This document shows positions 1 through 64,000 of a DNA stretch of 64,000 nt, in pieces; position 1 is the first letter of the stretch; each line of letters begins with the position of its first letter. Under the pieces are notes generated by a model. That model made no database searches and had not been told where the DNA came from. It was given only the letters and a program-made list of their open reading frames with translations. The DNA comes from Flavobacterium galactosidilyticum. GTDB lineage: Bacteria > Bacteroidota > Bacteroidia > Flavobacteriales > Flavobacteriaceae. Both the position numbers and the translations under genes were made by a program. The stretch is taken from contig NZ_CP087135.1 of the NCBI RefSeq assembly GCF_020911945.1, positions 930,001 through 994,000 on the forward strand. Reading direction: 5' to 3'.

Positions 1-1
1 T

Positions 2-247
2 GCTTTTGAGCATTTTTCTGATTCAGCACAAAGAATTGGGGTTTATACTGCCAATGATTATGTAGATATTATGCAAAAATTAATTAACAAGTGGGAAATT
101 GACAAAATTAGTGGTTTGACAGATGAAGCTGAAAAAGCGCGTGATTACTTGATGAAATTACCAGCTAGAATGGCTCGAGTTTCCGAAAGGTTGGTAATTC
201 CACAAGAGTCTCATATGTTCAAGTGGGTTGAACCTGCAAGATTATAG
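2..247 (+). CDS. Acyl-ACP desaturase, C-terminal fragment (5' end outside window)
   Basis: Only the last 81 residues are present. They run from AFEHFSDSAQRIGVYTANDY to FKWVEPARL. The stretch RIGVYTANDYVDI, then KISGLTDEAEKARDYLMKLP and ARMARVSERL, matches the C-terminal part of soluble di-iron stearoyl/palmitoyl-ACP desaturases of the plant FAB2 type (pattern R-x-GVYTAxDY ... LTGLS ... A-x-DY-x-x-x-LP). These enzymes introduce a cis double bond into acyl chains bound to acyl carrier protein in the cytoplasm, for membrane lipid synthesis. The iron ligands lie upstream and cannot be checked. The gene ends in TAG and is followed about 50 bp later by a strong terminator. Confidence 0.8.
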   Translation, partial: AFEHFSDSAQRIGVYTANDYVDIMQKLINKWEIDKISGLTDEAEKARDYLMKLPARMARVSERLVIPQESHMFKWVEPARL

Positions 248-294
248 AAACAAGAATTCAGATTTTTTCAAATTGATTTTAAATTCCAAAGTAT

Positions 295-341
295 AAAATG
301 TTGATTTTTGAAGATAGTCTTTAAAAATCAACATTTTTTTT
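295..341 (+). terminator. Rho-independent terminator after the desaturase
   Basis: The arms AAATGTTGATTTTT and AAAAATCAACATTT pair around a short loop and are followed by a run of T. The position fits the end of the desaturase transcript. Confidence 0.75.
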
Positions 342-355
342 AACGTATAGTATTA

Positions 356-1009
356 ATGATAAAGACTGATTTAATAGGCAAAACGATTGTATTTGTAAAA
401 GCAAAATTAGCAAATGCCGAAGCAGGACACGACTGGTTTCATGTAGAGAGAGTTTATAGAAATGCAATTTTAATTTCAAAAAATGAAGTTTGTAATACTG
501 CGATTGTACAGTTAGGAGCTTTACTTCATGATATTGCCGATAGTAAATTTCATGATGGAGATGAGACGGTTGGGCCAAAAATGGCACGCGAATTTTTAGA
601 ATCACAGGAGGTAGATGAAGCAACAATAGCACATGTTATTAATATTATTGAAAACATCTCATTTAAAGGCGGAAATTTCGAAAAGTCATTCTCTTCTAAA
701 GAGTTGGATATCGTTCAAGACGCAGATCGTTTAGATGCGATTGGCGCCATAGGAATCGCTAGGATGTTTAATTATGGAGGTTTTAAAAATAGAGTAATCT
801 ATGATCCTAAAATCGCTCCTAAAAATAAGATGACTAAGGAAGAGTACAAAAAGAATAATTCGCCTACAATTAATCATTTCTATGAGAAATTATTCCTGTT
901 GAAAGATAAAATGAATACTGAAACGGGTAAAGAAATCGCAAAGGAACGTCACCGTTATATGGAAGGATTCCTATCTCAGTTTTATGCGGAGTGGGAAGGG
1001 GAGAAGTAG
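356..1009 (+). CDS. HD-domain phosphohydrolase
   Basis: A 217-residue soluble protein of the HD metal-dependent phosphohydrolase superfamily (YedJ-like size and layout). The signature histidines are in AGHDWFHVERV near residue 25 and in LLHDIADSKFHDG near residues 67-75. A later aspartate, in IVQDADRLDAIGAIG near residue 125, completes the usual H...HD...D metal set. The family hydrolyses phosphate esters, often nucleotides; the substrate here cannot be read from sequence. It has its own gap on both sides and is not clearly in an operon. The 3' end runs directly into a palindromic repeat shared with the convergent gene. Confidence 0.8.
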   Translation: MIKTDLIGKTIVFVKAKLANAEAGHDWFHVERVYRNAILISKNEVCNTAIVQLGALLHDIADSKFHDGDETVGPKMAREFLESQEVDEATIAHVINIIENISFKGGNFEKSFSSKELDIVQDADRLDAIGAIGIARMFNYGGFKNRVIYDPKIAPKNKMTKEEYKKNNSPTINHFYEKLFLLKDKMNTETGKEIAKERHRYMEGFLSQFYAEWEGEK

Positions 1010-1107
1010 GATTTTAGATCGAGGATTAACGATTTTAGATTTCAGATTTTTTTGGATTTCAGATTTTTAAATCAAAAATCAGCAATCGTTAATCAAAAAT
1101 CGAAATC
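1010..1107. repeat. Palindromic GATTAACGATT repeat, copy 1
   Basis: The arms GATTAACGATT (1024-1034) and AATCGTTAATC (1084-1094) are perfect. They sit within longer, imperfectly pairing arms made of GATTTTAGATTT/AAATCAAAAATC units. The same element recurs at 20192-20265. It lies between two convergent genes and its right arm enters the 3' end of the leftward gene. Confidence 0.75.
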
Positions 1108-1499
1108 CCTTTTTCCTTCATTTCTAGTATAACATCGGAGGCATTTTTAAAAGTAGGTGCTTGTTCCACAATAGTTCCTACTCTTTTTTTATTCAATTTA
1201 AAAGTAATATCTTTTTCAGTTGTAAATAGCAAAGCAGTTAAAAATGGATTATTCATATAAGGAGCTAGTAGCATAAAGGCTTCGTCTAGCGTATGTGTCG
1301 ATTCTATTTCTTCTGTTTTGTATTTTGCGGTAAGCGAAAGTGCAAATACATCATTCTCTAATAAAACAGGGCGAACATAAATGTTTTTCAAATCAGTGTC
1401 ACCAATTGTTTTTGCTAGAGTTAATTTAGCGTAAGTCTTATTCTCAATGCTTTCTTTTACTTTTTCCCAAAATTGAGCGAATATAGGTTGGTATGACAT
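1089..1499 (-). CDS. Conserved hypothetical protein
   Basis: A 136-residue soluble protein from ATG at 1499 (MSYQPIFAQFWEKVKESIEN). A longer version would need TTG at 1529. I prefer the ATG because a good -7 box (TAATTTTG on the minus strand, 1540-1547) would place the transcript start next to that TTG. The protein has no signal peptide or membrane segment. The block AKTIGDTDLKNIYVRPV reminds me of the N-terminal part of larger Bacteroidetes proteins, some with a methyltransferase domain, but I cannot confirm this. The last residue and the stop (GAT TAA) fall inside the palindromic repeat, so the C-terminus may have been set or shortened by repeat insertion. Function unknown. Confidence 0.6.
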   Translation of the reverse strand: MSYQPIFAQFWEKVKESIENKTYAKLTLAKTIGDTDLKNIYVRPVLLENDVFALSLTAKYKTEEIESTHTLDEAFMLLAPYMNNPFLTALLFTTEKDITFKLNKKRVGTIVEQAPTFKNASDVILEMKEKGISIFD

Positions 1500-1539
1500 G
1501 TGTTTGTATTTATGTTGTAAAATATCCAAAATAGGACTA

Positions 1540-1547
1540 CAAAATTA
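1540..1547 (-). promoter_or_regulatory. Bacteroidetes -7 box upstream of the hypothetical gene
   Basis: The minus strand reads TAATTTTG, a perfect match to TAnnTTTG, about 40 bp before the ATG at 1499. No convincing -33 TTTG is visible at the ideal spacing. Confidence 0.35.
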
Positions 1548-1610
1548 GTATTTGTTGACTGAAGAATTGGTTTTAGTTAAAGATTATTTCGTTAAAAACC
1601 GTTTTAAAAT

Positions 1611-1638
1611 AAAAAGAGAACCTGATTGGCTCTCTTTT
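1611..1638 (-). terminator. Terminator after the crotonase gene
   Basis: On the minus strand AAAGAGAGCC pairs with GGTTCTCTTT (one mismatch) and is followed by a T-rich run. It lies just beyond the crotonase stop codon. Confidence 0.55.
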
Positions 1639-1643
1639 ATTAT

Positions 1644-2426
1644 TTATTTTCCTGTAAAAACAGCTTTTCTTTTCTCGAGAAATGCAGTTGTTCCTTCTTT
1701 AAAATCCTCTGTTCCAAAACATTTTCCGAAGGATTTTATTTCGGTTTTATAACCGTTTTTACCTTCCTTGAAATTAGCATTAACTGATTTTATTGCTTTG
1801 CTAATCGCGTTGGGCGAGTTTTTCACTATTTTTTGTGCAATTCCATTGCAAAATTCTAGCAGCTCTGTTTGCGGTACTACATGATTTACAAGTCCTGTTC
1901 TATAGGCCTCATCTGCAGTAATCATTCCTGCTGTCATAATCATTTCCATTGCACGTCCTTTCCCAATTAATTGAGGCAAACGCTGCGTTCCTCCATAACC
2001 AGGAATAACACCCAGAGAGGCTTCTGGCAACCCCATTTTAGCATTATCTGATGCCACTCTAATATGACAAGCCATAGCTAATTCTAATCCGCCCCCTAAC
2101 GCAAATCCGTTTATGGCTGCGATTACAGGTTTATTAAGGTTTTCGATAAAATCAAATAATTTTTCTTGTCCTTCTGCAGCTAACTTCGTTCCTTCATCAA
2201 CTGAAAAATGAGCAAACTCAGAGATATCCGCACCAGCAACAAATGCTTTTTCGCCTGATCCGGTCAATATGATTACTTGAACTTCCTTGTTTTTATTCAA
2301 TGTTTTGAATGCTTTATGCAGCTCGCTAATAGTTGCTACGTTTAGTGCATTCAGTTTTGATGGTCGGTTTATCGTTACAGTTGCGCTATTATTTTCAATA
2401 TGTATTACTATGTTTTCGTAGTTCAT
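1644..2426 (-). CDS. Enoyl-CoA hydratase/isomerase family (crotonase)
   Basis: A 260-residue crotonase-fold enzyme, the normal family length. The oxyanion-hole segments are AFVAGADISEF (residues 61-71) and NGFALGGGLELAMACH (106-121). The two catalytic glutamates of hydratases are present at E115 and E135 (GLPEASLGVIPGYGGTQRLP). That pattern argues for true trans-enoyl-CoA hydratase chemistry, hydrating 2-enoyl-CoA to 3-hydroxyacyl-CoA in fatty-acid or short-chain acyl-CoA degradation. It starts 11 bp after the stop of the upstream histidine kinase gene, so the two are probably co-transcribed, although no functional tie is known. Confidence 0.88.
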   Translation of the reverse strand: MNYENIVIHIENNSATVTINRPSKLNALNVATISELHKAFKTLNKNKEVQVIILTGSGEKAFVAGADISEFAHFSVDEGTKLAAEGQEKLFDFIENLNKPVIAAINGFALGGGLELAMACHIRVASDNAKMGLPEASLGVIPGYGGTQRLPQLIGKGRAMEMIMTAGMITADEAYRTGLVNHVVPQTELLEFCNGIAQKIVKNSPNAISKAIKSVNANFKEGKNGYKTEIKSFGKCFGTEDFKEGTTAFLEKRKAVFTGK

Positions 2427-2437
2427 AAGGTTTGTTT

Positions 2438-3910
2438 TTAGGTGTTAATTATGGGAAGTGTAACCGTAAAAGTGGTTCCTTTTCCCAGTTCAGATATAAA
2501 GGTAATTGTTCCTTTATAATTTTCAATGATGTTTCTAATAATTCCGAGACCAAGGCCCATTCCGCTTGTTTTAGTTGTAAATTTCGGTTCGAATATTCGA
2601 GCTATATCTTTTGATTGAATTCCAATTCCATTATCTGAAAAAGTAATTAATACATTATTGTCTTCTTTTTTAATTCGGACACGAACTGATTTGTGTTCCT
2701 GCTCTTCTGGAATAGACTGTATCGCGTTTTTAGCTAAATTCGTAATAATTCGGATGAGTTGTGTACGGTCAATTATCGAAATAATTTCTGGTGATTCGCT
2801 GATAACTTCTATATATTCTTCATTAAAAATATCCATCGCTAGCTCTACCACTTCAACTACGTTTAAGGTTTCATTTTGTTGCGCTGGCATCGAAGCAAAA
2901 TTCGAAAATGCAGATGCAACGGCAGTCATTGTGTCAATTTGCTGAATTAAAGTTTCAGAGTAATCGTGCATTTTCTGTTTGACATTTGGATCACTTGGGT
3001 CAAATTTCCTCTGAAAACTCTGAACTGTTAGTCGCATTGGCGTAAGCGGATTTTTAATTTCGTGTGCTACTTGTTTCGCCATTTCGCGCCAAGCTTCCTC
3101 ACGTTCGCTTTGGGCTAATTTTAAGGCACTTTTCTCTAATTCATCGACCATTGCGTTGTACGAATTAATCAATAGATTAATCTCTTTGCTGCTGGCTTCT
3201 AATACGATTTTCTCGTTTTTTTGACTTAAACTCGTTTCGCTTAATTTGTCTGAAATGGTTTTTAGAGACTTTGTGATGTATGACGAAAGGAAATACGCTA
3301 AAGCAAAAGCCATAATTAACATGAATGAATACACTTGGCCTAAGCGAATTAGAAAGCTTTTCAATTCATTTTCATAATAACCGTCATCCTCAACATAAGG
3401 TAAGTTAAGAATTCCTAGGGGTTTAAATTTATCATCTTTGATTTGGCTAAAAGCCGAACGATTCTTTTTACCATCAATAGTTTTGATGTCGACGTATCTT
3501 TTTTCAATAGAAGAGCGCACGAGTTTCAGAATGTACTTTGGAATTGGTGGTGCTACTTTATCAACTGAAAAAGATTCTTTAGAGGATTTTAATAACTTCC
3601 CATCTAGACTATAAATATTGATTTCTACGTTATGAATATGTGCAAGCTCATGAATTTTGTCTTTGAAAATTAAATCTAAATTTCCAGAAGTAAGCGGATA
3701 AGTAGTTGTGGAAAGTATGAAGTTGATATGTTGTTTTACCGCGTTTTCATTACGTTCCAGACGCTCTTGATGGTATTCCTTAGCTTCATTTTTAAATTGG
3801 ATAATAGAAATAGATGCTAAAATAACAGATGCCATCAATATCAAAATGATCATCGAAAGGAAAAACCTGATTCGTAAGGAGAGCGTTGCCATTTTAAAAC
3901 CTTTCAGCAT
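2438..3910 (-). CDS. Sensor histidine kinase, NtrY-like
   Basis: A 490-residue inner-membrane sensor kinase. TM1 is at about residues 13-38, an extracytoplasmic sensor segment of about 150 residues follows, and TM2 is at about 190-212. A HAMP-like linker is followed by the HisKA motif AHEIKNPLTPMRLTVQSFQ with the phospho-acceptor at H283. The ATPase boxes are NLAKNAIQSIPEE (N box), SDNGIGI (G1) and TSGMGLGLGIIRNII (G2). The H-box sequence (HEIKNPLTP) is that of the NtrY/nitrogen-regulation-type kinases. No response regulator lies next to it here, so its partner must be elsewhere. Translation may start at M1 or M7 (MATLSLRIRFF). Confidence 0.85.
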   Translation of the reverse strand: MLKGFKMATLSLRIRFFLSMIILILMASVILASISIIQFKNEAKEYHQERLERNENAVKQHINFILSTTTYPLTSGNLDLIFKDKIHELAHIHNVEINIYSLDGKLLKSSKESFSVDKVAPPIPKYILKLVRSSIEKRYVDIKTIDGKKNRSAFSQIKDDKFKPLGILNLPYVEDDGYYENELKSFLIRLGQVYSFMLIMAFALAYFLSSYITKSLKTISDKLSETSLSQKNEKIVLEASSKEINLLINSYNAMVDELEKSALKLAQSEREEAWREMAKQVAHEIKNPLTPMRLTVQSFQRKFDPSDPNVKQKMHDYSETLIQQIDTMTAVASAFSNFASMPAQQNETLNVVEVVELAMDIFNEEYIEVISESPEIISIIDRTQLIRIITNLAKNAIQSIPEEQEHKSVRVRIKKEDNNVLITFSDNGIGIQSKDIARIFEPKFTTKTSGMGLGLGIIRNIIENYKGTITFISELGKGTTFTVTLPIINT

Positions 3911-3951
3911 TTTTTAAGTGTTCAGTGTTCAGTTTGAAAATTGTACACAAG

Positions 3952-4326
3952 TTAATCATTTGTTTTTACTCCAAATTTATTTGGATTTCGAATCATGTAA
4001 TTTATAAGCTTTCCCACCTCTTTGTTTTCTTTACAGAAAAGAATAAATGTTTCTTCAGAAATATAGTCGCACGCAAAACAAAACTCCAGCCAAATATGTG
4101 TTTCTGAATTTTCAGCATCACAATCAGTTAGTTTGCTGTCAAAATGTGTGGCATAATCTCTGTTTCTATAAGTCTCTGCACTATTTGCACAAACACTTCG
4201 AGAAGATCTTCTTATTTGATCTGTTAAAGAATATGTCTCTTCTTATGGAAAAGATTTACTTAAATCAAAAATTTTCATAGCTAATTAAAACCCTTTTTGA
4301 TGAGCTAATAGATCTTGATATCACAT
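3952..4326 (-). pseudogene. Decayed four-helix-bundle (S23/TIGR02436-type) protein gene
   Basis: Reading the minus strand in one frame from ATG at 4326 gives a 125-codon reading with stops at codons 2 (TGA), 14 (TAA) and 28 (TAA). Between them are family hallmarks: MKIFDLSKSFP, then EETYSLTDQIRRSSRSVCAN, SKLTDCDAENSETHIWLEF and EVGKLINYMIRNP. This is the four-helix-bundle family known from 23S rRNA intervening sequences and from stand-alone genes in Bacteroidetes. Intact relatives have K or E at the stop positions (AAA/GAA to TAA), so single-base changes explain the damage. The frame is otherwise uninterrupted over its whole length, suggesting recent inactivation. Intact relatives carry a similar N-terminal helix, which here spans the first two stops. 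Confidence 0.75.
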
Positions 4327-4363
4327 TTTTATTGGTTTAGTTAGTAACCGAATACTAAAGGAA

Positions 4364-4912
4364 CTACTTCTTCTCTCTAATTCTTTTATAAAATTTAAAT
4401 CCTAACATAATTAAAATCGAAAATGCAAAAATTCCAATAACTCCATAAATCCAGTTTACGGCATTTTTTAAAATTACTAAAAATACTACTGCAAAAAGAA
4501 TAATGGTTGCGCCTTCATTCCACAAACGCATATAATTTGTGGAGTATTTTACCTCGTCGTTTTGTAATTCCTTGAATATTAAGTGGCATTTCCAATGGTA
4601 TAAATAGAGCGCAAATACGAAGCTAAGTTTTACATGCATCCAAGGTTGCTGTAACCAGGATTGACCTAAATCAGTAAAAAACAACATCCAATACGCAAAA
4701 ATACTAGCTAAAACTGCTGACGGCCAGGTGATAATGTACCAAAGACGATAGGTCATTACTTTGTACTGTTTTTGTAAAATTTCTTTCTCTGGAGATGGTT
4801 TCTCGTTAGCCTCTATTTGGTACACAAATAGCCTAACGATATAAAACAATCCTGCAAACCAGGTAATAACAAAGATAAGGTGTAAGGATTTTAAGTAATT
4901 ATAATATTCCAT
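4364..4912 (-). CDS. hemJ: HemJ-like protoporphyrinogen IX oxidase (CopD-family membrane protein)
   Basis: A 182-residue protein with about four to five membrane spans. The N-terminal block LKSLHLIFVITWFAGLFY is the conserved HemJ signature; the histidine at about residue 11 corresponds to the essential HemJ histidine. HemJ oxidises protoporphyrinogen IX to protoporphyrin IX in bacteria lacking HemG and HemY. It overlaps the upstream MATE gene by 14 bp and belongs to the same leftward unit as hemH, the next enzyme of the pathway. That context makes HemJ much more likely than a copper-resistance CopD role. No hemG or hemY is visible in the window. Confidence 0.75.
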   Translation of the reverse strand: MEYYNYLKSLHLIFVITWFAGLFYIVRLFVYQIEANEKPSPEKEILQKQYKVMTYRLWYIITWPSAVLASIFAYWMLFFTDLGQSWLQQPWMHVKLSFVFALYLYHWKCHLIFKELQNDEVKYSTNYMRLWNEGATIILFAVVFLVILKNAVNWIYGVIGIFAFSILIMLGFKFYKRIREKK

Positions 4913-6254
4913 CGGTAGTTTGAATCATTTTTATTTTCATTTCTTTTTTTAGAAAATAGCCAGTCAATATGGTAGATAATACATCGGCTATTGGGAATGC
5001 AATCCACACTCCAAAAATACCTAAAAATTTTGGTAGAATTAATACTAAAGGGATTAGGAAAAACCCTTGTTTGCTTAAAGTCAAAAGTAACGCTTTTTTT
5101 GCATTTCCAGCTGCTTGAAAATAAGCTGCACCTATTAATTGGATAGCAATAATAGGAGACGCAGCGAATACCCATCGTAATGCGTCAGGAGTTTGAGCTA
5201 TTACTAGCTCATCTGTAGTAAATACGGTAACTATAGATTTAGCAAAAATTAAAATAAAGATAAAAATTACTGTAGCTAGAAAAGCGGCATATTTTATAGA
5301 GAGTACAACACTTTCCTTAACTCTTTGATGATTTCCTGCGCCATAATTATATCCTGCAATTGGTAGAAATCCTTGAGTAATTCCTAAAATAGGGAACACA
5401 GCAAACATTAACATCCTACTGATAATTCCGTAAATAGCTACTGAATGCTCGCCGCCGTAAGTATATAAGGTATGGTTTAGTATGATCGATAAAATGCTCA
5501 CAACGCCTTGTCTTGAAAAAGTAACAAAGCTTAGTTCTGAGATTTCCTTGACAATAGGCAATTTGAATTTAAAATATTTTGCAGTTAATTTTAATTCGCT
5601 TCTGTAAAGAAAAAACCATAGTACGAATAAGAAGCAAGAGAAATAGGAAAGTGCTGTTGCTAAAGCAGCGCCAAATAAGCCTAAATTCATAAATTTTATA
5701 AAAACAACATCGAGTATAATATTTATAAAAGCGGGAATAATCATGGCAACCATAGCAAATTTAGCTTTGCCTTCAGCACGAATAATGTTGTTACCCATCA
5801 TACAAAGCCCTAGAAATGGAACGCTAATAATAATAGGGAAGAAGAATTCCTCAGCGGGTTTTATTATCGCTCCTTCAGCGCCAAATAGCGCTAACATCTC
5901 GTCACTAAAAAAGATACCAAGAATCACAAAGATTAATGACAATAAAAGTGTCATCATGATTTGATTAGCAAAAGTATTTTTAGCTTTTTCGGTATCATTT
6001 GCACCTAAAGCTCTGGAGAGTACAGAGCCACCTCCCACACCAATCGCCATTCCTAAAGATGAAATTAAAAAAGTAATGGGCAAAACTACCGTTACCGCCG
6101 CAATGGCAAGAGAACCAATCCATTGTCCGACAAAAATAGTGTCAATCAAAATATTGACGGACATGAACAGAACACCAATAGAGGATGGAACTGCTTGTTT
6201 TATCAGCAGTTTTCTAATATCTTGGCTTCCTAAATCCTCGGCGGTAACAGCCAT
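4899..6254 (-). CDS. MATE-family efflux transporter
   Basis: A 451-residue polytopic membrane protein of the multidrug and toxin extrusion family, normal length with about 12 spans in two repeats. Typical segments are FMSVNILIDTIFVGQWIGSL near residues 27-46, GMAIGVGGGSVLSRALGAND near 68-87, and the second-half counterpart GITQGFLPIAGYNYGAGNHQ. MATE proteins exchange Na+ or H+ for organic cations; the substrate here is unknown. It starts directly at the stop of hemH (hemH ends at 6255) and overlaps the hemJ-like gene, so it is sandwiched between two haem genes. A role in porphyrin or haem export is possible but unproven. Confidence 0.88.
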   Translation of the reverse strand: MAVTAEDLGSQDIRKLLIKQAVPSSIGVLFMSVNILIDTIFVGQWIGSLAIAAVTVVLPITFLISSLGMAIGVGGGSVLSRALGANDTEKAKNTFANQIMMTLLLSLIFVILGIFFSDEMLALFGAEGAIIKPAEEFFFPIIISVPFLGLCMMGNNIIRAEGKAKFAMVAMIIPAFINIILDVVFIKFMNLGLFGAALATALSYFSCFLFVLWFFLYRSELKLTAKYFKFKLPIVKEISELSFVTFSRQGVVSILSIILNHTLYTYGGEHSVAIYGIISRMLMFAVFPILGITQGFLPIAGYNYGAGNHQRVKESVVLSIKYAAFLATVIFIFILIFAKSIVTVFTTDELVIAQTPDALRWVFAASPIIAIQLIGAAYFQAAGNAKKALLLTLSKQGFFLIPLVLILPKFLGIFGVWIAFPIADVLSTILTGYFLKKEMKIKMIQTTDGIL

Positions 6255-7310
6255 TTATGCGTTTATTTTTTCAGCATTAGGTTTAATAGATGAGGAAGTG
6301 TTTGACCATGTTGTTATCCAGTTACCAACTGTTTGACACCAGTCATCGCTATCATTTAAACAAGGAATAGCTAAAAATTCTTCACCACCGTGTGCTTTAA
6401 ATTCATGATTAGCTTCCATAGCAATTTCTTCTAGTGTTTCTAAACAATCGGATACAAAAGCAGGAGTTACAACAGCTAGTTTTTTAATTCCTTTTTCAGG
6501 CATTTTGTTTACTTCAACATCAGTGTAAGGTGTTAACCATTTGTCACCCGCTAAGCGCGATTGAAATGTTTGGCTGTATTTTCCTTCTGGAATTCCAAGT
6601 AGTTTAACGACCTGTTTTGTTGTTTCATAACATTGGTGACGGTAACAAAACTCATGCGCAGGTGATGGAGTATTACAACAAGAACCGTCAATTTTACAAT
6701 GAGACTTAGTAATATCTGTTTTACGAATGTGACGCTCCGGAATTCCGTGATATGAGAATAATAAATGATCATAATCATAACCTTGTAAGTGGCCTTTGAT
6801 CGAATCAGCAAGATTTTTGATGTAATCTGATTTGTTATAAAAAGCTGGAACGATAGTAAATTTCATTTCTGGAAAATGTTTTTTACGTAAATCTTCAGCT
6901 AGTTCTAAAATTGTAGTAGTAGAAGCCATGGCATGTTGCGGGTACAAAGGAAATAACATCACTTCATTTACACCTTTATCATGCAATTCTTGTAAACCAG
7001 ATAAAAGAGAAGGATTTCCGTAACGCATCGCTAGTGCAACTGGCACATCAACTAATTGTTTTACTTTTTCGTGCATTCTTTTAGAAATAACGACAAGTGG
7101 CGAACCTTCATCCCACCAAATTTTGGCGTAAGCTGCGGCAGACTTTTTAGGCCTTGTTTGAAGAATGATTCCACGAACTAATAATGCTCTCAACAAAAAC
7201 GGTACGTCGATAACGTATTTGTCCATTAAAAATTCATCTAAATAAGGTTTTACATCCTTTGCTGTCGGACTTTCTGGAGATCCTAAATTTACTAATAATA
7301 CGCCTTTCAT
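6255..7310 (-). CDS. hemH: Ferrochelatase
   Basis: A 351-residue ferrochelatase, inserting Fe2+ into protoporphyrin IX as the last step of haem synthesis. It starts MKGVLLVNLGSPESPTAKDV, the classical N-terminus. The catalytic histidine is in LLFSYHGIPERHIRK (near residue 190), and the metal-path acidic residue is in TPAFVSDCLETLEEI near residues 295-310. Cysteines in SHCKIDGSCCNTP and CYRHQCYETTK could bind an Fe-S cluster, but this is not clear. It is followed without a gap by the MATE gene and then the hemJ-like gene. A candidate promoter with an overlapping Fur-like palindrome lies upstream. Confidence 0.95.
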   Translation of the reverse strand: MKGVLLVNLGSPESPTAKDVKPYLDEFLMDKYVIDVPFLLRALLVRGIILQTRPKKSAAAYAKIWWDEGSPLVVISKRMHEKVKQLVDVPVALAMRYGNPSLLSGLQELHDKGVNEVMLFPLYPQHAMASTTTILELAEDLRKKHFPEMKFTIVPAFYNKSDYIKNLADSIKGHLQGYDYDHLLFSYHGIPERHIRKTDITKSHCKIDGSCCNTPSPAHEFCYRHQCYETTKQVVKLLGIPEGKYSQTFQSRLAGDKWLTPYTDVEVNKMPEKGIKKLAVVTPAFVSDCLETLEEIAMEANHEFKAHGGEEFLAIPCLNDSDDWCQTVGNWITTWSNTSSSIKPNAEKINA

Positions 7311-7330
7311 TGTTTTTGTTTTATTTTTCT

Positions 7331-7338
7331 CAAAAGTA
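7331..7338 (-). promoter_or_regulatory. Candidate -7 box of the hemH operon
   Basis: The minus strand reads TACTTTTG, a perfect TAnnTTTG match, about 20 bp before the hemH ATG. A -33 element is not obvious. Confidence 0.45.
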
Positions 7339-7352
7339 CTGCAAGTACCTAA

Positions 7353-7367
7353 TGAGAATTATGATAA
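7353..7367. promoter_or_regulatory. Fur-box-like palindrome upstream of hemH
   Basis: TGAGAATTATGATAA matches the 7-1-7 Fur consensus TGATAATNATTATCA at 11 of 14 fixed positions. It lies about 15-30 bp upstream of the hemH -7 box, where a repressor would cover the -33 region. Confidence 0.35.
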
Positions 7368-7413
7368 ATGTTAGTTTTTATTTATTCTTAAATATGTTTA
7401 GCTTATACTTTTT

Positions 7414-8280
7414 TTAAACATTAGTATTTATAGACATCAAATATTTTTTTGGTGTTGTGCCGTATTTCTTTTTAAAAGCTGCAATAAAGTGGCTTCCTGT
7501 ACTATAGCCTATTTTTAAACCCACCTCATTTACATTGTAGGAACCGCTATCAAGTAGTTTTCGAGCAGCATCCATCTTGTAATCAAATAGAAATCCATAA
7601 ACGGTATCGCCATAAATTTGTTTGAAACCCATTTTTAGCTTTTTCAAATTCAAACCAATTTCATCTGCTAATTCCTGTAATCCTGGTGGTTCAGACATGT
7701 TAGCTATGATGATTTCCTTTGCTTTTCTGATTTTCATCACGTTTTCTTCATCGATCAAGAAAGGACATTGCTCGGCATTTGGATCCTCAGTTCTATTGAA
7801 ATATAAACTTAATAATTCGTATCCTTTTCCTTTGTAATAAAGGTTTTTAATAGATGGATTTAGGTTGTAATGAAACATTTGGTTCAAAACAATTGCCATT
7901 GATGGACTAATATCACTCTCGTTGTAATACTTCTTTTCTTTGTTTTCCTTGCTTAAAAATGGGATATTCTCAGCATCTGTAGTAAAGAGTCCATGAAATT
8001 TTTTGATAGAAACAAATATTGAAATCAACCAGGTTTTTGGATCAATTTCAACATTTAGCGGAAGTTCTTTCTCAGTATTATAAAACAATAAAGCTTTTTC
8101 CTCTTTTAGTTTTAAACTATAATTTCCCTGATTGAAATTGTAATTAGCACTTCCCTTTAAGCCAAAATGAAATTGTATCAACCCTAATTGTATCGGACGC
8201 TGAAAAACAGCAACTTCATCAGTGTTATTTTGAAAACGAATTAAAATAAAATCATCGTCAATTTTTATTTCTTCCTCCAT
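7414..8280 (-). CDS. AraC-family transcriptional regulator
   Basis: A 288-residue regulator. The N-terminal 190 residues hold a beta-rich ligand-binding-like region. The C-terminal 95 residues are the AraC/XylS DNA-binding domain with two helix-turn-helix units: LQELADEIGLNLKKLKMGF and VNEVGLKIGYSTGSHFIAAF, ending KKKYGTTPKKYL. It is leftward and single, between hemH and a YceI/cytochrome pair, and faces the exported redox genes and hemA across a short distance. Control of one of these neighbours is a reasonable guess, not shown. The ligand is unknown. Confidence 0.88.
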   Translation of the reverse strand: MEEEIKIDDDFILIRFQNNTDEVAVFQRPIQLGLIQFHFGLKGSANYNFNQGNYSLKLKEEKALLFYNTEKELPLNVEIDPKTWLISIFVSIKKFHGLFTTDAENIPFLSKENKEKKYYNESDISPSMAIVLNQMFHYNLNPSIKNLYYKGKGYELLSLYFNRTEDPNAEQCPFLIDEENVMKIRKAKEIIIANMSEPPGLQELADEIGLNLKKLKMGFKQIYGDTVYGFLFDYKMDAARKLLDSGSYNVNEVGLKIGYSTGSHFIAAFKKKYGTTPKKYLMSINTNV

Positions 8281-8417
8281 TTATAGATTTATTTAATTCA
8301 ACGAACTGAAGTTTAGAATTACAATTCTACTCTTTCACGACCTTCAAAAATAAATCTTTTAAATGGTTAAATGTTCACTTCCGTCTAAATTTATAAAATC
8401 TTTAATTTTTGTGCTTG

Positions 8418-8957
8418 TTATTTTAAAACAGATGCTACTTGAATATTGATTTTGTTAGAAACTTTGTTCTTTACTACCGATGGAATAGCGATATTAAAAT
8501 CGCTTGCATTCACTGGGAAGTTAGCGTTTAGATTAATTCCTGAAGCGGATTTACTAATTTTAGCAATTGTTTTTACGGGCACAGATTTTCCATGAATTTC
8601 GAGCTTGCCGTTCAACACAAAATCTTTTGGTGTTGAGGTTAATAATGAAGTGTCTAAACCTTCAATTTTTCCTTTAAAAATCGCTTTTGGGAAACGGTCA
8701 CTTTCAACGTAATTTTCATTAAAATGTTCTTCCATTAAAGCAATTTTAAATCGGAAACCTTTCATTAAAACTAGACTTGCTATTTCGCCTGTTACTGGAT
8801 TTAAAACTAGCGTTGCATTATTGTTAACTGCTTTAACTTCTTCAAAAGCTGGTACAGAAGCTTCAAAAGTTACTATTGAGGATTTGCTAATTATTTTTTC
8901 CTGTGCAAAACTGATGTTTGATATATAAAGTAGCGCTACGATTATAATCTTTTTCAT
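8418..8957 (-). CDS. YceI-family exported protein
   Basis: A 179-residue protein with a signal peptide (MKKIIIVALLYISNISFAQ, cleavage after SFA) followed by a YceI lipocalin-like beta-barrel. The typical core motif NYVESDRFPKAIFKGKIEG is at about residues 87-105. YceI proteins bind long-chain isoprenoid-type ligands in the periplasm; several accompany respiratory or redox genes. It begins 14 bp after the stop of the upstream lipoprotein cytochrome gene, so the two form one transcription unit. Confidence 0.85.
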   Translation of the reverse strand: MKKIIIVALLYISNISFAQEKIISKSSIVTFEASVPAFEEVKAVNNNATLVLNPVTGEIASLVLMKGFRFKIALMEEHFNENYVESDRFPKAIFKGKIEGLDTSLLTSTPKDFVLNGKLEIHGKSVPVKTIAKISKSASGINLNANFPVNASDFNIAIPSVVKNKVSNKINIQVASVLK

Positions 8958-8971
8958 GTTTATTTAATTTG

Positions 8972-9337
8972 TTATTTTAATAATCCGTCTTGATTCCATT
9001 TTATTATAATATCGATCGTTGCTTGTGGTAATCTTGGGCCGCCTTGTGGCATCAACAAACTATTGCCATTGCTCAGGGAAATTCTATTTAATAATCCTCT
9101 GTTTTGAACTGCATTTTGAACTTGTTCATAAGTTACTAATGGCATTGGCGCACCATTTCTAGGCACTGCTGCATGACATGAAATACAGTTGTTGTCAATA
9201 ATAGCTTTTACATTTTGCGTGTAAGTTACTTGCCCCAAAACTGGTGGATTATCCATCAGCGTTTCAGAATTGTCACTGCTACAAGCTACAAAAAAGCTGG
9301 TGGAAGAAAGGATTGCCATTAATTGTGTTGCTTTCAT
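8972..9337 (-). CDS. Lipoprotein c-type cytochrome (single haem)
   Basis: A 121-residue lipoprotein. The lipobox FVAC places the acylated cysteine at C19. One haem-binding motif, CISCH (residues 51-55), is followed by a plausible axial methionine in LLMPQGG (M96). The sequence around it (VKAIIDNNCISCHA ... TIDIIIKWNQDGLL) is that of small cytochrome-c domains in Bacteroidetes. It probably shuttles electrons at the periplasmic side of a membrane. It heads a two-gene operon with the YceI gene and is divergent from the genes starting at 9520. Confidence 0.85.
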   Translation of the reverse strand: MKATQLMAILSSTSFFVACSSDNSETLMDNPPVLGQVTYTQNVKAIIDNNCISCHAAVPRNGAPMPLVTYEQVQNAVQNRGLLNRISLSNGNSLLMPQGGPRLPQATIDIIIKWNQDGLLK

Positions 9338-9357
9338 AATATTTATGGTTTTAAGTT

Positions 9358-9413
9358 AAGTGCGCATTCTCAAAATGCTAAAGATTTTTTTAATAAACCT
9401 CCTTTTAGCACTT
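9358..9413. promoter_or_regulatory. Inverted repeats in the divergent control region
   Basis: AAGTGC (9358-9363) pairs with GCACTT (9408-9413), TGCTAAA (9376-9382) with TTTAGCA (9404-9410), and GCATT with AATGC inside. The 180-bp region separates the cytochrome/YceI unit from the rightward exported-protein genes and could hold operators for both. Confidence 0.3.
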
Positions 9414-9519
9414 ACGTAAAAGTTCGAGCTTTAGTTTTCTGGATTTTATTTTTCTCTCCTGAGATCCAATATGTTGCTTTTTGCGTAAATGAAATTAACT
9501 AAACTCTAAATAAACTTAT

Positions 9520-9909
9520 ATGTACAAAAAAACACTATTTGCGATTTTTATTTTCTTAGTAGGTGGACTATCTATTTATTATTATGTGTACCAAGGTCAT
9601 AGAAACATTGACGGCGAAAAAGCTGCGTACACTCTTGAAACTGCTGAGTTGCAAAAAGATTTTATTGCTAATGATAGTCTAGCTCTCCTTAAGTATCAAG
9701 ATCAAACTATAGAGTTGAGGGCCAGAATAACCTTGATTGATTTAGATAATAATGCTCTTGTTCTGGATAATAAAGTATTTGCCACTTTTAATGACAGCCT
9801 GCCTCAGGACCTTAATACAAATGAGATTTTTAATGTAAAAGGTAGATTTCTTGGCTACGATGAACTGCTAGACGAATTCAGAATGGATCAGAGTTCCATT
9901 GTAAAATAA
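9520..9909 (+). CDS. Membrane-anchored OB-fold protein (tRNA_anti-like family)
   Basis: A 129-residue protein with an N-terminal hydrophobic anchor (residues 5-24) and a small beta-rich domain. The pattern DQTIELRARITLIDLDNNAL and then FNVKGRFLGYDELLDEFRMD resembles the exported OB-fold (tRNA_anti-like) domains common in Bacteroidetes, which probably act outside the cytoplasm rather than on tRNA. It is the first rightward gene of the exported set, 41 bp before the DUF5777 gene. Its biochemical role is unknown. Confidence 0.65.
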   Translation: MYKKTLFAIFIFLVGGLSIYYYVYQGHRNIDGEKAAYTLETAELQKDFIANDSLALLKYQDQTIELRARITLIDLDNNALVLDNKVFATFNDSLPQDLNTNEIFNVKGRFLGYDELLDEFRMDQSSIVK

Positions 9910-9950
9910 AAACCAATTAAAATTAATTAACAATCCAAAAATAAATTCTC

Positions 9951-10790
9951 ATGAAAAAATTATTCCTACTCTTATTTTTACTTCCATTATTAAGTCACTC
10001 ACAAACCGATTTATTATCTGGAATAGATACTGTTGCTACAAATCAAAAAGTTGTTTCTGCTTTTAAAGGTTTAAAAATTGTAAATCTCGAATCGACAAAA
10101 CTTGCTGCAAAAGGCGATTTGTATTTTATTGTAGCCCACAGATTTGGCTCCGTAAAAGATGGCTTTGAAGGTTTTTTTGGTTTAGATAATGCAAATACCC
10201 AAATAAAATTTGTTTACGGGCTGAAAGAGTGGTTAACGATTAGTGCTGCCAGAAGTGAGTTAGCTTATGATTTTTCTACTAAATACACTTTACTTAGCCA
10301 AGTAAAAGATGGTTTTCCGGTTACAATAGCTGGTTTTACTAGTTTAGCAATCAATAATACACTGAAAGAAAGCTTGTATCCAAAATTGACATTTGATAAT
10401 CGCTTAACTTATGTAGGACAGTTGTTAATTTCGAGAAAATATTCAGATAAGCTATCTTTAGAAATTGCACCTACCATTTTCCATGAAAATTTTAACGAAA
10501 ATCCAATTCAGGATAACACCCAATATGCAATAGGTTTTGGAGGGAGATATAAATTATCAAAACGCTGGTCGCTTAATATAGATTATGCAGCTCATTTAAA
10601 CCGCGGATCAAATTCAGTATTCAAGAATCCATTATCTATAGGATTCGATTTAGAAACTGGAGGACATGTTTTTCAAATGCATTTTACCAGTTCACAAGGA
10701 ATTCACGAAGCGGGATACTTAGGTCAAACAACTGGTGACTGGGCTAAAGGGGATGTTTTCTTTGGCTTCAATCTACTTAGAGCTTTTTAA
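9951..10790 (+). CDS. DUF5777-type outer-membrane beta-barrel protein
   Basis: A 279-residue protein with signal peptide MKKLFLLLFLLPLLSHSQ and a C-terminal aromatic residue (NLLRAF), as expected for an outer-membrane barrel. Alternating hydrophobic strands run through the whole length. Segments such as KGDLYFIVAHRFGSVKDGFE and GLDNANTQIKFVYGLKEWL are characteristic of the DUF5777 family of Bacteroidetes. The function is unknown. Its neighbours are cytochrome, YceI and globin-like proteins, which suggests an envelope redox or small-ligand role. Confidence 0.75.
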   Translation: MKKLFLLLFLLPLLSHSQTDLLSGIDTVATNQKVVSAFKGLKIVNLESTKLAAKGDLYFIVAHRFGSVKDGFEGFFGLDNANTQIKFVYGLKEWLTISAARSELAYDFSTKYTLLSQVKDGFPVTIAGFTSLAINNTLKESLYPKLTFDNRLTYVGQLLISRKYSDKLSLEIAPTIFHENFNENPIQDNTQYAIGFGGRYKLSKRWSLNIDYAAHLNRGSNSVFKNPLSIGFDLETGGHVFQMHFTSSQGIHEAGYLGQTTGDWAKGDVFFGFNLLRAF

Positions 10791-10914
10791 AAAACAGAAA
10801 TTACTTCCCTCTAAAACACTAGTTTTATTTAAAGTGATTCTAAATAAAGGATAATTGCATTTATTTAAAACCAAATTTTACAAATCCTCGTAAATGATTT
10901 GAAAACACATAAAC

Positions 10915-11352
10915 ATGAAAAAATCAAGTAAAATTATTAAGAGAGTGCTTTATTCAATAGCAGGAATTGCTGTTGTCTTTATTGCAATTTTAGTTTTTCA
11001 CATTGCAACGGCTAAACCAGCAGTGTATGATGCGCCAAATTTACAAATAAGTAGAATTGATTTTAAATCGAATATCGATTCGCTTAAAGCAAAAGAAATT
11101 TGTGCCGACTTAAGAACTATAAAGGGTTTGACTTCGGATTCGATTATTGTAAAAAGAAACGTGGTAGTTTATTTCCATAATAATAAAATTACCAATTCAG
11201 AGAAAGTGTATGATGAACTAATGGCAAAAAGACCGTATGATGCAAGTCGCTTTATTTTACCGCAAGGTTTAGAGAATAAAGAAGTATGTCCTATTGATCA
11301 AAACAGTATGACTTATAAAGTATCAAAGAGTATAAATCAATTTTTTAATTAA
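10915..11352 (+). CDS. Membrane-anchored hypothetical protein with HMA-like domain
   Basis: A 145-residue protein with one N-terminal membrane anchor (about residues 10-32). The exported domain (residues 43-110) has the beta-alpha-beta-beta-alpha-beta hydrophobic rhythm of a heavy-metal-associated fold: ISRIDFKSNIDSLKAKEICA, then LRTIKGLTSDSIIVK, then VVVYFHNNKITNSEKVYDEL. The usual CxxC metal site is missing; only single cysteines remain. It lies between the DUF5777 barrel and the globin-like lipoprotein, 20 bp before the latter. I infer a binding or adaptor role; the HMA assignment rests on pattern only. Confidence 0.6.
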   Translation: MKKSSKIIKRVLYSIAGIAVVFIAILVFHIATAKPAVYDAPNLQISRIDFKSNIDSLKAKEICADLRTIKGLTSDSIIVKRNVVVYFHNNKITNSEKVYDELMAKRPYDASRFILPQGLENKEVCPIDQNSMTYKVSKSINQFFN

Positions 11353-11371
11353 CCCCTTAAATTCAATTATT

Positions 11372-11962
11372 ATGAAAAATTATTCAAAAATTACACTTGG
11401 TGTATTATTCGTTGCCTCCACAGCGTTCACTTCATGTAGCAACGACGACGACGTTCCAGCTCCAATGGTTAAAGCAAGTATCTACGAGCGTTTAGGTGGA
11501 TCAAAAATGGTAGCTGATCCAGATATGCCTGGACAAATGATAGAGGCAGGACGTTTATCTTACCGTAAAGTAGTAAACTCAACGGTTGGGTTGATTGTTG
11601 CCGATGTTCAAAATAAAGCTCCAGGAAATTTAGGAGCTCACTTTGCACCGTTGTTAACAGAAGTTGCTGCTGGAAATACTACTAAATTAGCTGTTTTAGT
11701 TGACAACTTGACTGATTTCTTCTCGTTTAATACAGGTGGAACTAATGCAGTAAATACCTATACAGGTCTAAACATGGTTGCTACTCACGATCCTGCTCAA
11801 AACCCACGTATGGGAACGAAATCTAGCGATGCTGATTTTACAAAATTTGAAGGCTATGTAGGTGCAGCAGCAGTTGCTAATGGCGTTAAATCGGACACTG
11901 AGTTGTACAAAGATATTGTTGTTGTATTAGAGTCTATCAGAAAGCCAACGGTACAAAAATAG
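11372..11962 (+). CDS. Globin-like lipoprotein (group 1 truncated haemoglobin fold)
   Basis: A 196-residue lipoprotein; the lipobox AFTSC gives acylated C22. The mature part begins ASIYERLGGSKMV (residues 36-47), the usual opening of truncated haemoglobins. Its end matches their C-terminal half: YTGLNMVATHDPAQNPRMG, then SDADFTKFEGYVGAAAVANG. H139 sits where the proximal haem histidine is expected. A globin exported and anchored in the envelope is unusual, since most bacterial truncated globins are cytoplasmic. An insertion-rich middle (residues 75-125) makes haem binding uncertain. It ends the exported cluster and is followed by a terminator, then hemA. Confidence 0.65.
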   Translation: MKNYSKITLGVLFVASTAFTSCSNDDDVPAPMVKASIYERLGGSKMVADPDMPGQMIEAGRLSYRKVVNSTVGLIVADVQNKAPGNLGAHFAPLLTEVAAGNTTKLAVLVDNLTDFFSFNTGGTNAVNTYTGLNMVATHDPAQNPRMGTKSSDADFTKFEGYVGAAAVANGVKSDTELYKDIVVVLESIRKPTVQK

Positions 11963-11973
11963 TACCCTTTTGA

Positions 11974-12010
11974 GATTAAAAACGCTACTCATTTGGAGTA
12001 GCGTTTTTAC
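11974..12010 (+). terminator. Terminator after the globin-like gene
   Basis: AAAAACGCTACTC pairs with GAGTAGCGTTTTT over a short loop (ATTTG) and ends in T residues. Confidence 0.8.
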
Positions 12011-12456
12011 TTATTAAACCCATTTTAATCTGATTTTTATGAAAAACAGTATAATTTCATAATTCATTTATTTTTAAAATCAAATGATATTTGGTTTTAA
12101 ATTAACTTATTATCAAATGTAAATTTGTCTGTTAGTAATCCAAAAAATATAAATCGTCATTGTGATTTATATAATCTTAAAAAAAGTTAAAATAATTGTA
12201 ATTAAATTTAACTTTTTAAGAACCCTAAGCGATATTTTTTCGTATCTAATATAGGAAATAGCAGTGTTGTTATTTAGAATTATTCTATACAAATAACTAA
12301 ATAATACCTGATTTCACTCTATTTTTGAATAGAAACTGTTTTGTAAATGTTATTTTGATGTAATTTGTCGCTAAGCGATACAAAAAGCACTTGCAGCGTT
12401 GTTTTTATAAAATAGTTAATAATAATTTTGTAGAACTTTTTTAGGAAAAGTATAAT
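12011..12456 (+). promoter_or_regulatory. hemA: hemA leader/promoter region
   Basis: About 450 bp without a gene. A Bacteroidetes-type promoter fits at 12399-12430: TTG (12399-12401), 21 bp, then TAATTTTG (12423-12430), about 27 bp before the hemA ATG. The decamer CTAAGCGATA occurs twice, at 12225-12234 and 12371-12380; the second is part of the 11-bp palindrome TCGCTAAGCGA (12368-12378). A weak hairpin (AAAAAGTTAAA with TTTAACTTTTT) lies at about 12181-12217. Nothing coding is seen. Confidence 0.4.
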
Positions 12457-13716
12457 ATGGAAAAATTCAACATGTCCAAAAACAGCACTTTCTATGCTTT
12501 AGGTTTAAGTTATAAAAAAGCAGACGCAACAATTAGAGGTAAATTTAGTTTAGATGCTAAAGCTCAGTCAATTTTATTGATGCAAGCCGAAGCCGAAGGA
12601 ATAGAGTCATTGATTGTTACTTCCACATGTAATAGAACTGAAATCTATGGTTTTGCTAAACATCCTTATGAATTAATCAAACTACTTTGTGAAAACAGTA
12701 ATGGCTCGGTAGAAGAGTTTCAAGAAGTAGCTTACATATATAAAAATCAAGAAGCTATTAATCACATGTTTCGTGTAGGAACTGGATTAGACAGCCAGAT
12801 TTTAGGTGATTTTGAAATTATTAGCCAGATCAGAAATGCTTTTAATTTAAGCAAGTCTAATGGTTTGATAAATACGTTTATGGATCGTTTAGTTAATTCA
12901 GTTATTCAAGCGAGTAAACGAATTAAGACACAAACTGATATTTCTTCTGGAGCTACTTCAGTTTCATTTGCTTCTGTTCAATACATTTTTAAAAATGTTG
13001 ATGACATTGCTAATAAAAATATTTTACTTTTTGGAACAGGAAAAATAGGTAGAAACACTTGTGAGAATTTAGTTAAGCATACTAAACACAGTCAAATTAC
13101 CTTAATCAATCGTACTAAAGATAAAGCAGAAAAACTAGCTAAGAAGTTGAACGTAGTGGTAAAGGATTACGCTGATTTACAATTAGAGTTACAAAAAGCA
13201 GATGTTGTAGTAGTTGCAACTGGCGCTCAAAACCCTACAATTGATAAAACAATTTTAAATCTAAAGAAACCTTTATTAATTTTAGATTTATCAATTCCTA
13301 AAAATGTTAATGAGAATGTCAAACATATTGACGGAGTTACATTAATTCACATGGATCAATTAGCTCAAATTACTGATGAAACTTTAGAAAATAGAAAACA
13401 ACATATTCCACAAGCAGAATTAATTATTGAAGAAATTAAGGAAGAATTTAATTCTTGGAATAAAAACAGAAAATTTGCACCAACTATTCAGGCTTTAAAA
13501 GAAAAATTAAATTCTATTAAAGAGGGTGAGCTTAATTTTCAAAGAAAAAAAATAACTAATTTTCACGAAGAACAAGCTGAATTAATTAGCAATAGAATCA
13601 TTCAACAAATCACTAAACATTTTGTAAACCATTTAAAAGATGGCGAATCAATGGAGGAAGGAATTGAATGGATTGAAAAAGTATTTCAGTTAGAACAAGA
13701 GAAATCTTTTTTCTAA
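12457..13716 (+). CDS. hemA: Glutamyl-tRNA reductase
   Basis: A 419-residue HemA, committing glutamyl-tRNA(Glu) to tetrapyrrole synthesis by reducing it to glutamate-1-semialdehyde. The catalytic cysteine is C58 in IVTSTCNRTEIYG. GTGLDSQILGDFEI follows, then an NADPH-binding Rossmann domain beginning NILLFGTGKIGRNTCENL near residue 187, and the C-terminal helical dimerisation domain. It starts MEKFNMSKNS; an internal ATG at residue 6 is possible. It is the first gene of a long rightward haem unit. hemL, the next step, is not in this window. Confidence 0.96.
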   Translation: MEKFNMSKNSTFYALGLSYKKADATIRGKFSLDAKAQSILLMQAEAEGIESLIVTSTCNRTEIYGFAKHPYELIKLLCENSNGSVEEFQEVAYIYKNQEAINHMFRVGTGLDSQILGDFEIISQIRNAFNLSKSNGLINTFMDRLVNSVIQASKRIKTQTDISSGATSVSFASVQYIFKNVDDIANKNILLFGTGKIGRNTCENLVKHTKHSQITLINRTKDKAEKLAKKLNVVVKDYADLQLELQKADVVVVATGAQNPTIDKTILNLKKPLLILDLSIPKNVNENVKHIDGVTLIHMDQLAQITDETLENRKQHIPQAELIIEEIKEEFNSWNKNRKFAPTIQALKEKLNSIKEGELNFQRKKITNFHEEQAELISNRIIQQITKHFVNHLKDGESMEEGIEWIEKVFQLEQEKSFF

Positions 13717-13776
13717 ATTAAATGATGCAAACTAATCTCGCTAATTAGTGTAGATTTGTGTAAAAATAAAGGAAAA

Positions 13777-14697
13777 GTGGTTGAAAAAATAATAAGAATA
13801 GGAACACGCGACAGTGAACTCGCACTCTGGCAAGCACACACAGTCGAAAAAAAACTAAACGATTTAGGCTATAAAACTGAAATTACGGCCGTAAAATCGC
13901 AAGGAGATATACTTCTCGACAAACCACTTTACGAATTAGGAATCACAGGAATCTTTACTAAAACATTAGACATTGCCATGATTAATGGTGAGGTGGATAT
14001 TGCAGTGCATTCCATGAAGGATGTCCCTACTGCTTTGCCTAAAGGAATCGTTCAAGCAGCCGTTTTAGAAAGAGCTAATACACTCGATATTTTAGTTCAT
14101 AAAGGGAATCTTGATTTTCTTAATGGATCAGGGACTATTGCAACCGGAAGTTTACGTCGCCAAGCGCAATGGTTTAATAGATATCCTAGTCATACTGTGG
14201 TTGATTTGCGCGGAAACGTGAATACAAGATTAAAAAAGTTAGAAGATAGTGACTGGAAAGGTGCAGTTTTTGCTGCGGCAGGATTAGAAAGATTAAATAT
14301 AAAACCTTCAAATTTCATCAGTCTAGATTGGATGATTCCAGCGCCAGCTCAGGGAGCAATGGTGATTGTTGCTATGGCAAATGATGAGTTTTGTAGAGAT
14401 GCAGTTGCTGAATTAAATGATATTGAAACTGAGGTTTGTACGCATATAGAAAGACAGTTCCTGAAAACTTTAGAAGGTGGTTGTACAGCTCCAATAGGTG
14501 CTTTAGCAACAATAAACGAAGATGAAATTACTTTTCAAGGGGTTTTATTCTCTCTTGATGGCAAAGAAAAATTAGAGATTAATAAAACAGTTCCGTTAGA
14601 AGAATGGAAAAAATTAGGGTATAATTGCGCTAAGGAAATTTTAGATAATGGTGGAATTCGCTTAATGGAAAGTATTCGTAACGATTTAAAAAAATAA
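13777..14697 (+). CDS. hemC: Hydroxymethylbilane synthase (porphobilinogen deaminase)
   Basis: A roughly 306-residue HemC that condenses four porphobilinogens into hydroxymethylbilane. I chose GTG at 13777, giving MVEKIIRIGTRDSELALW, because it matches the usual N-terminus; TTG at 13756 would add seven residues. The cofactor-attaching cysteine is in LEGGCTAPIGAL (C236 in this numbering). Substrate-binding arginines lie in GTRDSELALW, GSLRRQAQW and LRGNVNTRLKKL, and the catalytic aspartate region is VHSMKDVPT. It follows hemA with a 60-bp gap and precedes trkH by 12 bp. Confidence 0.94.
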   Translation: MVEKIIRIGTRDSELALWQAHTVEKKLNDLGYKTEITAVKSQGDILLDKPLYELGITGIFTKTLDIAMINGEVDIAVHSMKDVPTALPKGIVQAAVLERANTLDILVHKGNLDFLNGSGTIATGSLRRQAQWFNRYPSHTVVDLRGNVNTRLKKLEDSDWKGAVFAAAGLERLNIKPSNFISLDWMIPAPAQGAMVIVAMANDEFCRDAVAELNDIETEVCTHIERQFLKTLEGGCTAPIGALATINEDEITFQGVLFSLDGKEKLEINKTVPLEEWKKLGYNCAKEILDNGGIRLMESIRNDLKK

Positions 14698-14709
14698 TTT
14701 TATCTCATT

Positions 14710-16452
14710 ATGAAAAATGAATCCTTACTCAATTATTTATATCGCTTTTTCGATATTATCGTATTGCTGTTTATAGTTTTTGACTTTGGGTATGATTTTC
14801 AGGATAACTATAATTCTCCTCATGTTGTTGCTTTAATTCTTCTTTCATTTGGTCTTTTAGGTTTTAATTCTTTCAAATATTTTAATTATACTTTCAAAAG
14901 AAATAAAAGAGTAGTCTTGATTAACATGATTATTCTAGGATTTCTTTTACTTATGGCTTCCATAATTTGGTTCCTTAATCGCACTTTACCCTCGTATTAT
15001 GTATTGCAAAAAATAAAACCAGTTCTTGAAGGAGGTTTAATTGTTTACTTTTTACTGCGATTAATGGTTTTTGTACGTCATATTTATGATATCTACTTTA
15101 ATCCAGCCATTGTTTTTGTAGGGAGTTTTATGATTTTAGTTTTAATTGGTGCTTTTTTACTAATGCTACCAAGTGCTACTACAGGTTCTATAACGTTTAC
15201 CAATGCGCTTTTTACCGCTACTAGCGCCGTGTGTGTAACTGGTTTGACTGTAGTAGATACTGCATCCGATTTTACTATTGTTGGTCAATCCATAATTATA
15301 GTTTTAATTCAATTGGGCGGAATTGGAATTTTAACTTTTACGTCATTTTTCGCCTTTTTCTTTAGAGGAAGTTCCTCGTTTAAGGAAGGTTTGAATACTC
15401 GAGATTTTATTGCTAATGAAGGCTTAAGTGATGTTTTTAGAGCAGCGCTAAATGTGGTTATCTTCACGTTATCTGTAGAATTAGTGGGAGCGCTGTTTAT
15501 TTATTCTTCTATAATTGATAATGCAATTATTGAGCATAAATTTTACTTTTCGTTGTTTCATTCCATATCCGCATTTTGTAATGCGGGATTTTCAACATTA
15601 CCGGGAGGAATTTTAAACACAACCGTGAAGTTTAATTATTACCTGCAATGGATTTTGATGTTGATGATTATTCTTGGCGGTTTAGGTCACAATATTGTTT
15701 TTAACTTTTATCACTATTTAAAAACATACGTATTTGCGTTCTTTGACAAGAAAGTAATTCACAAAAAAGTTAGAATCATTACTCTAAATACGAAAATAGT
15801 ACTTTATACGACAGCTATCTTATTAGTAGGAGGTACTTTATTTCTATATATTTCTGAATATAACATTACTTTATTGCAACATAATACGGTTTTTGGCAAA
15901 ATAACCGCAGCAGCTTTTAATGCAGTGTCACCTAGAACCGCTGGTTTTAGTGCAACTGATTATGGTGAAATGGGAGTTCCATCCTTGCTCTTTGTTATTT
16001 TATTGATGTGGATAGGTGGTTCACCAGCCTCAACAGCAGGCGGGATAAAAACGAGTACTTTTGCATTAGCAACTTTAAATATAGTGGCAGTTGCAAGAGG
16101 GAAAAGTAGAATTCAATTGTTTGGTAGAAGGATATCAGCGGATTCTACGTCGCGTGCCTTTGCCATTTTGTCAATTTCATTAATTACCATAGGCATCTCT
16201 ATTTTGGCCGTTTTAATATTTGAGCCAGAAGGAACGCCTTTATTAACAGTTGCTTTCGAGTGTTTCTCGGCATATAGTACTGTTGGTTCTAGTATAAATT
16301 ATACGGCAACACTTACCGAGCCTAGTAAATATGTCATTATTTTGACTATGTTTATCGGCCGTATAGGAATGCTCAACTTAATGGTGGGGTTATTACGTAG
16401 ATTGAATCATCAGTTTTACGAATATCCAAGAGAAAATATTTTAATTAACTAA
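14710..16452 (+). CDS. trkH: TrkH-family potassium uptake protein
   Basis: A 580-residue polytopic membrane protein of the Trk/Ktr K+ translocator family, with four membrane-pore-membrane repeats. Selectivity-filter glycines are visible in SAVCVTGLTVVDT, SAFCNAGFSTLPGG, SPRTAGFSATDYGE and FSAYSTVGSSINYT. The N-terminus has extra membrane spans before the first pore unit. It pairs with the TrkA-type gating subunit encoded 10 bp downstream. Both genes sit inside the haem operon between hemC and hemD, an unexpected but tightly spaced arrangement. Confidence 0.93.
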   Translation: MKNESLLNYLYRFFDIIVLLFIVFDFGYDFQDNYNSPHVVALILLSFGLLGFNSFKYFNYTFKRNKRVVLINMIILGFLLLMASIIWFLNRTLPSYYVLQKIKPVLEGGLIVYFLLRLMVFVRHIYDIYFNPAIVFVGSFMILVLIGAFLLMLPSATTGSITFTNALFTATSAVCVTGLTVVDTASDFTIVGQSIIIVLIQLGGIGILTFTSFFAFFFRGSSSFKEGLNTRDFIANEGLSDVFRAALNVVIFTLSVELVGALFIYSSIIDNAIIEHKFYFSLFHSISAFCNAGFSTLPGGILNTTVKFNYYLQWILMLMIILGGLGHNIVFNFYHYLKTYVFAFFDKKVIHKKVRIITLNTKIVLYTTAILLVGGTLFLYISEYNITLLQHNTVFGKITAAAFNAVSPRTAGFSATDYGEMGVPSLLFVILLMWIGGSPASTAGGIKTSTFALATLNIVAVARGKSRIQLFGRRISADSTSRAFAILSISLITIGISILAVLIFEPEGTPLLTVAFECFSAYSTVGSSINYTATLTEPSKYVIILTMFIGRIGMLNLMVGLLRRLNHQFYEYPRENILIN

Positions 16453-16462
16453 ACTTGCTCAG

Positions 16463-17173
16463 ATGAAAATAATCGTATTTGGTTTAGGAAATTTCGGAAT
16501 GTCATTGGCGATAAGCCTAACCGAAACAGGAAATGAAGTCATAGGTGTCGATAGAAATATCGAGAAAGTGAATTTAGTTAAAGATAAGATCTCGCATGCA
16601 ATTGCAATGGATTCTACTAATGAGTTGTCTTATGAAGCCTTGCCTTTAAAAGATACTGATAAGGTCGTTGTTGCTATTGGAGAGAATGAGGGAGCTGCCA
16701 TTATCACTACTGCTATTATTAAAAAATTAAGCGATGTAAAAATTATCAGTAGAGCTTTATCACCCATTCACGATACGGTTCTTGAAGCGATGGGAATTCA
16801 TAGCATTGTGCATCCTGAGCAAGAATCAGCGGATAGATTAACAAAGCAAATCAATTTTAAATCTACTTTAGAGAATTACCAATTAGACGATAATTACACT
16901 ATTTCTGAAGTAAAAGCAAAACCAGAATTCTTTGGAAAAACATTAGAGACCTTAGATACAATTGATAAATATCATTTGACGCTAGTTACTATTATTCGAA
17001 AAAGAGAAAAGAAAAATTTAATCGGTAAAAAATCAATTGTTAAAGAAACTATTGGTCGTCCTTCTCCAGATACTATTGTTTTAGAGGGCGATATTTTAGT
17101 GGTATTCGGATACAATAAAGATATAGAAACATACTGTTTAGGGCAGGAAGAATACCAAAAAAGAAATTACTAA
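16463..17173 (+). CDS. trkA: TrkA-family K+ uptake regulatory protein (RCK)
   Basis: A 236-residue cytoplasmic gating subunit for the TrkH channel. It has one RCK/TrkA-N Rossmann domain (MKIIVFGLGNFGMSLAISL, with acidic D at the end of strand 2 in VIGVDRNIEKV) and a TrkA-C domain from about residue 140. A single N-C pair makes it the KtrA/short TrkA type rather than the duplicated E. coli TrkA. It overlaps hemD by one base (stop/start at 17173), indicating translational coupling. Confidence 0.92.
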   Translation: MKIIVFGLGNFGMSLAISLTETGNEVIGVDRNIEKVNLVKDKISHAIAMDSTNELSYEALPLKDTDKVVVAIGENEGAAIITTAIIKKLSDVKIISRALSPIHDTVLEAMGIHSIVHPEQESADRLTKQINFKSTLENYQLDDNYTISEVKAKPEFFGKTLETLDTIDKYHLTLVTIIRKREKKNLIGKKSIVKETIGRPSPDTIVLEGDILVVFGYNKDIETYCLGQEEYQKRNY

Positions 17174-17829
17174 TGATTCAGATACTATCTACAAAAACAC
17201 TCTTGAATAATCAAAGAGAAGCATTAGTAAATGCAGATTTTAATGTCATTGAGGCAGATTTTATTAAAACGAAAAGTAACCCTTTTCAATTAAATGAAAT
17301 TAATGAAAATTTGATATTTACGAGTCAAAATGCAGTGCAGAGTTTTTTATTGGATCCAAAATCGGAAGCATTAAAATCAAAGAATGTTTTTTGCGTGGGT
17401 TTGAAAACCAAAATTATGCTGTCTGAAAATGGCTATAATGTGGTCGCTTACACCGGTTACGCCGAAGATCTAGCCGAAATAATTACGCTAATTTATGCTA
17501 GTGAAAGCTATACTTTTTTTAGTGGAAACTTAAGAAGAGAGACTTTGCCAAAGGCTTTAAAAGATGCAAAAATAAAATTCAATGAAATTCAGGTTTATGA
17601 AACTACGTTGACGCCGCAGAAAATAAAATCCCCTGTGGAAGCCATATTGTTTTTTAGTCCATCTGGTATTGAAAGCTATTTAAAAGAAAATAAAATTAAA
17701 AATGAGACTTGTTTCTGTATAGGAACAACAACTGCAAGTGCACTTGAAGGAATAACAAAAAACATTGTCGTTGCAGATCAACCCACCATTGAGGATGTGA
17801 TTGAAGAAGTAATTGCTGAGTATAAATAA
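17173..17829 (+). CDS. hemD: Uroporphyrinogen-III synthase
   Basis: A 218-residue HemD-fold protein that cyclises hydroxymethylbilane with ring D inversion. The family is weakly conserved. Supporting segments are LIFTSQNAVQSFLLDPK (near residues 47-63), FCVGLKTKIMLSENGYNVVA, FFSGNLRRETLPKAL and ILFFSPSGIESYLKEN, then CFCIGTTTASALEG near the end. Position after hemC and directly before hemE supports the call. It overlaps trkA by one base and is 41 bp from hemE. Confidence 0.88.
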   Translation: MIQILSTKTLLNNQREALVNADFNVIEADFIKTKSNPFQLNEINENLIFTSQNAVQSFLLDPKSEALKSKNVFCVGLKTKIMLSENGYNVVAYTGYAEDLAEIITLIYASESYTFFSGNLRRETLPKALKDAKIKFNEIQVYETTLTPQKIKSPVEAILFFSPSGIESYLKENKIKNETCFCIGTTTASALEGITKNIVVADQPTIEDVIEEVIAEYK

Positions 17830-17870
17830 TCCCCCTAACTCGCAACAGCGAGGAATAAAAAGAAAGAATT

Positions 17871-18896
17871 ATGATTAAGAATGACCTATTTTTAAAAGCA
17901 TTAAAAGGAGAAACTGTACAACGTCCGCCGGTATGGATGATGCGTCAAGCAGGAAGATATTTACCTGAATTTATCGCTTTACGTGATAAATACGATTTTT
18001 TCACTCGTTGTAGAACTCCTGAAATTGCAGCAGAAATAACAGTGCAACCTATTCGTAGAATTGCTCCAGATGCAGCGATTTTATTCTCTGATATTTTGGT
18101 AGTACCACAAGCAATGGGACTTGAAGTGATTATGAAAGAAAATTTTGGTCCATTTGTGCCAAATCCAATTCGTACGATTCAAGATGTGGAACGTGTAATT
18201 GTTCCAGATATTCAAGAAACTTTAGGATATGTAATGGACGCAATTAAATTGACTAAAGAAATGTTGAACGATGAGGTGCCCTTAATTGGTTTTGCAGGTT
18301 CACCATGGACAATTATGTGTTATGCAGTAGAAGGACAAGGATCTAAAAGTTTTGATAAAGCAAAAGGATTTTGTTTCCAATATCCAGAAGCAGCACATGT
18401 TTTATTACAAAAAATTACCGACACTACTATTTTATACTTAAAAGAAAAAGTAAAAGCAGGCGTAAACGCAGTTCAAGTTTTTGACTCTTGGGGCGGAATG
18501 TTATCTCCTGCTGACTATCAAGAATTTTCTTGGAAATATATCAACCAAATCGTTGAGGCTTTAGCCGATGATGCACCGGTGATTGTTTTTGGAAAAGGAT
18601 GTTGGTTTGCTTTAGGTGAAATGGGGAAAAGTAGAGCTTCTGCATTAGGAGTTGACTGGACTTGTTCACCAAGAAACGCAAGATATTTATCAGGCGGAAA
18701 CATCACTTTACAAGGAAATTTTGATCCATCAAGATTGTTGTCACCAATTCCAGTTATCAAGAAAATGGTACACGAAATGATTGACGAATTCGGTAAAGAC
18801 AAATACATCGTGAATTTAGGTCACGGAATTTTACCAAATATTCCTGTGGATCATGCAAAAGCGTTTATTGATGCAGTAAAAGAATACAACCAATAG
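17871..18896 (+). CDS. hemE: Uroporphyrinogen decarboxylase
   Basis: A 341-residue HemE that decarboxylates the four acetate side chains of uroporphyrinogen III to give coproporphyrinogen III. The N-terminal signature [17 protein letters not shown] is at about residues 18-34. The catalytic aspartate region is [15 protein letters not shown], and [16 protein letters not shown] and the late [12 protein letters not shown] are also family blocks. It is soluble and normal in length. Five bases separate it from the next small gene. Confidence 0.96.
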
Positions 18897-18901
18897 CTTA
18901 A

Positions 18902-19282
18902 ATGTTAAACAAAGGATTAAGAGATAAAGAAAGCGAACGAATAGACAATGTGCTAAAGACTTTGCTTTCTTTGGTTTTTATTCCAAGATTCTGGAATATA
19001 GAAGACACGAGTCTTATCGATTATCAGTTAAAAAATTTCGGATTAACGACACCAGTTTTGATTGCTATTGATCAAAATGAATTAATAGAATTATTGCGTA
19101 GATTGCATTTAGATTTTAATCAGCAAGAACAATTTGCTGATTTTTTAGTTGCTTTCTCAAAAGAAAATCCGTTTGATTTAAGGAAAAAATCAATTGCAGT
19201 TTACGAGCATATTCAATCGGAGAGTAAAACATTTTCGTTTGGAATATTTAATAAAATAGCTTTGGCAAAAGCCAGTTTATAA
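18902..19282 (+). CDS. Hypothetical protein within the haem operon
   Basis: A 126-residue soluble, alpha-helical protein that I do not recognise. It starts MLNKGLRDKESERIDNVLKT and has no signal peptide, membrane span or conserved cysteine/histidine motif. It is tightly packed between hemE (5 bp) and hemF (stop and start overlap by one base at 19282), so it is surely co-transcribed and translationally coupled. That placement suggests a role tied to late haem synthesis or simply hitchhiking. No catalytic residues can be proposed. Confidence 0.7.
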   Translation: MLNKGLRDKESERIDNVLKTLLSLVFIPRFWNIEDTSLIDYQLKNFGLTTPVLIAIDQNELIELLRRLHLDFNQQEQFADFLVAFSKENPFDLRKKSIAVYEHIQSESKTFSFGIFNKIALAKASL

Positions 19283-20190
19283 TGAAAAATAAATTTTACG
19301 CATACATACAAAACTTGCAAGATCAAATCGTTGCAGGATTAGAAGCAGTTGATGGTGAAGCCAAATTCCGTGAAGACATTTGGGAACGACCAGAAGGCGG
19401 TGGAGGAAGGACTCGTGTAATTGAAAACGGAAACGTATTTGAAAAAGGCGGTGTCAATATTTCAGCAGTTCATGGGAAATTACCAGACAGTATGCAAAAA
19501 CTATTCAACGTAGGTGAAGCTGATTTTTTTGCTTGCGGACTGAGTTTAGTTATTCATCCAAAAAGTCCAATGGTTCCAACGGTTCACGCGAACTGGCGCT
19601 ATTTCGAAATGTATGATGATCATGGAAATGTAATCAACAGCTGGTTTGGTGGCGGACAAGATCTTACGCCTTATTACTTATTTGAAGAAGATGCAATTCA
19701 TTTTCATCAGACCTGTAAAACCGCCTGTGATAAACACAATCCAGAATTTTATACTAAATATAAAAAACAATGTGATACTTATTTCTGGAATGCACACCGT
19801 TTTGAAGCCAGAGGAATTGGTGGGTTGTTTTTTGATTACTGCAAAGAAACCGAAGATATGAAAATGGAAAATTGGTTCAACTTTGTTTCAGAAGTGGGGA
19901 ATAGTTTCTTAGAAGCTTATGTTCCCGTGGTAGAAAAAAGAAAAAATGTACCATATTCAGCCGCTCAAAAAACATGGCAAGAAATTCGTCGTGGTCGTTA
20001 TGTCGAGTTCAACCTAGTTCATGACAAAGGCACTTTATTTGGTTTAAAAACTAATGGTCGAATCGAGAGTATCTTGATGAGTTTGCCGCCGCATGTGCAG
20101 TGGGTTTACGATCATAATCCAGAAACAGGAAGCGAAGAAGAGAAATTAATACAAGTATTAGAAAATCCAAAAAATTGGATTGCAGATTGA
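19282..20190 (+). CDS. hemF: Oxygen-dependent coproporphyrinogen III oxidase
   Basis: A 302-residue HemF that converts coproporphyrinogen III to protoporphyrinogen IX using O2. Conserved blocks are VHANWRYFEMYDD, NSWFGGGQDLTPYYLFEED, DTYFWNAHRFEARGIGGLFF and the C-terminal EIRRGRYVEFNLVHDKGTLF. Being the O2-dependent type, it indicates aerobic haem synthesis. No hemN is seen in the window. The stop codon is followed at once by the second copy of the GATTAACGATT repeat, then hemB. Confidence 0.96.
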   Translation: MKNKFYAYIQNLQDQIVAGLEAVDGEAKFREDIWERPEGGGGRTRVIENGNVFEKGGVNISAVHGKLPDSMQKLFNVGEADFFACGLSLVIHPKSPMVPTVHANWRYFEMYDDHGNVINSWFGGGQDLTPYYLFEEDAIHFHQTCKTACDKHNPEFYTKYKKQCDTYFWNAHRFEARGIGGLFFDYCKETEDMKMENWFNFVSEVGNSFLEAYVPVVEKRKNVPYSAAQKTWQEIRRGRYVEFNLVHDKGTLFGLKTNGRIESILMSLPPHVQWVYDHNPETGSEEEKLIQVLENPKNWIAD

Positions 20191-20191
20191 T

Positions 20192-20265
20192 GATTAACGA
20201 TTTTTGATTGCAGATTTTCTGTGGTCACCTATTTGTTTTAAATCATAAATCAGCAATCGTTAATC
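20192..20265. repeat. Palindromic GATTAACGATT repeat, copy 2
   Basis: GATTAACGATT (20192-20202) and AATCGTTAATC (20255-20265) match copy 1 at 1024-1094, and the flanking GATTTTTGATTGCAGATT and AAATCATAAATCAGC segments also match. It fills the hemF-hemB gap, beginning just past the hemF stop. Confidence 0.75.
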
Positions 20266-20281
20266 TAAAATCACAAATCAA

Positions 20282-21280
20282 ATGTTCCCATTACAAAGAG
20301 GTAGAAGATTACGCGTCAACGAATCCATTCGTTCTTTAGTTCGCGAAACCACATTAAGTCCAAGTGATTTTATGTTTCCAATGTTCATCGCAGAAGGTGA
20401 AAATTACAAAGTAGAAATTTCGTCTATGCCCGGAATTTTTCGTCGTTCAGTAGATTTAACGGTTTTAGAAGTTAAAGAATTATTCGATTTAGGAATTCGT
20501 GCCGTAAACATCTACGTAAAAGTTGACGAAAGTTTAAAAGATAATACAGGAAAAGAAGCTTGGAATCCACATGGATTGATGCAGCGCGCCATCAAGGAAA
20601 TCAAAGCGGCTTGCCCGGAAATGATTGTAATGCCCGATGTGGCACTGGATCCATATTCTATATACGGTCATGACGGAATTATTGCTAATGGTGATATAGA
20701 AAATGACTCCACTAATGAAGCATTAGTAAAAATGGCAGTTTCTCATGCCGAGGCCGGAGCTGATTTTGTTGCTCCATCTGATATGATGGACGGGCGTGTT
20801 TTACGTTTGCGCCAAGGATTAGATGTTGCAGGTTTTCAAAATGTGGGTATCATGAGCTATTCCGCTAAATATGCATCTGCTTTTTACGGACCATTTAGAG
20901 ACGCGTTAGACAGCGCGCCACGAGAATCTGACGTTGTGGTTCCAAAAGATAAAAAAACCTACCAAATGGACTATTCTAACCGTCTTGAAGCTATTAAAGA
21001 AGCCTTGTGGGATGTTGAAGAAGGTGCTGATATGGTTATGGTAAAACCAGGAATTGCTTATTTAGATATCGTTCGCGAAGTTAAGAATGCAGTGAACGTT
21101 CCAGTTACTGTTTTTCATGTTTCGGGAGAATATGCTATGATTAAAGCAGCAGCTGAAAGAGGTTGGCTGGATCACGATAAAATCATGATGGAGCAGTTAA
21201 TGTGTATCAAAAGAGCTGGAGCTAGTTTGATTTCTACTTATTTTGCCAAAGAAGCTGCGATACTTTTACAAAAGAAATAG
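20282..21280 (+). CDS. hemB: Delta-aminolevulinic acid dehydratase (porphobilinogen synthase)
   Basis: A 332-residue HemB that condenses two 5-aminolevulinates to porphobilinogen. Schiff-base lysines are K196 (SYSAKYASAFYGPFRDA) and K255 (MVMVKPGIAYLD). The metal-site loop reads DVALDPYSIYGHDGI (residues 119-133) and lacks the three cysteines of zinc enzymes, so this is the Mg2+-type enzyme. It is the last haem gene of the rightward unit, separated from hemF by the palindromic repeat. Confidence 0.95.
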   Translation: MFPLQRGRRLRVNESIRSLVRETTLSPSDFMFPMFIAEGENYKVEISSMPGIFRRSVDLTVLEVKELFDLGIRAVNIYVKVDESLKDNTGKEAWNPHGLMQRAIKEIKAACPEMIVMPDVALDPYSIYGHDGIIANGDIENDSTNEALVKMAVSHAEAGADFVAPSDMMDGRVLRLRQGLDVAGFQNVGIMSYSAKYASAFYGPFRDALDSAPRESDVVVPKDKKTYQMDYSNRLEAIKEALWDVEEGADMVMVKPGIAYLDIVREVKNAVNVPVTVFHVSGEYAMIKAAAERGWLDHDKIMMEQLMCIKRAGASLISTYFAKEAAILLQKK

Positions 21281-21409
21281 TCGTAAAAATTAGAAATTGA
21301 GGTTCTTAGAGAAAATTAAGGTATATTTGAAGATAAGTTAAATTCAACCAAGCAATTGGATGGATTGATATATTTTGGAATTTAAATAATTTTAATTAAA
21401 GAAATTAAC

Positions 21410-21796
21410 ATGAGAAAGACCTTATTATTGTTTGCTGTTTTAGCCATGGCTTCTTGTAAAAAAGAAGAAACAAAAAAAGAACCATTATATCCTACTTCGA
21501 CTGAGGAGATTGTGCAAACTCCTGAAGAGTTAGGTGCAGAGATTTTCAAAGGCAAAGGAAATTGTGTAGCCTGTCATCAGCTTGATAAGAAAGTTGTGGG
21601 GCCAAGTATTCAAGAAATTGCTAAGATTTACAAAGATAAAAATGCAAATATGGTAACTTTTCTTAAGGGAGAAGGAGAGCCAATTGTGGATCCAAGTCAA
21701 TACGAAGTGATGAAAGCTAATTTTGCTATTACTAAAGCGATGTCAGATGAAGAATTAAGCGCATTAGAAGCTTATGTTTACTCTAGTTTGAAGTAG
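21410..21796 (+). CDS. Lipoprotein cytochrome c
   Basis: A 128-residue lipoprotein with lipobox AMASC (acylated C16), a charged linker, and one c-type haem motif CVACH at residues 52-56. The sequence GAEIFKGKGNCVACHQLDKK followed by VGPSIQEIAK resembles class I cytochrome c domains of the c551/c552 type. The axial methionine is likely in the MKANFAITKAM segment near the end. It has its own promoter gap after hemB and a terminator immediately after, so it is probably monocistronic. It would act in periplasmic electron transfer. Confidence 0.88.
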   Translation: MRKTLLLFAVLAMASCKKEETKKEPLYPTSTEEIVQTPEELGAEIFKGKGNCVACHQLDKKVVGPSIQEIAKIYKDKNANMVTFLKGEGEPIVDPSQYEVMKANFAITKAMSDEELSALEAYVYSSLK

Positions 21797-21813
21797 TTTT
21801 TATATAAAAATTT

Positions 21814-21852
21814 AAAAAAATCCATATGAATTTAATTCTTGTGGATTTTTTT
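21814..21852 (+). terminator. Terminator after the cytochrome c gene
   Basis: AAAAAAATCCA and TGGATTTTTTT pair around an AT-rich loop and end in a T run. Confidence 0.7.
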
Positions 21853-21855
21853 ATG

Positions 21856-21910
21856 AATTCAAATGTAAAGTTTTCTTGTCTTTTTATAAAGAAAACTTTA
21901 CATTTGAATT
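21856..21910. promoter_or_regulatory. Perfect 22-bp inverted repeat spanning a promoter
   Basis: The 22-nt arms at 21856-21877 and 21889-21910 are exact reverse complements, separated by 11 nt. The right arm contains TACATTTG (21899-21906), a perfect -7 box, and CTTG (21875-21878) lies 20 bp upstream of it as a -33 candidate. The start codon follows at 21930. An operator for the XRE regulator encoded two genes on is plausible. Confidence 0.55.
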
Positions 21911-21929
21911 TAATTTTAAATTTATTATT

Positions 21930-22409
21930 ATGAAAACTAATTATTTATTTCCGAATTCGTTTAAAAATGTTAGTGGGATTGTTTTCCTACTTTCATTATT
22001 GGGACTAATTTTTGTTCCAATAATTAATAAAGACGCCGAAACAATTAAGTTAGAAATAAATGTTTTTGCAATACTTTATGATGAAGGTCTTTCAACTAAA
22101 AGTTTAGCTTGGATTAATGATGACATTTTTCCAGAAATAATTGGAGTTGTGTTGATACTGAGCGGGATTATATTTGCTTTTTCAAAAGAAAAAACCGAGG
22201 ACGAAATGGTTTCCAAAATACGATTGGAAAGTTTGGTTTGGGCAACTTACGTGAATTATGCTTGTTTGCTATTTTGTATACTTTTTATTTATGGGCTTCC
22301 GTTTTTTAATATAATGGTTTATAATATGTTTACCTTATTATTAATTTTTATAATTCGTTTTCATTGGATGCTTTTCCAAAATAATACCCTTGCAGGAGAT
22401 GAAGAATAA
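21930..22409 (+). CDS. Small polytopic membrane protein
   Basis: A 159-residue protein with about four membrane spans (near residues 14-31, 68-84, 103-125 and 128-148). I start it at ATG 21930 (MKTNYLFPNSFKNVSG) rather than at an upstream TTG that lies inside the inverted repeat. The central cytosolic loop reads FSKEKTEDEMVSKIRLESL. Such proteins commonly pair with a small XRE-type regulator, and here the regulator gene overlaps its 3' end by 11 bp. Function unknown. Confidence 0.75.
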   Translation: MKTNYLFPNSFKNVSGIVFLLSLLGLIFVPIINKDAETIKLEINVFAILYDEGLSTKSLAWINDDIFPEIIGVVLILSGIIFAFSKEKTEDEMVSKIRLESLVWATYVNYACLLFCILFIYGLPFFNIMVYNMFTLLLIFIIRFHWMLFQNNTLAGDEE

Positions 22410-22599
22410 TGTCAAAGTACAAAGAGCGATAGCTAATATTACGCAAGCAGGATTGGCTGATAAAATTGGTGTAAGTCGGCAAACTATCAATGCAATTGAA
22501 ACAGGAAAATATGTTCCATCTACTGTTTTAGCCTTGAAAATGGCAAAATTATTCGGGAAATCCGTTAACGATATTTTTGAACTTGATGAAACGGATTAA
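22399..22599 (+). CDS. XRE-family helix-turn-helix regulator
   Basis: A 66-residue DNA-binding protein consisting of little more than one HTH domain: TQAGLADKIGVSRQTINAIE at about residues 17-36, then the usual YVPSTVLALKMAKLFGKSV. I start it at ATG 22399 (MKNNVKVQRAI), which matches relatives; a TTG nine bases earlier is possible. It is translationally coupled to the membrane-protein gene by overlap. Autoregulation through the palindromic promoter at 21856-21910 is the natural hypothesis. Confidence 0.9.
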   Translation: MKNNVKVQRAIANITQAGLADKIGVSRQTINAIETGKYVPSTVLALKMAKLFGKSVNDIFELDETD

Positions 22600-22653
22600 T
22601 ATTATTTTTTGAAGATTTGTTTAATTCCTTATTAATTTTTTTATCTTTAAAAT

Positions 22654-23124
22654 ATGGAAACAACTCACATCAAAACGCCTTTAGGTGTAGCCAAAATCAT
22701 AGGTGATGAAAATGGTATTTCGCTAATTTCCATATCAGATGAAGGTAAAATTTCAGAGACTATTCCTGTAGTTTTACAAGAAGCTGTTACTCAGCTTAAT
22801 GAATATTTCGAACGAAAAAGAATTGATTTTAATTTCAAATTAAATCCGAAAGGTACTGATTTTCAAAAGAAAGTTTGGAAAGGTTTACTCGAAGTCCCTT
22901 TTGGTAAAACAAGAACTTATTTAGAACAATCTAAGATTTTAGGAGATGTCAAAGCCATTCGAGCTGTGGCTTCTGCCAATGGAAAAAATCCACTTTGGAT
23001 TGTAGTTCCTTGTCACCGTATTATTGGATCTGATGGTTCTTTGACTGGTTACGCAGGGGAATTATGGCGTAAGAAATGGTTGCTGGAACATGAAAACCCA
23101 ACGATGCAACAAAGTTTGTTTTAG
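22654..23124 (+). CDS. ogt: Methylated-DNA-[protein]-cysteine S-methyltransferase
   Basis: A 156-residue suicide DNA-repair enzyme of the Ogt/MGMT family that transfers alkyl groups from O6-alkylguanine (and O4-alkylthymine) to its own cysteine. The acceptor is C120 in IVVPCHRIIGSDGSLTGYAG. The helix-turn-helix region with the arginine finger is in AIRAVASANGKNPLW. It lacks the N-terminal Ada domain. It is monocistronic in appearance. Confidence 0.94.
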   Translation: METTHIKTPLGVAKIIGDENGISLISISDEGKISETIPVVLQEAVTQLNEYFERKRIDFNFKLNPKGTDFQKKVWKGLLEVPFGKTRTYLEQSKILGDVKAIRAVASANGKNPLWIVVPCHRIIGSDGSLTGYAGELWRKKWLLEHENPTMQQSLF

Positions 23125-23189
23125 AATAAATACTAAAAGTGATATAATTTTTTAAATTCGTATTTAATTCTTTCGATTTACATAGAAAA

Positions 23190-23236
23190 GAAATCCGTTT
23201 TAATCTGTAAAATCCGCGTCATCTGCGTTCCATCAC
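23190..23236 (+). repeat. Intergenic AATCCG/AATCTG-rich segment
   Basis: The stretch AAATCCGTTTTAATCTG followed by AAATCCGCGTCATCTGCG contains degenerate short direct units (AATCCG, AATCTG, ATCTGCG) right before the exonuclease start. I recall similar segments scattered in Flavobacterium genomes, but only one copy is present here. Confidence 0.3.
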
Positions 23237-23237
23237 T

Positions 23238-23951
23238 ATGATAGAAAAAATCCACCTTAACAACATTCTATTTCTTGACATCGAAACCGTTCCGGAAGCC
23301 GAAGATTTTAATGCTTTGGATTCAGAAATGAAAGAACTTTGGGAACACAAAACCCAATACCAGCGTAAAGACGAATTTACAGCCGAAGATTTTTATGATC
23401 GAGCTGGAATTTGGGCTGAGTTTGGAAAAATTGTTTGTATTTCGGTGGGATATTTTACCATAAAAGGGGATATTCGAAACTTCAGAGTCACTTCTTTTTT
23501 TGGTGATGAAAAGAAATTATTGCTTGATTTTAATAATTTGCTAAACAATCATTTCAATCAACCACAACATGTTTTATGTGGACATAATGCTAAGGAATTT
23601 GACATTCCGTTTCTGGCTCGGCGCATGATTATCAACCAAATCGCCATTCCTAATAAACTAAATTTATTTGGTAAAAAACCTTGGGAAATTCCACATTTAG
23701 ATACATTAGAGCTATGGAAATTTGGCGACTACAAGCACTATACTTCACTAAAATTACTCACTAAAATTCTAGGAATTCCTTCTCCAAAAGGTGATATCGA
23801 TGGCAGTCAAGTAGGTCACGTTTTTTATGTAGAAAAAGACATTGATCGCATTGTAAACTATTGTGAAAAAGACACTATCGCTGTAGCACAAATTTTCTTG
23901 AGATTACGTCGTGAGGATTTGTTGATCGAGGAGGAGATTATTCATGTTTAA
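23238..23951 (+). CDS. Predicted DEDD-type 3'-5' exonuclease (PolB-like)
   Basis: A 237-residue ribonuclease-H-like exonuclease. The acidic motifs are FLDIETVPE (D14, E16), GHNAKEFDIPFLARR (Exo II, near residues 117-131) and YCEKDTIAVAQIFLR (Exo III, DEDDy-type spacing, near residues 212-226). The family resembles the proofreading domain of B-family polymerases but occurs alone, and it probably trims DNA or RNA 3' ends. There is no fused polymerase domain. It stands alone between ogt and a membrane protein gene. Confidence 0.85.
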   Translation: MIEKIHLNNILFLDIETVPEAEDFNALDSEMKELWEHKTQYQRKDEFTAEDFYDRAGIWAEFGKIVCISVGYFTIKGDIRNFRVTSFFGDEKKLLLDFNNLLNNHFNQPQHVLCGHNAKEFDIPFLARRMIINQIAIPNKLNLFGKKPWEIPHLDTLELWKFGDYKHYTSLKLLTKILGIPSPKGDIDGSQVGHVFYVEKDIDRIVNYCEKDTIAVAQIFLRLRREDLLIEEEIIHV

Positions 23952-24056
23952 ATAATTGATTTCAGGTACAAGTTCAAAAATAAATATTAGTTTTAGCAAT
24001 TGATATTCGGTATTGCAGTTTTTATTGATTTTTTACATTTACAAAAATTATAGATT

Positions 24057-25496
24057 ATGGTATTAAGCAGATTTTGGTTGGTTATTTTTATTTCGTCAAT
24101 TGTTTTTGTCGTTTTTAGTTTATTCATTGGGAACACTTATACCATTGATCATGTTTTGAATGGAAAAAAGGACGATCCGATTTTAGTTTCGGAAAAATAC
24201 ATTGAGCAACTTCCTGCTTTTATTAAAGATAGTATCATGAAAGCGCCTGATCAAACTTTGATTGTGGACATGGATACCAATAATGCTGATACCACTTATG
24301 TGTTTAAAAATAAAACCGTTAAAATTTACAGCGGTGTTCAAAAATCTGATGGATTATTGCCCACTTGTAAAAGTACTTTACTAGATTTAATTATTCCGTT
24401 GATTGCCTATTTAGCTTTTTTCTGCGGACTAATGGAACTTTTAATTATTTCAGGTGCATCTGGTAAATTAGCTAAAGCATTGAGTCCGGTTTTTGTAAAA
24501 GTATTTCCGAGCATTCCCAAAAATCACCCCTCTATATCGTATATGACATTGAACTTTGCTGCCAATTTCTTGGGATTAGATTCGGCTGCAACTCCTTTTG
24601 GACTTAAAGCGATGGAGAGCCTGCAAGAAATAAATCCTGACAAAGACAAAGCCAGTGATGCGCAGATTATGTTTATGTGTTTGCATGCCTCAGGACTTAC
24701 TTTGATAGCTACGTCAATTATTGGGTATCGTGCTGCTGCAAATGCTAGTAATCCTGCTGATGTCATGTTACCTTGTATTATTACTTCTTTTATTGGTACG
24801 ATTGCTGCTTTTTTAATTGTTGGAGTTAAACAAAAAATCAATTTTAAAAGTGCTTCCTTAGTGGCTGTATTAATGGCCTTGATAGCTGGAATTATTGGTT
24901 TGTTGATGTATGTGAGTCATTTAGATTTAGTCGGAAAAAACTATTTTACCTCTAATCTTTCCGCTTTAATATTGGTTGGAATTATTGCTTTCACTTTGAT
25001 TTTTTCATTTATAAACGAGAAGAAGTTTGGTGAGGCTGATACTACTGTATATGATGCTTTTGTAGTAGGAGCTAACAATGGTGTGAAAACAGGAGTTACT
25101 ATTTTCCCTTACGTATTAGGAATGTTAGTTGCAATTTCGTTGTTTAGAAATAGTGGTTTGTTCGAAATTATAAGTGATGGTATTGCCTTTTTCTTTTCGA
25201 ATATGGGTGTAAACAAACAAATTACAGATGCATTGCCAGTTGCATTATTGCGTCCGTTTAGTTCAGCAGGTTCAAGAGGATTTTTGATCGATTCGATGAA
25301 TACTTTTGGTGCAGATTCTCTAACGGCTAGATTAAGCAGTATTTTTCAATGTAGTGCCGAAAGTACTTTTTATGTGATTGCGGTTTACTTTGGTTCAATA
25401 AATGTTAAAAACAGCCGATATGCTTTAGGAGCGATGCTTCTGGTTGATGTGATTTGTGTGATTACAGCTATTTTTGTGGCGAGTTGGTTTTTTTAA
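24057..25496 (+). CDS. Fused SpmA/SpmB-type nucleoside-recognition (gate) membrane protein
   Basis: A 479-residue inner-membrane protein with two gate-domain halves. The first half has KSDGLLPTCKSTLLDLIIPL and FAANFLGLDSAATPFGLKAM; the second has VVGANNGVKTGVTIFPYVLG and ALPVALLRPFSSAGSRGF, which are typical of the SpmA and SpmB spore-maturation proteins. In non-sporulating Bacteroidetes the two are fused in one chain, as here. The substrate is not known. It is followed by a strong terminator. Confidence 0.85.
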   Translation: MVLSRFWLVIFISSIVFVVFSLFIGNTYTIDHVLNGKKDDPILVSEKYIEQLPAFIKDSIMKAPDQTLIVDMDTNNADTTYVFKNKTVKIYSGVQKSDGLLPTCKSTLLDLIIPLIAYLAFFCGLMELLIISGASGKLAKALSPVFVKVFPSIPKNHPSISYMTLNFAANFLGLDSAATPFGLKAMESLQEINPDKDKASDAQIMFMCLHASGLTLIATSIIGYRAAANASNPADVMLPCIITSFIGTIAAFLIVGVKQKINFKSASLVAVLMALIAGIIGLLMYVSHLDLVGKNYFTSNLSALILVGIIAFTLIFSFINEKKFGEADTTVYDAFVVGANNGVKTGVTIFPYVLGMLVAISLFRNSGLFEIISDGIAFFFSNMGVNKQITDALPVALLRPFSSAGSRGFLIDSMNTFGADSLTARLSSIFQCSAESTFYVIAVYFGSINVKNSRYALGAMLLVDVICVITAIFVASWFF

Positions 25497-25522
25497 AGTA
25501 AAGCTAACTTTGTTGAGGTGTT

Positions 25523-25561
25523 AAAAACCACGAATTTCTATTTTGAAATTCGTGGTTTTTT
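25523..25561 (+). terminator. Terminator after the SpmA/B-type gene
   Basis: AAAAACCACGAATTTC pairs perfectly with GAAATTCGTGGTTTTT around TATTTT and ends in a T run. Confidence 0.85.
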
Positions 25562-25630
25562 GTTTTTGAAGAGTATTTTATACCATTTCAGCTTTGTTTT
25601 TACTGTAATAAGCTTGAACAATCACACCTT

Positions 25631-25699
25631 CTTAAATGAACTTTTATGTCTTATATGGTGAGAAATGTAAACCATATAAGGCATATAAGTTCATTTAAG
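25631..25699. repeat. 29-bp inverted repeat with CATATAAG units
   Basis: The arms at 25631-25659 and 25671-25699 pair with two mismatches across an 11-nt loop. The right arm contains the octamer CATATAAG twice (CCATATAAGGCATATAAG), mirrored in the left arm. There is no T run on either side, so it does not look like a terminator. It is similar in style to dispersed Flavobacterium hairpins. Confidence 0.65.
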
Positions 25700-26220
25700 T
25701 TTAAAAAATGGATTGCAGTAAATTCTAAGTTTAATTGGTATTAGAGGTATGCCATATTGTTAACTGGGTTTTTTTCAAGAAAATCCTTTCTTTTATTGTT
25801 TGCACAAAACGTATGATTTTACCAGTAAAAATAAGGTTTTTCTTTTTTTAAATAAAAAAAATAAATAATTTTGTGTTCGTGCACATTTTTTATGATTTTT
25901 TATTGTTTTATTAAAATTTAATGTATAGTTTCGTCAAAGTTAAAAAAGAGTTAAGCAAACTTAAATTTTTGTTAAATATTTTGGACTTCTAGAGAAGAAT
26001 TTACGGTTAAACTATTGAATAGGGAACACAAATTATTCTTTGTAAAGGAGTTTGGATAAACAATATAAACAATCGAAAAACAACACGAAATTCTTGAAAT
26101 ACAAATTTTATTAGCTGATTGCGATTTTTATTAACCATAACGTTACAGCTAATCCAAAAGAAACTCTAAATAAGAGCTATTATTATATACCATTTATTAA
26201 CTATTAACTAAACCAATTTT
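25700..26220 (+). promoter_or_regulatory. Long leader upstream of the SusC-like gene
   Basis: About 520 bp of AT-rich DNA without a gene precede susC. I see TAATTTTG in the ATAAATAATTTTGTG context near 25863-25875 as a possible -7 box, but no convincing -33. Long untranslated leaders are common for SusC/D operons. No sigma/anti-sigma or hybrid regulator gene is next to it. Confidence 0.25.
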
Positions 26221-29200
26221 ATGAAACAAAATTTACACTCGTTAGAGTCTAGAATGTTTAAGGAGAAAAAGAGATTAGTTCCTTGGACATTAAAAAAGTC
26301 AACGATGTTATGTGTTGTGTTATTAAACATGTCGGCTTTTGCAAACACCGAAGAGTTAACTGCTAATTCTCTAATTACAGTTAACTATAATGAAGGAGTT
26401 AAAAAAATTGATTTTCAAAAGATCATTATTACAGGGAAGGTTACGGATAGTAACGGTGCGCCGGTACTCGGTGCTAATATTGTTGAAAAGGGTAAAACTA
26501 ATGGAGTACAAACCGATTTCGAAGGGAATTTTTCTATTTCAGTAGACAAAAAAGATGCTGTTTTAGTGATTTCTTATATTGGTTTTAAAACTAAAGAATA
26601 TCCTTTAAAAGGACAGTCTTCTGTAAGCATTCTGCTCGAAGATAGTTCTTCGACTTTGGAAGAAGTAGTTATTGTAGGTTACGGAAAACAAAAAAAGCAA
26701 AGTGTAGTTGGTTCTCAAGCTACTATTTCAGCAAAAGATTTGAGAAATCCTACTGGGAGCCTTACTGCTGCAATAGCTGGAAGGGTAGCGGGAGTTGTTG
26801 CCACCCAGAGAGGAGGCGGACCTGGAGCTGCAGGAGCTGATTTATTCATTAGAGGTATTGGTACATTTGCGAGTAGTCCACAATCCCCTTTATTGGTTGT
26901 TGATGGTGTTCCGGATCGAAGTATAGACAATATTGATCCTGAAGATATTGAAAGTTTTACAGTACTTAAAGATGCAACAGCTACAGCGGTTTATGGAACA
27001 AGAGGAGCCAATGGTGTTATTTTGATTAACACTAAGACTGGTAAAATTGGCAAGCCAACCATTAATGCAGAATACAATCATGGAGTAACAAAATTCACCG
27101 AACTCCCTGAGTTTGTTGATGGTCCATCTTTTATGAGGTTATATAATGAAGGGCTTCAGATGAGAGGAAGAACACCATTCTATAGCGAAGAACGTATAGG
27201 ATTGCATGAAAGCGGTATCGACCCAGATTTGTATCCTAATGTTAATTGGTATGATGTTTTGTTTAATAAATATGCTAACAACGATAGGGTTACAGTCAAT
27301 GTTAATGGAGGTTCTGAATCTGCAAACTATTATCTTTCGGCAGGTTATTACGGAGAGACTGGTTTGTTTAAAACAGAAAATATCGATTCATACAGTTCTC
27401 AATTAAAGCTGAACAGGTTTAATTTTACTAGTAATTTGAACTTAAAAATTACATCAAAGACGAAATTAGATTTTGGTTTGAACGGTTATATTACCGATTA
27501 CAACCGACCAGCATTCGGAGTGAATGAAATTTTTGGACTTGCTACAGCTTCAGCTCCGCATACCATGCCTGCCCAATACAGTAACGGACAATGGCCGCAA
27601 ATTAAAGGAGCATTACAAAGCCCATATATGGCTTTAACTCAGTCTGGTGTAACTAATCAGTCTAGTAACACGGTACGAACTAATCTAAGATTAACACAAG
27701 ATCTAGATGTACTTTTAGATGGGTTAAGTGCAACAGCAATGTTTGCTTATGATATTAATAATAGTTCTAATTTAACCAGATCAAGAACTTTACAAACTTA
27801 TTTTGCAACAGGTCGTGACGCTAATGGAAATTTAATAACTGAAATTTCATCTCCTGGATCAGACCAATTGGGCTTTGGACTTACACGCTTTGGAGATAAA
27901 AGATTGTACGTAGAATCAGCACTAAATTATGCTCAGCGATTTGGTGAGCACGATGTATCTGGATTGTTATTGTTTAATCAATCTGATTATAAAGATGCAT
28001 CTTCACGTGTTGATAGTTATAAAGCCGCTATTCCATATAGACAACGTAATTTCGTAGGACGAGCAACTTACGGATATGCTAGTAAATATTTTGCAGAGGC
28101 CAACTTTTCTTATTCGGGTTCAGATAACTTTGTAGAAAGTGAACGCTACGGGTTCTTTCCTTCTTTTGGAGCAGGATGGATTGTTTCTAATGAGAAATTT
28201 TTTGAACCTCTTGCAGATATAGTTTCACTATTCAAATTACGCTATAGTTATGGACTTTCAGGAAACGCAGCGGTAAGTAATCCAAATTTAAGATTTTTAT
28301 ATCTTACTACAATTGGTGATAGCGGCGGTTATACCTTTGGTGCTCCTGGCTCGCAGCAATCTTTTACTGGATATAATGAGTCACGAATAGGTGGTGATGT
28401 ACGATGGGAAACCTCATACAGACAGAATTTAGGTGTTGAGCTTAAATTCCTTAATAATGATTTAGGACTTACTGTTGAACTTTTTCAGGAAAAGAGAGAA
28501 GGAATTTTACTCCCTAATTATGTGATTCCATACATTTCTGGATTTACAATAGGTAATATACCTTACAACAACGTAGGAAAAACAAATAATAAAGGGATAG
28601 ATATAACTCTTGACTACAATAAGAACTGGAATAAAACAGATTTCTTCACTTTTAAAGGTACTTTTAATTACAACAAAAATAAAGCTGTATTTGATGGACT
28701 ACCGGAGTGGAAATACCCATACCTAAATAGAATAGGTCAATCTATTAGTCAACGTTTTGGTTACATATCTCAAGGTTTCTTTGAGAGTGAAGACCAAATT
28801 CAGAATGCTGCAAAGCAATCAGGCGATGTACGACCAGGCGATTTACGCTATAAGGATCTAAACGGAGATGGAGTTATTAATAGTAGTGACCAGACCGCTA
28901 TAGGTTACGGAAGCACACCACGTATCGTTTATGGTTTAAACTTTGGTGGAGGTTATAAAGGTTTTGATATTAGTTTATTCTTCCAAGGTACTGCTATGGT
29001 AGATTTTAATTATGCTGGAGGTTTTGGAACTACCCCATTCTCTCAAGGGGCAAGTTATGGTAATATGTACACTACAATTAATGACAGATGGACACTAGAA
29101 AACCCTAATCCGAATGCGTTTTATCCACGATTATCTACAAATCAAGATCAGACTACTAACTATTATACCAGTACGCACTGGATTAAAAGAGCTGATTACA

Positions 29201-29415
29201 TAAGATTAAAACAAGCTGAATTAGGTTATACTTTCAAGGATAATAGTTTTTTAGATAGATACGCTATTCAAAAGCTGAGAATATTTCTGAGCGGAACTAA
29301 TTTATTTACAGTTTCACCTTGGAAATACTGGGACCCAGAGCTTGGTGATGGAAGGGGTGCCGCATATCCTAATATAAGTGTGTACAATGTAGGTGTACGT
29401 TTTAATTTTCAATAA
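26221..29415 (+). CDS. SusC/RagA-family TonB-linked outer-membrane protein
   Basis: A 1064-residue TonB-dependent receptor. The signal peptide is long and unusual (about 41 residues, with the hydrophobic core STMLCVVLLNMSAFA after a basic stretch). A carboxypeptidase-like domain follows (ITGKVTDSNGAPVLGANIVE ... TDFEGNFSISV, about residues 69-150). The plug domain contains VVGSQATISAKDL and VDGVPDRSIDNIDPEDIESF, then the SusC signature DATATAVYGTRGANGVILI, and a C-terminal 22-strand barrel ending VGVRFNFQ. It imports large, usually glycan-derived, ligands across the outer membrane together with the SusD lipoprotein encoded next. Confidence 0.95.
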   Translation: MKQNLHSLESRMFKEKKRLVPWTLKKSTMLCVVLLNMSAFANTEELTANSLITVNYNEGVKKIDFQKIIITGKVTDSNGAPVLGANIVEKGKTNGVQTDFEGNFSISVDKKDAVLVISYIGFKTKEYPLKGQSSVSILLEDSSSTLEEVVIVGYGKQKKQSVVGSQATISAKDLRNPTGSLTAAIAGRVAGVVATQRGGGPGAAGADLFIRGIGTFASSPQSPLLVVDGVPDRSIDNIDPEDIESFTVLKDATATAVYGTRGANGVILINTKTGKIGKPTINAEYNHGVTKFTELPEFVDGPSFMRLYNEGLQMRGRTPFYSEERIGLHESGIDPDLYPNVNWYDVLFNKYANNDRVTVNVNGGSESANYYLSAGYYGETGLFKTENIDSYSSQLKLNRFNFTSNLNLKITSKTKLDFGLNGYITDYNRPAFGVNEIFGLATASAPHTMPAQYSNGQWPQIKGALQSPYMALTQSGVTNQSSNTVRTNLRLTQDLDVLLDGLSATAMFAYDINNSSNLTRSRTLQTYFATGRDANGNLITEISSPGSDQLGFGLTRFGDKRLYVESALNYAQRFGEHDVSGLLLFNQSDYKDASSRVDSYKAAIPYRQRNFVGRATYGYASKYFAEANFSYSGSDNFVESERYGFFPSFGAGWIVSNEKFFEPLADIVSLFKLRYSYGLSGNAAVSNPNLRFLYLTTIGDSGGYTFGAPGSQQSFTGYNESRIGGDVRWETSYRQNLGVELKFLNNDLGLTVELFQEKREGILLPNYVIPYISGFTIGNIPYNNVGKTNNKGIDITLDYNKNWNKTDFFTFKGTFNYNKNKAVFDGLPEWKYPYLNRIGQSISQRFGYISQGFFESEDQIQNAAKQSGDVRPGDLRYKDLNGDGVINSSDQTAIGYGSTPRIVYGLNFGGGYKGFDISLFFQGTAMVDFNYAGGFGTTPFSQGASYGNMYTTINDRWTLENPNPNAFYPRLSTNQDQTTNYYTSTHWIKRADYIRLKQAELGYTFKDNSFLDRYAIQKLRIFLSGTNLFTVSPWKYWDPELGDGRGAAYPNISVYNVGVRFNFQ

Positions 29416-29417
29416 AT

Positions 29418-31250
29418 ATGACTATGAAAAAAATTAACAAAATAAAATTAATAACATTTTGCGTCTTTTTGTCGGCACTCTTTGTAGCATGCGAAAAAGA
29501 TTATTTTGACAGCCAACCTGATAATCTACTTTCTGTAGATAAAATTTTTACTAATAGAGGGCAAACAGAGAGATGGTGGGCAGGTTTATTTTCTAATATT
29601 CCAGATATTTGGGATCAACCTTACAATTATCAATACGGTATTGTTACAGATGAATCTGACGCCAGCAATTGGATGAACCCAGACATGAACAGTGGTGCTA
29701 TAACGGCAGACGGAACACCTTCAAATTTTATCGCACTCTATGAAAAAATTAGACTAGCTACCATTTTCTTGGAGCGTGTAGATGGAAACCAAGAAATTTT
29801 AGCACAAGCCAACGGAGCAGAAATCATTAAGCACTATAAGGCTGAAGCGCGATTTTTAAGAGCTTATTACTACTGGACTATGATGAAGCAGTTAGGTCCG
29901 GTTGCGATAGCACCGTTAGTATCTGCACAACCAGGGGATGATTTTCAAATACCAAGAAGTACGTGGGACGAATGCGTAAACTTTGTTTTATCCGAAATCG
30001 AAAAGGCAAAATCAGAGCTTCCTGTAGATTATTATTTGGATGGAACCACGGTAGATGGAACCAAAATAGGTAGAATCAATAAAATTATAGCTACAGCATT
30101 AGAATCTCAAATTTTGCTCTACCATGCCAGCCCACTTTTTAATGGTAATTCAGAATTAGCTGATTTTAAAAATTTGGATGGCACTGTCTTATTTAATCAA
30201 GTTTACGATGCAAATAGATGGTTAAAAGCTACAGAAAAAGCAAAAGAAGCTATTGACATTGCTGAAAGCAACGGTAAAAGTTTGTTCAAAGTAGCAGATG
30301 CTAATCCTTTTAGAGCTGGCTTTTTGTCTTGTCGCAATTTATATTGGGATGGCTGGAGAACCGAAGGAATATGGATGAGACCTTCAAGTAATGTATGGAG
30401 CTGGGAAATACATTCTTCTCCAAGATCTACGGCAGGAACGGCTTATAACGGTATAGCTGTAGTACAAAGCCTAGTAGATGAGTATAGAATGGCTGACGGT
30501 AAAAAGATTACAGAAAGCACCACCTATAACGAAACTACTTATGCAGCTACAACTACACCGTATTATGTAGCTGGAACTAACGTAATGTACACCAATAGAG
30601 AACCTAGATTTTACGCCCAAATCACTTTCAATGGTGCTCTTAATCCAGGAGCTGCAAAGTCGGGTGCGAATAATGCTCGTGTAGAGTTTTTTGCTAGTGG
30701 TACTTCTGGTAAATCAGGATCTCCTCGAGATTGGCCAAAAACTGGTTATACTAGTAGAAAAAACATTCATCCTACTTTTAGTTTAAGTCCTGCTGTGAAT
30801 GTAGCTAGACCAGCAATGCTTATTCGATTAGCGGAGTTGTACCTTAACTATGCCGAAGCTTTAAACGAGTCAAGTCCAGGAAATCCAGATATCCTGAACT
30901 ACTTGAACAAGATAAAAACCCGTGCTGGATTACCAGCTCTTGCGTCAGGACTTACTCAGTCTGAAATGCGTAACGAAATTCGTCATGAGAGACGAATCGA
31001 ATTAAGCTTTGAGGGACAACGTTATTTTGATGTTCGCCGTTGGAAAATTGCAGATCAGCCAGGGTCAAACCAAGGAGGTGCTTTTTACGGTATGGATATG
31101 AGCAAAGGAAGCACATTATCTGATCCTGATTTTCATAAAAGAACAGTTAGTTTTTCTAGAGCAGTATGGCAACGTAAATATTACTTTATGCCATATGGTC
31201 AAAATGAAATGGATAGAAACAAAAAACTGGTACAATTTCCAGGTTATTAG
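29418..31250 (+). CDS. SusD/RagB-family nutrient-binding lipoprotein
   Basis: A 610-residue surface lipoprotein; the lipobox is ALFVAC followed by EKDYFDSQP. The helical TPR-like core includes RFLRAYYYWTMMKQLGPV, and the SusD C-terminal block reads IRHERRIELSFEGQRYFDVR (near residues 515-535). It caps the SusC barrel and captures oligosaccharide or other ligands. It starts 2 bp after susC; the ATG at 29418 or six bases later at 29424 could be used. Confidence 0.95.
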   Translation: MTMKKINKIKLITFCVFLSALFVACEKDYFDSQPDNLLSVDKIFTNRGQTERWWAGLFSNIPDIWDQPYNYQYGIVTDESDASNWMNPDMNSGAITADGTPSNFIALYEKIRLATIFLERVDGNQEILAQANGAEIIKHYKAEARFLRAYYYWTMMKQLGPVAIAPLVSAQPGDDFQIPRSTWDECVNFVLSEIEKAKSELPVDYYLDGTTVDGTKIGRINKIIATALESQILLYHASPLFNGNSELADFKNLDGTVLFNQVYDANRWLKATEKAKEAIDIAESNGKSLFKVADANPFRAGFLSCRNLYWDGWRTEGIWMRPSSNVWSWEIHSSPRSTAGTAYNGIAVVQSLVDEYRMADGKKITESTTYNETTYAATTTPYYVAGTNVMYTNREPRFYAQITFNGALNPGAAKSGANNARVEFFASGTSGKSGSPRDWPKTGYTSRKNIHPTFSLSPAVNVARPAMLIRLAELYLNYAEALNESSPGNPDILNYLNKIKTRAGLPALASGLTQSEMRNEIRHERRIELSFEGQRYFDVRRWKIADQPGSNQGGAFYGMDMSKGSTLSDPDFHKRTVSFSRAVWQRKYYFMPYGQNEMDRNKKLVQFPGY

Positions 31251-31270
31251 AACTTAATACTATTTTAAAA

Positions 31271-32272
31271 ATGAAAAAAAGATATTTAATCTACACTACG
31301 TTATTACTCGTATTTGGCCTATATTCTTGTGAGAAAGATACTCCTTCCTATGAAGAGTTGTCCAATTCTAAAGAAGGTGCTTTTGTTTATACTGCGAAAG
31401 CCAGAAATGGCATTCAAACATTAAAAACATATTCTATTCAAGAAGGAAATTACTTACCACAGGACACTGTTTCGTTTAATGCGGCAATTGGATCTTTAGG
31501 GCTTCCTGCTTCTGATATTGATGTAACTTACTCCATTAACGACAGAGTATTAGATAGTATAAACGCGATTCGAGAAATTAACGGACAAAAAAAATACAAA
31601 CCATTTCCTGCGGATTCTTATGCTATAAGCAATATGAAACTAACTATTCCAAAAGGAAAGGAATATTCTAATTCTTTGGAACTTGTATATAATCCTGAAA
31701 AGTTTGAGAAGGATAGTAATTATTTAATCGCTTTTAGTATCGTTGATGCTTCTGGCTATACTATCAATCCTGAAGTAAAAACAGTCATCTACGCTGTTAA
31801 CGAAGCAATTGGGGTACCAAGTAACTATACAAAAACCAACTGGACCGTTATCAATTTTAGTACACAAGAAAGTACTGGTGAAGGGACGAATGGGTTTGCA
31901 TCACTTATTATAGACGGAAAATTAGATACCTTTTGGCATTCTTGCTGGACTTGCGCTACCGCACCAACTTTTCCGCATTATATTACTGTAGATATGAAAA
32001 CTGCGCAGAAAGTGAACGGTATCGAATTTGCACAGCGTCAACCTGGTGCTGCTCGGGCTGTCAAACTTATAGAACTAGAGGTTAGTGATGATAATGTGAA
32101 TTGGAGAACACTTGGAGAATTTACTCTTGGTAGTGGCGCTGCACCTCAGTCAGTTGCGTTTCAAAAAACGGAAACTTTTCGATATTTCAAAACGATTATA
32201 AAAACTGGTTATAACGATGGTGGTGCTGGGTATACTGCTTTAAGTGAAGTAAGTCCTTATGTCTTAAAGTAA
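31271..32272 (+). CDS. DUF1735 / discoidin (F5/8 type C) lipoprotein
   Basis: A 333-residue lipoprotein (lipobox GLYSC, then EKDTPSYEEL). Residues about 35-175 form a DUF1735-like beta-sandwich of the kind found with SusCD systems (SNMKLTIPKGKEYSNSLEL ... NSNYLIAFSI style). Residues about 190-333 form an F5/8-type-C carbohydrate-binding domain: DGKLDTFWHSCWT, FPHYITVDMKTAQKVNGIEF, VSDDNVNWRTLGEF and FRYFKTIIKTGYNDG. It is the third gene of the SusCD operon and probably an extra surface glycan binder. Confidence 0.85.
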   Translation: MKKRYLIYTTLLLVFGLYSCEKDTPSYEELSNSKEGAFVYTAKARNGIQTLKTYSIQEGNYLPQDTVSFNAAIGSLGLPASDIDVTYSINDRVLDSINAIREINGQKKYKPFPADSYAISNMKLTIPKGKEYSNSLELVYNPEKFEKDSNYLIAFSIVDASGYTINPEVKTVIYAVNEAIGVPSNYTKTNWTVINFSTQESTGEGTNGFASLIIDGKLDTFWHSCWTCATAPTFPHYITVDMKTAQKVNGIEFAQRQPGAARAVKLIELEVSDDNVNWRTLGEFTLGSGAAPQSVAFQKTETFRYFKTIIKTGYNDGGAGYTALSEVSPYVLK

Positions 32273-32539
32273 ACACATAGAAAACAGATTCTTACCTCAG
32301 AACGGTTGTGCTGAAAAGAATTTTTTTTAACTAAAAAAACTCTACTATCTGAAAGTCTATATTAAAATGAGCCTGAGAATCGCGTACTTTTTATTTTGCA
32401 AAACATATAATGCTTTGTATGATTTTTCAGACGAAAAAAATAGTAAATACTTAAAAGAAGTAGTTTTCTTTGGCTAGAATCCAACTCATAAGTCTGAGTT
32501 CACAGTGCATTGCACAGCTAAATATTATTGTTTTGGTTT

Positions 32540-32582
32540 AAAAGACATCATCTTATTAATTTATGATGATGTCTTTTTTTTT
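32540..32582 (+). terminator. Strong terminator 270 bp beyond the SusCD operon
   Basis: AAAAGACATCATC and GATGATGTCTTTT pair perfectly around TTATTAATTTAT and end in a long T run. It either ends a long 3' untranslated region of the Sus operon or an unannotated short transcript from 32273-32540, in which I see no gene. Confidence 0.8.
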
Positions 32583-32932
32583 AAGGATACTTTCTTGATA
32601 GATTCAAGAGAGCAGGATTTTAGATGCCATAAATTAGCTGAATATTAAATTTTATATTTGAAATTTAGCGCAATGATCAAACTGTATAAGTAGTAAACAT
32701 CGTATAATATCGTATTTTAAAATTAGATATAAACGATGCAAAAGGTTGATTTTAAGGTGTTATTCACAATATTTTCCCTTTTGACTTTATGGCCTTTATA
32801 CTTTCGACTTACTTAATTGACTTAATTCATTTGTCAAAGGATTTAACCTCACTTTTGATATTAATAAAATGAAACTATTACCTAATTAACCAATCACTAA
32901 ATTACAAGTTGCTTAACTTATAAATTTAAATT
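32583..32932 (+). other. Gene-free upstream region of the T9SS protein
   Basis: About 350 bp of AT-rich DNA. I see no reading frame, hairpin or consensus promoter that I can support, only the likely leader of the gene at 32933. Confidence 0.3.
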
Positions 32933-35900
32933 ATGAAAAAAACACTACTAGCCTCGTTACTTTTAGTAATGAATTTATCCTATTCTCAAAAAGGAGAAGA
33001 AAAGGAGGAAGATAGGGCCTACGAATTAAAGCATAAAAGCCAAGCTTGGTTTAAGGAAATGAAACCAGGAGCAAATTATTTTAAAATTAAAGACAAATTT
33101 GATACCTATTTCGGTAACCATAAATGGGAAGAAAGCAAACCTAGGGAATTGGGCGAAACCTGGATTAAACAAAATATCTTTTATTTGGATAATAAGGGTT
33201 TGGTACAATCGCCGCCACCGTTTGATGCCTCAAGAGCGAATATTGGACTCAATAATACATTCTCGGGGACAACAACTAAAACCATTGGAAGCTGGAGTCT
33301 ACTAGGACCTGTAAATAGTGCTACGACAAACTACTCTGGTAAAGGAAATCATGGTGGGTATGTGTTTCTCAATAGAATTGACCCTACCAATCCCCAAAAG
33401 ATGTTTGTGTCATTTTTGATGGGAGGACTTTGGGTAACAGCAGATGGAGGAACCAATTGGACATTAACCGATTCTAATTTTCCAGATGAAAAGTATCTCG
33501 ATATTGATATATGTACCAGCAGCCCAAATACGGTATATGCTTTGAGTAGTAAACAACTTATTAAATCTATAGACGGAGGATTGAACTGGACTGCTACAAC
33601 ATTAACCAATGCAAGTTATACGGGAACAGCTTTTGATATTGCTGTTTCTCCATCAGACCCAAATACAGTAGTTGCTAGATGGGGTGATAAAATATACAGA
33701 ACAACCGATGGGGGAACCACTTGGACAAGTATCGTAAGCGGTTTGCCAAATTATTACCTAGTTGGTGATTGTTCTGTAAATAGTGAAATGCTGGATTGGA
33801 GTACTACAAACAGCTCGACTGTTTATTTTATTAGTACCACAAATAATAACGTTTCAACAGTTTACCGTTCTACTAATTCAGGACAAAGTTTTAGCGTTTT
33901 GTCAACTATAACTTTAGATGCCGCCGCCACAGGTCAGGTGATTGGTTGGGCTAAATTGTTGCTTCCGTCTAATAATGCGACTTCCATTTACGTTGCTATG
34001 GGAACTGGAACTGATTCCTATCGTCATGAGGCGGTACAGTTTTACAAACTAAATGCAAGCACGGGTACGCAAGAGTTGAAAAGGGTTAATATGATTTCTG
34101 GAACTTTTCCGGATCAGGTGCATCATGGAGATATTGCCATGGATAGAAATGATGAAAGTAAATTAGTTTTTGGGGCTTATAGTCATAAAGTTAATTATTA
34201 TTCGACAAATAATGGAGCTACATTTACGAAGAGTGCAACCGAACAGCATTCAGACCTTCGATCTATTGATATGATAAACGGCAGGGTGTTGATAGGTTCA
34301 GATGGAGAATCTGTACTTTCTTTAGACGGAGGCGCTACAAATACTACTATCACAAACAGCATCAGTAATCATGAATTATGGGGCTTTGGTTCGGCTTTTA
34401 AAACAAATCTTGTAGCCGGAGGTGCCAATCATGGGCCGGTAATGATTAAAGAAGCGGGTAATGGATTTGAATGGTATAATGGAACCGGCGCAGATCAAGG
34501 AAATACTGACGTAAATCCGCTGGATGACCGGTATATTTACAGCAATGGATACAGCAATTACAGGTATTTTAGAACAGGAGTCCATACTTTAATCAACGAA
34601 TCTAATTTTCTGGATAATGGAGGGATTTATGCCTATTTTAATTCAATGGAATTCCATCCTAATTATTACTATTCAATGATTACGCACCATGCAGGACAAT
34701 ATCCAACCGGAAACGCTAATCTGGCAACCTGGAAAAACTCACTTATAAAAACCGAAGACAACGGTAACAGTATTGCTATTGTTAAAACTTTTAATAGTAC
34801 GGTTTTCAGGGAAAAAATATGCATGACCAACCCAAAATACATGTATGTTATTGAAGGATTAACTAACAATAAATTATGGCGTACTTCAGATGCTGGTGTA
34901 ACTTGGACTAATATAACGCCCTCTCTTGCAGCTAGTAGTAATATGACAAACATGTCTGATATCGCCGTTAGTGATGTTGACCCAAGTCAGGTTTGGATTA
35001 CTTACAGTGGCGTGCAATCAGTTTGTAAGGTGTTAAAAACCAATAATGCAGACACAGCCACTCCTGCATGGGACAATCTTACACAGCCCCTTTTAACAAA
35101 CCATCCTAATACAAAAATTGTATTTCAAAGAGGTTCTAATGGAGGAGTATATGTAGGGAATAAAAGCGGTATTTATTATAGAAATAATGCTATGCCTAAT
35201 TGGGTTATGCTTGGGAACGGATTACCGCAAACAGACGTTCGATTTATGTTTATTAATTATAATGAAAACAAGCTGAAAATAGGTACGTCAAGAGGTGCTT
35301 TTGAGCATGAATTATATGAAATTTCTCCACCAAAAGCACAAATTTCTGCGAGTAAAAGTAAAATAAGCTGTTCTCAGGTTGAGAAAGTACAGTTCAAAGA
35401 CTATTCAACCGTTCGTAACGCAAGTGCTACTTGGTCATGGAGTTTTCCTGGAGGAACACCAGCAACATCAACACTTGAAAATCCTGAAGTTTCCTATGCC
35501 AATGCTCCAAATGGCAAATACAATGCTTCACTTACAGTAACAGACGCTTATGGAACCGATACCCAAACCATAATTGGAATTGTTGAGGTCTTGAACCAAT
35601 GCGGAACCTCGACGCCAGAAACAATTCCTGGAAAAGCTGCAAATCTAAAGGGGGCAACGGGACAGGACTACCTGGATATTTCAAATCTAAGCCTCAGTAC
35701 TAATTCTATGACATTCTCTTGCTGGATAAAACCAAACGGAATTCAAACTGATTACAGCGCTGTTTTTATGAGCCAAGATTCTCCAAATGGCTTTGGAATG
35801 AATTTTTTAGGCGGTAATAATACCCTTGGATTTCATCCTAAATGGTGGTGGAGTTCGGGATTAATTGCACCTCCAGGTCAATGGTCTCATGTTGCAATGG

Positions 35901-36979
35901 TTAGTAACGGTACAGGCGTAACCCTATACGTTAATGGTGTTGCGAGCAGTTTTACAGGAACTATTGATACAGAAGCTTTTACAAGAGTGTTTTTAGGTAC
36001 TTATGGAAAAGGATACAACAATCGTCTTGCTAATTTAGAAATAGACGAAGTATGTTTATGGAACAGGGCTTTATCAACTGACGAAATCAGAAAATGGAGG
36101 CATTTAACCAAAAGCACTGCCGGAGATCCAATTCTAACAGGATTAGTGGCCTATTATCAGTTTAATGAAGACGTGGGTTCGATATCTTTAAACAAGGTTG
36201 GAAATGATTATTTAACATATAAAGGATCTACCTATAGCCATGTTAGTTCTACGGCTCCAGTATTTGGTGGTTTAAGTGAGAAAATAAACGTTACTTCGGG
36301 CGGAGAAAAAAACTTTTCCACAACAGGATTGTCTATGACTTTTCCTAATAGTTCACTGCCTAATGGGGATATTTGGGTTTCAAAATCGACTATAAATCCA
36401 GATGTTGCGCCAGATAATTTGTTGAATTTCAACACGTATTGGGCTGTGAATAATTATGGAAGCTCCCAAACATTTGGAGCACTGACAGCTTTGACTTTTA
36501 CTGATAATGTGCTTAACACCTCGTCAAATGAGGCAAGTACCTATAAATTGTATAAAAGGAACAGCAATGATTTTGGTGCAACATGGGGAACTGCGTTGGA
36601 CACTGGTGATTCCAGAACAGGATCAGGAACAAGTGCCGCAATTACTTTTTCTAATGGGCTTAATGTAATAAATCTGGGACAGTTGGTATTGAGTCAAAAC
36701 GCCTCTAGTCTTTCACTGGAAGATCATCAAGTTATGGCTAAAAAAACGCCGTTACTATATCCAACCCCTTTAAAAAGAGACACTCCTTTAAAAATCCAAA
36801 TACAAGCAGAATGGAACAATGCGACATTATTAGTTTATAATAATCAAGGAAAATTGATTGCAAATGCTACTCTAAAGGAGGGAATAAACGAGATTTTACT
36901 TAATGTTCCTACAGGTATTTACTTTTCAAAAATCATTAACGGAAATAATTTTTTTAACACCAAACTTATTGTAAAATAA
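32933..36979 (+). CDS. Large T9SS-secreted protein: Asp-box propeller, PKD, LamG, sorting domain
   Basis: A 1348-residue exported protein with signal peptide MKKTLLASLLLVMNLSYSQ. Repeated Asp-box (BNR) motifs mark a beta-propeller over about residues 150-770: TADGGTNWTL, SIDGGLNWTA, TTDGGTTWTS, STNNGATFTK, TSDAGVTWTN. A PKD-like domain follows (VQFKDYSTVRNASATWSWSF ... YNASLTVTDAYGT, about 820-880). A LamG/concanavalin-like domain is at about 915-1080 (FSCWIKPNGIQTDYSAVFMS, WSHVAMVSNG, LEIDEVCLWNRALSTDEIRK). The last 80 residues (LYPTPLKRDTPLKIQ ... NNFFNTKLIVK) are a type A T9SS sorting domain. A glycan-active or adhesive surface role fits the adjacent SusCD operon; catalytic residues cannot be named. 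Confidence 0.85.
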   Translation: MKKTLLASLLLVMNLSYSQKGEEKEEDRAYELKHKSQAWFKEMKPGANYFKIKDKFDTYFGNHKWEESKPRELGETWIKQNIFYLDNKGLVQSPPPFDASRANIGLNNTFSGTTTKTIGSWSLLGPVNSATTNYSGKGNHGGYVFLNRIDPTNPQKMFVSFLMGGLWVTADGGTNWTLTDSNFPDEKYLDIDICTSSPNTVYALSSKQLIKSIDGGLNWTATTLTNASYTGTAFDIAVSPSDPNTVVARWGDKIYRTTDGGTTWTSIVSGLPNYYLVGDCSVNSEMLDWSTTNSSTVYFISTTNNNVSTVYRSTNSGQSFSVLSTITLDAAATGQVIGWAKLLLPSNNATSIYVAMGTGTDSYRHEAVQFYKLNASTGTQELKRVNMISGTFPDQVHHGDIAMDRNDESKLVFGAYSHKVNYYSTNNGATFTKSATEQHSDLRSIDMINGRVLIGSDGESVLSLDGGATNTTITNSISNHELWGFGSAFKTNLVAGGANHGPVMIKEAGNGFEWYNGTGADQGNTDVNPLDDRYIYSNGYSNYRYFRTGVHTLINESNFLDNGGIYAYFNSMEFHPNYYYSMITHHAGQYPTGNANLATWKNSLIKTEDNGNSIAIVKTFNSTVFREKICMTNPKYMYVIEGLTNNKLWRTSDAGVTWTNITPSLAASSNMTNMSDIAVSDVDPSQVWITYSGVQSVCKVLKTNNADTATPAWDNLTQPLLTNHPNTKIVFQRGSNGGVYVGNKSGIYYRNNAMPNWVMLGNGLPQTDVRFMFINYNENKLKIGTSRGAFEHELYEISPPKAQISASKSKISCSQVEKVQFKDYSTVRNASATWSWSFPGGTPATSTLENPEVSYANAPNGKYNASLTVTDAYGTDTQTIIGIVEVLNQCGTSTPETIPGKAANLKGATGQDYLDISNLSLSTNSMTFSCWIKPNGIQTDYSAVFMSQDSPNGFGMNFLGGNNTLGFHPKWWWSSGLIAPPGQWSHVAMVSNGTGVTLYVNGVASSFTGTIDTEAFTRVFLGTYGKGYNNRLANLEIDEVCLWNRALSTDEIRKWRHLTKSTAGDPILTGLVAYYQFNEDVGSISLNKVGNDYLTYKGSTYSHVSSTAPVFGGLSEKINVTSGGEKNFSTTGLSMTFPNSSLPNGDIWVSKSTINPDVAPDNLLNFNTYWAVNNYGSSQTFGALTALTFTDNVLNTSSNEASTYKLYKRNSNDFGATWGTALDTGDSRTGSGTSAAITFSNGLNVINLGQLVLSQNASSLSLEDHQVMAKKTPLLYPTPLKRDTPLKIQIQAEWNNATLLVYNNQGKLIANATLKEGINEILLNVPTGIYFSKIINGNNFFNTKLIVK

Positions 36980-36995
36980 TACAGTCTGATTATTT

Positions 36996-37038
36996 AAAAT
37001 AACCTCAATCCTTTTTTTGGGATTGAGGTTATTTTTTT
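36996..37038 (+). terminator. Terminator after the T9SS protein gene
   Basis: AATAACCTCAATCC pairs perfectly with GGATTGAGGTTATT and ends in T residues. The next gene starts 25 bp later. Confidence 0.85.
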
Positions 37039-37062
37039 AGAATTTTAAAAACTTAAACTTAT

Positions 37063-38382
37063 ATGATAAAAAACATCTCTTTTACTGCTTTGTCATTAGT
37101 GCTATTTATGCAACTTAATGCTCAAATAAGTACCGATACAATACGTCCTTCAAATACTGAGATTGTAAAACCAATACACAAAGTAGATTTTAATAATGGC
37201 AACCAATGTCCTGAGCGCAAACAAGGAGGTGATCCTAAAATGATAAATGGCTATCAAGTTTTTAATGGCTCCATGGACGGGAACAGGCAAGTAGATCCGC
37301 AAGTGGCTGTAGGCGGTGGCTATGTGATGGAAGGAACCAATAGCGGACTTATGATTTTCAATAAAAAAGGGGAATTTGTTCAAGGTGTTTCCCAAAAATG
37401 TTTTAATGACGGGATCGACCCAAAATTAGCTTTTGACATTCACAATAAGGTATTCCTTTTTGATTTGTGGTGGTATTACGACAAAGCCAAAACAAAACCG
37501 GTAAATATTTCTGTTTCTGAAACGAGTAACCCAACCGGAGCTTGGAATACTTACCCCGTTTCACGTACCGAAGAAGTAGATGGCGGCGGCATTGGCTACA
37601 GTAAAAAATGGATCGGTTATTCTTATCCTGGAGGAGTAGAAAATACTTTTGTTTTGCGTATGGCTGAGGCCAAAGCAGGAAAACCAGCCACTATTTATCA
37701 TTTTAAAGGGAGTTTAGGACATCCCGTTTTTGTGCAAGATGCCATTGATGATTTGTATTTTTTTGCTATCGAAAAGGATGAGTTTGTAATCCGAAAAGTA
37801 TCTGAAGATGCAAATGGAAAGCCGTATTGCCTTGTTGTGTCCCGTAAACCGCATGGTTTAAAATACATGAATTATCCTCCGCAATCTCCGCAAAAAGGTA
37901 CGGAGCAAAAAGTTTCCAGCGGCGATCGCAATCCTAAAAATGTAGTATATCAAAACGGAAGTATTTGGTTTTCGCAAGCTGTAAATTGCGAAGGACGTTC
38001 GGCAGTGCAATGGCATCAAATCAATGCAACTACGGGTGAAATAATCCAAACAGGATTGATTAAAAGTGATGTAACTAATTATATACAGACAACAATTGCC
38101 GTAAATAAAAAGAATGATGTATTGATTGGGTTTCAGGAAGTAAATGAAAACTCATTTATCAGTCCACGATTTGCCTTTAGAAAAGGCAAAGACAGCTTAG
38201 GAAAAACAAGAAAAATCGTGAGTGTAGGAGAAGGAAAAGGAGCCACAGACGGTGTGGCATGGGGAGATTATAGCGGAAGCATTATTGATGGCGACAATCT
38301 TCTTGATTTATGGACCATACAAAGTATTGCCAATACAAAAGGAAGAGGTGAGACTGTTATTGTAAAAGTTCCTTTTAAATAG
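37063..38382 (+). CDS. Secreted propeller-like protein of unknown function
   Basis: A 439-residue exported protein with signal peptide MIKNISFTALSLVLFMQLNAQ. The mature part is beta-rich with repeated strand-turn units (VDPQVAVGGGYVMEGTNSGL, FDIHNKVFLFDLWWYYDK, GYSKKWIGYSYPGGVENTF, GSIWFSQAVNC, TTIAVNKKNDVLIGFQEV, GVAWGDYSGSIIDGDNLLDL), which suggests a beta-propeller. I see no T9SS sorting domain or membrane anchor. It lies after the T9SS protein and its terminator, so it has its own promoter, but the context suggests the same process. Confidence 0.7.
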   Translation: MIKNISFTALSLVLFMQLNAQISTDTIRPSNTEIVKPIHKVDFNNGNQCPERKQGGDPKMINGYQVFNGSMDGNRQVDPQVAVGGGYVMEGTNSGLMIFNKKGEFVQGVSQKCFNDGIDPKLAFDIHNKVFLFDLWWYYDKAKTKPVNISVSETSNPTGAWNTYPVSRTEEVDGGGIGYSKKWIGYSYPGGVENTFVLRMAEAKAGKPATIYHFKGSLGHPVFVQDAIDDLYFFAIEKDEFVIRKVSEDANGKPYCLVVSRKPHGLKYMNYPPQSPQKGTEQKVSSGDRNPKNVVYQNGSIWFSQAVNCEGRSAVQWHQINATTGEIIQTGLIKSDVTNYIQTTIAVNKKNDVLIGFQEVNENSFISPRFAFRKGKDSLGKTRKIVSVGEGKGATDGVAWGDYSGSIIDGDNLLDLWTIQSIANTKGRGETVIVKVPFK

Positions 38383-38398
38383 AAGGAAAGGCTAGAGG

Positions 38399-38436
38399 TT
38401 GCTTAGTCAGTAGATTTTTCCTGCTGACTGAGTAAT
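38399..38436 (+). terminator. Hairpin after the secreted propeller-like gene
   Basis: CTTAGTCAG pairs with CTGACTGAG (one G-T) around a T-rich loop. There is only a weak T run downstream, so termination is uncertain. Confidence 0.4.
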
Positions 38437-38542
38437 ACAAGATAAAGTCTTTAGTTAAATACTTATTGTGATTAATATTTTAGTTGGCAGACAGATCATC
38501 AAAATCTTAAAAATTAACGAATTAAATAAACACTTATAAATT

Positions 38543-39337
38543 ATGACACCAAAACATTTAGTAAAATTGAGCAATATAATTGGAATTTCAGCAATTATAC
38601 TTTTAGTTTATTGGGTCTTTACATTTATTACAATTGAAGTTTTCGGTTTAAAAGTTTTTAGAGAAAACATGACCGAAACTTTCTATTTAAGTGTTTTGGG
38701 AATTCTAGCTTTAATGTCTGGTTCACTAATTATAAATGTAATGTTCAATCTTACAAGAATTGCAGAAATCAAAAACAGAGAAGATGAAAACACAAAATCG
38801 TATAAAAGAACTTATTTAATTCTTTTCTCCATTTTTCCTATAATTGGTATATTATTATTTGGCGGAGATTATTTAACTTCAAGTAAAAAAGAAAAAATGT
38901 TGATTCAATCAGCACAATCAATTTTAGAAAAGAACGAAGTTAATAGCATGAAATTAGTAAACTATGAGTTCAATAAAAAATATATAAATCAAACAAGTAA
39001 TATTTTAGAAATATATTCTAAAACTGACAAAAATTTTCCAAGTGTAAATTTATTAGTTAAAGATAGTATAAATGGCTCACCAGTCTATTTAGGATTTAAC
39101 CAAAGTAACTATGAAAAAGCTAAAGACACTATTTTACCAAACAAAAGACACTATCTTTATCAAACAACTCAAGTTGAAAGAGAATATTTAGATAAAATTT
39201 TTAGCGGAAATAGCGACGAATTAAGATATAGTAATCACGATGGAGTATATGAATTATTTTATCCATACAAAAAAGGGAAGAAAGTTATTGTTTTGTATTT
39301 CTCTGAAAGACAACAATACGGAAAATTAGGGAGTTAA
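38543..39337 (+). CDS. Hypothetical membrane protein
   Basis: A 264-residue protein with three predicted membrane spans in the first 110 residues (about 8-32, 47-70 and 88-110), then a soluble domain of about 150 residues rich in K, N and Y. I do not recognise a family. The tract KTDKNFPSVNLLVKDSINGS and the end KKVIVLYFSERQQYGKLGS suggest a beta-rich C-terminal domain. It is even more AT-rich than its neighbours and stands alone between the secretion locus and the convergent CoA-transferase genes, as expected for an accessory gene. Confidence 0.65.
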   Translation: MTPKHLVKLSNIIGISAIILLVYWVFTFITIEVFGLKVFRENMTETFYLSVLGILALMSGSLIINVMFNLTRIAEIKNREDENTKSYKRTYLILFSIFPIIGILLFGGDYLTSSKKEKMLIQSAQSILEKNEVNSMKLVNYEFNKKYINQTSNILEIYSKTDKNFPSVNLLVKDSINGSPVYLGFNQSNYEKAKDTILPNKRHYLYQTTQVEREYLDKIFSGNSDELRYSNHDGVYELFYPYKKGKKVIVLYFSERQQYGKLGS

Positions 39338-39567
39338 AAAAGACACGATCTGCCAACAGTTTGGCGCAATTGCCAATTTTATGGTTAAATCACATTTTCG
39401 TTCCACAAGAAATTTTATCTTAGCTACAAGAATTTGGTTACAAAATTCACAACCTCCTCAAGTGACGGAACGATATTAAATACATCGTTTTTGCATCTGG
39501 AATCAATGCTGGCGGAAGAAATATTTATCTTGGATAGCAATTTAATTTTTAGAACTCAAAACTCAAA

Positions 39568-39605
39568 TAAAAACCCGCAATTCTATTGAAATTGCGGGTT
39601 TTGTG
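39568..39605 (-). terminator. Bidirectional terminator after the CoA-transferase operon
   Basis: AAAACCCGCAATT and AATTGCGGGTTTT pair perfectly around CTATTGA. T runs are present in both directions; it lies 16 bp past the leftward operon. Confidence 0.85.
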
Positions 39606-39620
39606 TTTTTGAATTTTATT

Positions 39621-40280
39621 TTACTCGATAATCATCTCTGGAGTTTCCCCTTCAATAATTAATTCTGCCGCTGTAGAAGCAATAATGTGCTCTACAGTTA
39701 CACCTGGCGCACGTTCTAAGAGTTTAAAACCTTTTGGAGTTATTTCTAGAACAGCTAACTCAGTAACTACTTTTTTCACACAACCTACACCGGTTAATGG
39801 TAACGTACATTTTTTAAGAATTTTAGATTCGCCTGCTTTGTTAACATGCATCATGGCAACAATAATGTTTTCGGCAGAAGCTACTAAATCCATCGCGCCA
39901 CCCATTCCTTTTACCATTTTCCCTGGAATTTTCCAGTTGGCAATATCGCCATTTTCAGCTACTTCCATGGCACCAAGAATGGTCAAATCTACTTTCTGGC
40001 TGCGAATCATTCCGAAACTGAAAGCAGAGTCAAAAAAACTAGCTCCTGGTAAAGTGGTGATTGTTTGTTTTCCAGCATTGATAATGTCAGCATCTTCTTC
40101 ACCTTCAAACGGGAATGGTCCCATTCCTAGAACACCATTTTCGCTTTGAAACTCAACGTTAATCCCTTTAGGGACATAGTTAGCTACCAAAGTCGGGATT
40201 CCGATACCTAAGTTTACATAATAGCGGTCTTTAACTTCTTTTGCTATGCGTTTTGCTATCTCTATTTTGTATAAAGCCAT
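39621..40280 (-). CDS. scoB: 3-oxoacid CoA-transferase, subunit B
   Basis: A 219-residue beta subunit of the heteromeric family I CoA-transferase. The catalytic glutamate lies in FQSENGVLGMGPFPFEGEED (near residue 47), which forms the acyl-glutamyl/CoA thioester. Later segments are GAMEVAENGDIANWKIPGK, MVKGMGGAMDLVASAEN and the C-terminal APGVTVEHIIASTAAEL. With subunit A it transfers CoA between succinyl-CoA and acetoacetate or related 3-oxoacids. It starts 2 bp after the subunit A stop. Confidence 0.94.
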   Translation of the reverse strand: MALYKIEIAKRIAKEVKDRYYVNLGIGIPTLVANYVPKGINVEFQSENGVLGMGPFPFEGEEDADIINAGKQTITTLPGASFFDSAFSFGMIRSQKVDLTILGAMEVAENGDIANWKIPGKMVKGMGGAMDLVASAENIIVAMMHVNKAGESKILKKCTLPLTGVGCVKKVVTELAVLEITPKGFKLLERAPGVTVEHIIASTAAELIIEGETPEMIIE

Positions 40281-40282
40281 GA

Positions 40283-40984
40283 TTATTCTCTTTTTCGAGT
40301 TGTGCGTTGCTCAATTCTTTTTTCAAATTTCTCCCCTTGAAAGATGCGCTGAACTAAGATTCCAGGAATGTGTATTTCATTAGGATCTAGCGAACCAGCA
40401 TGTAATAATTCTTCTACCTCTGCAATCGTAATCTTGCCCGCTCCCGCCATACAAGAGTTGAAGTTTCTGGCTGTTCCTTTAAAAATGAGATTTCCAGCTT
40501 CGTCACCTTTCCATGCTTTTACGATTGAGAAATCAGCTTTGAAAGCCAATTCCATTACGTGCATTTTTCCATTAAATTCGCGTGTTTCTTTTCCTTCAGC
40601 AACTTCCGTTCCATAACCTGCCGGCGTGAAAAATGCTGGAATTCCTGCTTGTGCAGCACGGCATTTTTCGGCTAAAGTTCCTTGTGGAGTTAATTCGACA
40701 TCCAGTTCTCCTGAAAGCATTTGACGTTCGAATTCAACATTTTCACCTACATAAGACGAAATCATTTTTTTGATTTGGCGCTTATGCAAAAGTAATCCAA
40801 GACCAAAATCATCGACACCCGCATTGTTAGAAATACAAGTTAGATCTGTAGTTCCTTTTTGTACCAATTCAGCGATACTGTTCTCTGGAATACCACATAA
40901 ACCGAAACCACCTAACATTATGGTCATGCCATCTTCAATTCCTTGCAGTGCTTCACGAACGTTATTTACTTTTTTATTTATCAT
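40283..40984 (-). CDS. scoA: 3-oxoacid CoA-transferase, subunit A
   Basis: A 233-residue alpha subunit of the same CoA-transferase. The glycine-rich CoA site [19 protein letters not shown] is near residues 19-37. Further blocks are [39 protein letters not shown] and [13 protein letters not shown]. It forms a two-gene leftward operon with subunit B. A role in acetoacetate or ketone-body use is known for this family. Confidence 0.94.
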
Positions 40985-41080
40985 AAAAATGAGTTGTAAT
41001 AATCTATTTATATTTTATAAAAGATCTAATTATTTCTGAAAATATAGTTTTTGATCATTTGAGTAATGAAGACTGATGTC

Positions 41081-41172
41081 CTAGCCCCGATAGTAATGAA
41101 AATCCTTTTTATGGTCAAATCCTGAAAGGTTTGACCATAAAAAAATTGTAATGAATAGCGGGATTAAGCTCC
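41081..41172 (-). repeat. CCGCTATTCGC...GGGGCTAGG element, copy C
   Basis: Read on the minus strand: GGAGCTTAATCCCGCTATTC, then a hairpin (TTTTTATGGTCAAA with TTTGACCATAAAAA, 41106-41119 and 41130-41143), then GGATTTTCATTACTATCGGG and GCTAGG. The ends match the elements at 48478 and 51276 while the central stem sequence is different. It lies between the CoA-transferase and PBP1A genes, where it may also terminate. Confidence 0.7.
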
Positions 41173-41186
41173 TAAAGAAAAGAATT

Positions 41187-43496
41187 TTACAATTCAAATT
41201 CTTCAGTGTTTGGTTCTATGTCAGTAGTGTCTTTTACTTTTGGCGCGGTATAACAATCTACTTTGATAGAAAGATTTGGAGGTCTTTCAAATGGTGATTT
41301 AGAAACTTTAAGCTCTGGATCAGCATAACAAAGTTTCATGAAATAACCCCAAACTGGTAACGCAGCAGTAGCTCCTTGACCGTAAGTGATACTTTTGAAA
41401 CGTGCTGAACGATCCTCGCAACCTACCCAAATGCCGGTTACTAAGTTAGGAACCATTCCCATAAACCAACCATCAGATTGATTTTGTGTTGTACCAGTTT
41501 TTCCAGCAATTGGATTCTTAAAAGCATAAGGATAACCGGTCCATCGGTTTGAACCATTTCCACCGCCAGTAGTTCGCAAACGATCTCCAGAGCCACCTTC
41601 GGTAACTCCTTCTAATAGTTTTACTACAGCATAAGCGATATCCTTATTCAATACATCGTGAGATTCTGGAATAGGTTCGTATATGATAACGCCGCTTTTG
41701 TCTTCGATTTTAGAAATAAATTGTGGCTTCATATAAACTCCTTGATTCGCAAATGTGCTGTAGGCGGCAACCATGTCTTCAACGGTGATTTCAACAGCAC
41801 CTAAAGCGATTGACGGTTGCAACGGAATTTCAGATTTTACTCCTAATTTATGTGCTAAATCAACAACTGCTGCGGGACCTACTTTGTCCATTAACTTCGC
41901 TGAAACTGTATTGATGGAGTTCGCTAAACCTCTTTTTAAAGTAACCATTCCTCTATATCTGTTATCAGAATTTTTTGGTTCCCAATCAGCGGTTACGTTA
42001 TGTCGGCCTTTTCTAATCATAAAAGGACCATCAATTATAGAGTCACAAGGAGACATGTTTAATTGTTCGATGGCAGTTGCGTAAACAAATGGTTTGAATG
42101 TAGAACCTACTTGCCTTGCACCTTGACCTACGTGATCATACTGGAAATATTTGTAATTGATTCCGCCAACCCAAGCTTTTATGTTACCCGTTTGCGGTTC
42201 CATAGCCATCAAACCAGATTGTAGAAAGTGTTTGTAATATCGAATAGAGTCAAGCGGAGTCATGATGGTGTCTTTTTCTCCTTTCCAAGAAAAAACAGTC
42301 ATTTTCGCTTTTTCGCTAAATGATTTTATAATCTCTTCCTCACTTTTATCCATGGATTTCATTACTGCCCAACGATTCGAAGATTTCATTGCTTGATTCA
42401 GAATTTTTTGTGTTTCAGCAGCAGAAATGTTAACGAAAGGTGCGTTTTTATTGCCTTTAGACTGTTTGAAAAACTCTTCTTGAAGATTTGCCATGTGCGC
42501 TGTTACAGCCTTTTCAGCATGTAATTGCATTCTAGAATCAATGGTGGTATAAATTTTTAAACCATCTTTGTAAATGTCGTAATCGGAACCGTCTGCTTTT
42601 TTATTTTTTTCTGCCCATTTTTTCATGTAATCGCGAAGGTACTCTCTAAAATAAGTTGCTGTTCCGTCTTTGTGAGTTTCTAATTTGAAATTTAATTTGA
42701 TCGGTAAACTTTGTAGTTGTTCTTTTTGACTTTCAGTAATCATATCGCCTTTTTCCATTTGCGAAAGCACTACATTTCTTCTGTTTTTTACGCCTTGAGG
42801 ATTTCTTATAGGATTGTATAAACCAGAATTTTTGAACATTCCCACCAAGATAGCTGATTCATCAATTGTTAAGTCCTTAGGTTCTTTTGAGAAATACGTT
42901 TTCGCAGCTGAACTAACACCAACAGAATTGTTTCCAAAGTCATAAACATTACAATACATTGCGATGATCTCGTTTTTAGTATATTGCCTTTCCAATCGAA
43001 TGGCGATAATCCATTCTTTTACTTTTTGCACGATTCTGAATGGTAAAAATTTAGAACCTTCACCATGAAATAATTGTTTCGCTAATTGTTGGGTCAATGT
43101 ACTCGCACCACCACTTGTTCCTAAACTAGAAATGGCTCTCAATGTTCCTCGTCCATCAATACCAGAATGTTCGTAAAAACGCGCATCTTCTGTTGCTACC
43201 AAAGCTTGAACTAGGTTTTTAGGTAAGTCAGAATACTTTAACTGTGATCTATTTTTTTGAAAATATTTACCTATAACCACTCCATCAGCTGAGATGATTT
43301 CCGTCGCTAAATTTGAGTCGGGATTTTCTAAATCCTCAAAAGATGGCATTGAGCCGAAAATTCCCCACGAGGCAAACAAGAAAAATATACCTACGCCGCC
43401 TAAACCAATGAAGAATATTTTCCAGAATTTCGTTTGATAGTAAGCAATACCATTGGGATTACCTTTCGCTGAATTGTTGTTCTTTTTGATAGCCAT
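41187..43496 (-). CDS. Class A penicillin-binding protein (PBP1A-like)
   Basis: A 769-residue bifunctional peptidoglycan synthase anchored by one N-terminal membrane span (about 25-45). The GT51 glycosyltransferase domain has catalytic E103 in ATEDARFYEHSGIDGRG and SGGASTLTQQLAKQLFHG. The transpeptidase domain has the SxxK motif GSTFKPFVYA, the SxN motif SINT and the KTGT box GKTGTTQNQSDGW. It polymerises and cross-links the cell wall at the periplasmic face. The gene follows gldH by 9 bp and ricT upstream, forming a three-gene leftward unit. Confidence 0.95.
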   Translation of the reverse strand: MAIKKNNNSAKGNPNGIAYYQTKFWKIFFIGLGGVGIFFLFASWGIFGSMPSFEDLENPDSNLATEIISADGVVIGKYFQKNRSQLKYSDLPKNLVQALVATEDARFYEHSGIDGRGTLRAISSLGTSGGASTLTQQLAKQLFHGEGSKFLPFRIVQKVKEWIIAIRLERQYTKNEIIAMYCNVYDFGNNSVGVSSAAKTYFSKEPKDLTIDESAILVGMFKNSGLYNPIRNPQGVKNRRNVVLSQMEKGDMITESQKEQLQSLPIKLNFKLETHKDGTATYFREYLRDYMKKWAEKNKKADGSDYDIYKDGLKIYTTIDSRMQLHAEKAVTAHMANLQEEFFKQSKGNKNAPFVNISAAETQKILNQAMKSSNRWAVMKSMDKSEEEIIKSFSEKAKMTVFSWKGEKDTIMTPLDSIRYYKHFLQSGLMAMEPQTGNIKAWVGGINYKYFQYDHVGQGARQVGSTFKPFVYATAIEQLNMSPCDSIIDGPFMIRKGRHNVTADWEPKNSDNRYRGMVTLKRGLANSINTVSAKLMDKVGPAAVVDLAHKLGVKSEIPLQPSIALGAVEITVEDMVAAYSTFANQGVYMKPQFISKIEDKSGVIIYEPIPESHDVLNKDIAYAVVKLLEGVTEGGSGDRLRTTGGGNGSNRWTGYPYAFKNPIAGKTGTTQNQSDGWFMGMVPNLVTGIWVGCEDRSARFKSITYGQGATAALPVWGYFMKLCYADPELKVSKSPFERPPNLSIKVDCYTAPKVKDTTDIEPNTEEFEL

Positions 43497-43505
43497 AATA
43501 CTATT

Positions 43506-43985
43506 TTATTCTTTTTTTTCTATTCTAAAACCTACTTCGGTAATTCCTTCTAAAGCTTTTACGCCGGGAACTTTACCGCTTTCCCTAACCGCTTGTTTGA
43601 TATGAACTTTATATGTGGAACGGAATCTTACATTTTCTTTATAAACTAGTTTGCTTTCTTTTATATCAGAAAACCCGTCGCCAAGTAATGTGCCATCTGG
43701 ATTAGCCATTTGGTATTCTAAAGTATCAACTTTTGTAAAACCATTTGGCAATTCTAAAGCTACAATTAAAAATAAATTATTGTATTTATAATTATTGTTT
43801 GCTCTTAAATTCACAAATAAATTATAACGTTTTGTTGAGTCTAACTGTGGTAGATTAAAAGTCACCGTGCTGTCTTTGTTCCACGATGAACCCACAGATT
43901 TATACTCATCAAAAACTCTTTTTTTATCGCAAGATGAAAAGATAATTACAATCAATAAAAGTAAAGCGCTATTTTTTATCCACAT
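43506..43985 (-). CDS. gldH: Gliding motility lipoprotein GldH
   Basis: A 159-residue lipoprotein: hydrophobic N-terminus and lipobox IFSSC (acylated C19). The mature sequence DKKRVFDEYKSVGSSWNKDS and TLLGDGFSDIKESKLVYKEN fits GldH, which is required for gliding in Flavobacterium johnsoniae and is linked to the type IX secretion/motility apparatus. It overlaps the end of ricT by 17 bp and precedes the PBP gene by 9 bp. Its presence agrees with the T9SS sorting domain found at 32933-36979. Confidence 0.88.
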   Translation of the reverse strand: MWIKNSALLLLIVIIFSSCDKKRVFDEYKSVGSSWNKDSTVTFNLPQLDSTKRYNLFVNLRANNNYKYNNLFLIVALELPNGFTKVDTLEYQMANPDGTLLGDGFSDIKESKLVYKENVRFRSTYKVHIKQAVRESGKVPGVKALEGITEVGFRIEKKE

Positions 43986-45279
43986 TTTTAGTAATAATTA
44001 TAGGTTTTCTAGGCTCTGTTGGTTTTTTATCAGCAGGAGCTTGACGATTATTGTTTGGGGTTTTGTTATTGTTTGTAATTTTATTTTCTTTTGCAGGCCT
44101 GTTATCTTTTGCGGGTCTGTTATTATTTGCTACAATAACATTTTCGCCGTTAGGCTTGCGTTTTTTGTTTGGTTTTTTCTTTGCTTTAGGTTGGTCAAAA
44201 CGAGTAAGACTCTCTTGCCCCATGGCATTGTTAAAATTTTTCTCAACCTCAACAACTAACTCTATTGCAAAATCTTCTAGCGAAGAAACTTTATTTTTAA
44301 GTTTGTTTTCAGCTACAATTTCTTTGACTTGGTCAATTTTTAAAACATGCCAATTAGAAAAATTATTAGTGTAAGCGAACCACATTAATCCTTTAAAAAT
44401 ATCTTGTTTTTGACAAATAGCATCTCCTTTTTCAGTGACCAATTTAGTGTCGAAATCTGGAAAATCTTTCAGCGCATCCATGTAGGTGTCTAACTCATAG
44501 TTTAAACAACATTTAAGTTTGCCACATTGTCCAGCCAGTTTTTGTGGATTCAAAGACAATTGTTGGTAACGGGCTGCTGAGGTGTTTACACTTCTAAAAT
44601 CAGTTAACCATGTAGAACAACACAATTCTCTCCCACAAGACCCTATTCCGCCCAAACGAGCGGCTTCCTGGCGGAAACCAACTTGTTTCATTTCGATTCT
44701 AGTGCTGAATTCTTTAGCGAAATCTTTGATTAAGGCACGAAAGTCAATTCGGTCATTAGCGGTGTAGTAAAAAGTAGCTTTTGAACCATCTCCTTGAAAT
44801 TCAATATCAGAGATTTTCATTTCTAGTTTTTGAGCAATCGCTAATTCACGCGCTCTCACTTTCATAGGCTCTTCCTTATCACGAGCAACCGACCAAATAT
44901 CAATGTCTTTTTGAGAAGCTTTTCTGTATATTTTTGGGACATCATTGCTTAAATGATTTACCCCTTTTTTCTTCATTTGAATTTTTACTAATTCACCGGT
45001 CAAAGTTACAATTCCTATATCATGACCAGGAGAAGCAACCGTTGCAACGATGTCTCCAATACTTAAAGTTAATTTCTCTGTATTGCGATAAAATTCTTTT
45101 CTTCCATTTTTAAAACGTACTTCAACACAGTCAAATGGAGCGTCTCCATTAGGTAAACTCATATTAGAAAGCCAATCGAAAACAGTTAATTTATTGCAGC
45201 TATCGGTGCCGCAAGTCCCATTATTTTTACAACCCTTAGGTGCGCCACCATCAGAAGTTGAACAACTTGTACATGCCAT
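43969..45279 (-). CDS. ricT: RicT/YaaT-type PSP1-domain protein
   Basis: A 436-residue cytosolic protein. The N-terminus is cysteine-rich (C3, C6, C17, C23, C28). The PSP1 core carries GIGSCGRELCCSTWLTDFRS and LAGQCGKLKCCLNYELDTY, whose cysteines bind Fe-S clusters in the Bacillus RicAFT complex. The C-terminal 80 residues are a low-complexity K/N/P-rich tail. In Bacillus this complex affects RNA maturation and biofilm/sporulation signalling; in Bacteroidetes its role is not settled. It is the first gene of the ricT-gldH-PBP unit. Confidence 0.88.
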   Translation of the reverse strand: MACTSCSTSDGGAPKGCKNNGTCGTDSCNKLTVFDWLSNMSLPNGDAPFDCVEVRFKNGRKEFYRNTEKLTLSIGDIVATVASPGHDIGIVTLTGELVKIQMKKKGVNHLSNDVPKIYRKASQKDIDIWSVARDKEEPMKVRARELAIAQKLEMKISDIEFQGDGSKATFYYTANDRIDFRALIKDFAKEFSTRIEMKQVGFRQEAARLGGIGSCGRELCCSTWLTDFRSVNTSAARYQQLSLNPQKLAGQCGKLKCCLNYELDTYMDALKDFPDFDTKLVTEKGDAICQKQDIFKGLMWFAYTNNFSNWHVLKIDQVKEIVAENKLKNKVSSLEDFAIELVVEVEKNFNNAMGQESLTRFDQPKAKKKPNKKRKPNGENVIVANNNRPAKDNRPAKENKITNNNKTPNNNRQAPADKKPTEPRKPIIITKNVDKK

Positions 45280-45399
45280 AATTTTATATGTAGTGTTGTG
45301 ACTGGCACAACTTAAGTTCTTAAAACGATTAAGTTGTAAAGATAGTATTTTTTAATTTTATGGAACAATGTATGGAAGTGCCAATAATTCATAAATTTT

Positions 45400-45437
45400 C
45401 AAAAAAAACCTACTACAATTGAAGCTGTAGTAGGTTG
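45400..45437 (-). terminator. Terminator after the ferredoxin gene
   Basis: On the minus strand AACCTACTACA pairs with TGTAGTAGGTT and is followed by TTTTTT. It ends the leftward trhP-ferredoxin transcript. Confidence 0.8.
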
Positions 45438-45464
45438 AATTTAAATTTATTTTTGAAAGAAAGA

Positions 45465-45695
45465 TTAAGTCTCCTTTACCGATATAATTTTCACCGGACA
45501 GGATTTTGCAGCTAACTCACAGCTTTCAACAATCGCGTGATCAGGTGATTTTAGGGTGAAAAAACCTTTGGCATTTACGGAATGTAGTAAAACCGATTTA
45601 CCGTCTTTTTTTGACATTTGAAAATGTGTTGGGTCCATTTCTACACAGTAATTGCAGCCAATGCATTTGTCTCTTTGTAGAGTTATAATAACCAT
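45465..45695 (-). CDS. Small 4Fe-4S ferredoxin
   Basis: A 76-residue ferredoxin. One [4Fe-4S] cluster is expected from C11, C14, C17 (DKCIGCNYCVEMDP) and C66 (KSCPVKII); C59 is an additional cysteine. It overlaps the end of the U32 gene by one base, so the two are co-translated. In E. coli the TrhP pathway depends on Fe-S components, so this ferredoxin may serve as the electron donor or cluster source for the neighbouring TrhP. That link is inference from context. Confidence 0.88.
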   Translation of the reverse strand: MVIITLQRDKCIGCNYCVEMDPTHFQMSKKDGKSVLLHSVNAKGFFTLKSPDHAIVESCELAAKSCPVKIISVKET

Positions 45696-46936
45696 TATGC
45701 TTCTACAATTTTATATAATTTGTCGGACATTCTTATTCTGAAAGGTAGTTTTAAAGTACAATCATCGCCTTTCGTTGCTTTTTCTCCTATGATATCATTG
45801 ACGTGCATTTCTTCGATTGTCATTTGTTGTGCTCCAGTGCTCGGACCTGTGACTAAAATCGTGTCGCCAACTTTTATATCGTAAGCTTCAATTTTAAATT
45901 GACCGATTCCTGCCTTTGGAAAAAAATGTGTTCCTTTCCCCACATACACTTTTTTCTGAGTCGCCATTGAGCCAGAAACATCACTCCATTCACCTAATTC
46001 TTGTCCGAGATAATAACCTGACCAAAACCCGCGATTGTAAACGGTGTTCAATGTTTCCATCCAAACGGTTACCTTTTCTTTAGAAAAGGTGCCTGCATAA
46101 TAACTGTCGATCGCTTCGCGGTACGTTTTTATTACAGTGGCCACATATTCTGGTGCACGACCGCGACCTTCGATTTTTAAAACCTGTATACCAGAATCAA
46201 TTACTTGATCTAGAAAATCAAGGGTACATAAATCCTTTGGAGACATCATATATTCGTTATCGAGTTCAATTTCAAAACCCGTTTCCTGATCGATAACTGT
46301 ATATTTTTTTCGGCAATTTTGTTTGCAAGCGCCACGATTTGCCGATGAATTATTGGAGTGTAAACTCAAATAACATTTTCCAGAAACCGCCATACACAAA
46401 GCGCCATGACCGAAAATCTCAATTTCTACTAATTTTCCGTTAGGTCCTTTAATGTCTTCTTTTTTGATTTGGTCGGTAATGTTTTTTACTTGGCGCAAGC
46501 TCAACTCGCGGCTTAAAACCATCGTATCAGCAAATAGGCTGTAGAACTTTATGGTTTCGATATTAGTGACATTCAGCTGAGTCGAAATGTGCACTTCCAG
46601 ACCAATTCCTCTGGCGATTGCAATTACGGATTGATCGGATGCAATTACGGCAGTGATATTGGCTTCTTTGGCTTTGTTTAGCAAAGTCTTTACTACAGAT
46701 AAATCGTGATCGTAAATAATTGTATTTAAAGTTAAATAAGTTCTGATTTTTTTGGTTTCGCAACGAAGCGCAATTTCAGGCAAATCGTCCATGGTGAAAT
46801 TTACAGTGGCACGAGCGCGCATGTTTAATTGTTCTACGCCAAAGTAAACGGAGTCTGCATTATTGTCTATTGCAGCTTGAAGCGACTCAAAGTTCCCAGC
46901 GGGAGCCATGAGTTCGATTGTATTGTTTGTTGTCAT
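45695..46936 (-). CDS. trhP: U32-family tRNA hydroxylase (TrhP-like)
   Basis: A 413-residue member of peptidase family U32. The signature EIFGHGALCMAVSGKCYLSL holds C181 and C188, and RGACKQNCRKKY holds C204 and C208; these would bind a [4Fe-4S] cluster. The N-terminal part is a TIM-barrel-like domain (ELMAPAGNFESLQAAIDNNAD). Residues 328-413 form the C-terminal beta-barrel domain (KVYVGKGTHFFPKAGIGQFK ... LPFRIRMSDKLYKIVEA). In E. coli TrhP (YegQ) makes 5-hydroxyuridine at tRNA position 34 using prephenate. The next gene upstream is TrhO, which catalyses the same modification with O2. Confidence 0.85.
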   Translation of the reverse strand: MTTNNTIELMAPAGNFESLQAAIDNNADSVYFGVEQLNMRARATVNFTMDDLPEIALRCETKKIRTYLTLNTIIYDHDLSVVKTLLNKAKEANITAVIASDQSVIAIARGIGLEVHISTQLNVTNIETIKFYSLFADTMVLSRELSLRQVKNITDQIKKEDIKGPNGKLVEIEIFGHGALCMAVSGKCYLSLHSNNSSANRGACKQNCRKKYTVIDQETGFEIELDNEYMMSPKDLCTLDFLDQVIDSGIQVLKIEGRGRAPEYVATVIKTYREAIDSYYAGTFSKEKVTVWMETLNTVYNRGFWSGYYLGQELGEWSDVSGSMATQKKVYVGKGTHFFPKAGIGQFKIEAYDIKVGDTILVTGPSTGAQQMTIEEMHVNDIIGEKATKGDDCTLKLPFRIRMSDKLYKIVEA

Positions 46937-46951
46937 TTTGGTATGAAGTGA

Positions 46952-46984
46952 GCCTTTGCTAAAGTTTAAAACCTTAGCAAAGGC
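46952..46984 (-). other. 11-bp hairpin between trhO and trhP
   Basis: GCCTTTGCTAA and TTAGCAAAGGC are perfect inverted repeats with an 11-nt loop. There is no T run, so it may be an RNA processing or attenuation element rather than a terminator. It precedes the trhP start by about 15 bp. Confidence 0.5.
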
Positions 46985-47008
46985 GATGAGTGAATTTGTT
47001 TGAAAAAA

Positions 47009-48394
47009 CTAGTCTAAAACTTTGTACAATTTATCAGACAAACGAATTCTAAAAGGCAATTTAAAAGTACAAGTGTCTCCCGAAGCAGCGATTGTAGCAG
47101 CTATGTCGTTCACGAACATTTCTTCAATGATTATTTGCTGTTCTCCCGTTGTGGTTCCTTTAATTAAGATTTTATCACCAATTTTGATTTCTCCTTCTTC
47201 AATTAAAAATTGAGCAACGCTTGGTTTTGGAAAAAAGTGAGTTCCTTTGCCAATATATTGTTTTTTAATTTTTGTTTCTTTTTTCAAAACAGTAGCCAAT
47301 CTACGCGTTGTTTTTGTTGCTGCTAATTCTGTCAGATTTGGAACGGCTGCCAATGGATGTTGATTGTTTTTGAAAGTCAACACATCCGATTTTCCTTTTT
47401 TGAAAATCATATTGCCATTTTTAATTCCTCTTCGCACTGCTTTTTGTTCTTCTTCAGGTAAGTGGATAACGTCTACACAGGTCGCAGAACAACAGCCTTC
47501 CATAGCACTAGCACACTCTTCACATTGAATGAAAAGCAAATGACAACCTTCATTCGCGCAATTGGTATGTACATCACAAGGTTTGCCGCATTGATGACAT
47601 TGCGATACAATATCGTCTGTGATTCTTTCGCCCAAGCGGTGATCAAACACAAAGTTTTTCCCGATGAACTTACTTTGTAAACCTTGCTCTTTTACTTGAC
47701 GGGTATATTCAATAATTCCTCCCTCTAATTGGTACACGTTTTCAAAACCTTTGTGTTTAAAATACGCACTGGCTTTTTCGCAACGGATTCCCCCGGTACA
47801 ATACATCAACAATTTTTTATCTTGTTTGTGTGCTGCTAATTGCTCTTCGATGATAGGTAAACTCTCGCGAAAAGTGTCTACATCTGGTTTTATGGCTTTG
47901 GTAAAATGACCGATTTCGCTCTCATAATGATTGCGCATATCAACCACAATAGTATTTGGATCTTCTAATAAATCATTGAATTCCTTCGCTTTTAGATGTA
48001 TTCCGATATTGGTTACATCAAAAGTTTCATCTACTAAACCATCGGCAACAATTTTGTCACGAACTTTTACGGTTAGTTTCAAAAAGGAATGATCATCATG
48101 TTCTACGGCAATATTCAAACGAATTCCTTTCATAAAATCGTATGCTTCAATGGTGTCTTTGAACGCATAGAAATTATCAGCTGGTAACGAAAGTTGAGCA
48201 TTTATCCCTTCATTTGCGACATAAATCCTGCCTAGAACGCCTAATGGATTCCACGCGAGAAATAAATCATTTCGAAATTGTGTTGGATTTTGAATTTGCG
48301 CATAAGCATAGAAAGACAACGTAAGTCGTTGTTTTCCGGCATCATCGATCATGATGGCTCTTTCTTCTGCGCTTAAGGTGTTATACAGTTGCAT
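47009..48394 (-). CDS. trhO: TrhO-type rhodanese tRNA hydroxylase with extra U32-like C-terminal domain
   Basis: A 461-residue protein, about 100 residues longer than E. coli TrhO (YceA). Residues 1-130 are the N-terminal acylphosphatase-like domain. A rhodanese domain follows (IVVDMRNHYESEIGHF, active loop LMYCTGGIRCEKA with C199 and C205), then a cysteine-rich segment (CHQCGKPCDVHTNCANEGC). Residues 378-461 (KQYIGKGTHFFPKPSVAQFL ... LPFRIRLSDKLYKVLD) closely match the C-terminal domain of the adjacent TrhP. TrhO hydroxylates U34 of tRNA in an O2-dependent way. The fusion suggests both enzymes share a tRNA-binding module. Confidence 0.85.
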   Translation of the reverse strand: MQLYNTLSAEERAIMIDDAGKQRLTLSFYAYAQIQNPTQFRNDLFLAWNPLGVLGRIYVANEGINAQLSLPADNFYAFKDTIEAYDFMKGIRLNIAVEHDDHSFLKLTVKVRDKIVADGLVDETFDVTNIGIHLKAKEFNDLLEDPNTIVVDMRNHYESEIGHFTKAIKPDVDTFRESLPIIEEQLAAHKQDKKLLMYCTGGIRCEKASAYFKHKGFENVYQLEGGIIEYTRQVKEQGLQSKFIGKNFVFDHRLGERITDDIVSQCHQCGKPCDVHTNCANEGCHLLFIQCEECASAMEGCCSATCVDVIHLPEEEQKAVRRGIKNGNMIFKKGKSDVLTFKNNQHPLAAVPNLTELAATKTTRRLATVLKKETKIKKQYIGKGTHFFPKPSVAQFLIEEGEIKIGDKILIKGTTTGEQQIIIEEMFVNDIAATIAASGDTCTFKLPFRIRLSDKLYKVLD

Positions 48395-48477
48395 GCTATA
48401 AACAGTTTTAAGTTGAGAATTATTTTTGCAAAAGTAAATAAATTAAACGCAAAGTTCACTAATGGTTTAATTTTCTT

Positions 48478-48559
48478 GGAGCTATTTCCAGCTTTTCGCT
48501 ATATCTCTTGTTTTCGCTAGCGCTACAACAAGAGGATGTCGCTGCACTCTGGGCTAGGG
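48478..48559 (+). repeat. CCGCTATTCGC...GGGGCTAGG element, copy A
   Basis: GGAGCTATTTCCAGCTTTTC and GCTATATC, then a stem (CTCTTGTT 48505-48512 with AACAAGAG 48527-48534), then GGATGTCGCTGCACTCTGGG and CTAGGG. The outer parts match copies at 41081-41172 (minus strand) and 51276-51391; the central stem differs. Confidence 0.7.
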
Positions 48560-48597
48560 CATTTGTTGTAAAAATAATAACTGTACTTGATTGTTTT

Positions 48598-48678
48598 GCC
48601 ACGAATGGACACAAATTTATTTGAATCTAAAAACCTAATTTACTAGTAATTATTGAGATTCGTGTAATTCTTGTCTAC
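48598..48678. repeat. GCCACGAAT inverted repeat, degenerate copy
   Basis: GCCACGAATGGACACAAAT on the left pairs imperfectly with ATTCGTGTAATTCTTGTC on the right (48659-48676). The left end resembles the arm of the element at 60567-60653. Confidence 0.5.
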
Positions 48679-48835
48679 TATTAATTTCTCTTTAGTTTTT
48701 AGCTTTTCTATTTTAAAAAGCAATATTTATTCGATGGAAATACTTTTAGTAAAGTAAATTGTGCCAATTTTGTTGCTTCAAATTTTAGACCATTTGTATT
48801 TAACATTTTTCAAAATAAACTTCGATAATAATATC

Positions 48836-49894
48836 ATGCAAAAAATAAAAACAGCGTTGCTTTCATACGGAATGTCCGGAAAAGTCTTTCATGCTCCGTT
48901 TCTATCAATTCATCAGGGTTTTGAAATTTCTGGTTCTTGGGAAAGAACTAAAAAATTAATAAATTACGATTTCCCTGAAGTAAAAAGTTATGCTAGAATA
49001 GAAGAGCTACTGGAAAGTGATGTTAATTTAGTTATTGTGAACACGCCTGTAGAAATCCATTACGAGTACGCTAAAAAAGTTTTGCTAGCAGGCAAACATG
49101 CGGTTGTCGAAAAAGCATTTACTACAACGGTTGCCCAAGCAAAAGAATTAGCGGCTTTAGCTGAAGAAAAAGGATTGAAATTGGCCGTTTTCCAAAACAG
49201 AAGATGGGACAGCGATTTTAAGACCGTGCAGAAAGTTATAACTGATGAGGTTCTTGGCGAAATTGTAGAAGCTGAATTCCATTTTGACAGATACAATCCG
49301 TTGTTGAGTCCAAAACAGCATAAAGAAAGTATTAATCCTGGATCGGGAATATTGAAAGATTTGGGTCCACATATCATAGATCAGGCGTTGTGTTTATTTG
49401 GTTTGCCACAATCCGTTTTTGCAGATATTCGCATAACTCGAGAACATTCCTTAGTGGATGATTATATTGATGTTTTACTGTATTATGCTACTTTTCGTGT
49501 CCGTTTAAAAGCGGGTTTTTTTGTCAGAGAAGCAAATCCGGCTTATATTATTCATGGAAAAAAAGGTTCCTTCGTAAAACATCGAGGCGATATTCAAGAA
49601 GATGAATTGAAATTAGGAAAAAAACCAAATCTAACTACTTGGGGAACTGAACCAATTGAAAAAGCAGGTTTATTGCACACGGAAATTAATGGTGAAATCG
49701 TAAAAAAAACGATTTCTACACTACAAGGGAATTATTATGACTTTTTTGAAGGTGTTTATAATTCGATTGTAAGTAATACTATAGAACCAGTAACAGCAAA
49801 AGACGGTATTCATGTAATGCAAATTATTGAAGCTGCGATTCAAAGTAGTGCCCAGAAAAAAGTTGTTGATTTGCTGCGTTCTCAACACGAATAA
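48836..49894 (+). CDS. Gfo/Idh/MocA-family oxidoreductase
   Basis: A 352-residue NAD(P)-dependent dehydrogenase, from ATG 48836 (MQKIKTALLSYGMSGKVFHAPF); an upstream TTG would add 25 residues that do not look like family sequence. The Rossmann N-terminus is SYGMSGKVFHAPFL, the EKP-like motif is HAVVEKAFTTT (EKA in place of EKP), and the second domain has LKDLGPHIIDQALCLFG. It resembles the YdgJ/YvaA oxidoreductase subgroup, which acts on sugars or related polyols. The gene stands alone, after a repeat-rich gap. Confidence 0.9.
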   Translation: MQKIKTALLSYGMSGKVFHAPFLSIHQGFEISGSWERTKKLINYDFPEVKSYARIEELLESDVNLVIVNTPVEIHYEYAKKVLLAGKHAVVEKAFTTTVAQAKELAALAEEKGLKLAVFQNRRWDSDFKTVQKVITDEVLGEIVEAEFHFDRYNPLLSPKQHKESINPGSGILKDLGPHIIDQALCLFGLPQSVFADIRITREHSLVDDYIDVLLYYATFRVRLKAGFFVREANPAYIIHGKKGSFVKHRGDIQEDELKLGKKPNLTTWGTEPIEKAGLLHTEINGEIVKKTISTLQGNYYDFFEGVYNSIVSNTIEPVTAKDGIHVMQIIEAAIQSSAQKKVVDLLRSQHE

Positions 49895-50015
49895 ATTGGT
49901 GGAAATTTGCGCAATTTGGGTTGAGTTATCTTCATAGTTCTTTAATTTTTATAAACAATAACGTTGTATTTTTTTCAGGCTCTTTAGTTTTGATTCAATT
50001 GCCAATTGCTTGTTG

Positions 50016-50023
50016 TATTTTTG
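50016..50023 (+). promoter_or_regulatory. Candidate -7 box of the MFS gene
   Basis: TATTTTTG matches TAnnTTTG. A TTTG at 49989-49992 is 23 bp upstream. The predicted start lies about 20 bp before the TTG codon at 50052. Confidence 0.3.
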
Positions 50024-50051
50024 CAAAGTAAAATTTTAAAAGAAAAACGGT

Positions 50052-51263
50052 TTGATAGATTTAAACTTCTTAGGAAAGTCAAAAACAAAAGCAAAATTCA
50101 AAAAACAATATAGAGACATCAAGATTTCGTACTTAAACCGAATTCGTTGGGCAGTTTCTATGTTTTATTTTGGAATGGGTTTGTGTTTTGCGACCTGGGC
50201 AAGTAGAATTCCAGATATAAAAACAACTTTACAACTCAGCGAAGGAGATTTAGGAACAATCTTATTTGCGTTGCCACTAGGACAATTATTAATTATGCCG
50301 TTTTCAGGAAAATTAGTGAGTCGTTTTGGAAGCCACCGCATGTTAGTATTTTCGTTATTGTTTTACGTTTTTAGTATGACTAATCTGGGTTTGGCTACTA
50401 ATGCTTGGCAATTATCAGCGGGATTATTTGTATTTGGAATTTTTGGGAACCTCTCTAATATTGCTGTAAATACTCAGGGCGTTTATACCGAAGTGCTTTT
50501 CAAAAAAACAATCATGTCCTCTTTTCACGGGATGTGGAGTTTTGCCGGATTCATGGGGGCTTTAGTAGGATTAGCAATGCTAGCCTTCGATTTAACACCG
50601 TACATTCACTTTCTCATCGTTGGTGGAGTTGTGTTTTTAATGATGGCTTTCAATTTTAAATTTTTAATAAAAGCCAAAGAAACTATCAAAGTCAAGAAGG
50701 CAAAAATGTTCTCAAAACCAGATAGCGCACTAATTTGGTTGGGAATAATAGGGTTTTGCAGCATGGCCAGCGAAGGGGTAATGTTTGACTGGAGTGGCGT
50801 TTATTTCAAAGATGTTATCAAAGCGCCAGGTCCATTAGTAATTTTAGGATACACTTCATTTATGATCATGATGGCTGGAGGTAGATTCCTTGGAGACGGT
50901 CTAATACGTAAATTTGGAAGAAAAAATGTGCTGAAGATCAGCGGAATAATGATTTCTACGGGGCTTTTTATAGCAGTATTTTTCCCGTTTATCATTCCTT
51001 CAACTCTTGCCTTTATGCTAGTTGGACTCGGAGTTTCAACGATTGTACCTACCGTTTATAGCCTTGCGGGGAAAAATCCAAATGTTTCTCCAAGTATAGC
51101 CTTGACTACAGTTTCGAGCGTCAGTTTTCTAGGTTTCTTAATGGGACCACCTATTATTGGTTACATAGCTGAATTATCCAACCTGCGATTTTCATTCGCA
51201 TTCATCGGTATTTTTGGAGTTCTAATCGCATTTATGGTTTCTAAAATCGAAACAATAGAATAA
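50052..51263 (+). CDS. MFS transporter
   Basis: A 403-residue major facilitator with about 12 spans. The first span reads AVSMFYFGMGLCFATWASRI and is followed by PDIKTTLQLSEGDLGTILFA, which is typical of the sugar or FucP/YbjJ-like MFS subgroup. Between spans 2 and 3 is the loop SGKLVSRFGSHR, and the second half begins SALIWLGIIGFCSMASEGVM. It starts at TTG 50052, preceded by a -7 box. Substrate unknown. Downstream is the third repeat copy and a long gap. Confidence 0.85.
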   Translation: MIDLNFLGKSKTKAKFKKQYRDIKISYLNRIRWAVSMFYFGMGLCFATWASRIPDIKTTLQLSEGDLGTILFALPLGQLLIMPFSGKLVSRFGSHRMLVFSLLFYVFSMTNLGLATNAWQLSAGLFVFGIFGNLSNIAVNTQGVYTEVLFKKTIMSSFHGMWSFAGFMGALVGLAMLAFDLTPYIHFLIVGGVVFLMMAFNFKFLIKAKETIKVKKAKMFSKPDSALIWLGIIGFCSMASEGVMFDWSGVYFKDVIKAPGPLVILGYTSFMIMMAGGRFLGDGLIRKFGRKNVLKISGIMISTGLFIAVFFPFIIPSTLAFMLVGLGVSTIVPTVYSLAGKNPNVSPSIALTTVSSVSFLGFLMGPPIIGYIAELSNLRFSFAFIGIFGVLIAFMVSKIETIE

Positions 51264-51275
51264 AATTTTTGTTTT

Positions 51276-51391
51276 GGGAGCAGGAATTCTCTTTTTCAAA
51301 ACACATTTTCTCCCGCTATTCGCTATATCCTTGTTGTCTTTTCTTCGTTCCTCGCAAGGACAACAAGGGATGTCACTATTATCGGGGCTCT
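51276..51391 (+). repeat. CCGCTATTCGC...GGGGCTAGG element, copy B
   Basis: GGAGCAGGAATT, then TCCCGCTATTCGCTATATCC, then a hairpin (CCTTGTTGTC 51329-51338 with GACAACAAGG 51359-51368), then GATGTCACTATTATCGGGGC. The same outer sequences occur at 48478 and 41081. It sits directly after the MFS stop and may also terminate that transcript. Confidence 0.7.
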
Positions 51392-51766
51392 ACAGTCATT
51401 TTTTATTTTCTATAGATAACTTCATGAGAAGCTTACTTAAAATTAATTATTTTATTTACTGAAAATCAATATATTATAAATTATTTAACTACTTTTAATA
51501 TTACAATTCTGTAAAGGAGTAGTTCGATTTTGTGCTGACTTATAAATACCACTTTTTTCAGCATGTAATTATTTAAAATATATACCACTTTTCCAAAATT
51601 CACTTTTTAATCATTTTAAAGTGCTTTTCCTTAGGGAAACGCTTTAATGTTTTTAGTTCAACCTATAAATAAATCTTTATGGGTTAAACTTTTTATTGGA
51701 AACAACTTAAAAAGGTTCTTTCCATTACTATTTTAATAAGTGTAACCCTCAGGATTATTTGAATAT
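51392..51766 (+). other. Gene-free leader of the TonB receptor
   Basis: About 375 bp of AT-rich DNA. A short imperfect hairpin, AAAGTGCTTTTCC with GGGAAACGCTTT, lies near 51619-51649. I see no reading frame and no convincing promoter. Confidence 0.3.
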
Positions 51767-54604
51767 ATGAAAAAATTTTACTTCACAATTTTCTTTATCG
51801 TTCAAACAGCAATTGTTACAGCACAAAACAACACCGGTTTTTTTGGTAAAATTATCGAACCCAAAACTCAAAAACCATTAGAATTTGTAGTTGTCAGTAT
51901 TCAAAATACGACTTTGATGCAAATCACTAAAACTGATGGTCAATTTAGTTTTGATGATGTTCCTTCTGGAAATATATTGCTTCTTGTTCACAGTCAAGGA
52001 TTCAAAGATGCTTTGTATCCTATAGATATTGAGCAAGGCCAAAGACTAGATTTAGGAACCATATCGCTGGAAGAGGACCAAACCTTAGAACAACAAAGTA
52101 GTATCATTACGCTTATAGAGAGCGATTTTAGTGATGAAAATAGCAGTTCCGAAAGTACTTCTGGACTATTACAATCCTCCAGAGATGCTTTTTTACAATC
52201 TGCCGCTTTCAATTGGGGACAAGCTCGTTTTAGAGTTCGAGGATTAGATAGCGAATATTCAACTATGATGATCAATGGTGTTTCTATGAATAAAATATAT
52301 GACGGTAGGCCGCAATGGGGTGAATGGGGCGGATTGAATGACGCATTGCGCAATCAAGAATTTACGCTAGGAACTGCACCTTCTGATTATACTTTTGGAG
52401 GGATTTTGGGAACGCAACAAATCAATACACGAGCTTCTATTTACAGGCCCGGTTCCCGAATCACATTTTCAGGAACTAATACTAATTACAGTTGGCGCAC
52501 CATGGCAACATATGCAAGTGGAATGAATGCTAATGGCTGGGCTTTTGTAGTTTCGGCAGGAAAACGCTGGGCACAAGAAGGTTATTTTGAAGGAACCAAC
52601 TATGATGCAAATTCCTTTTTCATAAGTCTTGAAAAAAAATTGAGTCAGAATCAGTCGTTGAACTTAACTGGAATCTACACACCCAATTCAAGAGCTAAAA
52701 ACTCTCCTAATACGGCAGAAGTTACTGAGTTGACTACTGTGAAATACAATTCTTATTGGGGTTTTCAAGACGGAAAAAAACGAAATGCTCGTATGAAAAC
52801 TATCGAAATGCCTACAATTATGCTCAATCATTATTTTAAAATTAATGATAAAACGAACTTAAACTCAAGTGCGACTTATCAATTTGGGAAAATTACGAAC
52901 AGCAATATCGATTATCAAAATGCGAATAGTCCTGATCCAACGTATTACAGAAAAATGTCTAGTTATTATAGTTCGTTATATGCAAAAGATAGCGGTGAAT
53001 TCTCGGGAGCATTTATACCAGATTATGAAAATGCCGAGAAAAGTAAAATTTCGTTTTTAGCTAATTCTCAAATCGATTGGAATGCCATTTATAAGGCGAA
53101 TCAAACTCCTGTTCTTGATTCGAATGGAATCATTTCGGGCTATGAGCCTAAAAAAAGCAAGTATGTTTTATATGAAGATCAAGTAGAAGATCAAACAGCT
53201 GCAATTAATACCAATTTGACTTCGCAACTGTCTGAAAATATATTTTTGAATGCAGGTGCATCGTTCAAAAAATTAAAATCACATTATTCTCAGCATTTAC
53301 TAGACTTGCTGGGCGGTTTGTATTTTGATGATATTGATCCATTTTATAAAGGAAGACTATCTCAATCTGATCTTAATAATCCAGATCGACAAGTAGTTGT
53401 AGGCGATACTTATGGATACAACTACAATTATTTAGCTACTATAATAGAGGCATTTACCCAATTTAAATTCACGTACAATAAAGTTGATTTTTATCTAGGG
53501 CAACAGTTTTCGACTAGAGATTATCAGAGAGAGGGTTTGTACAGAAACGGAATTTATGAGAATAATTCTTTTGGAAAAAGTGAGAAAGTAACCTTTGAAA
53601 ACTTTGGCTTCAAAGCTGGATTAAATTTAAAAATTTCGGGGAAACAGTTGGTTACCTTTAATGCGGCACATTTGACTAAAGCGCCATCATTGCGCAACAC
53701 TTTTCCTAATTCTAGACTCAATAATTTAATAATAGATGGACTTGAAAGTGAAAACATCAATAGTATAGATCTTAGTTATGTCTATCGATCACCTAAACTG
53801 AAAGGCAGATTGACAACTTACTATTCGCTAATAAAAAATGTAACTCAAATTTCGTTTTTTTATGCGGAAGGAATTTTTGATGATGGAGCAGGATATTTGA
53901 ATACAGATGCTTTTGTAAGCCAAACATTAACGAAGCTAAATAAGAAGAATATTGGAGCAGAATTAAGTTTGGAATACCAATTAAGTTCCACTTTCAAAAC
54001 TACTTTTTCAGGAGCTTTTGGTGACTATACTTATGCTAGTAATCCACAAGTCTCCTTGACAAATGATGCCAAAGCCTCTGTAGAAAATACTAATCCAGTT
54101 TTTGATTTTGGAGCAGCTGCATTAAAGAATTATAAACAAGCGGGAATGCCGCAACGTGCTTATTCAGTGGGTTTAGAATATAGAGATCCTAGTTATTGGT
54201 GGATTAGTGCAAATATTAATTATCTCACTAATAATTATATTGATGTTTCAGCAATTTCCAGAACTAAAATATTCTATAAAAATCCAGCTTCTGGATTCAA
54301 TTTTCCAGAAGCAACAGAGGAAAGAGCAGCTGAGTTGTTAAAACAAGAAAAGTTTGATCCTTTAATGCTTTTAAATCTCGTGGGTGGGAAATCGTGGCGA
54401 ATTCACGGAAAGAACTTTGGTGTGTTTGCGAGTGTCAATAATGTACTCGATGTTACTTATAAAACGGGTGGTTACGAACAAGCTCGAAATGCCAATTTTA
54501 GAAAAATGAATCAAGATTTTTCCAGTGGTACACCCTCATTTGGGAATAAATATTTCTACGGATACGGAAGAACCTATTTTGTGAATCTATATATCAATTT
54601 ATAA
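51767..54604 (+). CDS. TonB-dependent receptor with carboxypeptidase-like domain
   Basis: A 945-residue outer-membrane receptor. Signal peptide MKKFYFTIFFIVQTAIVTAQ; a carboxypeptidase-like domain at about residues 23-100 (GFFGKIIEPKTQKPLEFVVV ... KTDGQFSFDDVPSG); a plug domain with FRVRGLDSEYSTMMINGVSM; and a barrel ending GRTYFVNLYINL. It lacks the SusC signature and is not followed by SusD. Instead it is followed after 10 bp by a DUF5689 lipoprotein. The ligand is unknown. No Fur-like site is seen in its leader. Confidence 0.9.
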   Translation: MKKFYFTIFFIVQTAIVTAQNNTGFFGKIIEPKTQKPLEFVVVSIQNTTLMQITKTDGQFSFDDVPSGNILLLVHSQGFKDALYPIDIEQGQRLDLGTISLEEDQTLEQQSSIITLIESDFSDENSSSESTSGLLQSSRDAFLQSAAFNWGQARFRVRGLDSEYSTMMINGVSMNKIYDGRPQWGEWGGLNDALRNQEFTLGTAPSDYTFGGILGTQQINTRASIYRPGSRITFSGTNTNYSWRTMATYASGMNANGWAFVVSAGKRWAQEGYFEGTNYDANSFFISLEKKLSQNQSLNLTGIYTPNSRAKNSPNTAEVTELTTVKYNSYWGFQDGKKRNARMKTIEMPTIMLNHYFKINDKTNLNSSATYQFGKITNSNIDYQNANSPDPTYYRKMSSYYSSLYAKDSGEFSGAFIPDYENAEKSKISFLANSQIDWNAIYKANQTPVLDSNGIISGYEPKKSKYVLYEDQVEDQTAAINTNLTSQLSENIFLNAGASFKKLKSHYSQHLLDLLGGLYFDDIDPFYKGRLSQSDLNNPDRQVVVGDTYGYNYNYLATIIEAFTQFKFTYNKVDFYLGQQFSTRDYQREGLYRNGIYENNSFGKSEKVTFENFGFKAGLNLKISGKQLVTFNAAHLTKAPSLRNTFPNSRLNNLIIDGLESENINSIDLSYVYRSPKLKGRLTTYYSLIKNVTQISFFYAEGIFDDGAGYLNTDAFVSQTLTKLNKKNIGAELSLEYQLSSTFKTTFSGAFGDYTYASNPQVSLTNDAKASVENTNPVFDFGAAALKNYKQAGMPQRAYSVGLEYRDPSYWWISANINYLTNNYIDVSAISRTKIFYKNPASGFNFPEATEERAAELLKQEKFDPLMLLNLVGGKSWRIHGKNFGVFASVNNVLDVTYKTGGYEQARNANFRKMNQDFSSGTPSFGNKYFYGYGRTYFVNLYINL

Positions 54605-54614
54605 ATTAAAAAAT

Positions 54615-55970
54615 ATGAAAGCAACATTTCACAAACCCTATTTATTTTTGCTGTTGTTATTTATAATCAATAGTTGTGTAACGGATAATATAAGTGCTCC
54701 AAAACTTATATGTACCCAAACGGATTTGGTCGTAAATAAGAGCGTGAGTGATGTTCGCGCTAATGCAAATGCTGTTATAGCACAATATAAATACGATGAT
54801 ATCATTGAAGCGTATGTAGTTTCGAGTGATGAAGCAGGTAATTTTTTCAAAACGATTTCTTTTCAAACTTTGGCAACAGCCACAACACCAGCAATAGGTT
54901 TTAGCGTTCCTGTAGATGCTACGAACTTGTATATTGATTATCGGCCAGGCAATAAAGTATATATAAAACTGAAAAACCAGTATACTGATATTTCGTTTGG
55001 AGGAATGCGTATTGGGAGTATTTTTGTAAATGCGTACAATGATGGTGGAGTGGGTCGACTTTCGCAAAATGAGTATAAAAATGTTTTGAATGCCTCTTGT
55101 ACCAATGTAAAAGAAGAAGAACTTGTGAAGATGGTTTCAATGACCGATTTACTAAATGATTCTTATTTAAATACCTTGGTTGAATTATCCGATGTTCAGT
55201 TTGCAACAGCAGCGGTGGGTCGTCATTATTTTGAAGAATCGAATAATGTAGGTGGCGCTACTAATTGGGGTTTGATGGATAAATCAGGGAATCAAGTTTA
55301 TTTTAGAACAAGTAGTTTTGCAAATTTTGCTACTAGCATAGTTCCTAATGGTAGTGGAAAAGTTAGAGGAATTTTAACAAAGTATGGAAATGATTATCAA
55401 TTATTAGCACGCTCGGAGAAAGATGTAGTCATGACAGGAAATAGATCGGTTGCTTTTTTCTCACAAGATTTTGAAACCGTTGTGGATAAATCTAATTTGA
55501 GTCTTCCAGGTTGGGCTAATATTGTTCAAAATGGTTCTCTTTTTTGGAAAGGTGGTGTTTATTCTGGCAATGGTTTTGCTGAATTTAGTATTTCAGGAAC
55601 AAAAGTAGTTTCAAATATAGCTTGGTTAATTTCGCCAAAAATAGATATGGATGTTTACACTAAAGAAATCTTGACTTTTAGAACTGCGCAACATCATTTG
55701 GACGTTGACTCGCCATTAAATTCACTTGAAGTCTATGTTTCCACAAATTTTGATGGATTGAATGTAACTAAAGCAACATGGATTCCATTAGTGACTAATT
55801 TGCCGAAGCAAGCTACACCTTGGCGTCAATTTATAGGAAGTGGCGCAGTAGATTTATCTTCGTATAAAGGCAAAATAAACATTGCTTTTAAATATACAGG
55901 ATCTGGTAAGAACTTAGCGCTGGATGGTGCTTTTCAGGTTGATGACGTACAAGTTTTTGGTGAAAAGTAA
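54615..55970 (+). CDS. DUF5689 lipoprotein
   Basis: A 451-residue lipoprotein (lipobox IINSC, then VTDNISAPKL). Residues about 40-275 are a DUF5689 OB-like domain: DIIEAYVVSSDEAGNFFKTI, RPGNKVYIKLKNQYTDI, FGGMRIGSIFVNAY and GKVRGILTKYGNDYQLLARS. Residues about 285-450 are a jelly-roll of the choice-of-anchor type (FFSQDFETVVD ... WLISPKIDMDVYTKEILTFR ... LDGAFQVDDVQVFGEK). It is in one operon with the TonB receptor and probably forms its surface partner, replacing SusD. Confidence 0.82.
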   Translation: MKATFHKPYLFLLLLFIINSCVTDNISAPKLICTQTDLVVNKSVSDVRANANAVIAQYKYDDIIEAYVVSSDEAGNFFKTISFQTLATATTPAIGFSVPVDATNLYIDYRPGNKVYIKLKNQYTDISFGGMRIGSIFVNAYNDGGVGRLSQNEYKNVLNASCTNVKEEELVKMVSMTDLLNDSYLNTLVELSDVQFATAAVGRHYFEESNNVGGATNWGLMDKSGNQVYFRTSSFANFATSIVPNGSGKVRGILTKYGNDYQLLARSEKDVVMTGNRSVAFFSQDFETVVDKSNLSLPGWANIVQNGSLFWKGGVYSGNGFAEFSISGTKVVSNIAWLISPKIDMDVYTKEILTFRTAQHHLDVDSPLNSLEVYVSTNFDGLNVTKATWIPLVTNLPKQATPWRQFIGSGAVDLSSYKGKINIAFKYTGSGKNLALDGAFQVDDVQVFGEK

Positions 55971-55976
55971 TTTTGC

Positions 55977-55984
55977 TATATTTG
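55977..55984 (+). promoter_or_regulatory. Candidate -7 box for the FKBP gene
   Basis: TATATTTG matches TAnnTTTG exactly and lies 25 bp before the FKBP ATG. TTTG at 55957-55960, inside the end of the upstream gene, is 16 bp upstream. Confidence 0.4.
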
Positions 55985-56009
55985 CGCAATCATAAAATTA
56001 AAAGTCATC

Positions 56010-56474
56010 ATGAAATCTACATTATTAGCACTTGTTTCTTCACTCTTTGTTTCTTGCTTTCCAGATTTGAAGTCTGATATTGAAACGCAACCAGTTGATT
56101 ATACAGTTCAAAATGAAAAGGAAATTGTGGATTATATTGCCAAAAATAATTTGAATGCTCAAAAAAGCGATACAGGTTTGTATTATGTAGTTACTGAGCC
56201 GGGTACTGGAAAACAGCCTACTGTAAACTCTTGTGTAACAGTAGCTTACAAAGGGTGTTTTACAAATGGTAAAATTTTTGATCAAAATGCTTCAGGTATT
56301 TCGGGGGATTTATATAAATTTATAAAAGGATGGACAGAAGGAATTCAATATTTTAAAGAAGGTGGAAGTGGAGTGCTTTTAGTACCAGCTCATCTTGGTT
56401 ACGGTAATGGTGTTTCTGGAATACCAGGCGGTTCAGTCCTTGCGTTTGATGTTAAATTAATTGCTGTCAAATAA
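56010..56474 (+). CDS. FKBP-type peptidyl-prolyl cis-trans isomerase lipoprotein
   Basis: A 154-residue exported protein; the lipobox FVSC gives acylated C16. The FKBP domain covers residues about 55-154: YYVVTEPGTGKQPTVNSCVT, VAYKGCFTNGKIFDQNAS, FIKGWTEGIQYFKEGGSGVL, and VPAHLGYGNGVSGIPGGSVL with the catalytic aromatic pocket. It speeds prolyl isomerisation and probably assists folding in the periplasm. It follows the TonB receptor/DUF5689 pair by 39 bp, with its own -7 box, so it may be expressed both with and without them. Confidence 0.88.
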   Translation: MKSTLLALVSSLFVSCFPDLKSDIETQPVDYTVQNEKEIVDYIAKNNLNAQKSDTGLYYVVTEPGTGKQPTVNSCVTVAYKGCFTNGKIFDQNASGISGDLYKFIKGWTEGIQYFKEGGSGVLLVPAHLGYGNGVSGIPGGSVLAFDVKLIAVK

Positions 56475-56515
56475 TAAATTAAGTTTACGGTTAGTACTTA
56501 ACGGAAACATTAAAG

Positions 56516-56557
56516 GACAAAGAGATTGCCATTATGTGCAGTCTCTTTGTCGTTTTA
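56516..56557 (+). terminator. Terminator after the FKBP gene
   Basis: GACAAAGAGATTGC and GCAGTCTCTTTGTC pair (one mismatch) and are followed by a short T run. Confidence 0.7.
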
Positions 56558-56725
56558 GCTATTTGTTAGTTGAAACTGTTTTATGAAAATTTGGTTCATT
56601 CATGTCCAAATTAAAAGTTAGTTTGCTGTTAGATAATCCTATTATTAAAAGCTTGTGATATTTTTATAAACCCATAACTACATAAGTCCCTTACAAATGA
56701 TTAAATTTGTAGCTTATTCAAAAAT

Positions 56726-57979
56726 ATGTTAGAAAAAGAAGTACTAAATTTCGAAAAAACGGCTATAGTTGGTATTGTAACTCAAAATCAAAGCGAAGAG
56801 AAACTAAATGAGTATCTTGACGAATTAGAGTTTTTGACCTTTACTGCTGGAGGCCAAGTGGTAAAACGTTTTTCTCAAAAAATGGAACGCCCTAATCCTA
56901 AGACTTTTGTAGGTACTGGAAAAATTGAAGAGATTCATCTTTTTGTAAAAGAAAATGATATTTCTACTTTGATATTTGATGATGAATTATCGCCATCCCA
57001 GCAAAAAAATATATCTAAAATTATTACGGAATGTAAAATCCTGGATAGAACGCACCTGATCCTGGATATTTTTGCACAACGTGCTGAAACTTCCTATGCA
57101 AGAACCCAAGTAGAACTGGCGCAATGCATCTATATGTTGCCTCGATTATCCGGACTTTGGACACACTTAGAGCGTCAAAAAGGGGGAATTGGGATGCGTG
57201 GACCTGGGGAAACGGAGATTGAAACCGACAGACGTATTGTTCGTGACCGAATCGCTTTATTGAAAGATAAAATTAAGGCAATCGACAAACAAATGGGAAC
57301 GCAACGGGGCAATCGTGGTTCTATGGTGCGTGTCGCTTTGGTTGGATACACCAATGTTGGGAAATCAACTTTGATGAACGCCGTTGGTAAAAGTGACGTT
57401 TTTGTAGAGAACAAACTTTTTGCCACCTTAGACACTACCGTTCGTAAAGTAGTCATCAAAAACCTGCCTTTCTTACTTTCTGATACTGTTGGATTCATTA
57501 GAAAGTTGCCTACTATGCTAGTAGATTCTTTCAAAAGTACGCTGGATGAAGTTCGCGAAGCCGATTTGTTATTGCACGTAGTTGATATTTCGCATCCGGA
57601 ATTTGAAGATCATATCGCATCGGTAAACCAAACCTTGTTGGACATCAAAGCCAATGACAAACCGGTAATTATGGTTTTCAACAAAATCGATGCATACAAG
57701 CATTTGACCATTGACGAAGATGATTTGATGACCGAAAAAACTACCAGACATTACACGCTGGAAGAATGGAAATCGACTTGGATGAGTAGAGTAGGAGTAC
57801 AAAATGCCTTGTTTATCTCGGCAACTAATAAAGAAAATTTCGAGGAATTCAGAGAACGCGTTTACGAAGCCGTACGGCACATTCACATTACCCGTTTTCC
57901 GTACAATAAGTTTTTATATCCAGATTATAAAGACGCTGTTGAGAAAGAAGATAAAGAAGCGGAAGAAGAAACCGAGTAA
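56726..57979 (+). CDS. hflX: GTPase HflX
   Basis: A 417-residue ribosome-associated GTPase. The N-terminal HflX domain contains RPNPKTFVGTGKIEEIHLFV and RTHLILDIFAQRAETSYART, then GGIGMRGPGETEIETDRR. The G domain has G1 GYTNVGKSTLMNAVG, G3 DTVGFIRKLPT and G4 FNKID. HflX splits or rescues stalled 70S ribosomes under stress. The C-terminal tail is acidic (EKEDKEAEEETE). It has its own promoter region and a terminator close behind. Confidence 0.95.
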   Translation: MLEKEVLNFEKTAIVGIVTQNQSEEKLNEYLDELEFLTFTAGGQVVKRFSQKMERPNPKTFVGTGKIEEIHLFVKENDISTLIFDDELSPSQQKNISKIITECKILDRTHLILDIFAQRAETSYARTQVELAQCIYMLPRLSGLWTHLERQKGGIGMRGPGETEIETDRRIVRDRIALLKDKIKAIDKQMGTQRGNRGSMVRVALVGYTNVGKSTLMNAVGKSDVFVENKLFATLDTTVRKVVIKNLPFLLSDTVGFIRKLPTMLVDSFKSTLDEVREADLLLHVVDISHPEFEDHIASVNQTLLDIKANDKPVIMVFNKIDAYKHLTIDEDDLMTEKTTRHYTLEEWKSTWMSRVGVQNALFISATNKENFEEFRERVYEAVRHIHITRFPYNKFLYPDYKDAVEKEDKEAEEETE

Positions 57980-58002
57980 TTTCCCAAAGCTATATTCCAC
58001 AC

Positions 58003-58037
58003 CAATCCCTTTTGAAATTTCAAGAGGGATTTTTTTT
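58003..58037 (+). terminator. hflX: Terminator after hflX
   Basis: AATCCCTTTTGA pairs imperfectly with TCAAGAGGGATT around AATT and ends in a T run. Confidence 0.75.
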
Positions 58038-58845
58038 GGGCGTGCCCGAGCTTCCTCTGTGTTACAGCTTTGTCAGGCTGTACGCTGCAAACAAAGTTGA
58101 CTGAACTCCTATAAAAATTACTGCTAGGTGAAGTAATCTCCCGAAGAAAAATCAGGAGGATTCTCGTTCCCGATCGCGCAGTAATCCCACAATAGTTGGG
58201 CAGTTTTGCAAACTGTGCCCAAAAAAGTGAGCAAACAATACAAATAACACAAAAAATATCATCTCTAAGAAAGCCATAAAACACGCCTTAGCCGATGTAA
58301 GGTTGATTTTTGAAGCAAACAACATATGGCGAATTTTCAACCTAATTGACCATAATATATTAAAACAGTGTCTAATAATACTGATTATGTATTTTGGGAC
58401 CCTAAAAGCGATTTTTAAAGCTTTTTATGCATCGTTTTATTTTTATAACAACAAAGCGACTTTTGTAAAAAGAATTTCAAGTGCCTTTTACATCACATAT
58501 ATTGATTTAATGATTAACCATTTAGTTTTCGGTTATAGATTTTTAGACGTACTGGTTTTAGCGGAAAGCTGCGTGTAAAATCCTGTAAAAAGATTAAACT
58601 ATTTAAGGTAATTTGTAAATTTTAAAAAATAACTGTTTATTGTCGTTTTATAAAATAATAATTGTTGGCAACGAAATTTAATATATTCATGTCCCAATAG
58701 TTGCAAGCAAGTGACTAGTTCTTTACGGAAATATTTTATCTTGTGGAAAGTTTTCGGTTCGCATTAATTGGAAAAGCAATTTAGTGTATGAACATTAGTC
58801 GACATAATTAAAAAAAGTCTAAATCACTAAAAAAATCTGCGTTAC
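58038..58845. other. Gene-free, degenerate-looking region after hflX
   Basis: About 800 bp in which I find no credible gene. It includes GGCGTGCCCGAGC near 58040, a small hairpin around GGGCAGTTTTGC/GCAAACTGTGCCC (58198-58221), AGGTTGA...TCAACCT (about 58300-58345), and a long AT-rich tail before the 2H phosphoesterase. The base composition is uneven compared with coding neighbours. It could hold remnants of lost genes or repeats. Confidence 0.4.
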
Positions 58846-59526
58846 ATGAATCTTGAAAATCATTATAAAAAACTGTATCACGAGTCGATAAATAAAATTT
58901 CTTCTGACAATTATCACATTGATACTTTAATTGATTCTAAAAACGATAGAAGGTTTGGATTAACACTTATAATAAGACCTTCAAATGAAATAAAAAAGAA
59001 GATTCAGAACTTTCTCAAGAATTTTAAAGAAATAGAGCCGAATCAATATTATTATCCAAATTCTGATATTCACATTACAGTAATGTCGATCATTTCTTGC
59101 TACAGTGATTTTGATATGTCAAAAATAGATGTTCAAAAATATATTGATTTGACTGAAAAATGTCTTTTAAAAGGAATAGACTTAAATATTACTTTTAAAG
59201 GAATCACAGCTTCACCTTCTGGAGTTATGGTACAAGGATTTATGAATAATAACGAGCTAAATGACATTAGAAATAGGTTGAGAAAAGAATTTAAAAATTC
59301 TAATGTAGAGCAAAGTTTAGACAAAAGGTATTTGATACAAACAGCGCATTCAACAATTATTCGATTTAGAAAAGAATTGAGTCAGAAAGAAAAATTTTTG
59401 GAACTTTTGGATAACAGTATTAATTATGATTTTGGAACTTTTAAAGTAAATAAATTTGAGCTTGTTTATAATGATTGGTATCAAAGAGAACAGTATGTAA
59501 AAAAAATACATGAATTTGTTGTGTGA
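58846..59526 (+). CDS. 2H phosphoesterase / 2'-5' RNA ligase-like protein
   Basis: A 226-residue soluble protein with the two motifs that define the 2H superfamily: HIT at residues 76-78 (NSDIHITVMSII) and HST at 168-170 (IQTAHSTIIRF). The sequence between them, with FKGITASPSGVMVQGF, fits the LigT/CPDase fold. Members open 2',3'-cyclic phosphates or join 2'-5' RNA ends, and some degrade 2'-5' oligoadenylates. It is a solitary gene flanked by gene-free DNA on both sides, as for acquired cargo. Its actual substrate is unknown. Confidence 0.75.
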   Translation: MNLENHYKKLYHESINKISSDNYHIDTLIDSKNDRRFGLTLIIRPSNEIKKKIQNFLKNFKEIEPNQYYYPNSDIHITVMSIISCYSDFDMSKIDVQKYIDLTEKCLLKGIDLNITFKGITASPSGVMVQGFMNNNELNDIRNRLRKEFKNSNVEQSLDKRYLIQTAHSTIIRFRKELSQKEKFLELLDNSINYDFGTFKVNKFELVYNDWYQREQYVKKIHEFVV

Positions 59527-59930
59527 AATAACGCGTGCTAAATGCTAAGATTTCTTTTCGCGCACAGTATGAAACATGAAATTTGCGTTGATCGGAACTT
59601 ATTGAAAGTCAGGAGACACTATCGAATTATTGTAAAATTAATTGAGGAGTATTTAGAGGATTTAGTCTCCTCTTTTTTTTTAAAGTAGTTTTTCAGCTGG
59701 TTTTAATGTTTTTTTTGACAATTATAGCAAATTTTCAACCCGTACACAAACACTGCATCAATAAAGGAAAACTGCAATTTCAAAATTTAAAAAAAGGATC
59801 GTTAAATCCATCGGAATTAATCAATAGAAAGTGCACTAATTGTATATCCGGGAACATAATGGTCTGATTTTTGGTACAAACAGTAATAGTGTATAAACTA
59901 GATAAATTTAAACAATAATTAAACAAAAAA
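59527..59930 (+). other. Gene-free region with a terminator
   Basis: About 400 bp without a gene. It contains the terminator of the 2H gene at 59644-59680 and then the leader of the lysozyme-inhibitor-like gene. Nothing else is supported. Confidence 0.4.
59644..59680 (+). terminator. Terminator downstream of the 2H phosphoesterase gene
   Basis: GAGGAG and CTCCTC pair around a 17-nt loop and are followed by a long T run. Confidence 0.6.
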
Positions 59931-60509
59931 ATGACAAAGAAATTTTTGACAATCGCAATGCTAACAGCCTTATTTTTGAATTCTTGTAAAGAAGCACCAA
60001 AGCAAGAAAACACAGAAACGCCAACTACTGAATCAGTTGAAAAAGCTGCTGATGACATTGTGGTTCTTTCGTCAACTGATAAAGACGGGAAGAAATTAGA
60101 AATGTCCTTTAACAATACCAAAGGAACTGCAACGCTCCATTTTATTGGAGAAACGATTGAATTGCTAGATCAAAAACCGGCATCAGGAATTTGGTATAAA
60201 AACGATAATTTCGAATTGACAGGAAAGGGAAACGACATAGATTTGAAAAAAGACGGAAAAGTAGTTTTTACACATAAAGACGATATTGTAAAAACAGTGC
60301 TAAAAAATAAGGAAGGACAAACGCTGGATATGACTTACAATAACACAACAAATAGTGTAAAAGTGTATTTAGATGGCGGTGAAGAGCTTGAGTTAGCCGG
60401 TCAAAAGCCAGCTTCTGGAATTTGGTACAAAAACGACCATTATGAATTACGAGGAAAAGGAGAAAACCTTGAATTAACCAAAGACGGGAAAACGGTATTT
60501 AAGAATTAA
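59931..60509 (+). CDS. Lipoprotein with two tandem MliC-like domains
   Basis: A 192-residue lipoprotein (lipobox LNSC, acylated C19) with an acidic/threonine-rich linker. Two similar domains follow, at about residues 45-115 and 118-192. Each has a KKLEMSFNNT or QTLDMTYNNT strand, a short loop, and the block KPASGIWYKND followed by GKGN/GKGE. This layout matches the MliC/PliC lysozyme-inhibitor fold, in which SGxxY/K loops enter the lysozyme active site. The canonical disulfide cysteines are absent. A role in protecting the wall against C-type lysozyme is possible. Confidence 0.7.
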   Translation: MTKKFLTIAMLTALFLNSCKEAPKQENTETPTTESVEKAADDIVVLSSTDKDGKKLEMSFNNTKGTATLHFIGETIELLDQKPASGIWYKNDNFELTGKGNDIDLKKDGKVVFTHKDDIVKTVLKNKEGQTLDMTYNNTTNSVKVYLDGGEELELAGQKPASGIWYKNDHYELRGKGENLELTKDGKTVFKN

Positions 60510-60566
60510 AACTTTAATGATTATAAAATAATAGGACTGTCCGCATTATGAGCTAATTATTTTTTT

Positions 60567-60653
60567 GCCACGAATTCACAAATTTTTTTAATTAAAATTT
60601 CTAAAGCTTTTGTTTTGGGAGGTTTTAACTAGCTCGATTAGTGAATTCGTGGC
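60567..60653. repeat. GCCACGAATTCAC inverted repeat
   Basis: GCCACGAATTCAC (60567-60579) and GTGAATTCGTGGC (60641-60653) are perfect inverted repeats 61 nt apart; pairing extends inward with one mismatch (AAT/ATT). A degenerate relative is at 48598-48678. Confidence 0.7.
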
Positions 60654-60767
60654 TATTTTTTAGTATTGGTACAAGTAAAGCGTAATCACGTAAAATAGTT
60701 ACTAGTATTTTCTCCGAAATTGTAGTCCTGACAAAAATTATCTTATTTTGCGGGCAAATTGAAAAAT

Positions 60768-62072
60768 ATGATAAACCCACCTTTTATTACAGACGACACT
60801 ATAGTTTTTGGATTATTAATGCTGTTGTTAGCTTTTGTTTTTTACACTTCAGCGATAAAGGATGGTTTTTGGAAAAAGTTCTATATCGTTTTTCCATCGT
60901 TGTTGATGTGTTATTTACTTCCTTCTATTTTTAGTTCGTTAAATATTATTTCACCAGAATGGAGCGAAGTGGCTGAAAACGGCGAAACTATTAATAAAAA
61001 ATCATCTATTTATTTTATAGCCAGTAGGTATTTGCTCCCAGCAGCTTTGGTTTTAATGACGCTTAGTATCGATTTGAAAGCAATGTTCAAATTAGGTCCT
61101 AAAGCATTGATAATGTTTTTTACCGGAACAGTCGGTGTTATTATTGGGGCGCCAATAGCTGTTTTGATCATGTCAATTTTTTCTCCGGAAACAGTTGGTG
61201 GAGCTGGTTTTGATGCCGTTTGGCGTGGTCTTTCAACCATTGCGGGAAGTTGGATTGGTGGAGGTGCTAATCAAGCTGCTATGCTTGAAGTATTCAAATT
61301 CAATCAGGAAAAATACGGAGCCATGGTTTTAGTTGATATTGTAGTTGCTAATATTTGGATGGCTTTTCTATTATTTGGTATCGGAAAAAAAGAAAAAATA
61401 GACAAATGGTTAAAAGCTGATAATCGTTCTATTGAAGAACTAAAAGAGAAGGTTACAGCTTATGCTGATAATGTAACTAGAAACCCAAGTTTAACGGATT
61501 TGATGGTTATTTTAGGAGTTGCTTTTACAGCAGTGGGCCTTTCCCATTGGGGAAGTAATTCTATCTCCGACTTTTTAAAGGCTAATTTCGAGATTGTCAA
61601 TGATCCCACTAGTTTTGCATCTACTTTTGGAGATCGATTCTTTTGGATGGTTACGATTGCAACCGTGTTAGGAATTCTATTCTCTTTCACTAAATTAAAG
61701 CAGTATGAAGGCGCAGGAGCTAGCAAGATAGGAAGTGTATTTATCTATATTTTGGTGGCTTCAATAGGAATGAAAATGGATTTAGGCTCGGTGATGAGTA
61801 ATCCTGGATTATTAGTGGTAGGGTTAATTTGGATGGCAATACACGTACTACTTCTTGTTATTGTTGCAAAAATAATTAAAGCACCATTTTTCTTCTTAGC
61901 TGTTGGAAGTAAAGCAAATATTGGCGGAGCAGCTTCGGCACCAATTGTCGCTTCTGCTTTTCATCCTTCACTAGCTAGCGTAGGTGTTCTTTTGGCTGTT
62001 TTTGGCTATGTTATAGGAACTTATGGAGCTTTGATAGCTGCTTTTTTAATGGAAATTGCTGCTCCAAAATAG
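60768..62072 (+). CDS. DUF819-family membrane transporter-like protein
   Basis: A 434-residue inner-membrane protein with about 10-12 spans, belonging to the DUF819 (YjcL) family, which is fold-related to bacterial permeases. I start it at ATG 60768 (MINPPFITDDTIVFGLLML); an upstream TTG adds three residues. Conserved blocks include STIAGSWIGGGANQAAMLEV and the late GSKANIGGAASAPIVASAFH, symmetric glycine-rich motifs of the two inverted halves. Substrate unknown. It is followed by a bidirectional terminator. Confidence 0.88.
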   Translation: MINPPFITDDTIVFGLLMLLLAFVFYTSAIKDGFWKKFYIVFPSLLMCYLLPSIFSSLNIISPEWSEVAENGETINKKSSIYFIASRYLLPAALVLMTLSIDLKAMFKLGPKALIMFFTGTVGVIIGAPIAVLIMSIFSPETVGGAGFDAVWRGLSTIAGSWIGGGANQAAMLEVFKFNQEKYGAMVLVDIVVANIWMAFLLFGIGKKEKIDKWLKADNRSIEELKEKVTAYADNVTRNPSLTDLMVILGVAFTAVGLSHWGSNSISDFLKANFEIVNDPTSFASTFGDRFFWMVTIATVLGILFSFTKLKQYEGAGASKIGSVFIYILVASIGMKMDLGSVMSNPGLLVVGLIWMAIHVLLLVIVAKIIKAPFFFLAVGSKANIGGAASAPIVASAFHPSLASVGVLLAVFGYVIGTYGALIAAFLMEIAAPK

Positions 62073-62142
62073 GTGATTCAATTCAATTCAAATTATGGAA
62101 AACTTAACTTTTAAATAGTAATGTTTGACTATAGCTTAAATC

Positions 62143-62182
62143 AAAAATCCCTTTTGAAATCATTATTCAAAAGGGATTTTTT
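62143..62182. terminator. Bidirectional terminator between DUF819 and DUF3078 genes
   Basis: AAAAATCCCTTTTGAA pairs perfectly with TTCAAAAGGGATTTTT; T runs are present in both directions and the genes converge on it. Confidence 0.85.
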
Positions 62183-62201
62183 GCATGAATATTGTTTTAA
62201 G

Positions 62202-63050
62202 CTAAAAACCGTAATTAACTCCTAAGCCAAAAACTTCTCTTGTTTGAAATGCTTTTATTGAGTTATCGTCATAAATAGTTTGGAAGGCTAAATTCGCAGA
62301 TAAGTATTTGTTTATTTTCATGATTACATTCATTTGGTAATCAATATCAACGTTTTGCGGATTGTCTAAATAATCTGAATATAAATTCAATCTGTTTTCA
62401 ACAGAAACATTTGTCATTATGTTGAGTTTATAATATCCTGTAATACTGGCACCAAATTCAAAACGAGAAGAATCGCCTTGAAGTACACCAAAAGAAGGTT
62501 CGAATTCAGTAAAATGAGGGTGAACCACAATTAATTTTGCGGCAGCAGGTGAAAAATTTACACTTAAGTTGTCATTTTTCTTCCATAAAAAACCAGGCCC
62601 AAATTGGAAATAAGCAGGAGAGAAGAAATGGGAAATTTTTAAGTCATTCTTGTCTGAACCAGTATCCATTTGAGTTTTGAAATTAAAATACATGGAATAG
62701 TACCATTGCCCATTTAATTTTTTCCCCCAAAGTGAATTTAGCTCTATTCTATCGTCAGTTTTTGCAGTTTTTGCATCGCCTTTTATTTTACTTAAACCGT
62801 ACGCAAGGATAAATTTGTTGTCCCAAACCACATCACCGTTTTTATAGTTGAAGTCGTAGTTTACGCCTAGATTCCCTGCAATATTTGAAGTTCCACCGCC
62901 TAACCATTGCTTATTATAAGACGATTGGTTAAAAAGTAATGAGATATTTCCTTTTTTAGTCCACAATTTTGTGGTGTCTACTGCCGTTTCTTGCGCGCTA
63001 AGAGCAACAATGCTAAAAAGAAAGAGTAAAGTAATGGCTGTTTTTCTCAT
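62202..63050 (-). CDS. DUF3078 outer-membrane beta-barrel protein
   Basis: A 282-residue protein from ATG 63050 (MRKTAITLLFLFSIVALSAQ), with a clear signal peptide; the upstream ATG would add nine residues before it. The mature part is a beta-barrel with conserved starting motif WTKKGNISLLFNQSSYNKQW and GGGTSNIAGNLGVNYDFNY, then an aromatic C-terminus (GLGVNYGF). DUF3078 proteins are common in Bacteroidetes; their function is not established. It is close to DUF2480 and the SUF-related gene, all running leftward. Confidence 0.85.
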   Translation of the reverse strand: MRKTAITLLFLFSIVALSAQETAVDTTKLWTKKGNISLLFNQSSYNKQWLGGGTSNIAGNLGVNYDFNYKNGDVVWDNKFILAYGLSKIKGDAKTAKTDDRIELNSLWGKKLNGQWYYSMYFNFKTQMDTGSDKNDLKISHFFSPAYFQFGPGFLWKKNDNLSVNFSPAAAKLIVVHPHFTEFEPSFGVLQGDSSRFEFGASITGYYKLNIMTNVSVENRLNLYSDYLDNPQNVDIDYQMNVIMKINKYLSANLAFQTIYDDNSIKAFQTREVFGLGVNYGF

Positions 63051-63140
63051 AAAAAAGTATTTTAAAAGTTTTGTCAAAAATAATTAATTTTAACTTTTCA
63101 ATTCAAGATAAATCGGTCAGATCCTACTATTATATTAAAA

Positions 63141-63653
63141 TTAAGCTTTCGAACTCGCTTTGTACAATGGAACAGCTGAACATGCTTCTCCATACATAAT
63201 GCTTCTAGCAAAAGGATGCAAGTATTGTGCGGCTAATACGTATGCTCGCATTGGAACTGGCTTTCTAGAACATCCTTTTATAATTATAGGCTTGTTTGAA
63301 TAAACTGAATAATCTATTTTAGAAAGTAACTCTTCATATAGCGAAGATTCTAAATCTTCAATGCTTCCGTCGATTATTTTTTTAGCAAATGGTGCTAATT
63401 GAATTGCCACAAGTATAGAAGCCCAAGCAGGTACGATTGCATTTGTACTGCAATTAATCGCGACATATTGATCTTGATATTGTGACCAATTATGATTTTT
63501 AAGCTGCTCTCTAAAGTCTTTTTCTTTTAATAAAAAGCCTTCTAATAACCACTGTGAAATATCTATTTGGGCTCGAATCCCTTCTGGATAATAGTCTTCA
63601 AGATCAAAAACTTCCAAAACACTGTTAGCTACTTTATTTACAATTTCTTCCAT
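63141..63653 (-). CDS. DUF2480 protein
   Basis: A 170-residue cytoplasmic protein of the DUF2480 family, starting MEEIVNKVANSVLEVFDLED. Characteristic parts are GIRAQIDISQWLLEGFLLKE, YVAINCSTNAIVPAWASILV and KGCSRKPVPMRAYVLAAQYL, with two conserved cysteines (in AINCST and KGCSRK). It lies next to a SUF-associated DUF59 gene in the same direction, which is a common Bacteroidetes arrangement and hints at a link with Fe-S cluster work. No biochemical role is known. Confidence 0.85.
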   Translation of the reverse strand: MEEIVNKVANSVLEVFDLEDYYPEGIRAQIDISQWLLEGFLLKEKDFREQLKNHNWSQYQDQYVAINCSTNAIVPAWASILVAIQLAPFAKKIIDGSIEDLESSLYEELLSKIDYSVYSNKPIIIKGCSRKPVPMRAYVLAAQYLHPFARSIMYGEACSAVPLYKASSKA

Positions 63654-63667
63654 TTTGAAAAGTTTAA

Positions 63668-63711
63668 AAGGTTTAAAGTTTAAAGTTGCTGAAACTTAAA
63701 CTTTAAACCTT
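63668..63711. repeat. 16-bp inverted repeat AAGGTTTAAAGTTTAA
   Basis: AAGGTTTAAAGTTTAA (63668-63683) and TTAAACTTTAAACCTT (63696-63711) are perfect inverted repeats separated by 12 nt. It lies between the DUF59 and DUF2480 genes. The TTTAAAGT unit is also repeated directly. Confidence 0.65.
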
Positions 63712-63720
63712 GAACAAATT

Positions 63721-64000
63721 TTACAACATTCCCAATTCTAGTTTGGCTTCTTCACTCATTAAATCTTTACTCCATGGTGGATCAAATGTAATTTCTACTT
63801 CCGCATCTTTTACGTTTTCAATTGATCTTACTTTTTCTTCCACTTCTCTAGGCAAACTTTCTGCTACAGGACAGTTAGGAGAAGTAAGTGTCATTAGTAT
63901 TTTTACTTCGTAATCAGTATTTACCATTACGTCATATATCAATCCTAATTCATAAATGTCAACAGGAATTTCAGGATCGTAAATTGTTTTTAACATTTTC
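63721..64000 (-). CDS. SUF-system DUF59 (MIP18-like) protein, 5' end outside window
   Basis: The visible C-terminal 92 residues belong to the DUF59 family: LKTIYDPEIPVDIYELGLIY near the current left edge, MTLTSPNCPVAESLPREVEE with the conserved cysteine, and ITFDPPWSKDLMSEEAKLE near the end. The methionine at 63996 is internal; at least one codon (AAA) precedes it and the start lies beyond base 64000. Relatives help assemble or deliver Fe-S clusters with the SUF machinery. Confidence 0.85.
   Translation of the reverse strand, partial: KMLKTIYDPEIPVDIYELGLIYDVMVNTDYEVKILMTLTSPNCPVAESLPREVEEKVRSIENVKDAEVEITFDPPWSKDLMSEEAKLELGML

Follow-up and report, generated by a model that had tools for sequence, protein, structure and literature searches.

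A captured U32-type C-terminal domain on Flavobacterium TrhO, encoded beside a U32–ferredoxin gene pair

Why does the TrhO protein of Flavobacterium galactosidilyticum end in a domain that is also carried by an enzyme of a different family encoded next to it, and why is this second enzyme paired with a ferredoxin gene? The cluster that raises the question lies within a 64,000-nucleotide stretch of the genome, here called the window. TrhO probably hydroxylates the wobble base of tRNA using oxygen, and the neighbouring U32 protein, which is unrelated to TrhO, probably does the same job independently of oxygen. As judged from the comparisons below, the extra domain of TrhO appears to have been copied from this neighbour long ago.

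Three leftward open reading frames make up the cluster, at the positions already assigned to them in a preliminary description of the window. The first, trhO (47009..48394, −), encodes 461 amino acids that comprise UPF0176_N (residues 25–115), rhodanese (136–231) and Rhodanese_C (245–306) domains, a linker and a U32-type C-terminal barrel. It is followed by the gene of a 413-residue U32-family hydroxylase-like protein (45695..46936, −; PF01136, 231.8 bits) and, sharing one base with the latter, by the gene of a single-cluster 4Fe-4S ferredoxin of 76 residues (45465..45695, −), whose matches to PF13370 (47.5 bits) and PF13459 (45.4 bits) both exceed the cut-offs. Between trhO and the U32 gene, where the spacing in many relatives is just ~6 nt, the window holds a 15-bp hairpin (46952..46984, −; −21.7 kcal/mol, z −8.5 versus shuffles) with no T tract directly after its stem. 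A terminator-like hairpin with a T run is located 3′ of the ferredoxin gene (45407..45436, −); four such hairpins were seen in the region, compared with 2.6 expected from shuffles. The gene next after the ferredoxin (43969–45279, −) starts with a cysteine-rich stretch and presumably resembles PSP1/RicT proteins. No tRNA genes were found within the window.

The TrhO protein belongs to its namesake family, scoring 265.6 bits against the equivalog model NF001133 (cut-off 170), and its active CTGGIR loop (C199–R204) and the basic tRNA-side residues K110 and R112 align with C200–R205, K112 and R114 of E. coli TrhO. The nearest named loci, with 96% TrhO identity, are those of Flavobacterium. The E. 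coli protein ends before the region of interest, in agreement with the earlier view that it lacks the domain. This region, residues 377–461 (47012..47266, −), matches residues 328–412 of the U32 protein (45701..45955, −), the homologue of the donor of the graft, at 53 of 85 positions without a gap (E 2e-33), and many conserved columns are common to the two copies. The preliminary description had also proposed a search with the Peptidase_U32_C profile (PF16325), which turned out differently: the U32 protein reached 12.5 bits at a cut-off of 28.2, TrhO was unmatched, and the whole genome (one contig of 3,530,395 bases) gave no match over the cut-off. The homology of the two domains, as the description had claimed it, is therefore based on direct similarity together with structure, both copies folding like a U32 C-terminal domain of known structure. 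Searches of PDB sequences returned nothing better than E 0.1 with the TrhO domain and nothing up to E 0.1 with a U32 profile. The predicted model of TrhO is weak overall (pLDDT 67.9, pTM 0.43) and confident only for the barrel and for portions of the rhodanese region, with pLDDT below 50 across residues 322–373.

How far does the graft extend beyond this genome? It was present on all 114 distinct TrhO proteins from loci of Flavobacterium and of a second family (f2), and absent from all eight TrhO proteins of other genera in the same family as well as from E. coli TrhO, which argues against a chance arrangement. Many of these 114 proteins stem from the best 80 of 565 loci, a selection favouring full-length matches, so retention is claimed here from genome samples. 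In a phylum sample of 296 genomes, the TrhO match reaches residue 459 or further in 18/18 Flavobacterium and 6/6 f2 genomes, and ends at residue 343–346 in 12/12 genomes of other same-family genera. An order sample of 148 genomes contains a TrhO body (E 1e-30 or better) in 110; it is fused in 30, made up of 11/11 Flavobacterium and 19/19 f2 genomes, and unfused in 80, two of which (G375 and G388) hold fragments whose gene end is unseen. A 776-residue frame in G316 was tried as another fusion and discarded, the gene as read being unfused and 364 residues long. Metagenome bins titled Klebsiella, Chitinophaga and Bdellovibrio (L025, L054 and L073) bear Flavobacterium-like trhO loci and are probably mislabelled contigs.

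Trees bear on the origin of the graft. In a midpoint-rooted tree of 102 domains (60 of the 114 TrhO and 42 of the 70 U32 copies, aligned over 86 columns, with unsettled bootstrap), a single branch (100/97) sets off all TrhO copies, which adjoin the Flavobacterium U32 copies. The graft looks like one event that would have happened within Flavobacterium or earlier. The TrhO of f2 is nested inside that of Flavobacterium at successive forks (97/96, 98/91 and 100/99) of a tree of TrhO bodies, which covers 45 of 123 bodies with just three f2 rows and leaves fused and unfused proteins unsplit at its base; the domain tree nests it there too. The U32 protein of f2, by comparison, falls outside Flavobacterium U32 in a tree of 46 of 70 U32 bodies, built by a quick method and without bootstrap. 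One fusion followed by one transfer of the fused trhO to f2 would be the simplest history. Neither gene conversion nor a recent graft was accepted as the source of the 62% identity, because identity is alike within and between loci. The domain capture, between unrelated enzymes that presumably modify one and the same base, is real and, apparently, single and retained. Among the titles and abstract openings listed from an open-access collection, none concerned a TrhO fusion or a U32–ferredoxin pair.

Does TrhO keep the domain for its own sake? Among 140 genomes of the genus, 134 contain a TrhO body, which in 132 extends to residue 458 or further; domain loss in G446 and G511 was discarded, as both TrhO are cut by contig ends. 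The U32 gene occurs in 56 of the 140, and 55 of these 56 have TrhO too. After removal of 24 genomes with completeness below 90 or contamination above 5, the domain is found in 115 of 116 genomes, and the U32 gene is missing in 61 of these 115. Mapped onto a tree of 37 genomes that were checked and that all carry the domain, the presence of U32 changed at least eight times (nine on the best tree). In the order sample, the U32 gene and the ferredoxin accompany fused TrhO together in 13 of 30 genomes and are both missing from the other 17. Omega, summed over 201 pairs with common branches, is 0.086 for the domain, 0.036 for the body and 0.232 for the fast-evolving linker (residues 346–376; 47267..47359, −), which is predicted to be flexible; in U32-less genomes the values are 0.091 for the domain and 0.021 for the body, from 10 pairs drawn from 17 of 20 rows, the other three being duplicates. 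The domain is thus under purifying selection, less tight than the body, and includes columns unchanged across all TrhO copies examined. Because it is kept and selected in U32-less genomes, it serves TrhO itself and works where neither U32 protein nor ferredoxin is encoded. At one locus of Flavobacterium weaverense (L005, 5606–5734), an intact fused trhO is followed by a decayed ferredoxin remnant, with no U32 gene within the locus. One genome (G486, C16:481319–481762) has, ~3.6 kb from its intact U32 gene, another U32 piece that is interrupted by six in-frame stops.

As to what this service might be, a tRNA-binding module is the likeliest reading of the TrhO barrel, by analogy with translation factors: the barrels of the same fold in EF-Tu and IF2 contact and grip tRNA. 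This reading draws on the flexible linker, the translation-factor fold and the conserved columns held in common with the U32 copy. The charge of the domain is near neutral (12 K+R, 11 D+E), which neither helps nor excludes tRNA holding. Most likely, the barrel would grip tRNA from its flexible linker of ~30–50 residues, help TrhO to hold on to its substrates or to select among them, and be retained for that reason. TrhO does face a genuine problem of substrate choice, since the E. coli enzyme bound tRNA-Ala1 and not tRNA-Leu3, the latter being served mainly by TrhP, according to Sakai et al. (2019, PMC6599085).

The same binding preference would also suit an account in which the graft broadened TrhO to tRNAs mainly served by the U32 enzyme and thereby made the U32–ferredoxin pair dispensable, as would the repeated changes of U32 presence in fused lineages and the locus in which a ferredoxin gene has decayed next to a fused trhO that is still intact. 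U32 is, however, missing more often with unfused TrhO (75 of 80, the two fragments included in the count) than with fused TrhO (17 of 30); the distribution thus does not support a takeover of U32 clients, and we consider this course of events unlikely. The preliminary description had framed the common module as binding either tRNA or a partner. Of this, tRNA binding stands as likeliest, and docking of TrhO to TrhP or the ferredoxin finds no support. If the graft docked TrhO to a partner of both enzymes, for example the ferredoxin or the U32 protein itself, this would account for the adjacency of trhO and U32, which in 54 of the 55 genus genomes that carry the two genes lie on one contig and strand no more than 1,369 nt apart, and for the conserved columns of both copies. 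Yet U32 and ferredoxin are both missing from 17 of the 30 order genomes with fused TrhO, which disposes of a general U32 or ferredoxin dock, and purifying selection on the domain persists in U32-less genomes, leaving docking, for instance to the methyltransferase or the ribosome, improbable. A passive leftover of local duplication would agree with the faster evolution of the domain than of the TrhO body, but is very improbable in light of zero losses in 132 genus genomes with a visible gene end, columns unchanged in all TrhO copies examined and retention of the domain after transfer to f2.

What kind of enzyme is the U32 neighbour? It belongs to the U32 superfamily: E173, C181 and C188 align with the essential E162, C170 and C177 of E. 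coli TrhP, and these three residues together with C204 and C208 are invariant in 42 rows. Its identity as TrhP, in contrast, was not borne out. The protein scores 192.2 bits against the TrhP equivalog model NF011996 (cut-off 534), where E. coli TrhP scores 875.4, and orthology is unsupported given that UbiU and RlhA are as close: BLAST against the E. coli members gave 139 bits for UbiU, 136 for RlhA and 127 for TrhP, and profile scores lean the opposite way (TrhP 192, UbiU 162 bits). The other U32 protein of the genome is that of RlhA (42% identity across 617 aligned columns), which leaves the protein at 45695..46936 free for another substrate. We infer that it is a functional analogue of TrhP. 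A precedent is provided by other U32 subfamilies, which Sakai et al. propose as TrhP analogues in Clostridia and Helicobacter (PMC6599085). TrhP proper is placed there mainly in γ- and β-proteobacteria, and the word ferredoxin is absent from the main text (Sakai et al. 2019, PMC6599085), so that Bacteroidota may have a further U32 route.

A partner for such a route would be the ferredoxin. In the order sample, on which the co-occurrence counts rest, U32 gene and ferredoxin have an identical distribution, 30 of 148 genomes, and in 30/30 the ferredoxin comes directly after the U32 gene, with gaps of −4 to +80 nt. Outside the order, the ferredoxin lies at most 95 nt from the U32 gene in 11 of 13 loci (L164–L176), and in L172 and L174 a candidate is situated further downstream. 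Twenty further U32 stretches (L178–L197) were searched by motif; the scan with a start-codon rule missed the known ferredoxin of L168, and a scan without the rule gave the same small-ferredoxin result. Five of them have a ferredoxin (L190, L192, L193, L194 and L197), and the motif scan found no small ferredoxin beside U32 in 12/12 stretches at up to 47% identity or in 3/8 at 51–57% (L188, L189 and L191, at 52–57%). The 12 distant proteins (L178–L187, L195 and L196) align over the same C-terminal region in 10 cases, and in L179, L180 and L195 the U32 gene is followed instead by a protein of 375–398 residues with a CxxCxxC iron–sulphur motif. As distant U32 genes have no adjacent small ferredoxin, U32 chemistry as such needs none adjacent. 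The distribution is strong evidence that the ferredoxin would be a dedicated redox partner for this U32 clade, not for all U32 proteins. Of the earlier proposal that it serves TrhP, the pairing with the U32 gene holds, and the naming of that protein as TrhP is not established. E. coli TrhP contains a redox-active 4Fe-4S cluster (PMC11138216), and UbiU and UbiV one 4Fe-4S cluster each (PMC10470549). In the Flavobacterium pair, electrons would pass from the ferredoxin to the U32 protein.

A TrmR methyltransferase would turn 5-hydroxyuridine at tRNA position 34 (ho5U34) into mo5U34. The genome has a single match to PF01596 (170 bits), a TrmR-like protein that scores 69 bits with YrrM, 80 with the tRNA ho5U methyltransferase 8k1f and 133, its best, with another bacterial O-methyltransferase; for the CmoB family, 21.1 bits fall below the cut-off of 23.8. 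The TrmR-like gene is present in 30/30 U32-bearing order genomes, among them 12 that lack a TrhO body and in part are incomplete assemblies. A U32 protein that supplies ho5U34 there would predict this, but the ubiquity of the gene (122 of 148 genomes overall) makes the test a weak one, and the gene also occurs in 5/6 non-reduced order genomes with neither hydroxylase.

Our best explanation of the whole, to which we assign a probability of roughly 0.55, runs as follows. Two chemically unrelated routes to 5-hydroxyuridine at position 34 would be encoded side by side in Flavobacterium, with ho5U34 as the presumed product: TrhO would use O2, and the U32 protein would be an Fe-S hydroxylase that works without O2 and receives its electrons from a dedicated ferredoxin. 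The 3′ end of a U32 gene, encoding an EF-Tu/IF2-like barrel, would have been copied once, through a duplication step, onto the 3′ end of neighbouring trhO, and retained for the sake of TrhO as a grip on tRNA. The system would comprise known enzymes in a new form, and we infer the functions of both additions, graft and ferredoxin. That two unrelated hydroxylases of the same wobble base share a tRNA-gripping module because one captured it from the other, the oxygen-independent one being a two-component enzyme with its own ferredoxin in these Bacteroidota, is a tentative claim. If true, the two-component system would point to the electron donor of a U32 hydroxylase that acts on RNA. How TrhO picks its tRNAs can be tested on this natural TrhO, whose extra domain is removable and separately inherited, and the source of electrons for the Fe-S cluster in U32 hydroxylases on the U32–ferredoxin gene pair.

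How does this arrangement compare with known systems? E. coli TrhO (YceA) is 53% identical across 339 residues and has the CTGGIR loop and the basic K/R pair in common with the Flavobacterium protein, yet stops, at 350 residues, before the linker and barrel. The C-terminal domain of the Geobacillus thermoleovorans U32 peptidase (4he5, 4he6) adopts the same fold (80 residues superpose on 4he5 at rmsd 1.2 and 1.6) at 15–16% identity; there it sits on a U32 protein, whereas here it is also found on the rhodanese-type TrhO. Among the barrel domains of EF-Tu, EF-Sec and IF2, fold matches were obtained to IF2 and EF-Sec, and PF03144 weakly matches the TrhO domain alone (19.3 bits, short of the curated cut-off of 30.3), but no GTPase accompanies the TrhO barrel. 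E. coli TrhP (YegQ), finally, resembles the Flavobacterium U32 protein in its U32 domain, in the three essential residues checked (one Glu and two Cys) and in the placement of the C-terminal domain. It differs in that identity is 28%, no better than to UbiU or RlhA, that PF16325 reaches 75 bits there versus 12.5 on the Flavobacterium protein, and that the ferredoxin partner gene belongs to the latter.
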